DNA from: an uncultured Flavobacteriales bacterium
GTDB taxonomy: Bacteria > Bacteroidota > Bacteroidia > Flavobacteriales_D > CALLUQ01
Assembly: GCA_938010565.1 (NCBI GenBank)
Contig: CALLUQ010000065.1
Location: forward strand, 1 to 33,833
Direction of reading: 5' to 3'
Length of the DNA: 33,833 nt
Part shown: in pieces, positions 1 to 33,833 of the stretch
Numbering within the stretch: the stretch's first letter is position 1
Layout of the letters: each line of letters begins with the position of its first letter
Position numbers and translations under genes: made by a program
The notes under the pieces: generated by a model
Databases searched by the model: none
What the model was told of the DNA's origin: nothing
What the model saw: the letters and a program-made list of their open reading frames with translations, nothing else

Positions 1-98
1 GCACTATTTCATACCCACCCAAATCCATCACCGCTTGGGTCGTGAAGCCACGCAATAGCACTAGTGGGTCGCCTCAACAGGTTCCGCCTTGATTTTTG

Positions 99-122
99 GT
101 TCTTTTCATTAAGGAAAAGAAC
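99..122. repeat. Small palindrome (GTTCTTTTC-ATTAAG-GAAAAGAAC), possibly part of an interspersed intergenic repeat or terminator
   Basis: Perfect 9-bp inverted repeat with a 6-nt loop in a non-coding stretch. Confidence 0.4.
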
Positions 123-170
123 AAGAGATCACTGATTTAGAGAAAATTGCGTGATCCTGTATAAGGCAGT

Positions 171-351
171 GTTCCAAGCAGATGCTTGAAACAGAGGAAG
201 AAGTACTAAATACTCCGCAAGACCGGGGCATCGTTTTCCTCGCAAGCGTCCCGCTTGTGAGATGGTAGCTATGCCTTTCCAGACAAATGATTAAAGAACC
301 ACCATTGGGCTGGTGAGGTTATACATATTGTTCCAAGCGGACGCTTGAAAC
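171..351. repeat. Three REP-like short hairpins (171-192, 239-261, 330-351) sharing a CAAGC-n(4-5)-GCTTG core
   Basis: GTTCCAAGC-AGAT-GCTTGAAAC, CTCGCAAGC-GTCCC-GCTTGTGAG and GTTCCAAGC-GGAC-GCTTGAAAC lie within about 180 bp of non-coding DNA. Confidence 0.5.
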
Positions 352-385
352 AGAATGCGCATGTTGGGAATGATCACAGCCGTTT

Positions 386-1753
386 TTAACCAAAAAGATG
401 CGAAAACACTTCTTCCACCTTGCCAACCCGAATGAGTTCAAGCGTGTAATCCTTCTGATCGGTTCCTTTGTTGTAACGGCTGATGACCATGCGCTCATAG
501 CCCAATTTTTGGGCTTCGGAAATGCGTTGATCGATCCGGTTCACCGGCCGGATCTCGCCGCTTAGCCCCACTTCGCCGGCCAAACACAAAGTGCGGTCAA
601 CGGGCATGTCTGCATGGCTGGAGAGCAAGGCGCAAACCACGGCCAGATCCATGGCGGTATCGTTTGCACGGATCCCCCCTGCCAGATTGAGGAATACATC
701 TTTGCCTCCCATTTTAACGCCCACTCTTTTTTCCAGAACGGCAAGCAACATGTGTAGGCGCTTTGCATCAAACCCCGTAGCCGATCGTTGCGGAGTGCCA
801 TAGGCCGAGTGGCCTACCAAAGCCTGAACTTCCACCAGCATGGGGCGCAGGCCTTCGATGGTTGCCGCAATGCTAATACCGGAAAGGCCCGTTCCGTTAT
901 TCGTAACGAGGATCTCGGAAGGGTTTTCCACTCCCCGGAGGCCTTTGCCCGTCATTTCGTAGATGCCCAGCTCGTTGGTGCTGCCAAAACGGTTTTTGGT
1001 GGCACGAAGCAAACGATAAATGTGGTTGCGGTCGCCTTCGAATTGCAACACCGTATCGACCATGTGCTCCAAAACTTTGGGTCCGGCAATAGCGCCTTCT
1101 TTATTGATGTGGCCAATGATAAACAGGGAAGTACCGGTGGTTTTGCCGTAGCGCATGAGTTCGGAGGTACATTCCCTGATCTGAGAAATGCTGCCCGGGG
1201 AGCTTTCGATCACAGCCGTGTGCAAGGTTTGGATGGAATCGATAACGATCAGATGGGGTTCCAGTTTGCGGACCTGCTGAAAGATGAGTTGGGTGGATGT
1301 TTCGGTAAGGATATACCCATTGGTATGATGGATGCCAATGCGTTCCGCCCGCATTTTAATTTGTTGTTCGCTTTCTTCTCCGCTGATGTAAAGCACTTTT
1401 TGCGGAGACAGGCCCAGGGCCGTTTGCAACAACAAAGTGGATTTTCCGATGCCCGGCTCTCCGCCAAACAAAACCACCGACCCCGGCACGAGCCCTCCTC
1501 CCAGCACCCGGTTCAATTCGGCATCGGCGAGTTGAATGCGGGCTTGTTCTTCCATTCTGATCTCGTGGATCAACGTGGGTTTGGCCACTCGTTTGGCGGC
1601 ACCAGCTCCCATTTCCCATTCCCGGGAGGTTGGTTTTTGAATGGGTTCTTCTACGTAGGTATTCCATTCGTTGCACGCGGAGCATTTGCCCATCCATTTG
1701 GCCGATTGAGCGCCGCAGTTTTGACAAAAAAAGGTGGTTTTTATTTTAGTCAT
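386..1753 (-). CDS. radA: DNA repair protein RadA
   Basis: N-terminal zinc finger CQNCGAQSAKWMGKCSAC, Walker A GGEPGIGKST, KNRFG motif, C-terminal Lon-like domain. Start placed at MTKIKTTFFC rather than the ORF-track start. Confidence 0.95.
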   Translation of the reverse strand: MTKIKTTFFCQNCGAQSAKWMGKCSACNEWNTYVEEPIQKPTSREWEMGAGAAKRVAKPTLIHEIRMEEQARIQLADAELNRVLGGGLVPGSVVLFGGEPGIGKSTLLLQTALGLSPQKVLYISGEESEQQIKMRAERIGIHHTNGYILTETSTQLIFQQVRKLEPHLIVIDSIQTLHTAVIESSPGSISQIRECTSELMRYGKTTGTSLFIIGHINKEGAIAGPKVLEHMVDTVLQFEGDRNHIYRLLRATKNRFGSTNELGIYEMTGKGLRGVENPSEILVTNNGTGLSGISIAATIEGLRPMLVEVQALVGHSAYGTPQRSATGFDAKRLHMLLAVLEKRVGVKMGGKDVFLNLAGGIRANDTAMDLAVVCALLSSHADMPVDRTLCLAGEVGLSGEIRPVNRIDQRISEAQKLGYERMVISRYNKGTDQKDYTLELIRVGKVEEVFSHLFG

Positions 1754-1820
1754 CGGAGTTTCAAAATACAACATCGGACCTCCCCGGCAAAAGGGAAACC
1801 CCAAAAAAAGCAACCGAAAT

Positions 1821-2315
1821 TTATTTCCGGTATTTTTCGAGCAGAGCAGTGGTGGAATAACCGGCCACCAGGTGTATTGTTTTTACTTCGCCACCGTTTG
1901 CTTTTACCACATCGGCCCCCACCATGTATGTGGTGGCGTTTTGGTTTTCTTCTTCCGGATCGTAGTCGCCTCCTTTCACCAGCACATCCGGCAAAAGGGC
2001 TTTTATCATGTTCAGGGGGGTATCTTCGTCAAATATTATGGTGGCATGCACACCTTTTAGCGCACCCACTACCGTTGCACGGGCATTTTCCGGGTTGATC
2101 GGGCGTTCGGCCCCTTTGTTCAGGCGTTTCACCGAGGCATCCGAGTTTACGGCCACAATCAGCACATCGCCCATTTGGGCCGCTGCCTGCAAGTAGGTAA
2201 CATGCCCCAGGTGCAACACATCGAAACAGCCGTTGGTAAAAACGATCTTCCGGCCTTCTTGTTTCCAGCGGAATACCTGTTGTTGCAGATCAGGAAGGGA
2301 ATACATCTCAAACAT
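1821..2315 (-). CDS. rfaE2: D-glycero-beta-D-manno-heptose 1-phosphate adenylyltransferase (RfaE2/HldE C-terminal type)
   Basis: FTNGCFDVLHLGHVTYLQAA nucleotidyltransferase motif, VNSDASVKRLNKG, LVKGGDY. Confidence 0.92.
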   Translation of the reverse strand: MFEMYSLPDLQQQVFRWKQEGRKIVFTNGCFDVLHLGHVTYLQAAAQMGDVLIVAVNSDASVKRLNKGAERPINPENARATVVGALKGVHATIIFDEDTPLNMIKALLPDVLVKGGDYDPEEENQNATTYMVGADVVKANGGEVKTIHLVAGYSTTALLEKYRK

Positions 2316-3315
2316 GGTGCGGCGTTTTGCCTTTTTTGCGTTTGGCCAGGAACAGCATTATCATCCCCACAATTCCTGAAACGATGACCATCAACGTTTG
2401 GGCCGACCATACGATGGCGGCAAATGTTTTGCCATCTTCCCGGGTAAGCAAAAGCGCCGGGAACGCCATCATCACAGCAAAGTGGTAAGAACCCACACCA
2501 CCGGGTGCCGGAACAATCATGGCTAACCCACCCACTACAAATAAAAGCATGGCATCGGGAATGCCCAGCCCCATGGTGGCGGGCAGGGCAAAAAAGCAAA
2601 CATAGGTCATCAGGAAGTAACACGCCCAAATGCCGGCCGTATAAAGAAAAAACGTACCGGTACGCTGGAGTTTAAGGATGGACTTTAAGCCGTCTTTGAT
2701 GCCATCCCAAAAAGCATAAGCCCGGGCAAAAATTCTGATTTTTTCCAACCGTTTTCGGATCATCATTACCCCAACCAACATTCCGATGCCCACAATGGGA
2801 AGAAGAAAAAACAGGGAAAAGCCTTCTTCGGGCCCTCCTTTTCGTAGGGCCAGTGCCTCATTCATAAAAGAAGAAATGGCATCGGAATGGAAAATGAAAG
2901 TGAGGCCGATCATCACCAACAACATCAGCAAGTCGATCACCCGTTCCATAATCACGGTTCCGAAAAGCTTGTCTACCGGTATTCCGTCGGTTTGATTTAA
3001 GGCCGTACAGCGGGCCACTTCTCCGGAGCGGGGGATGCCCAGGTTAGCGAAATAGCTAAAGGCGACCGCATGAATGCGGTTAAAGGGGTTGGTTTGGTAC
3101 CCCAATGGGTCGATCAGGGTTTGCCAGCGCAACGCACGCCATACAATGGCCAGATAACCGAGCACTATGGAAAGGAAGATCCACCCAAAATTGGCACTGG
3201 CAATGTCCGTTTGGAGCTTTTGAAAGTCGACATTCCGATACGTCATGTACAGAAGCCCGGCGCCAATGGCAACAAACAAAATGTATTTAAAAGTATGGAT
3301 CAGCCACTTGCTCAT
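2308..3315 (-). CDS. Lysylphosphatidylglycerol synthase TM-region / UPF0104 family integral membrane protein
   Basis: Multiple hydrophobic helices, RSGEVARC and PAPGGVGSYH motifs. Overlaps rfaE2 by 8 nt. Confidence 0.85.
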   Translation of the reverse strand: MSKWLIHTFKYILFVAIGAGLLYMTYRNVDFQKLQTDIASANFGWIFLSIVLGYLAIVWRALRWQTLIDPLGYQTNPFNRIHAVAFSYFANLGIPRSGEVARCTALNQTDGIPVDKLFGTVIMERVIDLLMLLVMIGLTFIFHSDAISSFMNEALALRKGGPEEGFSLFFLLPIVGIGMLVGVMMIRKRLEKIRIFARAYAFWDGIKDGLKSILKLQRTGTFFLYTAGIWACYFLMTYVCFFALPATMGLGIPDAMLLFVVGGLAMIVPAPGGVGSYHFAVMMAFPALLLTREDGKTFAAIVWSAQTLMVIVSGIVGMIMLFLAKRKKGKTPHHV

Positions 3316-3326
3316 GTATTGTTTGC

Positions 3327-3683
3327 TTATGTATGTTTTAAGCGATTGGTTTCCGTATCCGGAAAGACAAGGGTGGGTTTAAACGTTTTTGCCTCTTCAA
3401 AATCCATGATCCCATAGGAAATGACGATGATAATATCGCCAACGGCTACCCGCCGGGCTGCCGGGCCGTTCAGGCAAATATAACCGGAATTGCGCTCTCC
3501 TTTGATGATGTATGTTTCAATGCGCTCGCCATTGTTGATGTTCACCACCTGTACTTTTTCGCCTTCGATCATGTTCGCAGCATCCATGAGATTCTCATCA
3601 ATGGTAATGCTTCCGATGTAGTTCAGATCTGCTTCCGTTACACGAACACGGTGCAGTTTGGATTTTAATACCTCTATCTGCAT
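3327..3683 (-). CDS. panD: Aspartate 1-decarboxylase
   Basis: Full-length 118 aa; YIGSIT self-cleavage site; [20 protein letters not shown]. Confidence 0.95.
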
Positions 3684-3770
3684 GGGTGCAAAATTAAGAA
3701 TAAAGTTGTTCTCCTTTTACAGTATTCTCCACTTGCTTTCGCAGAAAGGTGTTTGATCAGGGTAATCCGA

Positions 3771-4005
3771 CTAAATCGGGCTTTCTGCTTTTAGCTTCTC
3801 TTGAGTTACTTGTACTTTCTGATGAGGCTGCTCTTTTGTAAAGAAAGCGCTTGCATCCGGCTTATGATCTTCTTCAAATTCCGAAAATCTGCTTGACACG
3901 GTACGAATAATAAAACTCATCACAAAAGGTACGCCCATCGATCTTACCTGATAGATACTGCACCATCAACCCATACCCTCTTTTTTTATCCTCTTTCTCA
4001 AACAT
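3771..4005 (-). pseudogene. Immunity-protein-like remnant downstream of the toxin tip
   Basis: ATG at 4005 lies 1 nt after the toxin stop. It reads MFEKEDKKRGYGLMVQYLSGKIDGRTFCDEFYYSYRVKQIFGI*, and a second frame continues VSSRFSEFEEDHKPDASAFFTKEQPHQKVQVTQEKLKAESPI*, as expected after an internal deletion or frameshift. Confidence 0.45.
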
Positions 4006-4006
4006 A

Positions 4007-4422
4007 CTATTTCGGAATTGTTGTTAACAGACCTAATGCTCTCGTATCATATTTGAAATGCCAAATTGAGTTAGTAGCCTTATCGTACAAGATCTCTAAA
4101 TGGTAGAGCTTACCATTTTTGATCATTGTTGCATAATACATCACATCAATACTCTTGAACCTTGTGGGTCAGGCAGGCCCTTTGTGTTCTTTATCACATC
4201 ATTCATAAGTTGGAGCGGGACTTTCCTGGCAGAGCCTGCAAAGTGTTTCGCAGCTTTAGAACCAAAGTTGAAGCTTCGAACACTCGCCCTGGCCCCTACT
4301 CCCCAAACAACACTCCCATCATCCTCCTTCTTCCCACAATCGCCCGAAGCCACCTCCTGCTCCTCTTTTTCAAGAACAACATTTTTACCGGGAAGTATTC
4401 CGCTCTCCCGCCAGTGACTCAC
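4007..4422 (-). pseudogene. Polymorphic-toxin C-terminal domain (Rhs-CT-like), frameshifted
   Basis: ...WGVGARASVRSFNFGSKAAKHFAGSARKVPLQLMNDVIKNTKGLPDPQGSRVLM then, after removing one copy of the GATGT duplication, YYATMIKNGKLYHLEILYDKATNSIWHFKYDTRALGLLTTIPK*. Confidence 0.5.
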
Positions 4423-4515
4423 TCGATTGTTGCAACAACTTTATGGAAGCTGATCCCAAAAACAGAAATTAACCCGTCTTGTTTCCCCTTCCTCTCTCTT
4501 TATCAATGATGCTCC

Positions 4516-4779
4516 TCAGTTGGGTGAAGGTTTCGGGCATGCTTGGCGGTCAATGGTGACGGCCTGATCGTAGTTCAGGCACCGTGTTTCCCCCATTAAC
4601 GTATCGCATTCGATGTGGGAAAAGTAGTTGCGCTTCCAATGAAAAGGGATGGGGCCGTTGAGGGCACAGTCCTCTTCGGGGGTAGTGAGTTCGCCGGTGA
4701 GGAAGTGGATCAGGGGAGGGCAGATCGGGCAAACAAGGAAACTTTTTCTTATTAAGATAGCCCTCTTATTTTGATACAA
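4516..4779 (-). pseudogene. Rhs N-terminal (DUF6531-like) fragment
   Basis: TGELTTPEEDCALNGPIPFHWKRNYFSHI...LNYDQAVTIDRQ resembles the 'TGE...(E)D..L.GP(L/I)P..W.R.Y.S' signature of the Rhs DUF6531 region. Same strand and upstream of the toxin tip. Confidence 0.5.
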
Positions 4780-4799
4780 CTGATTAGGAAGAGTTTACA

Positions 4800-4929
4800 G
4801 GGCAAACGCATTTAAAGCATACCGCTCTCATTTTCAGCTATTTAAACTTTCGTCGTTGCTTAAATATCATACATTGAGAATCATACCTGCTTGATTTATA
4901 GAGGCGAGAAATTTAAATGCGTTTACCCC
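4800..4929. repeat. Spaced inverted repeat (GGGCAAACGCATTTAAA ... TTTAAATGCGTTTACCCC)
   Basis: 16 of 17 complementary positions flank about 95 bp just upstream of the VTC gene. Confidence 0.55.
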
Positions 4930-4958
4930 GGAGGATGAGCAAAGAACTTCATTGAGAA

Positions 4959-5756
4959 ATGGGAAAATATGTTAAATTTGGCGCTTCTAACTTCGGATTG
5001 ACAACAACAAAAGACATATTAAGTACTTTTAAACCCATCACACTGGAAGAGATGGATGCGGTGAAGTTGATGAACCGCACAGATACCAAGTTTGTTTTTC
5101 ACCGCGATCGTATCCCTGAGATATTTCATCGGATACAGGATCATTATCGGGTTCTTGAGGTTAACGGAGATCGCTTGAATGCTTACCGGAGTTTGTATTA
5201 TGATACACCGGAGTTTCAGTTCTATCATTTGCATCAGAACGGGAGGAAAAAGCGGCACAAGGTGCGGTTTAGGAAGTACGTGGGCTCCGATCTTACTTTT
5301 CTGGAAATAAAATTCAAAAACAACAAAAACCGAACGGTTAAAAGCCGGATCAAGGTACCCGATTTTGAAACCGACCTCCAGGCCAACAGCATGCAATACA
5401 TTGAGGAGGTTATGGGATACAAAACAGCATTGGTTCCCAAGCTCTGGAATAGCTTTGAGCGTGTAACGTTGGTGAGTAAACACAACCTTGAACGCCTTAC
5501 CATCGATTTTGGGCTCGCTTTTGATTTTGATGGTAAAAAGAGCAACATGGATCAAATCATAATTGCCGAGGTGAAACAAGAAAAGCTAAGTAGAAATTCT
5601 ACCTTCATTGTCGCGCTAAAAGCACTGGGCATACACCCGATGAAGATCAGCAAGTATTGCGTGGGTGCTTTGAAACTTTACCCGGGTTTGAAATACAATA
5701 ATTTTAAAGCAAAGCTGCTATATTTAAAAAAGATCAATGATGGAATTTCTGCTTGA
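4959..5756 (+). CDS. VTC-domain polyphosphate-polymerase-like protein
   Basis: Triphosphate-tunnel features TDTKFVF, YRSLYYDTP, KVRFRKY, FLEIKFK, IAEVKQ, KISKYCVG. The start codon is uncertain because a TAnnTTTG motif lies at 4973-4980. Confidence 0.85.
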   Translation: MGKYVKFGASNFGLTTTKDILSTFKPITLEEMDAVKLMNRTDTKFVFHRDRIPEIFHRIQDHYRVLEVNGDRLNAYRSLYYDTPEFQFYHLHQNGRKKRHKVRFRKYVGSDLTFLEIKFKNNKNRTVKSRIKVPDFETDLQANSMQYIEEVMGYKTALVPKLWNSFERVTLVSKHNLERLTIDFGLAFDFDGKKSNMDQIIIAEVKQEKLSRNSTFIVALKALGIHPMKISKYCVGALKLYPGLKYNNFKAKLLYLKKINDGISA

Positions 5757-6489
5757 TTTTATTTTTCCCTTTTTGGATGGTTTTGACCGGATATTGACTG
5801 CCTCCTCTGTCGGTAATACGGTTCATTTAGCTAACGAATCCAGGCTTATCGGGCTTCCGATACACGATGCCAGAGATTTCGGTAAGTTGTTCCAGCGTTT
5901 TCTCTTTAACCTTCTTATAACAGGCATTATTGCCGGTGCGATCTACTATCCGTCTGCCCGGCGCAGGGATTATCTGTTTACCTACATGATGATCAGCATC
6001 ACGGTATTTTTTCTTTGTTTTTTGCTTGAAAATGTAAAGCTGGAACTGGGCTTTGCTTTGGGGCTTTTTGCCATTTTTGGGATCATTCGTTACCGAACCG
6101 ACCCCATTCCCATTAAGGAAATGACCTATTTATTTGTCATTATCGGAGTGTCGGTGGTAAATGCTCTGGTGAATAAAAAGATCTCGTTTACCGAACTTTT
6201 ACTCACCAATGTGGCCATTATTGTGGCTACTGTAGCCCTGGAATACCTGAACTTGCTTCGCCACGAACTCCGTAAGAATATAGTTTACGAAAGGATCGAC
6301 CTGATCAAACCCGAAAAACGCGCCGAGTTGGCCCAGGATTTGGAAACCCGTACCGGGATCAAGATCAGCCGGATCGAAATTGGCCGCATCGATTTCCTTA
6401 GAGATGTCGCAAATATTCGGATCTATTACTACGAAAAAGACCAGGCTATTCCTGTTTCAGGCTACGAAGAAACGCGCTCCGAATCATAA
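5737..6489 (+). CDS. DUF4956 family membrane protein
   Basis: Four to five hydrophobic helices, LGFALGLFAIFGIIRYRTDPIPIKEMTYLFVIIGVSVVNAL. Overlaps the VTC gene by 20 nt. Confidence 0.85.
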   Translation: MMEFLLDFIFPFLDGFDRILTASSVGNTVHLANESRLIGLPIHDARDFGKLFQRFLFNLLITGIIAGAIYYPSARRRDYLFTYMMISITVFFLCFLLENVKLELGFALGLFAIFGIIRYRTDPIPIKEMTYLFVIIGVSVVNALVNKKISFTELLLTNVAIIVATVALEYLNLLRHELRKNIVYERIDLIKPEKRAELAQDLETRTGIKISRIEIGRIDFLRDVANIRIYYYEKDQAIPVSGYEETRSES

Positions 6490-6529
6490 AGCCCGTTCAA
6501 CCAAAATTGATTTTTATTTCCGGTAAGTC

Positions 6530-7009
6530 TCAGGTTTTGTAGATCAGGCAAACGGCTTGCGCACTAACGCCTTCTTCTCTGCCCTCAAAACCCAACCACT
6601 CGGTAGTGGTGGCCTTTACCGATATGGCTCCTTCTTCTACTTCCAGCACGTTGGCAATGATGCTTTGCATGGGTGCAATGTAGGGTTTGATCTTGGGCAC
6701 TTGTAAAGCCACGGTAGCATCTATGTTGCCGATCCGGTAGCCCGCTTGGGCTACTATGGCTCCTACTTCTTTCAGCAACAGTTTGCTGTCGGCTCCCTTA
6801 TAAATGGGGTTGGTATCCGGAAAATGGTATCCGATGTCGCGTTGCCCCGAGGCACCCAGCAAAGCATCGGAAATGGCGTGCAACAACACATCGGCATCCG
6901 AATGGCCAACCGTACCTTTTTCATGAGGTATCAAAAGCCCGCCTAACCAAAACTCTTCCCCTTCTGCCAGGCGATGAACATCGTAACCCAAACCTACTCT
7001 GAAACGCAT
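6530..7009 (-). CDS. ispF: 2-C-methyl-D-erythritol 2,4-cyclodiphosphate synthase
   Basis: GYDVHRL, GHSDADVLLHAISDALLGA, DIGYHFPDT, KATTTEWLGFEGREEG. Confidence 0.95.
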   Translation of the reverse strand: MRFRVGLGYDVHRLAEGEEFWLGGLLIPHEKGTVGHSDADVLLHAISDALLGASGQRDIGYHFPDTNPIYKGADSKLLLKEVGAIVAQAGYRIGNIDATVALQVPKIKPYIAPMQSIIANVLEVEEGAISVKATTTEWLGFEGREEGVSAQAVCLIYKT

Positions 7010-7014
7010 ACGGT

Positions 7015-8340
7015 TTACGAGTCTATGGCATCGCTGCCCAATGAATCAAAAGAAAAACGCAGGGTAAAACGCAAGGTGTTTGCCAATGGGTTGTTTTGTT
7101 GTGTTGGAACCAGGTAGGCAAAATCCAGGGTAAATTTGGAATAATGGAGCCCGGCACCAAGTGTGAAATACTTTCGGTTGCCTTTCGTGGCACTTTCGTG
7201 GAAATAGCCTGCTCTTAAGGCCAGCTGGTCGTTGTCGCCATAAAAATACTCTATCCCGGCACCTATATTGATCTCGCGCAACTCTTCTTTGAATTTGGAC
7301 CCTTTTTCTAGCTGAGCTGTTCCGTTGTCATTGTACAACCATTCGCCGCTCTCGTCGGTAGCGATGATCCCCGGAGCATCTGCAAAAGACTGAAAGATCC
7401 CTGTGGCTACCCCTACATCGGGATCGGAACCGGAAGCAATTACAAAACCGTTGGTTTGTGCACTGAAAATAGGATTCCCCAAAGAATCGCGTTCATAAAT
7501 GGGAGGTGTTGGTACCAGAAGTTTGTTGAAATCAACCGCAAAAGAAATTTTGTTGTAGGCATCCAACAGAACGGTCATGGAGGGCCCGAGGCGCAGATTG
7601 GTGGGAATAAAATCACGTTCCGATGAGCTGGTGTAAGCCATTTTGGCTCCCATGTTAGAGACATTCAGGCCAAAGGCAAAAATGCCGTCTTTATTACCCA
7701 GAGAGATCTCATCATTCCGGTAGAATGCAGAAATATCCGCTGCACCGGAAGTGCCGGCTTTAGAAGTATTTCCTGATACTACATAGCCTTGGGTGAGGTT
7801 GGAGTAAATAAACCGCCCGGCTATGGCCGCCGACCATCGATCAGTGAGTTTGCGGGCATAGCCGAAGTCAATGGCATATTCATTGGGTTTGGCACTTCCG
7901 ATCACATTTCCTGCTGCATCGGTAAAAGTAATTTCTCCGAGTGTGAAATAGCGCAGAGAAGCAGAAAAAGCCTGATTCTTATCTATCTGGAAATACCCGG
8001 AAAGATACGCCAGGTTGATATCTGGAACCAGTTGTCGCAACCAGGGAGTATAAGAAAGGGAAATGTCCATTTTCTTTTTGGCGAAAGCAATTTTAGAGAG
8101 GTTCCAATGCATGCTGTTGGCGTCGGGAGAAATGGAAACGCCTACATCGCCCATGGCTCCGCTGCGAGAGTCCGGGGCAATTGCGAGAAAAGGAACAGCA
8201 GTGGTAATGGTATTCAACTGTAAGGATGCGGAATTCCCATTATTCGCTTGAAAATTTTGTGCTTTGGTTGTAATACCCACACCAAGTGCAGCAGCCAGGC
8301 AAAGGCCCTGTGAAAAATTAAGCATCGGTTTGTAGTTCAT
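7015..8340 (-). CDS. porV: Type IX secretion outer-membrane protein PorV (LptO)
   Basis: FLAIAPDSRSGAMGDVGVSISPDANSMHWNLSKIAF; outer-membrane beta-barrel C-terminus; directly downstream of porU. Confidence 0.9.
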   Translation of the reverse strand: MNYKPMLNFSQGLCLAAALGVGITTKAQNFQANNGNSASLQLNTITTAVPFLAIAPDSRSGAMGDVGVSISPDANSMHWNLSKIAFAKKKMDISLSYTPWLRQLVPDINLAYLSGYFQIDKNQAFSASLRYFTLGEITFTDAAGNVIGSAKPNEYAIDFGYARKLTDRWSAAIAGRFIYSNLTQGYVVSGNTSKAGTSGAADISAFYRNDEISLGNKDGIFAFGLNVSNMGAKMAYTSSSERDFIPTNLRLGPSMTVLLDAYNKISFAVDFNKLLVPTPPIYERDSLGNPIFSAQTNGFVIASGSDPDVGVATGIFQSFADAPGIIATDESGEWLYNDNGTAQLEKGSKFKEELREINIGAGIEYFYGDNDQLALRAGYFHESATKGNRKYFTLGAGLHYSKFTLDFAYLVPTQQNNPLANTLRFTLRFSFDSLGSDAIDS

Positions 8341-8397
8341 GAATATAAAAAGACAGTTGACAAGTATACGGAGTTTGGGGTAGTTTTATTGTATATG

Positions 8398-11300
8398 TTA
8401 CTTGAGAATCACAAGTTTTTCAAACTCCTCGGCTTTACTGCCGTCTTCTGCCAGCACTTTAACGCGGTACACATATACCCCACGGCCCAGGTTGTCACCA
8501 AATTCGTCCCGGCCATCCCAGGCAATGGGGCTTACTTTAAACCCATCTGTTCTGATGGTTTGATGAATGGATTTCACCACTTTGCCCGAAACGGTAAAAA
8601 CATCGATCTCCACATCCAAAAATTCACAAACCTGGTTGTGTTCAAAATAAAAGGCAGTATTCGTGGTAAAAGGATTCGGGTAATTCAAAACATGGGCAAG
8701 GGTGAGGTTTTCGGAATCTTTTACCACAAAGTCGATGCTGGCTTCCGAAGAGTTGTTGTACACATCCCAAACCTTGATTTTCAGGTTGTGGTTGCCTTCG
8801 CTCAACGAACCGAATTTATAACGTATCTGACCACTCTGGTAGCTATCGAGGTCGGATTCGTAAAACTCGTTCAGCACAATAGACCGATCGGTTTTTCCAT
8901 CCAGTATTGCGATAATATCGTGGCCAATTCCATTGCCAAGCATATTGATCCCGTTTTGGTCAAATACTTTTGCAAAAAGGGTGGGGGTTTCATTGGTGAT
9001 GCCGCCATCCGTAAAGTTTTCGTTGTTCATGTACAACTCGATATCCGGTCCTTGTTGGTCATCTTTTATGGTATCGGCAGAGCCTCCTACAATGAACTGT
9101 GAATTGTAGCCATGTGCATCGGATACGGCATTTTCGGCATAATAACTGATTCGCCCGGGGCCAAATTGATAGGAGATGTCTTTCGGTACCATGAAAGTAA
9201 AACTGAAATCGCCCTTCACTACCGAAACTTTTCCTTTGTAGATCACATTTTTGAACATGTTGAAATTCATTTCGCCGGATCCTGAATTTTGGCCCAATGT
9301 TGTCAATGTTGAAGGTTTGTCGTGAACAGTGGGATAAAGTACGCCATTAAATCCGTTCATTTTATCCCCGTTTTTATCGGCAATAAAACCTTGCACCGTA
9401 ACGGATGAAAGGGCTTTCAGGGTATCTTGAACCGCACCAACCGCCTGGCCGTTGATCGTAGTGGTTACCACATCGTACCAGGGGTACGCCAGCTGCGTGG
9501 CCGGATCGCCAAGAAGGCTGAAATTTCGCCTGTTGCTTCCGGTTGAAGCCACACCGATCTTGGTTAACCGGTTGATATCTCCCAGGCGCTGTCGGGTACC
9601 GCCGGGTTCCAGAAAACAATATTCGTAAAACTTGTTATTAAGGGCAAAGTTAGGCGAGGAAAATACCAGGCGGGTAGTGGTCATAAGGGCGATCGCTCCT
9701 CCGTCTTTATTGAGCAAAACATATTCTCCGGCAGCGGTTCTGCCGGGATCATCAAAACGGCTGAACTCACAAGTTGCCGTAAGAAACAAAGGCAGGCTCC
9801 GAATGTTGGACCAGTTTTGTATAACGGGCACACTCAAAATGCGTTCATGAGCCCAGCCTACTTCGCCGCCATGGCCAATATAATTTAGAATGAGTACGCC
9901 TTGTTCCACTCGTTTGTTGAGCAATTCGGCCACTTGCGGGTAGCGCTCTCCGCCCGGAGTTGCTTCTTGTTTATAGGCATCGAGATACATTTTCTCGATC
10001 AGAAATTCAGGATTGGTTGAAGTGATATCCTGGCTGTGTGCTTCCGCATCTCCCACATGGGTATTGTTGTCTTCATCATCGGCCACAATGGTAACCCGGT
10101 TCCGCCAGTCGCCAAAGGCGGTCAGGCTTTCACTGGCATCGCAAACGGTTCCGTCCGGATTTAGGGTAGTTCCGGTTCGATCGTAACCCATAATTTTATC
10201 CACTACGCCTTGTGCGTCTTCTGCTTTGCTCACCGGCAAACGACCTATTCCAATGTCTAGCAAATCGACGGTTGAAGCCGATTCTGTCGGATCTAAAAAT
10301 CCGAAATAATCGTCCGACACATAGGAAAAGAGTACCGACCAGGAATTAGGAGACTGATAGGTAGGAATAAATGCGGTATTTCCGAAAATGCGGTTTTTAT
10401 TATCATAGCTGCCATCTCCTACCAAAAGCAGGTATTTCGGAAGCTGGGCAGGATCGGTGCCGGCACGGTTATACAGCATGCGCATCAGATCCTTTATGGC
10501 GGTGATGTCGGCCATACCGCTGGAAAATTCGTTGTACACCTGATCTGTGGTAACCACTTCGACGGCATGGCCCTGATTTCTCCGGTGTACGGCCAATGCG
10601 TTGGTGGCTGCCAAAAAAGCGGGATGTGTTACCATTACATAATCTACCCCATGAAAGGCATGTAAATTCTGGTTGGCCACCACCCCTGAAAAAACAGGCT
10701 GGCGGTAGCTCGCTGCGGTAAAGGCAAAAAATTCGCGAAGACTGTCGGACTCCAGGCGAAAAGTTTTAGCATTGCCGTTATCGGTGGTTACCATGCGATG
10801 CACATCGGTAGGATCGGTGATTTCCCAAACCTCCAGAACGGAAGAAGCATCGGAAATGGTGTATTCGGCTACTTCTCCGATACCGATGCTGTTGATATCA
10901 CGAAACGTAACATCGGTTTGGTCGGCAAAACGCAAGTTGCGGCGTGCCAGTACTTCGATGTAGTTGAGCCAGCCTACGGAAGTACCCGAATGGTACTGGA
11001 ACGTTAAACCTACATTTATCACATTGCTGTTGGGTAGGAACGTATGCACCAGGCTTCCGGGCCTGGCCGCATCGGCAGTATATCCTGTTCCTACGCCGGA
11101 AATGGAAAGGCTTGCCGTGGCAGGTGTTCCGTTCACATTCAGATCAAAACTACTGGAAAGGGAAGATCCTATGGTTTTTGCCGCAAGGTTCGTTTTCACC
11201 GTTACGGTACTAGTTTGATCGAGTTCGGGAAATATGAAATTAAAACTGTGACGATCCGTTAGGTTGGAAAATTCTTCTCCAAACCACACCCGCCCCGATT

Positions 11301-12342
11301 TGATCAAATTGCGGGAGTCGATCTCGTGGTACCGGTAGTCATCAAAAGTGGTCACACTCCGGGTAGCAGGTGCCTGGGCAGATGTTCGGTTGGTGATGCG
11401 CCCGGGCGCATCGCCGGTACCCAATCCTACAAACAGAAAAGCGGTATCAGAGTACAAATGGGTTTGGTGTTCAAACCGCCCTACTCCATTGTTGTAAATC
11501 CATTTATCAGGCCCTTTGGCGTAAAAAAGAAGGTAATCGCCCTGGTCCAGGGTCCCGTCTCCGCCATCCACTACTTGTATGCGGTTTTTTTTTAGATCAT
11601 CGGGGCGGTAAGCCGCATTCGATTCGGGCAACATTCCAAAATGGTTGCCATATATGTTAATATCGTCGGAAGCATATTGGGTAAGATCGATTCCCATTGC
11701 GGTTAAAAAATCGTGATCAAGGCGGTAGATTCCATCCTTTGTGATGCCTATTTTATAAAAAGTACCCTGCGCTAAAACGGAATTTGTAATGCTTTTGGCA
11801 ACGGCATGTGGTGTATAGTTCCGGGCAGTGGGCCGGATGTCGTAATCGAATCCTACCAGCTTTTCGATCTGTCCGTTCGACGGATTTCTGCGCAACGGTA
11901 CAAAAGACAACAAGGCAAAGCTCCGCTTTTGGTGTTGCGATACGACCAACCGAGGTGAAATTTGTTCTGGCAAAGAGGAGACGGCATGCAGTACCGCCTG
12001 CTCTTCTGTGTTGAGCACCTCAAATCGCATATCTTTCAGAATTACTTCTGCTTCGCTTACTTTGGCTCCCATTTTTTGGGTAATGCCCCAAACCGGCCAA
12101 TGGTTGCGTGCCGGATCATTGATCGCATCGGTACAAGTTAAAAACCGAAGGGTCAGATCTTCGGTCAGCTGATGCTTACCGATATCCCATTGTAATGTTT
12201 TTCCGGAAGCCGGAAAAGCGGAAGTTTTGTTTCGGCCCGTTTGTGCCTGACCTTGTGTCTGACCTTGTGCCTGACACGGAGAGATCCATAAAAACACAAA
12301 GCAAAGTATAGGAAAAAGTTTTCCTGAAGTTTCTTTTAACAT
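8398..12342 (-). CDS. porU: Type IX secretion sortase PorU (C25 peptidase)
   Basis: C25 catalytic motifs NYIGHGGEVGWAHE and FLTATCEFSRFDDP; C-terminal NYPNPF...GVYVYRVKV. Start set at MLKETSGKLFPILCFVFLWISPCQAQ (signal peptide), not the ORF-track start. Confidence 0.92.
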   Translation of the reverse strand: MLKETSGKLFPILCFVFLWISPCQAQGQTQGQAQTGRNKTSAFPASGKTLQWDIGKHQLTEDLTLRFLTCTDAINDPARNHWPVWGITQKMGAKVSEAEVILKDMRFEVLNTEEQAVLHAVSSLPEQISPRLVVSQHQKRSFALLSFVPLRRNPSNGQIEKLVGFDYDIRPTARNYTPHAVAKSITNSVLAQGTFYKIGITKDGIYRLDHDFLTAMGIDLTQYASDDINIYGNHFGMLPESNAAYRPDDLKKNRIQVVDGGDGTLDQGDYLLFYAKGPDKWIYNNGVGRFEHQTHLYSDTAFLFVGLGTGDAPGRITNRTSAQAPATRSVTTFDDYRYHEIDSRNLIKSGRVWFGEEFSNLTDRHSFNFIFPELDQTSTVTVKTNLAAKTIGSSLSSSFDLNVNGTPATASLSISGVGTGYTADAARPGSLVHTFLPNSNVINVGLTFQYHSGTSVGWLNYIEVLARRNLRFADQTDVTFRDINSIGIGEVAEYTISDASSVLEVWEITDPTDVHRMVTTDNGNAKTFRLESDSLREFFAFTAASYRQPVFSGVVANQNLHAFHGVDYVMVTHPAFLAATNALAVHRRNQGHAVEVVTTDQVYNEFSSGMADITAIKDLMRMLYNRAGTDPAQLPKYLLLVGDGSYDNKNRIFGNTAFIPTYQSPNSWSVLFSYVSDDYFGFLDPTESASTVDLLDIGIGRLPVSKAEDAQGVVDKIMGYDRTGTTLNPDGTVCDASESLTAFGDWRNRVTIVADDEDNNTHVGDAEAHSQDITSTNPEFLIEKMYLDAYKQEATPGGERYPQVAELLNKRVEQGVLILNYIGHGGEVGWAHERILSVPVIQNWSNIRSLPLFLTATCEFSRFDDPGRTAAGEYVLLNKDGGAIALMTTTRLVFSSPNFALNNKFYEYCFLEPGGTRQRLGDINRLTKIGVASTGSNRRNFSLLGDPATQLAYPWYDVVTTTINGQAVGAVQDTLKALSSVTVQGFIADKNGDKMNGFNGVLYPTVHDKPSTLTTLGQNSGSGEMNFNMFKNVIYKGKVSVVKGDFSFTFMVPKDISYQFGPGRISYYAENAVSDAHGYNSQFIVGGSADTIKDDQQGPDIELYMNNENFTDGGITNETPTLFAKVFDQNGINMLGNGIGHDIIAILDGKTDRSIVLNEFYESDLDSYQSGQIRYKFGSLSEGNHNLKIKVWDVYNNSSEASIDFVVKDSENLTLAHVLNYPNPFTTNTAFYFEHNQVCEFLDVEIDVFTVSGKVVKSIHQTIRTDGFKVSPIAWDGRDEFGDNLGRGVYVYRVKVLAEDGSKAEEFEKLVILK

Positions 12343-12848
12343 ACCTGGTTTATCGGTTCTGGATCCGTACGTATTGCGCTGTATGCAGTACGGTGTATTA
12401 TTCGTGCTGTTTATGAACGACAATGCTTTGGTATTATTGTATGGTCCGGTTGGGTGTTTGAAGCCTTTTGAAAAGTTTTTCGTACTATTGACCTTGCAAA
12501 TCCGGACCTGTAGTTCTTGGCATGCAAAGATACGCAACATTCACTTCAGATATAAAATCCTGTATCTCGGTTTTTCAAACCGGCGGATGGAAATTCGGAT
12601 GCAACTACGAGGTAACAAATGTTAAGCCGGCCAATGTTTCTGCCAGGCTCCAGGCGTTTTTTTGTACCTTGCCAGTGCCTTGTCAACAGAAGCATTTTCG
12701 GTTTCACACAATAAGTTGTTTTTCATTTTAGTTTTATGATTTATAGTGTAGCGAATTTAAATAGCTGTATTATTGCGAAGAATTGGAAGGTAGAACCGCC
12801 TTTTAATAAAAAACGGGAAGACGAAAAAAATTAGCCATTAATCATAAT

Positions 12849-14630
12849 ATGCTGCTTATGAGTGGTAAGTATTGCAATTTGTGGAAACCGATCATGGCAC
12901 TCACCGGTGTGGTGCTTGTAGCGGTATCCTGTAGTTATGAAAAATCCGGCGTTACAGGTTGGGATTATAACAACGAAAAGAACGGTGGGTTTGAGAAAGC
13001 TCCTTTTCAGGAGCAAGAGACCGGACCCGGATTGATCCTCGTTGAAGGGGGGCGTTTTACCATGGGGCGGATCGAGCAAGACGTTACCTACGATTGGAAC
13101 AATGTTCCCCGTACCGTAACGGTTTCTTCGTTCTATCTCGATGAAACGGAAGTGACCAATTTCCACTGGTTGGAATACATCTACTGGGTGAACCGGATTT
13201 ACGGGATCGACTATCCGGAGATCTATAAAAAAGCATTGCCCGATACTTTGGTATGGCGTCAGAAGCTTGCTTTTATGGAGCCTTATGCGGAGTTGTATTT
13301 GCGCCACCCTGCTTACCGCGATTACCCGGTAGTAGGCGTAAACTGGTTACAGGCGAACGACTTTTGTGCTTGGCGTACCGACCGTGTAAACGAAATGATC
13401 CTCGTTCGCGAAGGCCTCTTTTTGTGGAATCCGAACCAGGTAAACGAACCGTTTACTACAGCCTCTTACCTCTCCGGTAAGTACGACCTTGAAAAACGCG
13501 TTGAAGGCGTAAACGATTATCATCCCGATCGTGAATTCCGTAACATTCGTATGGAAGATGGTGTGCTTTTGCCGCGCTACCGCCTTCCAACGGAAGCAGA
13601 ATGGGAATATGCGGCTTATGCACTGATCGGTAATTCTACCGAAGAGTGGATTCAGCAACGTCGCATTTATCCGTGGAACGGCCATTTTGTACGGCGTGGA
13701 CCGGAAACCAAAGAAATGGGCGATATTATGGCCAACTTTGTTCGCGATAAAGGGGATTACATGGGGGTTGCAGGCAAACTGAATGATAACGCAGATATTA
13801 CCGCTCCTGTTTACTCTTACTGGCCAAACGATTTTGGCCTTTACTGTATGGCCGGTAATGTGAGCGAGTGGGTAATGGATGTTTACCGCCCGATATCCAG
13901 CGAAGATGTGGAAGAGTTCCGCCCCTTCCGCGGAAATGTATACAAAACCAAAGTACTGAATTCTGACGGAGCCGTTGAAGACAAATACGATCTTGTGATT
14001 TACGATTTGAACGGGGTAAAAGATTACCTCATTAAATTCCAGAAATCAAAGCAAGGCCGTTCCACTCCTGAAGAAACGCAGTTGATCGACAATTGCCTGC
14101 AGTTAACAGATGAAGCCATTGCGCTTGAAAAGGCAGACAAAAAAGACGATGCCAACACCAAAATTCAAGATGCTGTTGATAACATCAAAGGCACCGACCT
14201 CAGCATTGCTTCGATCCTTCTGAAAGGCATCTCCAACTACGTAGAAACCACTCCGGGAAATTTGCGCTACCGTAATGTAACCGCATCCGAAAACATTGAC
14301 CGTCGCAACTACCGCGAGGCAGACAACATTGATTTTCTGGACGGTGATATCAAATCCTCTATTTATTACGAAAACCCTCAACACGATGGGTTTGCCATGT
14401 ATCAGTCGGGCAGAGAGGGCATTACTGATCCCACCACCCTTATTAACAACCGGGCACGGGTATACAAGGGAGGATCCTGGAAAGACCGTGCATACTGGCT
14501 CAGTCCCGGCGCACGTCGTTTTCTGGATGAACGCCAATCTACCATGACCCTCGGTTTCCGTTGTGCAATGATCCGTGTGGGTAGCCCGGTAGGTTTGGGC
14601 GGTTCCACAGGCTCCCGGAAAAGGAAATGA
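12849..14630 (+). CDS. gldJ: Gliding motility lipoprotein GldJ (SUMF1/FGE fold)
   Basis: Lipoprotein signal VLVAVSC; formylglycine-generating-enzyme-like GGRFTMG..., RLPTEAEWEYAAYA, MAGNVSEWVMD, KGGSWKDRAYWL. Next to murF and porUV. Alternative start at 12858. Confidence 0.88.
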   Translation: MLLMSGKYCNLWKPIMALTGVVLVAVSCSYEKSGVTGWDYNNEKNGGFEKAPFQEQETGPGLILVEGGRFTMGRIEQDVTYDWNNVPRTVTVSSFYLDETEVTNFHWLEYIYWVNRIYGIDYPEIYKKALPDTLVWRQKLAFMEPYAELYLRHPAYRDYPVVGVNWLQANDFCAWRTDRVNEMILVREGLFLWNPNQVNEPFTTASYLSGKYDLEKRVEGVNDYHPDREFRNIRMEDGVLLPRYRLPTEAEWEYAAYALIGNSTEEWIQQRRIYPWNGHFVRRGPETKEMGDIMANFVRDKGDYMGVAGKLNDNADITAPVYSYWPNDFGLYCMAGNVSEWVMDVYRPISSEDVEEFRPFRGNVYKTKVLNSDGAVEDKYDLVIYDLNGVKDYLIKFQKSKQGRSTPEETQLIDNCLQLTDEAIALEKADKKDDANTKIQDAVDNIKGTDLSIASILLKGISNYVETTPGNLRYRNVTASENIDRRNYREADNIDFLDGDIKSSIYYENPQHDGFAMYQSGREGITDPTTLINNRARVYKGGSWKDRAYWLSPGARRFLDERQSTMTLGFRCAMIRVGSPVGLGGSTGSRKRK

Positions 14631-14650
14631 TAAAATTTATACTGATATTG

Positions 14651-14685
14651 TCCCGTTCCGACACGAGTCCGAACGGGATTTTTTT
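14651..14685 (+). terminator. Intrinsic terminator after gldJ
   Basis: TCCCGTTCcGAC-ACGA-GTCcGAACGGGA followed by TTTTTTT; ends 3 bp before the murF ATG. Confidence 0.75.
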
Positions 14686-14688
14686 GTT

Positions 14689-15975
14689 ATGATTTCCATC
14701 GAAAACCTGTACGAATGCTATAAAATGCATCCGGTGATCAGCACCGATACCCGCACCATCTCTGCCGGATGTCTTTTTTTCGCCCTGAAAGGCACCCGTT
14801 TCAATGGGAACGAATTTGCGATCCGGGCGTTGGAAAAAGGAGCAGCTTATGCCATTGTGGATGAGGAAGCTTATGCCACAAACGACCGCTGTTTATTATT
14901 TCCCGATGCTTTGAAAGCGCTGCAGGAACTTGCGGCTTACCATCGGCAACAACTCACCATTCCCATTATCGGAATTACCGGCAGTAACGGAAAAACCACT
15001 ACCAAAGAGTTGATGCATGCGGTATTGAACAGCCATTACAAAGCCTGTACTACCAAAGGAAACCTCAACAACCATATCGGAGTTCCGCTTACCCTACTGG
15101 CCATAGACCGCAGTTGCGAAATTGCAGTGGTAGAGATGGGGGCGAATTGCCTTGGTGAAATTGCGGAGCTTTGCCGGATTGCCGACCCGGATCATGGCAT
15201 CATCACCAACATTGGCAAAGCACACGTTGAAGGCTTTGGGAGCTACGAAGGAGTTATCCGCACCAAAAAAGAATTGTACGATCATTTGAGAAAAAAAGAT
15301 GGCAAAGCCATCATCAATACGGGCAACGACTTGTTGGCGGGTATGGCATGGGAACTGGACCTGATCTCTTACGGCATTGAAACGGATGCCTCCGTAAAAG
15401 GCCGGGTGCGCACCCTTACCCCTTTTCTGGCTTTTGAATGGGAAACCGACGGGCATGAAATTTCGGAGGTACAGTCTAATATGATTGGTGCATACAACCT
15501 CGAAAACTTGCTTGCTGCGATCACTACGGGTCTTTACTTCGGCATTCCGGCAGAAAAGATCAATGCGGCCATCGCTGCTTATGTGCCGGAAAACAACCGA
15601 TCGCAAATGAAAAGAACGGCAAACAATACCCTGATCATGGATGCATACAATGCCAACCCTACCAGCATGGAAGCGGCTATCTGCAACTTCCACAGCATAG
15701 AGGCCGAACGCAAATTTTTTCTTTTGGGAGATATGCTGGAACTGGGTCGTGAAAGCAAACCCGAACACCAGCGCATGGTTGACCTTCTGGTGTCACTTCA
15801 TTTGGAAGGCATTCTGGTAGGAAGGGAATTCAAAGCGATCAAAACTCTTTTTCCCACCTATAACACTACGGAAGAAGCCTTGGAATACCTGCGGGATCAT
15901 CCCTTAAAGGATGCCCTTATTCTCATCAAAGGATCAAGAGGGATACAGCTTGAAAAAGCCGTACCGTTCCTCTGA
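14689..15975 (+). CDS. murF: UDP-N-acetylmuramoyl-tripeptide--D-alanyl-D-alanine ligase
   Basis: STDTRTISAGCLFFALKG, GITGSNGKTTTKELM, NNHIGVPLTLL, MDAYNANPTSMEAAI. Confidence 0.95.
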   Translation: MISIENLYECYKMHPVISTDTRTISAGCLFFALKGTRFNGNEFAIRALEKGAAYAIVDEEAYATNDRCLLFPDALKALQELAAYHRQQLTIPIIGITGSNGKTTTKELMHAVLNSHYKACTTKGNLNNHIGVPLTLLAIDRSCEIAVVEMGANCLGEIAELCRIADPDHGIITNIGKAHVEGFGSYEGVIRTKKELYDHLRKKDGKAIINTGNDLLAGMAWELDLISYGIETDASVKGRVRTLTPFLAFEWETDGHEISEVQSNMIGAYNLENLLAAITTGLYFGIPAEKINAAIAAYVPENNRSQMKRTANNTLIMDAYNANPTSMEAAICNFHSIEAERKFFLLGDMLELGRESKPEHQRMVDLLVSLHLEGILVGREFKAIKTLFPTYNTTEEALEYLRDHPLKDALILIKGSRGIQLEKAVPFL

Positions 15976-16009
15976 TGTCGGAAAGATTGGGAAAGTATTG
16001 GCCAACTCG

Positions 16010-17152
16010 TTAATCCCGAAGCAATCCACGGGAGATCACCATTTTCTGTACTTCGGAGGTGCCTTCGTAGATCTGAGTGATTTTTGCATCACGCATCAAA
16101 CGTTCCACATGGTATTCCTTTACAAACCCATACCCTCCGTGTACCTGAACAGCCTCTACGGTAATCCGCATTGCGGCAGAAGAAGCAAACAGTTTGGCCA
16201 TTGAGCCCTCCTGATCGTAATTTTTGCCTGCATCTTTCAAATAAGCCGCCTGGAGGCAAAGCAACCGGGCCGCCTCTATTTCGGTAGCCATATCGGCCAG
16301 TTTGAAAGCAATGGCCTGATGCCTTGAAATGGGTTTGCCAAATGCTTCCCGTTCTTTTGAGTAGGCAATGGCCAATTCCATCGCACCCGAAGCAATTCCG
16401 AGTGCCTGAGAAGCAATGCCAATACGGCCTCCCGACAAGGTTTTCATGGCAAAAGTGAATCCAAAACCATCTTCGCCAATGCGGTTACTCACCGGTACTT
16501 TTACATCCTGGAACATCAACGTATGGGTATCGGATCCGCGAATGCCCAACTTGTTCTCTTTTGCTCCGACAATAAACCCTTCCTGTCCTTTTTCGACGAT
16601 GAACGCACTGATGCCTTTGTGGCCTTTTTCAGGATCGGTTTGAGCGATCACTAGGTATACGGATGCCGTACTTCCGTTGGTGATCCAGTTTTTGGTTCCG
16701 TTCAGGATATAATGGTCGCCTTTTCTTACGGCAAGGGTACGTTGAGAAGTGGCATCCGAACCGGCTTCCGGCTCAGACAAACAAAATGCTCCGATGATCT
16801 CACCGGTAGAAAGACGGGTCAGGTATTTTTGTTTTTGCTCTTCGGTACCATAGGCTTCAAGCCCCCAGCAAACCAAAGAATTGTTCACCGACATGACCAC
16901 CGATGCAGAAGCATCCACTTTGGAGATCTCTTCCATTGCCAATACGTAGGAAACCGCATCCATGCCCCCTCCTCCGTATTTCGGGTCCACCATCATTCCA
17001 AGAAATCCCAACTCGCCGAGCTGCCTGATCTCTTCTGTCGGAAAAAGCTGCTTCTCATCTCTTTCAATCACACCGGGAAGGAGTACGTTTTGTGCAAAAT
17101 CCCGTGCAGCATCACGCACTGCCGATTGTTCTTCTGTCAGTTCAAAATCCAT
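16010..17152 (-). CDS. Acyl-CoA dehydrogenase
   Basis: CLSEPEAGSDATSQRT, NGTKNWITNG, YSKEREAFGKPISRHQAIAFKLADM, GGYGFVKEYHVERLMRDAKITQIYEGTSEVQ. Confidence 0.95.
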   Translation of the reverse strand: MDFELTEEQSAVRDAARDFAQNVLLPGVIERDEKQLFPTEEIRQLGELGFLGMMVDPKYGGGGMDAVSYVLAMEEISKVDASASVVMSVNNSLVCWGLEAYGTEEQKQKYLTRLSTGEIIGAFCLSEPEAGSDATSQRTLAVRKGDHYILNGTKNWITNGSTASVYLVIAQTDPEKGHKGISAFIVEKGQEGFIVGAKENKLGIRGSDTHTLMFQDVKVPVSNRIGEDGFGFTFAMKTLSGGRIGIASQALGIASGAMELAIAYSKEREAFGKPISRHQAIAFKLADMATEIEAARLLCLQAAYLKDAGKNYDQEGSMAKLFASSAAMRITVEAVQVHGGYGFVKEYHVERLMRDAKITQIYEGTSEVQKMVISRGLLRD

Positions 17153-17276
17153 AGATTATCATTATCGCGGATCCGGATACATTCCGAAATCACACATATT
17201 TCTTCTCCGAAAGGGCGCAAATTTAGCGTTTTAAATTAATTTTGCCAATTGCCCTAAGCCCATAACAATACTTCTT

Positions 17277-18335
17277 ATGAAAACGACTTACTCTGCTATT
17301 GGTTTAATGTCGGGTACTTCTCTGGATGGTCTTGACCTTGCATATTGTCGTTTCACGCTGGAAAATTTCCGGTGGCAGTACCACATTGAAGCAGCCGAAA
17401 CACTCCCTTATCCGGAAAAATGGAGATCTCGGCTCGATGGGGCCTGGCGATTAAGCGGCCCGGAACTGATGCAGCTGCATGTTGAATACGGGCATTACAT
17501 AGGGCAAAAAACCGTTCATTTTATCCAGAAATACCGCCTCAGTCCTAACTTGGTTGCCTCTCACGGACATACTGCCTTTCACCAGCCCGAACGCGGCTTT
17601 ACGTTGCAGGTGGGGGAAGGTGCCGCCATTGCATCCTACCTCGATTGTCCGCTCATCAGCGATTTTCGTTCTATGGATGTGGCCCTGGGTGGCCAGGGTG
17701 CCCCTTTGGTGCCTGTTGGCGATGCGCTCTTGTTTCCCGATTATGCCTATTGCCTCAACCTGGGCGGAATTGCCAACATCAGCTACCCTGAAAGAGAAAT
17801 TCGGGTGGCCTATGACATTTGCCCGGTAAACATGGCACTGGATCACCTGGCTGATGAAGCCGGAAAAGCATACGATGAAAATGGTGCCATTGCAGCGGGT
17901 GGTCGTCTGGATCCGGAGTTGCTTCAACGCTTAAACGCCATTGCGTTTTACCGCGATCTACCTCCCAAATCATTGGGAAAAGAGTGGTTTGAGCGCACTT
18001 TTCTTCCGGTGATGCGGGAGTTTTCGGAACTTCCTCTGGCCGACAGAATGCAAACCGCTGTGGAGCATGCAGCCATGATGATTGCCAGGGCATGTAAACG
18101 ACCGGGTAAATTATTGCTTACCGGCGGTGGTGCATTCAATGAACAACTGGTGAACCGTATTAAAACCCATTCCGTTGCAACAGTGATCGTACCCGATGCC
18201 CAACTGATCGCTTTTAAAGAAGCACTGATCTTTGCTTTTCTCGGCGTGCTTCGCCTCCGAAAAGAAACCAACTGCCTTGCCTCCGTAACCGGAGCATCTG
18301 CCGATCATATCGGCGGAGCCATATACTTTCGGTAG
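17277..18335 (+). CDS. anmK: Anhydro-N-acetylmuramic acid kinase
   Basis: GLMSGTSLDGLDLAYC, SHGHTAFHQP, LNLGGIANIS, LLTGGGAFNEQLV. Confidence 0.93.
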   Translation: MKTTYSAIGLMSGTSLDGLDLAYCRFTLENFRWQYHIEAAETLPYPEKWRSRLDGAWRLSGPELMQLHVEYGHYIGQKTVHFIQKYRLSPNLVASHGHTAFHQPERGFTLQVGEGAAIASYLDCPLISDFRSMDVALGGQGAPLVPVGDALLFPDYAYCLNLGGIANISYPEREIRVAYDICPVNMALDHLADEAGKAYDENGAIAAGGRLDPELLQRLNAIAFYRDLPPKSLGKEWFERTFLPVMREFSELPLADRMQTAVEHAAMMIARACKRPGKLLLTGGGAFNEQLVNRIKTHSVATVIVPDAQLIAFKEALIFAFLGVLRLRKETNCLASVTGASADHIGGAIYFR

Positions 18336-18426
18336 GCCAACTGAATGCTTGTTTACAGCCTTTAAGAAGTTTTTTCGAACCTTCCGGAAAACCATAAACG
18401 ATCCGGTTCCGGTCTTTTGCTTCACC

Positions 18427-18457
18427 TTTGTTTTATTGCATTGTTTTGTTAATTTTG
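18427..18457 (+). promoter_or_regulatory. Bacteroidota-type sigma promoter TTTG-N19-TAATTTTG
   Basis: TTTG 18427-18430 and TAATTTTG 18450-18457 with exact 19-nt spacing, upstream of the dehydrogenase. Confidence 0.65.
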
Positions 18458-18482
18458 CGGCCCATAAATGAAGCCGTTTTAC

Positions 18483-19712
18483 ATGACTGATCTTTTAGCC
18501 CGATTCGAAAACAGACAACCTGAAATTGTTTTTGAGTGGAAAGATGCCGAAACGGAAGCCGAAGGCTGGGTGGTGATCAACTCTTTGAGGGGAGGAGCTG
18601 CCGGTGGTGGCACGCGGATGCGAAAGGGGCTTGACAAACGGGAAGTGGTGAGTCTGGCAAAAACCATGGAGGTGAAATTTACGGTATCCGGCCCACCGAT
18701 CGGAGGAGCTAAGTCAGGGATCAATTTTGACCCTGCCGATCCGCGTAAAGCGGGCGTTCTCCGCCGTTGGTACAAAGCAGTAACGCCTTTGCTAAAATAT
18801 TACTACGGAACAGGTGGCGATCTGAATGTGGATGAGATCCATGAAGTTATTCCAATTACGGAAGACAATGGGGTATGGCATCCGCAGGAAGGGGTACTCA
18901 ACGGCCACTTTCAACCCCGCGAAGTTCAAAAAATAAACTGTATTGGCCAGTTGCGGCAAGGAGTGATCAAGGTGCTTGAAGAAGAACGATACAGCCCGGA
19001 TGTAAACCGCAAATACCGAGTGGCCGATATGATTACCGGATATGGCGTAGCTGAGGCGGTCCGCCACTATTACGAAGTGTACGGTGGTCATCTGAAAGGA
19101 AAAAAAGTGATCGTTCAGGGATGGGGCAATGTGGGTTCTGCCGGTGCCTATTATCTCGCCCGGGAAGGAGCCGTGGTTGTGGGTATCCTCGATCGTATGG
19201 GAGGACTTATAAAAGAAAACGGATTTTCTTTTGAAGAGATCAGGCAGTTGTATCTTGATAAGGATGGCAACAAACTCCGGGCAAAAAGCATGCTCTCTTT
19301 TGAAGAAGCCAACCGCCGTATATGGGATGTTGCCGCCGATGTATTTTTACCTTGTGCCGCTTCCCGTCTGGTCGATAAAGACCAGGTGGAACGCCTGATC
19401 AGGGGTGGAGTTCGGGTAATGGCGCCCGGAGCTAATGTTCCGTTTGCCGATCCCGAAATTTTTTTCGGCCCCATCGCAGCATACGCCGATACAAATGTAA
19501 GCCTGATCCCGGATTTCATATCGAACTGCGGTATGGCCCGTGTTTTTAGCTACCTGATGGAGCCCGGCGATATCGACATGTCCGAAGAAGGTATATTCAA
19601 CGATACCTCCAACACCATCCGGAAAGCGATTGAAAAGGTGTATGCCTTGGATCCTTCCCAGAAAAACATTGCAAAAACTAGTTTTAAAATAGCTCTTAAC
19701 CAATTAATCTGA
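18483..19712 (+). CDS. Glu/Leu/Phe/Val dehydrogenase family protein
   Basis: GGAAGGGTRMRKG, GPPIGGAKSGINFDP, VQGWGNVGSAGAYYLA. Start at 18483 preferred over 18468 because of the promoter position. Confidence 0.88.
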   Translation: MTDLLARFENRQPEIVFEWKDAETEAEGWVVINSLRGGAAGGGTRMRKGLDKREVVSLAKTMEVKFTVSGPPIGGAKSGINFDPADPRKAGVLRRWYKAVTPLLKYYYGTGGDLNVDEIHEVIPITEDNGVWHPQEGVLNGHFQPREVQKINCIGQLRQGVIKVLEEERYSPDVNRKYRVADMITGYGVAEAVRHYYEVYGGHLKGKKVIVQGWGNVGSAGAYYLAREGAVVVGILDRMGGLIKENGFSFEEIRQLYLDKDGNKLRAKSMLSFEEANRRIWDVAADVFLPCAASRLVDKDQVERLIRGGVRVMAPGANVPFADPEIFFGPIAAYADTNVSLIPDFISNCGMARVFSYLMEPGDIDMSEEGIFNDTSNTIRKAIEKVYALDPSQKNIAKTSFKIALNQLI

Positions 19713-19716
19713 AGTT

Positions 19717-21222
19717 TTGGAAACGTTTATTGTTATTGTATTTGTTCTTGGCTATCTGATGATAGCGCTCGAACACTCTGTTAAGGTAGATAAAGCAGCA
19801 TCGGCCCTTCTTATCGGGATGATATGTTGGGGGATGTATGCCCTTAACCCTTCGGGGTTTTTGCTGGTCGATAACGACCCGGATAAATATCCTACCATTG
19901 AACAACACATTGCCGAAAACCAGGAAGTACTCGATCAGGATGCTGCCACAGAAACAGGCAATGCGTTGCAAACGGATAAAACCATCATCTTTTTTGATGA
20001 AGTAGTAAACGAATACAACCGTGAAAACGGCGTTGCCAAATCTGAAAAAAGAGAAGCCGAGTTATCGACCAAAACACAGCTCACACATTATGTGGAGCAC
20101 GGCTTAATTCATCACCTTTTTGAAATATCCGGCATCCTCTTTTTCCTTCTGGGAGCCATGACCATTGTAGAGGTAGTGGATGCACACGGCGGATTTTCGA
20201 TCATCACCGATAAGATCACAACCACCAATACGGTAAAACTTTTATGGATCATTTCGGCGATCACGTTTTTCTTTTCTGCTGCACTCGACAACCTGACCAC
20301 GTCCATTGTGATGATATCGGTGCTGCGGAAGCTGATCTCGGACCAGAAAACCCGTTGGTACTTTGCCGGATTTGTCATCATTTCCGCAAATGCAGGTGGA
20401 GCCTGGTCGCCCATCGGAGATGTAACCACCACGATGTTATGGATCAAAGGCCAATTGCCTCATACCATCGACATCATCACCGGACTGATCTTGCCAAGTT
20501 TGGTTACCATGATCGTTCCGTTGATCATCGCTTCTTTTACATTCAAAGGAAAGATCGAACGGCCGGAGTTGGCCGATGGAGCCAGCCATGGTGCCGGTCT
20601 GAAAAGCAGTGAAAAGACATTTATTTTTGGGTTGGGATTAGCCGGTTTGATTTTTGTACCGATTTTCAAAACCGCCACCCACCTTCCTCCTTTTATGGGG
20701 ATGATGCTGAGTTTAGGGGTGATCTGGACTGTTGTTGAATTGATGCACCGCAAAAAGAGTCCAAAGAAAAAGAAAGAGTTTTCACCCTTGACGATCCTTC
20801 AAAAGATCGATACTGCAAGTGTGCTTTTCTTTTTGGGTATCCTTTTGGCCGTATCGGCATTACAGGAGATCGGATACCTAGCTAAAGTGGCCCTCTTCCT
20901 GAATGAAAGTTTAGGCAACATATACGCCATCAATGTTGCCATAGGGTTCCTTTCCGCCATTGTGGATAACGTACCGTTGGTGGCTGCGGCCCAGGGAATG
21001 TACGATATTGCGGATTCCGGAGTGTATCAGGCCGGCGGAGAGTTCTGGAAATTCCTCGCTTACTGCGCAGGAACCGGAGGGTCTGCTTTGATCATCGGGT
21101 CTGCCGCAGGGGTAGCCGTAATGGGGCTGGAAAAAATTTCTTTCGGCTGGTATTTAAAAAGAATGAGCCTTTTGGCCATTGCCGGTTACCTTGCCGGAGC
21201 CGGTGCCTATTTGCTGTTTTAA
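19717..21222 (+). CDS. nhaD: Na+/H+ antiporter NhaD-type
   Basis: LFFLLGAMTIVEVVDAHGGF, DNLTTSIVMISVLRKLI, ANAGGAWSPIGDVTTTMLWI, DNVPLVAAAQGMY. TTG start. Confidence 0.92.
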   Translation: METFIVIVFVLGYLMIALEHSVKVDKAASALLIGMICWGMYALNPSGFLLVDNDPDKYPTIEQHIAENQEVLDQDAATETGNALQTDKTIIFFDEVVNEYNRENGVAKSEKREAELSTKTQLTHYVEHGLIHHLFEISGILFFLLGAMTIVEVVDAHGGFSIITDKITTTNTVKLLWIISAITFFFSAALDNLTTSIVMISVLRKLISDQKTRWYFAGFVIISANAGGAWSPIGDVTTTMLWIKGQLPHTIDIITGLILPSLVTMIVPLIIASFTFKGKIERPELADGASHGAGLKSSEKTFIFGLGLAGLIFVPIFKTATHLPPFMGMMLSLGVIWTVVELMHRKKSPKKKKEFSPLTILQKIDTASVLFFLGILLAVSALQEIGYLAKVALFLNESLGNIYAINVAIGFLSAIVDNVPLVAAAQGMYDIADSGVYQAGGEFWKFLAYCAGTGGSALIIGSAAGVAVMGLEKISFGWYLKRMSLLAIAGYLAGAGAYLLF

Positions 21223-21284
21223 CGATTTACTCCTTGGGTGGTGATACTGAAACACGAAGAACAAGCGTTACATAAGCATACATT

Positions 21285-22007
21285 ATGAAATTTTATTTGC
21301 TCTTCAATCAAATTACTCAAGGGGGTACTTCTGTGGTCGATTCTCTTGTCAACCATGCAGAGGATCGGGCAGTCGTCACCCAAACTGTTTTTGAGATGAT
21401 CATGGACAGCGGTTTGTCGACCCTGATTACCATGATCCCACTGGCTTTATTGCTTGTTTCGGCCATTTATATTTCTTTATTCCGCTTCATGGCTATTCGG
21501 CGTGCGGCAGCTCCCGACGGGCATTTTCATGAAAAACTGCGGGATTATATGATGGATGGTAAAGTAGAAGCCGCAAGTAAATTGTGTGCTTCTACCGATT
21601 CTCCATCTGCACGGTTGCTTGAAAAGGGGATCCGGCACATTGGAAAGCCTATGAATGACATTCGTACCGCCATAGAAAACTCGGGAAAGCTGGAAATTTT
21701 TAATCTGGAACGTGGTTTGTCTACTTTGGCAACCATTGCAGGTGCAGCACCCATGATCGGTTTTCTTGGAACGGTAATCGGTATGATCATTACTTTTCAT
21801 GCTATAGCCGTTTCGCCAAATGTGGAGATCGGTGCTCTTTCAGGCGGTATCATGCAGGCCATGGTAACTACGGTTGCCGGTTTGATCATTGGTATTCTTG
21901 CTTATGTTTGCTACAATATGCTGGTCACCAAAGTGGGCAAAGTAATCCATCAAATGGAAGCTTCCGAGATTGAGTTCATGGACTTGCTTCAGGAACCGGG
22001 CAAATAA
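21285..22007 (+). CDS. exbB: ExbB/TolQ/MotA-family proton channel
   Basis: LERGLSTLATIAGAAPMIGFLGTVIGMIITFHAIA...GGIMQAMVTTVAGLIIGI. Confidence 0.92.
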   Translation: MKFYLLFNQITQGGTSVVDSLVNHAEDRAVVTQTVFEMIMDSGLSTLITMIPLALLLVSAIYISLFRFMAIRRAAAPDGHFHEKLRDYMMDGKVEAASKLCASTDSPSARLLEKGIRHIGKPMNDIRTAIENSGKLEIFNLERGLSTLATIAGAAPMIGFLGTVIGMIITFHAIAVSPNVEIGALSGGIMQAMVTTVAGLIIGILAYVCYNMLVTKVGKVIHQMEASEIEFMDLLQEPGK

Positions 22008-22019
22008 AACCGCTACCGC

Positions 22020-22427
22020 ATGAATTTAGGGTCCGGAAATAAGGTTGATCCGTCTTTCAACATGTCGTCGATGACCGATCTGGTTTTCCTTCTGTTGATT
22101 TTCTTTATCATCCTTTCCACCATGATCGCTCCTCCTGCGGTAAAGGTGAATTTGCCCAATGGCAATCCTCCGCAAGGAAAAAACACGCCAAAAGTAAGCC
22201 TTACCATTGATAAGGAACTGAATCATTATATCAACAAACAAAAGGTAGATCCGGAAGCATTGGAGCAGTACTTGGCTACCTTCATTCCAACGGCAATGGA
22301 AGGTACGGAGAAACCCACCATCGTTTTGCACGTAGATAAGAGTGTTCCTACCGGAATTACCACCAACGTTTTGGTGATTGCTCGTAAGAACGAATGGAAT
22401 ATTGGTATTGCGACCGATGGCAAATGA
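22020..22427 (+). CDS. exbD: ExbD/TolR-family biopolymer transporter
   Basis: PSFNMSSMTDLVFLLLIFFIILSTM N-terminal TM signature. Confidence 0.92.
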   Translation: MNLGSGNKVDPSFNMSSMTDLVFLLLIFFIILSTMIAPPAVKVNLPNGNPPQGKNTPKVSLTIDKELNHYINKQKVDPEALEQYLATFIPTAMEGTEKPTIVLHVDKSVPTGITTNVLVIARKNEWNIGIATDGK

Positions 22428-23193
22428 CAGGGTTATGAAACGGTTGGATCTTCAACAAATAGAGCAGAAAGAAAAGCGGCGTTCTCAAATCATTACTTCC
22501 ATTATTCTTGGCGCAATTCTAGCCATCATCTTTTTTCTCCCGGCTTTTAGCTATCCCGATCCTCCGATCGAAGAAAAGGAAGTGATCATGTTCGATTGGA
22601 GTGCTGCTGCTTCGGGCGGAGGGACTGAAGCCGAGATGGAAGCTTCTGCGGCTTCTGCTGCGGAAGAGGTAGAGCAGCCTTCTGCTCCGGAAGACCGTCA
22701 GGCCGATGTCATATCGGAAACGGAAGTTTCGGATGAGGCTCCCGTAGATGCCAAACCACATGTAAACGACAACCCTGTTGACGATAAACCCACTGTGGAT
22801 CCGGGGTCGCTTTACCCTGGCGACAAAGGCAGCAGCAACAACAACAGTGCAGGCGGAGGCACAGGCTCAGGAGACAGCAACGGATCGGGTACCGAATCGG
22901 GTTCGGGTACCGGAATGGGAGGCGATGGCTATTCGCTTGCGGGTCGTGGCATTGTGAACAAACCGGTTATCCATGGCTCGTTTCAGCAGGAAGGTACGGT
23001 GGTGGTCGATATTTTTGTTGACCGGCAGGGCCATGTTGTTCGTGTAAAAGCAAACCGTCGTAAATCAAATACTTCCAGCAGCGAGTTGATCTCACGGGCT
23101 GAAGCTGCCGCTAAAAAAGCCCGGTTCAGTGTAAAGCCGGATGCTGCGATCGAGCAAAAAGGGACCATTACTTTTGTGTTTAGAAAAGGCTGA
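22417..23193 (+). CDS. TonB-like energy transducer with Gly/Ser-rich linker
   Basis: N-terminal TM, acidic/Gly-Ser linker, C-terminal VVDIFVDRQGHVVRVKANRR...AKKARFSVKPDA...GTITFVFRKG. Alternative start 22435. Confidence 0.85.
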   Translation: MANDRVMKRLDLQQIEQKEKRRSQIITSIILGAILAIIFFLPAFSYPDPPIEEKEVIMFDWSAAASGGGTEAEMEASAASAAEEVEQPSAPEDRQADVISETEVSDEAPVDAKPHVNDNPVDDKPTVDPGSLYPGDKGSSNNNSAGGGTGSGDSNGSGTESGSGTGMGGDGYSLAGRGIVNKPVIHGSFQQEGTVVVDIFVDRQGHVVRVKANRRKSNTSSSELISRAEAAAKKARFSVKPDAAIEQKGTITFVFRKG

Positions 23194-24407
23194 TGACTTA
23201 CGAGGAAACGCTGGACTATCTGTATTCGCGGCTTCCTTTTTTTCAACGCATAGGCAAGGCGGCTTACAAGGCTGATCTGAGCAACACCATCGCGCTGTGT
23301 AAGTTATTGCAAAACCCGGAAGAAGCGTTTCCGACCGTTCATGTGGCTGGCACCAATGGCAAAGGGTCGGTGAGCCATATGATTGCTTCGGTATTGCAGG
23401 AAGCAGGATATAAAACAGGGCTTTATACTTCTCCGCACCTGGCCGATTTCAGAGAGCGCATCCGCATGAACGGGCAGTTAATGCCCCGGCAGGCGGTTAC
23501 CGACTTTGTAACGGCCTATAAAGATGGTTTTGAACCCTTGCATACTTCTTTTTTCGAACTCACGGTAGGCATGGCCTTTCATCACTTTCGCGAAGAAAAA
23601 GCAGACATTGCTGTCATCGAAGTGGGCTTGGGGGGCCGGCTGGATTCTACCAATGTAATTGGCCCGGAAGTAAGTGTTATCACCAACATCAGCCTCGATC
23701 ACACCCACCTGCTCGGAAATACCATCGCACAGATCGCTGCTGAAAAGGCCGGTATTATCAAAGAAAATACACCGCTTGTAACCGGCGAGCTACACCCTGA
23801 AGCGGCCGAAGTGATCCGCAGACGTGCAAGGGCTTTGCGGGCTACTGTTCATCCGGCCGACAAGGCTTTGCCAGATTATACGACCGATTTACACGGTAGT
23901 TTTCAAAACATTAATGTACAAACGGCCCTACAGGCCATCCGGCAGCTGCGTTTGAAGCATTGGCACATTTCGGACGAACACCTGCGCTTAGGGCTCCGGA
24001 AGGTGGTTTCCAATACCGGGTTGCGTGGCCGTTGGGAAACCCTGCGTACCATGCCCAAAACCATTGCTGATATCGGCCACAATGAGGCCGGTATCCGGGC
24101 CATTCTCGGTGAGTTGGAAAAAGAGGTGTTTGAGCAACTTCATTTTGTGCTGGGAATGGTGGAAGACAAAGAGGTAGAAAGGATCTTACCGCTTCTCCCC
24201 AAAAACGCGCTTTATTATTTCTGTCAGGCAGGTATTCCCCGGGCGCTGAATCGGGACCAACTGAAAGAAAAAGCTTCCGGGTACCATATTAAAGGGTTGA
24301 GTTATGTTTCCGTGGCTGCTGCTTTATCGGCTGCAAACGCCGCTGCTGCTGAAAACGATCTTATTCTTATTGGAGGAAGTGCATTTGTTGTAGCAGAAGT
24401 CCTATAA
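23193..24407 (+). CDS. folC: Bifunctional folylpolyglutamate/dihydrofolate synthase
   Basis: HVAGTNGKGSVSHMIASVLQEAGYKTGLYTSPHL, EVGLGGRLDSTNVI. 1-nt overlap with the upstream gene. Confidence 0.94.
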   Translation: MTYEETLDYLYSRLPFFQRIGKAAYKADLSNTIALCKLLQNPEEAFPTVHVAGTNGKGSVSHMIASVLQEAGYKTGLYTSPHLADFRERIRMNGQLMPRQAVTDFVTAYKDGFEPLHTSFFELTVGMAFHHFREEKADIAVIEVGLGGRLDSTNVIGPEVSVITNISLDHTHLLGNTIAQIAAEKAGIIKENTPLVTGELHPEAAEVIRRRARALRATVHPADKALPDYTTDLHGSFQNINVQTALQAIRQLRLKHWHISDEHLRLGLRKVVSNTGLRGRWETLRTMPKTIADIGHNEAGIRAILGELEKEVFEQLHFVLGMVEDKEVERILPLLPKNALYYFCQAGIPRALNRDQLKEKASGYHIKGLSYVSVAAALSAANAAAAENDLILIGGSAFVVAEVL

Positions 24408-24421
24408 TTCTTTACGGAAGG

Positions 24422-24452
24422 TTTGGCAGAAAAAATAATTGATCTATATTTG
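24422..24452 (+). promoter_or_regulatory. TTTG-N19-TATATTTG promoter for tRNA-Val
   Basis: TTTG 24422-24425 and TATATTTG 24445-24452, exact 19-nt spacing, about 55 bp upstream of the tRNA. Confidence 0.7.
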
Positions 24453-24507
24453 CAAGCTCAATGCAAAGCCTGATCGGTTATCGGAGGGTTTTAAAGTATT
24501 GAAATTC

Positions 24508-24581
24508 GGGCTCTTAGCTCAGTTGGTTAGAGCACCTGCCTTACAAGCAGGGGGTCACTGGTTCGAATCCAGTAGGGCCCA
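24508..24581 (+). tRNA. tRNA-Val (anticodon TAC)
   Basis: Complete cloverleaf: acceptor GGGCTCT/AGGGCCC, D arm GCTCAGTTGGTTAGAGC, anticodon arm CCTGC-CTTACAA-GCAGG, T arm CTGG-TTCGAAT-CCAG. CCA not encoded. Confidence 0.96.
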
Positions 24582-24594
24582 CACTGAAAATCAG

Positions 24595-24630
24595 AAGGTT
24601 ACGATTGAATGAAAATCGTAACCTTTTTTA
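24595..24630 (+). terminator. Intrinsic terminator after tRNA-Val
   Basis: Perfect 12-bp stem AAGGTTACGATT/AATCGTAACCTT, 7-nt loop, then a T tract. Confidence 0.85.
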
Positions 24631-24697
24631 TTTGTAAGCAATTAGAAAACATTTATGGGTTTTAAACGGCTTCATTTGACGCCATTCGAATAGAACC

Positions 24698-24925
24698 CTA
24701 TTTCCTCTGACCAAACCCCACCAAGGCAAAATTCTGTTTATCCTTCCCCCAAATTTTCCCAGCCTTAAAAACGGCCGTTTCAACAATGTAGTTATTGGCT
24801 TTTCTACCTGTTTTTAACATGGTGAAGTGATCTGGCGTGATGCGATAGTGCATTTGCTGGTGCTCAAATTTTCTAAATCGATCTTGTGTTGATTGATCAT
24901 ATTTGAGGCCCACCGACACCGCCAT
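24698..24925 (-). CDS. Small hypothetical ORF, possibly the C-terminal fragment of a mobile-element protein
   Basis: 75 aa, no family recognised with confidence; lies between a tRNA and an integrase fragment. Confidence 0.25.
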   Translation of the reverse strand: MAVSVGLKYDQSTQDRFRKFEHQQMHYRITPDHFTMLKTGRKANNYIVETAVFKAGKIWGKDKQNFALVGFGQRK

Positions 24926-25089
24926 TTTCTTTCAAAAATTTTGCCTGCATAAATTATAAAGCATTGATTTAAAACAATATTTTCAAACGAAGTGCCCAAT
25001 TCTGTGTCATTTAAATATCAATAAACCTTGAAATTGCATCTCATTATGTGCCAAGATATGTGTCTTAAAGCATTTTTTTACGAGGCATA

Positions 25090-25365
25090 ATGGGTAATTT
25101 TTTAAGAAAGCGCGGACGAAAGTTTCACTTTCGAAAGAGGGTTCCAAAACACTATCAGGATTGGTTTAAACAAGATTATTTTCAAGTCCCTCTTGGAACA
25201 GATAGTGAAACAATCGCTATAAAAAGGGCTTCAAATTTCGACCAACTGTTAGAGGAGTTTTTGCAAGGGTTGTCCGAAGATGATTGTATTAACGATAAGT
25301 ATGCAAGACTTGTGCTGAAAGCTAAAAGAAACGGCTTTCAGTATGTTACTGTAATCGGTAAATAG
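25090..25365 (+). pseudogene. Truncated phage-type integrase N-terminus
   Basis: MGNFLRKRGRKFHFRKRVPKHYQDWFKQDYFQVPLGTDSETIAIKRA resembles the N-terminus of tyrosine integrases (DUF6538-like); no catalytic domain follows. Confidence 0.6.
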
Positions 25366-25575
25366 TGCCCGGTCGAAAATCAAATCTTTCCCAAAATCCA
25401 ACATCAAAAAATAGCTCATTTTTTGCATTTTTTTGACCAAAATTTAGCCGTTCTCTTTTTTTGTGGCACTGTAAACCAATGACAGAGCTATTTCAGTACA
25501 AAAAAGACTGTTTTTTCTCCCATTCCGTATCAACAAGACGCACTTTCCCCAAAGTAGATCTTAATATGTTGAAAT

Positions 25576-25707
25576 TCAAGCCACTTTTTTTAGCACCTGT
25601 TCTCTTCGGAGATATTCGCCCAACTTGTGGAAGTTATACACCAGAGCACTCAGAGCCGCATAACATTTAAAATTTTTCACCCCTTTATCCGGACATCGAT
25701 TCAAGTG
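25576..25707 (-). pseudogene. Transposase C-terminal remnant (IS1182/ISNCY-like)
   Basis: Minus-strand reading HLNRCPDKGVKNFKCYAALSALVYNFHKLGEYLRREQVLKKVA*; not in the ORF track. Confidence 0.6.
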
Positions 25708-25910
25708 TATTGTTACTCATCTTTTGTTTCCCCCCACACGAGTTATACAATCAACAAAAAGACACGAGAAAATATTCCTATATCTTATTTACAATCACGG
25801 GTTGTAACAGTGCTTTAATCCGGAGTCAACAAAAATATTCACCTTTTGTTCTTTTATTTTGGAAATAAGCAGGTATCGAAGTCCTGGAGCGAGGCTTTAC
25901 CTCTTTAAAT

Positions 25911-25942
25911 ATTGACAATATATAAAGAGTTTTGTATTTTTG
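25911..25942 (+). promoter_or_regulatory. TA-operon promoter (TTG-N20-TATTTTTG) with overlapping palindrome ATATTG-A-CAATAT (25909-25921)
   Basis: -7-like TATTTTTG at 25935-25942; perfect 6-1-6 palindrome on the -33 element. Confidence 0.55.
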
Positions 25943-25967
25943 TATTATTAAAATGGAGTTTTATGTT

Positions 25968-26231
25968 ATGGCCAAAACAGAGACAATAAATATTGCGCTG
26001 ACTGATGAAATGAAAAAATTCGTCGCAAGTCAATCCGGAAACGGAACACTATATGCTACACCGAGCGAGTATGTTCGCGACCTTATTCGTCATGAAAGCG
26101 AGCGTTTGGAAGCGGCTCGTCTAAGAAGGTCTGTTATTGAGGGCTATCAGGATGTAATACATGGCCGTGTTCAAGAGTTTTCAGGTGATTTGACGGCTGA
26201 TTTAAAGGCGTATAGGAAGCGCAAAGGCTGA
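25968..26231 (+). CDS. ParD/CopG-like antitoxin
   Basis: MAKTETINIALTDEMKKFVASQ...YATPSEYVRDLIRHE ribbon-helix-helix pattern; stop overlaps the toxin start. Confidence 0.88.
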   Translation: MAKTETINIALTDEMKKFVASQSGNGTLYATPSEYVRDLIRHESERLEAARLRRSVIEGYQDVIHGRVQEFSGDLTADLKAYRKRKG

Positions 26232-26581
26232 TGACAAAGCTTCTTCTGACAGACAGGGTATTGGATGATCTTCAGGATATTTATGATTTTTCCTTTGCGG
26301 AATGGGGTGAAAAAACGGCTGTAAGGTACATTCGGCGTTTTGAAGACTGCTTTTCTCTTCTTCAAGATAACGAGGGGCTTTTAAAAATTAATAAAGCCGT
26401 ATCTTCCAAATTTCTTGTATATCCTGTTCAAAAACATTTTCTGATTTGTGACATAATCAATGATGCTGTTTGTGTACTCACTGTCCAACACACTTCCATG
26501 AACCTTTTGGAGCGTTTGCAAAAACTTGAGCCTACATTAGACGCTGAGGCCGAGGCATTGTACAAAAAGGCGAGCAGTTAA
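26231..26581 (+). CDS. ParE/RelE-superfamily toxin
   Basis: LTDRVLDDLQDIYDFSFAEWGEKTAVRYIRRFEDCFSLL...; TGATGA overlap with the antitoxin. Confidence 0.85.
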   Translation: MTKLLLTDRVLDDLQDIYDFSFAEWGEKTAVRYIRRFEDCFSLLQDNEGLLKINKAVSSKFLVYPVQKHFLICDIINDAVCVLTVQHTSMNLLERLQKLEPTLDAEAEALYKKASS

Positions 26582-26657
26582 TATCGGGATTTCGTTAAGA
26601 TTTCCCAGTGTTCATAAAACTGTTTTCGGAGGCATTTGAGTCTTTCTTCAATTGCGT

Positions 26658-26813
26658 TTACGATGCAAGTAGATGCACTATCATCCGGTAGGATTTGCTG
26701 TATGCCTCCATAAGACCGCCGATCCGTATCAGTTCGCCCTCCAGCACATGAAGCTGTTTATGTATGTCCGACATTTTTTCATTTCCTATCTTGCTTGTTT
26801 TTGTGCTCACCAT
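26658..26813 (-). CDS. Small ORF (51 aa) coupled to the integrase fragment
   Basis: ATGGTGA overlap of the integrase stop; MVSTKTSKIGNEKMSDIHKQLHVLEGELIRIGGLMEAYSKSYRMIVHLLAS. Confidence 0.4.
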   Translation of the reverse strand: MVSTKTSKIGNEKMSDIHKQLHVLEGELIRIGGLMEAYSKSYRMIVHLLAS

Positions 26814-27214
26814 ATTTTTTGTGCGATTTCCCGCTCCTCTGCGCCGGCAATGTTGAGATAAATTTCGGTGGTTTTTAATGAGCTGTGACCGAGCCATTTT
26901 TTGACCAAAGTAAGAGGGGCTTTCGTTACCGCATGTACGGCAAAGCCATGTCGCAACCCTTTAGCACAAGATCGTATGCCGCTGATTTTGGCTTCTTCCA
27001 TAGCACTCTTGATCTGCCTGGAAGCCGTGCGTAGAGAAAACCGCCATAAACTTGCCCCCACCTGAAACCGCATCTCACGAATGTAATCTTCCAAATCTTT
27101 GAGTAGAAATTCGGGCAAGGGGATTTCGCGATAGATTCCCCGCTTACGTTTTTTAAGGCTTTCAATAACCACCGTACCATTGGGGATATCAATGCTATCA
27201 GTTGTTGAACCCAA
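26807..27214 (-). pseudogene. Tyrosine recombinase catalytic-domain fragment
   Basis: KGLRHGFAVHAVTKAPLTLVKKWLGHSSLKTTEIYLNIAG holds the R-H-R...H...Y-type C-terminal box; N-terminal half missing. Confidence 0.8.
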
Positions 27215-27258
27215 CCTCCGGTAGCTAAAGACCGGACTTCAAAGCCTATGAGGTTAGA

Positions 27259-27284
27259 TTCATAACAAAAATTGATGTTATGAA
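27259..27284. repeat. Hairpin TTCATAACA-N8-TGTTATGAA, possible end of the IS91-like element
   Basis: Perfect 9-bp stem between the integrase fragment and the IS91-associated integrase. Confidence 0.4.
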
Positions 27285-27340
27285 TAAAACTAACAAAAAA
27301 AGAGTAAATCGCTCCAATTCAGCCAAAACAATTGTAGCAC

Positions 27341-28444
27341 GAGGTTCCCGGCTTTGTAGAGCACTATGCTAAATTTGAACAACAAACCACCATCAATGGT
27401 TATGCTCCCAGTGCAATTTTCAACTATTCACGGGCAGTTGCCAAGATCAGCTTGCACTTTGGTAAATCGCTGCTGGACCTTGATGTCGATGAAGTCCATC
27501 CATTTTTTTATCATCTGGCTCAACAAAAGTCGGCTAGCAGTACTTATTTTAAGCACACCGTGTATGGGCTTCGTTTCTTTTTCCGGTTGTACGGTCCGGA
27601 AGACCGGGTGTTGAAAATGCCAACGGTAAGCAATGAACGCAAACTTCCGGTAGTCCTTTCACAGCGGGAACTTTGTTGTTTATTTCTCGCTCCACAAAGA
27701 CTTAAGCAACGGGGTTTATGAAGCCTGATCTATTCGGGCGGACTGCGTTTAGGAGAAGTAGTGAACCTGAAGTTAACCGATATTGACAGCCATCGGATGA
27801 CCATCCGCATTGCCAAAAGCAAAGGCAAGTACCTATTTCCAACTTATGCTTTAACCGATGTGTTCAAGGCAACGTTTATGAGTACTTTACGGGAAAAGGG
27901 CGTGGAAGTGCCACAGTCAATTGCCCGTCAGTTGTTTTGCAGAAGATGGGTGGTTTATGCTAAACAACCGTTTTTGGAAGCCTGCAAGGTAGTTGAATAC
28001 CTGGGACGTTATACCCATAAAATAGCCATTAGCAACCACCGGATTACCAACACATCAGCCTGCAGCCAGGCACGTTTTAAGTGGAAAGATTACCGGGATG
28101 GCAACAGAAAAAAGGGTATGAGCTTGCATGCCCAGGAGTTCCTTCGTCGTTTTTCTCAGCATATTTTGCCATCCCGGTTTGTACGTATCCGGCATTATGG
28201 GATGCTTTGCTCGCGTAACAAAACCACCTTACTGAATCTGGCCCGGCAATGCTTTGGCATACAGCACTGGCAGCGGCCTACCAAAGAAGATGCACAAACC
28301 CAAGTATTTGATCGCCTTGGAATAACTTCGGGCCAGTGCCCTTATTGCAAGCAGGGCACACTGGAAGTAGTGCAAATTATTGAGCCAAAACGTAGATCGC
28401 CAACTGCTGTGATTACTCCAAACTATCGTTTTCATGCTGCATAA
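27341..28444 (+). pseudogene. In-frame fusion of an IS91-associated tyrosine integrase (N-terminal) and an IS91-family transposase (C-terminal), with one internal stop
   Basis: Single frame: EVPGFVEHYAKFEQQ...RLKQRGL*SLIYSGGLRLGEVVNLKLTDIDSHRMTIRIAKSKGKY|LFPTYALTDVFKATFMSTLR...KVVEYLGRYTHKIAISNHRI. TGA at 27718-27720. Confidence 0.8.
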
Positions 28445-28901
28445 CCCCAGCATACTTGCAATTAGTAAGGTAATCATCTATGGCCTGGCCCCTGCTAAAT
28501 CAAGTCAAATTAGAGTAAAGTTAATGGCTCGGAAGGTCGGTAAGGTTGTTGGGGTGCAAGATGATGCCCTATACCAATCAAAAATAGGGTAGTTTCAGGA
28601 AGTGGAACGCTTTCGGGGCGCTTGCTATCGCACACCAACCGTTATTTTCCTTGGATTTTAAATTTTCAGCCGGTCTGATGAAGCCTCCAACTGCTAAGTC
28701 CGTTTTTGTTTTCCAATAGACTTTGAAATGCTCTGTTTTTCATGAGGCAGCGTTAAAACCTGCTTTGATTTTAGCGCACGAACTTCAACAACATTCTTCT
28801 TATCGCTTGGTAAAGCCTCATAATGTGATCCGGCCTTAAATCCACCTTTTTGATTTTTAGGAGCAGGCCCGTTTATCAAAACGGACCCCAAAAGCCAGCG
28901 G

Positions 28902-29379
28902 GTGGAACTTAACTCGAAAAAAATAGAAGAAGACCAAAAGTATGATGGATTTAAAGCGATTGTTACTTCCACAGCATTAAGCGTAGAGGAATGGATAGAG
29001 AAGTATGCAGACCTCTATCAGGTAGAGCATGCTTTTGGAACATTTAAAAGCGACTTGGAAACCCCACCCCGTGTTCCACTGGACCAACCAACAGGCCAGA
29101 GAACATGTGGCCACCTGTTTTTTAGCATATCCATTCCTGAATTATCTCAGGAATACCACCAGGCTGAGCCAAAGACAAATTGCCAAAGCACCGGATGCCA
29201 CGCAGCTGCCAGAGGTCAAAGAGGACCAGACAGAGAAACTGCTATATATGAGGTCTAAGGTATCTGAAGATCAACAAACCATAGCCAGACCTCTGAAATT
29301 AGTAGTGCCAAGAGATCTTACAACACAAAGCATTATTAATCAGATTTTTAATCTGAAAGCGGCATCCGGTAAAAAATAA
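28902..29379 (+). pseudogene. IS4-superfamily (IS1634-like) transposase C-terminal remnant, frameshifted
   Basis: Frame 1: YDGFKAIVTSTALSVEEWIEKYADLYQVEHAFGTFKSDLETP. Frame 2: HPVFHWTNQQAREHVATCFLAYPFLNYLRNTTRLSQRQIAK... Shift at the C-rich run near 29060-29070. Confidence 0.75.
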
Positions 29380-29558
29380 AATGAATTGAGAGCTAGGTTG
29401 TTACACCTATAGACGATCAAAGTCAAGAAAAGCAACCGCATCCGATGAAATAAAAAATGAAATCCGCCGAAGAAAACCCATCGTACCGAAGAACAAATGC
29501 AGATCCATTTTTCCTCTCCGGGTATGGAATGAGGACACCCCTTCCTGCACGGCATTTT

Positions 29559-31355
29559 TTATTCTCCGGAAAAGTCTTGCAACAATTTTCGGTAGGCGGA
29601 AAAGAGCTTGGATTTGGATACAAAGCCGACGTATTTCCCTCGATTTACTACCGGTAAATTCCACGCCCGGGTAGATTCGAATTTTTCCATCACGGTTTCC
29701 ATCGCATCGGATTGTTTGATCACATCGGGGGGCTGCACCATAAAATCATATACATGCACTTCTTCGTAAAGATCACGATCGAACATGATCTTACGAATAT
29801 CATCCAGCAGCACAATGCCCGTCAACCGGTCTTCATGGTCGAGTACCGGAAAAATATTTCGGTTGGAGCTGGCTACTACCTGAACCATTTCTCCGAGGCT
29901 GGCTTCCGCTTTAACGGATTTAAGATCGTTTTCAATTTCCGATTTTAACTCCATTAGGGTGAGCACTGCCTGATCTTTGTTGTGTGTGATAAGCGCCCTG
30001 TGCCTGGCCAGTTGCACCGTATAGATGGAATGCCGCGAAAACAACCGGGCCACCGAATAAGAAATAGCCCCGGTAACCATTAAGGGTACAAATAACTCGT
30101 AACCGCCCGTGATCTCTGCGATCAGGAAAATGGCGGTCAGGGGGGCATGCAGAATACCGGCCATCAGGCCCGCCATCCCGACAAGGGAAAAATGGGTTTC
30201 GTCGAGTTTAAAGCCAAACATGTTTATAATGCGAACGTAGAAGTAGCCCAATACACTGCCCATAAAAAGGGCGGGTGCAAAAATTCCGCCTACTCCGCCA
30301 ATGCTCAATGTAATGGTGGTAGAAACGGCTTTAAAAAGAAAGAGCAGCAACAAAAAAGCACTGACCACAAAAATGTTGTCTTTCCTGAAAAATCCAAAAA
30401 CTTCACTATCGAAAACCGCCTCCGGTCTTCCCCCGATCAAGGCCTTTATCATTTCATAGCCTTCTCCGTAAAGGGGAGGAAAAACAAAAAGAATGCCCCC
30501 CAGTATCAAACCACCGATAATGGCTTTTTTATAAGGCCGTACTACCTTTTCGATAAGGCCCGAGGTAAAGTTGTGCACTTTTGTAAAACCCAGCGAAACC
30601 AACCCTGTAAAAACCCCCAGGAACACGTAAAAGGGCATGTCGTTGATCACAAACTTATGGCGAAGGTCGAAATGGAACAGTGTGTCTTCTCCCATAAACA
30701 ACGTACTGATGGTTACCGCAGCAATGGAAGCCAGCAAAAGCGGAACGAGGGAAGCCATGGTAAGATCGAGCATGATAACTTCGATGGCAAATACAATAGC
30801 GGCTACCGGTGCTTTAAAAATGGCTGCCATAGAACCCGCAGCAGCACAACCTATCAGCAAGGTTTTTACCTGGTAGTTCATGCGCATCATTTGGCCCAGG
30901 TTGGATCCAAATGCACTGCTGGCAGCTACCGTGGGAGCCTCCAGCCCTGCCGATCCCCCAAAACCCACGGTTAAAGCAGCAGTTAAAGCCTGTGACCAGA
31001 TGTTGTGTTTTTTTAACAGGCCTTTGCGTTTTGAAATGGCATAAAGGGTGGTGGGAATGCCCGGGTATATCCGTTGGCGGATAACAAAACGAATGACCGT
31101 TATGGTAAGCAGGATGCCGATGAGCGGAAAAGCAAAAAAGAGGTACTTGTGAAATTCTTGTACGGCACCCTTGGTGATCAGTTCCTGTATGAGGCTTACG
31201 GCATTCTTGATCACCACGGCCATTAATCCCGCAGCACAGCCGGTGAGTATGCTCAGAAACAAAACAAATTGTTTCTGCTTGATATTTCTGAGGCGCCAGG
31301 ACAAAAACCGCCGGAGCAGAACATGCAGCAAATGGAAATGAAAAAACCGGAACAT
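29559..31355 (-). CDS. ClC-type chloride channel/antiporter with C-terminal CBS domains
   Basis: GFGGSAGLEAPTVAASSAFGSNLGQ, GGVGGIFAPALFMGSVLG, AGILHAPLTAIFLIAEITGGY; two CBS-like repeats. Start moved to MFRFFHFHLLHVLL. Confidence 0.92.
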   Translation of the reverse strand: MFRFFHFHLLHVLLRRFLSWRLRNIKQKQFVLFLSILTGCAAGLMAVVIKNAVSLIQELITKGAVQEFHKYLFFAFPLIGILLTITVIRFVIRQRIYPGIPTTLYAISKRKGLLKKHNIWSQALTAALTVGFGGSAGLEAPTVAASSAFGSNLGQMMRMNYQVKTLLIGCAAAGSMAAIFKAPVAAIVFAIEVIMLDLTMASLVPLLLASIAAVTISTLFMGEDTLFHFDLRHKFVINDMPFYVFLGVFTGLVSLGFTKVHNFTSGLIEKVVRPYKKAIIGGLILGGILFVFPPLYGEGYEMIKALIGGRPEAVFDSEVFGFFRKDNIFVVSAFLLLLFLFKAVSTTITLSIGGVGGIFAPALFMGSVLGYFYVRIINMFGFKLDETHFSLVGMAGLMAGILHAPLTAIFLIAEITGGYELFVPLMVTGAISYSVARLFSRHSIYTVQLARHRALITHNKDQAVLTLMELKSEIENDLKSVKAEASLGEMVQVVASSNRNIFPVLDHEDRLTGIVLLDDIRKIMFDRDLYEEVHVYDFMVQPPDVIKQSDAMETVMEKFESTRAWNLPVVNRGKYVGFVSKSKLFSAYRKLLQDFSGE

Positions 31356-31487
31356 GACAGGCGAAAGTAACAACTCATCTCCCCTTTCCGGTATTTTATA
31401 TCCTCTTTTTTGCACTTTGTTGTGTTGATACGCCGGTGGCTTCTTCTTTGGCAGGATCACATGTTGTATTTTGCCGTTGTTTATTTT

Positions 31488-31495
31488 TAGCTTTG
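31488..31495 (+). promoter_or_regulatory. -7-like TAGCTTTG element upstream of the dehydratase
   Basis: Matches TAnnTTTG; a TTG lies about 21 nt upstream. Supports the GTG start at 31513. Confidence 0.4.
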
Positions 31496-31512
31496 TTTTA
31501 AACCGAGACCCT

Positions 31513-32454
31513 GTGAAACCTACTGCCGGGGAATTAAAAGCCACTGCACAACGCCTTGCGCCTTATGTTTATAAAACACCTGTTCTCAGCAGTAGGTGGT
31601 TAAACGAAATGGCGGGGGCGACAGTTTTCTTCAAATGTGAAAATTTTCAGCGCACGGGCGCATTTAAAATGCGGGGGGCTACCCATGCCATTCTCAAGTT
31701 GAACGATGCGCAAAAAGCCAAGGGTGTGGCCACCCACTCTTCCGGCAACTTTGCACAAGCGGTGGCGCTTGCGGCAAAAATATTCGGGATTAAAGCGCGT
31801 ATTGTAATGCCCCGCAATGCCCCGGAAGTAAAAAAAGCAGCGGTGTTGGGGTATGGCGCGGAAATCACTTATTGCGCACCCACCTTAGTAGCCCGTGAGC
31901 TTACGCTGGAAAAGATTGTAGCCGAATTTGGATGCACTCCGTTGCATCCTTACAACGATTATGATGTGATTGCAGGCCAGGGTACAACGGTTATGGAGTT
32001 GCTGGAAGAGTTACCGGATATCGAGGCTATTTTCTGTCCCGTAGGTGGCGGTGGGTTGATCAGCGGAGCAGCTTTAGCAGCCCATTATTTTGGCCACGGC
32101 ATTTCGGTTGTTGGAGCAGAGCCTTTTGGTGCCGATGATGCCTGGCAATCTTTTTGCACGGGCAAGCGGGTGTCTCAGCTGAACCCCAATACCATTGCAG
32201 ATGGTTTGCGCACCTCTCCGGGTGATAAAACGTTCCCCATTATTCAGCAATACGTTTCGGAGATCATCCGGGTACGGGAGTCGGAGATCATCGGTGCAAT
32301 GCGGCTGATCTGGGAACGGATGAAGATCATCGTTGAGCCTTCGGCTGCGGTGCCTTACGCTGCTTTATTGCGGGAAAAGGAACGTTTTTCAGGTAAAAAA
32401 ATCGGAATGATCATTTCCGGGGGAAATGTGGATCTAAAAAAATTGCCTTTTTAA
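31513..32454 (+). CDS. PLP-dependent threonine/serine dehydratase or serine racemase family
   Basis: FFKCENFQRTGAFKMRGA PLP-lysine motif, ATHSSGNFAQAVALAAK, PVGGGGLISGAALA. GTG start inferred. Confidence 0.9.
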   Translation: MKPTAGELKATAQRLAPYVYKTPVLSSRWLNEMAGATVFFKCENFQRTGAFKMRGATHAILKLNDAQKAKGVATHSSGNFAQAVALAAKIFGIKARIVMPRNAPEVKKAAVLGYGAEITYCAPTLVARELTLEKIVAEFGCTPLHPYNDYDVIAGQGTTVMELLEELPDIEAIFCPVGGGGLISGAALAAHYFGHGISVVGAEPFGADDAWQSFCTGKRVSQLNPNTIADGLRTSPGDKTFPIIQQYVSEIIRVRESEIIGAMRLIWERMKIIVEPSAAVPYAALLREKERFSGKKIGMIISGGNVDLKKLPF

Positions 32455-32542
32455 TTCGATTTCGATACTAACTTGAATCGAATAAGAGTTTTTTGGGGTT
32501 ATTCAACTAGATGTATTAATTTTAGAATCGTGGTTCTGGCCC

Positions 32543-32676
32543 AGAAATAGTTTCTATTTACATGGTGGATTTTTGAAGGTTCTGCAGGTTGTGTTGATGC
32601 AGGTTGTAATGCAGCAGGAAATGTAAGAAATTATGTAAAGAGCCAACGATATACAATTCTAACTGTAGAATACTAA
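32543..32676 (+). pseudogene. C-terminal tip of an L,D-transpeptidase-like (Tlde1/DUF2778-type) toxin, frameshifted
   Basis: RNSFYLHGGF then, after a 1-nt shift in the T run at 32570-32574, FEGSAGCVDAGCNAAGNVRNYVKSQRYTILTVEY*; the HGG...GSAGC(I/V)D motif carries the His and Cys. Confidence 0.55.
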
Positions 32677-32677
32677 G

Positions 32678-33055
32678 ATGAAGTACTCAATACTTTCATT
32701 ATGGCATGTACTTTTTTTTCTTCTGCTTTTTGTTGTTTCACACATAATAGAAGCAGAAGAAAATATTTTGCGGGTAATCAAACTAATACTGTTAGTTGTA
32801 ATTTCTATTGTTCAGATTAAATTTTTGGCTAAGAAAGCAGTTTTAAATCATATTCTCTACAGTATAATTAGTCTGCTAATCATTTTTGAACTGTTTAAAT
32901 TTATGGAGTTTTCTTTGGGTTTTCTACCAAAATATGGGGAGGTGCCGTTTATATGGAGCATCTTACTATCTCTTGTTGTATTCTCCATGTATGTTATGGG
33001 TTTGTATTTAGTGCAGAGGCTATTTTTAAAGATGAGTCGTTACTTCTTACAGTAA
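32678..33055 (+). CDS. Small integral membrane protein, candidate immunity protein
   Basis: 125 aa, about four hydrophobic segments; ATG 1 nt after the toxin-tip stop (TAA G ATG). Confidence 0.6.
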   Translation: MKYSILSLWHVLFFLLLFVVSHIIEAEENILRVIKLILLVVISIVQIKFLAKKAVLNHILYSIISLLIIFELFKFMEFSLGFLPKYGEVPFIWSILLSLVVFSMYVMGLYLVQRLFLKMSRYFLQ

Positions 33056-33244
33056 GAATCTAATTTATCCTTTGCCCTGAGAAAGCTCCTACGGTATTTC
33101 TTATGGAATAGTGTGGCATGAAGATTATGTGTTTTTTCACAAACAAATTCTTGCAAAAACACTGTCAAGGTGATGCAAAGGCAGTCCCCTCTTCCATCTT
33201 TCTTGACGACACCCTGTCAATTCGCAGGATACGGGGATGGTGGA

Positions 33245-33541
33245 CTAAAAATATTTCGGCATATCCCGGCTACCGTGCAAAATGCGCACAATACGAACAC
33301 CCCCCTTAAGGAGGCGGTAAAAAATAATATGATGCTCTTTGAGAAAACTTCTCAGTCCTTTTTTGATATCTGCTCTGTCTCGTCCTAATTTTGGATTTTC
33401 CGCAAGTGCCGCAAGTAAGTCAAATGCCTTATCAAAAGACGAAACATAGGATCCCGCCTGTTCTAAACCAAACTCGGCTTCGGTATAGTCAAATATATGT
33501 TCTAAATCACGGGCGGCTTTTTGGGATAAATGCCAAATCAT
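33245..33541 (-). CDS. ParE/RelE-superfamily toxin
   Basis: MIWHLSQKAARDLEHIFDYTEAEFGLEQAGSYVSSFDKAFDLLAALAENPKLGRDRADIKKGLRSFLKEHHIIFYRLL...VRIVRILHGSRD. Confidence 0.92.
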   Translation of the reverse strand: MIWHLSQKAARDLEHIFDYTEAEFGLEQAGSYVSSFDKAFDLLAALAENPKLGRDRADIKKGLRSFLKEHHIIFYRLLKGGVRIVRILHGSRDMPKYF

Positions 33542-33777
33542 AACGATGATCTGCGCTCTTTTAATTTCTTTGATGCAATATCAGTAGCGGATAACGGACT
33601 GGCAGGGCTGTCCCAGCCTTTTTCAACCTCTTTTCGTAACTCGTCAATGATACGGTTACGGTAAATTTGGTGCAAGCGTAGCGCGTCCCGTACCAGCTCA
33701 CTGGCATTCTGGTAATCCCCGCTCTCTAGTTGCGCTTTAATATAATCTTCCTGTTTCTGCGTTAAACTGACATTCAT
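33538..33777 (-). CDS. ParD-like antitoxin
   Basis: MNVSLTQKQEDYIKAQLESGDYQNASELVRDALRLHQ; ATGA overlap with the toxin. Confidence 0.92.
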   Translation of the reverse strand: MNVSLTQKQEDYIKAQLESGDYQNASELVRDALRLHQIYRNRIIDELRKEVEKGWDSPASPLSATDIASKKLKERRSSL

Positions 33778-33833
33778 AATAAATCCCCTTTTTCTGTAAG
33801 CATAACAAATATATCCATATTTAGCAGATATAG

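Follow-up and report, generated by a model that had tools for sequence, protein, structure and literature searches.

A conserved pair of VTC-type tunnel protein and DUF4956 membrane protein in Bacteroidota, possibly the core of a polyphosphate-exporting envelope unit

Introduction

Bacterial polyphosphate (polyP) is usually ascribed to PPK enzymes and is regarded as intracellular. CotH proteins form a kinase family that acts outside the cell. In the VTC complex of yeast and other eukaryotes, a cytosolic catalytic domain with a triphosphate tunnel is tied to a membrane partner, and the dead Vtc4 mutant R264A/R266A/E426N lies behind the cryo-EM structure of the complex (PMC9911596). The same tunnel fold occurs in TTM tripolyphosphatases of the CYTH type (AtTTM3 and E. 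coli ygiF), where four glutamates occupy positions at which Vtc4 has basic residues that guide the chain away (PMC4641920).

Among bacteria, an association of CotH, PPP and DUF4956 has been published for Gram-positive Pel loci (PMC7112168), and the same three families are clustered as accessory genes, labelled PPP and DUF4956, at SIR_1592-1594 of Streptococcus intermedius (PMC12345266). In the passages considered here, the SIR_1593 mutant, which affects the polyP polymerase domain, retained aggregation and Pel with no change reported, polyP being outside the read-outs; Pel was increased in the mutant lacking the DUF4956-like gene, and was reduced, but not abolished, by the loss of CotH. In NELoc-2 of Clostridium perfringens (PMC2879425), each VTC-domain gene is followed by a membrane-marked gene of 222-226 aa with CotH nearby, as in the arrangements described below, but the membrane gene is annotated as a tubulin/FtsZ GTPase; judging from size and place, these 'tubulin/FtsZ' membrane genes of CP4_0460-0465 may be misannotated DUF4956 genes. 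Apart from the Pel papers, the open-access literature yielded no experimental work on VTC or DUF4956 of bacteria, and no functional study of DUF4956 in that literature, outside which most subscription journals lie. The CotH-VTC-DUF4956 grouping is known from Gram-positive Pel loci; the Bacteroidota arrangements of the pair reported here did not turn up in the literature searched.

Results and Discussion

The gene pair and its surroundings

The window, that is, the whole stretch of 33,833 nt analysed, comes from an uncultured Flavobacteriales bacterium with a genome of 211 contigs and 3.0 Mb, and carries the features collected in Table 1. ORF coordinates and Pfam matches established two + strand reading frames overlapping by 20 nt, as had been predicted from the sequence. 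Overlaps of about 20 nt are frequent in the family, the distance between VTC and DUF4956 ranging from -88 to +47 nt among 74 relatives, and the arrangement is likely to provide translational coupling of the two genes. Searches near the pair gave neither an RNA family nor promoter or terminator signals that clearly exceeded those of shuffled sequences. Because ispF shuts the module at its 3' end, no DUF2490 or CotH gene follows the pair, and the whole window gave no match to DUF2490, CotH or MFP; elsewhere in the host genome, one DUF2490 match and six CotH matches were obtained. The presence of porV and the likely porU in the window means that type IX secretion genes adjoin the pair in this host. 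Together with the named relatives of the pair, porV assigns the host to Bacteroidota.

Table 1. Features of the window and core tunnel residues of its VTC protein
Feature	Position	Strand	Remarks
VTC-domain (triphosphate tunnel) protein	4959..5756	+	265 aa; Pfam PF09359, E 3.4e-30
DUF4956 membrane protein	5737..6489	+	250 aa; Pfam PF16316, E 2e-54
Reading-frame overlap, 20 nt	5737..5756	+	ORF coordinates
ispF (YgbB family)	6530..7009	-	PF02542, E 7e-65; convergent, 40 nt past the pair; outside the module
porV	7015-8340	-	PF19572, E 8e-71
1380-aa ORF	8398-12540	-	likely porU, from place and size
5' side of the pair: panD, lysylphosphatidylglycerol-synthase-like membrane protein, nucleotidyltransferase, RadA/KaiC-like ATPase		-	all on the - strand
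Core tunnel residues, window VTC protein	R40, D42, K44, K101, R103, K118, K128, R130, R168, R179, E204, K206, K232		

Similar surroundings were seen in two other records. In locus L041, the - strand genes after the pair match porV and the 1380-aa ORF of the window in order and size. In locus L106 (4080-8358), a contig with the title 'Euryarchaeota archaeon', the pair is again present, and the - strand genes after it are sized and ordered like ispF-porV; this is probably a misassigned Bacteroidota bin.

The VTC protein and its tunnel residues

All six motifs on which the original prediction relied (TDTKF, YRSLYYDT, KVRFRKY, LEIKFK, AEVKQ and KISKY) were found in the translation of the VTC gene, and the predicted lack of a membrane segment was borne out, as the top 19-residue Kyte-Doolittle mean was 0.97 and no hydrophobic stretch was present. 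The protein is basic (computed pI 9.8), and its match to PF09359, far beyond the cut-off, covers profile positions 1-234 of 235. Unlike its eukaryotic counterpart, it has neither an SPX domain nor any other Pfam domain. A predicted model (pLDDT 92, pTM 0.88) was compared with the PDB using Foldseek, and the 13 best folds (ranks 1-13) were all Vtc4, Vtc2 or Vtc3, with Vtc4 as the best match. The single VTC sequence reached yeast Vtc4 only at E 0.24 in a PDB search, so that a profile search was needed; a profile of 23 bacterial homologues aligned with the entire tunnel domain of yeast Vtc4 at E 4e-23.

In this profile alignment, the tunnel residues of Vtc4 correspond to those of the window protein as follows: R196=R40, T198=D42, K200=K44, R264=K101, R266=R103, K281=K118, K294=K128, R296=R130, R361=R168, R373=R179, E426=E204, K428=K206, K455=K229 and K458=K232. 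We assessed conservation among 17 type A proteins and among 23 homologues of mixed types A and B (the two types are described below). The sole position without conservation was K455. Each of the others holds in at least 15 of the 17 type A proteins and in nearly all of the 23 mixed homologues, the exceptions per position numbering no more than one to three; that of R373 is R or K among the 17 type A proteins. Equivalents of the catalytic and metal-binding residues R264, R266, E426 and K458 are present (K101, R103, E204 and K232) and conserved family-wide. Thus, nearly all catalytic and substrate residues are shared with the yeast complex, whereas the bacterial family differs from Vtc4 at K455 and at T198: the aligned bacterial proteins always carry Asp or Glu at T198, and Lys at R264. 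The T198 position is the site of a second-metal ligand in tripolyphosphatases.

The acidic patch of AtTTM3 was then compared with the window protein. Basic residues, like those of Vtc4, stand in for E2 and E171, and also for E90, for which the match is inferred; the residues concerned are R40, K128/R130 and K206, and D42, the equivalent of E4, is acidic. Since three of the four positions are basic as in Vtc4, a site of the polymerase type is likely. The triphosphate-tunnel pattern originally proposed is upheld by profile, fold and conservation as a tunnel of the Vtc4 type whose basic residues are probably those of a polymerase. Judged by sequence, the window protein probably has a polymerase-like site with one difference, the acidic D42, and is likely to be a cytoplasmic enzyme of the polyP-polymerase type.

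The acidic residue at T198 indicates that the chemistry of bacterial VTC proteins may differ from that of Vtc4. The enzyme could use another triphosphate substrate or another phosphate acceptor and hand a non-polyP product to DUF4956, for use with CotH in surface modification. The diversity of activities among triphosphate tunnel enzymes (PMC4641920), the invariable Asp/Glu and Lys at the two positions and the PPK1 already present in most VTC genomes would all fit such an enzyme. We nevertheless consider it unlikely, because the nearest solved relatives by both fold and profile are VTC subunits throughout, three of the four acidic-patch positions carry basic residues like the polymerase, and both E426 and K458 have been retained.

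PPK1 was found in the host and in nearly all VTC genomes; among the PPK1-less genomes listed (eight more are unlisted), VTC occurred only in G134 and G078. On the strength of these genomes, we reject a role of VTC as a substitute for PPK1, and given the PPK1 of the host, VTC is probably not its bulk polyP maker.

The DUF4956 protein

The match of the 3' gene product to PF16316 is complete (positions 1-169 of 169), with an E value far beyond the cut-off. Its predicted model (pLDDT 80) contains helices at residues 45-74, 78-100, 104-121, 126-143 and 151-170, that is, five helices of membrane length past residue 44, in agreement with the multi-TM protein expected, followed by a small C-terminal alpha/beta domain (residues 177-232). 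Residues Y70, R118, R120, T121 and M129 are invariant in 17 DUF4956 homologues, and 16 of the 17 have a basic residue at position 54, within the first membrane helix. By the positive-inside rule, the R118-x-R120-T121 loop would face the cytosol.

The PDB fold search with this model returned no solved structure at E < 0.001 and no resemblance to a known channel, and no Pfam family besides its own exceeded the cut-off for the window protein or the 17 homologues. Kinship with Vtc1 is therefore unsupported, and the membrane partner differs in this respect from that of the eukaryotic complex. Membership of the MgtC family, proposed for SIR_1592 of S. intermedius (PMC12345266), was likewise unsupported: MgtC was absent among the 25 families listed for the 17 homologues at E values up to 10 and among those listed for the window protein, although a distant kinship may exist.

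Co-occurrence of VTC and DUF4956

We searched 297 Bacteroidota genomes and 14 control genomes for both families. Among the Bacteroidota, VTC was detected in 48 genomes (37 genera) and DUF4956 in 74, and all 48 VTC genomes also contained DUF4956 (p 9e-37). The association persisted when counted by genus (DUF4956 in 37/37 VTC-bearing genera versus 47/141, p 4e-25). Moreover, 54 of the 55 VTC places lie beside a DUF4956 gene on the same strand, which is directly downstream in 51 and about 4 kb upstream in 3; the single exception is a short fragment. Seen from the DUF4956 side, VTC is just upstream in 74 of 80 named loci, among them L155 and L179, whose record titles name Fibrobacterales and Neomarinimicrobiota; of the remaining six loci, two have DUF4956 <200 nt from the contig start. 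Both families were found in the same three control genomes, namely those of Bacteroides ihuae, Corynebacterium glutamicum and Methanosarcina acetivorans, representing two bacterial phyla and one archaeon. The genome survey that the original prediction had proposed as a check thus yielded a near-absolute co-occurrence, and since the pairing holds at 54/55 places while the flanking genes vary between genera, chance adjacency is ruled out.

Envelope genes accompanying the pair

The relatives fall into two subtypes, and the window pair belongs to type A. DUF2490, a predicted outer-membrane barrel, was seen with type A only (14/18 surveyed loci and 48/80 named loci), mostly directly downstream and always on the same strand (62/62). 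An HlyD-type adaptor (MFP) gene was seen with type B only, in 22/25 loci, again on the same strand throughout (23/23). In a Pfam scan of 132 neighbours of type A pairs, DUF2490 ranked first, a general outer-membrane barrel family second and CotH third, and no Pel family appeared among the common neighbours. CotH was present in the surveyed stretch at 25/43 loci, compared with ~1% expected per locus, and in 47/48 VTC genomes, compared with 107/297 overall. In L179, genes for VTC, DUF4956, DUF2490 and CotH are consecutive within 3.6 kb. The statement in PMC12345266 that synteny is absent outside Pel loci does not hold for VTC, DUF4956 and CotH in Bacteroidota, where our survey shows the three side by side in the absence of Pel genes.

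Membership of a Pel locus is rejected for the window pair, whose neighbours include panD, the lysylphosphatidylglycerol-synthase-like protein, ispF and porV and whose relatives show no Pel family among their common neighbours; in contrast to the Gram-positive cassette, the Bacteroidota pair goes with DUF2490 or HlyD-type genes. With most relatives adding a DUF2490 barrel or an HlyD adaptor, and often CotH, it is also doubtful that the two genes constitute a 'minimal' system, as had been suggested. The envelope neighbours might still be unrelated passengers, with DUF4956 merely a scaffold that anchors VTC at the membrane while polyP stays inside the cell. The VTC protein does lack a membrane part of its own, and in the window no gene for an envelope partner adjoins the pair. 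Such a scaffold is improbable, however, in view of the consistent strand and mostly direct adjacency of the partner genes, and because DUF4956 genes without VTC retain the same kinds of partner.

Conservation of the pair across Bacteroidota near outer-envelope and secreted-kinase genes suggests that a phosphate polymer is made and moved out. We tentatively favour, with somewhat less than even confidence, the possibility that the two proteins form the core, in cytoplasm and inner membrane, of an envelope unit that would make polyP in the cytoplasm and also export it. The original reading of a polyP synthase-translocase therefore stands in part: the Vtc4-type tunnel and the near-absolute co-occurrence support it, whereas the lack of detectable Vtc1 kinship and the existence of DUF4956 genes without VTC speak against the membrane half as first conceived. 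An exporting unit is also disfavoured by the S. intermedius mutants described above (PMC12345266), by the absence of any likeness of DUF4956 to a known channel and by the missing DUF2490, MFP and CotH neighbours in the window. We infer the course of events, from catalysis and contact between the two proteins to transport and the identity and use of the polymer, as follows. The soluble VTC protein, held at the membrane by DUF4956, would take up ATP with Mn/Mg in the basic tunnel, where phosphates would be joined into polyP. The conserved, arginine-rich cytosolic mouth of DUF4956 would receive the chain, or a short product, and pass it across the inner membrane. In the relatives, a DUF2490 outer-membrane barrel or an HlyD/TolC-type adaptor might carry the chain onward or provide an anchor for it, on the same outer side as that on which secreted CotH kinases would act.

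DUF4956 without VTC

In the 297 Bacteroidota genomes, 28 DUF4956 places lack VTC, and 26 of the 74 DUF4956 genomes have no VTC. Several of the places inspected precede two genes, one for an HlyD-type adaptor and one for an outer-membrane protein resembling TolC, and others adjoin CotH. In L065-L068, L070 and L079, a DUF4956 gene without VTC near 8.0-8.9 kb is followed by the HlyD-type adaptor and TolC-like genes, which indicates a transport role for DUF4956; the three genes possibly encode a three-part export unit with DUF4956 as its inner-membrane part. The host itself has a second, more divergent DUF4956 gene without VTC (L072, contig C46 of G000, 4881-8402, - strand), which remained under the Pfam cut-off in both searches; a CotH gene (E 1e-43) comes ~10 nt after it, followed by an O-antigen ligase gene. 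Occurring without VTC beside export genes of the HlyD/TolC type or CotH, DUF4956 appears to be a more general envelope component, and it looks like a shared hub of which VTC is one client.

These places also bear on a regulatory explanation, in which the pair would control envelope work in response to phosphate or polyP: VTC would make or sense a polyphosphate signal, and the C-terminal domain of DUF4956, taken as ACT/ferredoxin-like, would gate a surface system (polysaccharide or CotH-dependent phosphorylation). Aspartate kinase ACT domains are among the weak structural neighbours of this domain, none of which is significant; the opposite changes in Pel upon loss of the DUF4956-like gene and of CotH in S. 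intermedius (PMC12345266) would agree with a regulator, as would the CotH genes beside DUF4956 without VTC, in the host next to an O-antigen ligase. We regard this explanation as rather unlikely, since polysaccharide genes are absent among the common neighbours of type A pairs, mere sensing would not need the basic residues of a polymerase, and the repeated presence of HlyD, TolC-like and barrel partners speaks for transport.

Returning to an exporting envelope unit, a far more specific form of it seems a long shot, namely that polyP, or an energised phosphate product, leaves through DUF4956 and then through HlyD/TolC partners or a DUF2490 barrel, and serves secreted CotH kinases in the periplasm or at the surface as phosphate donor or polymer matrix. 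Such a bacterial machine for polyP export would account for the high-energy phosphate used by extracellular kinases. If export is correct, a VTC-type polymerase, a membrane protein and envelope partners would form a second, outward polyP route beside PPK1. The widespread DUF4956 family would then gain a testable role and a tie to CotH.

A separate observation concerns the 5' side of the relatives. Small genes for secreted proteins or lipoproteins (~130-140 aa) directly precede VTC, with the same orientation, in L054, L100-L102, L105, L115, L118, L130, L133 and about 20 more loci, and apparently comprise two sorts, one CarboxypepD_reg-like and the other of a repeat type.
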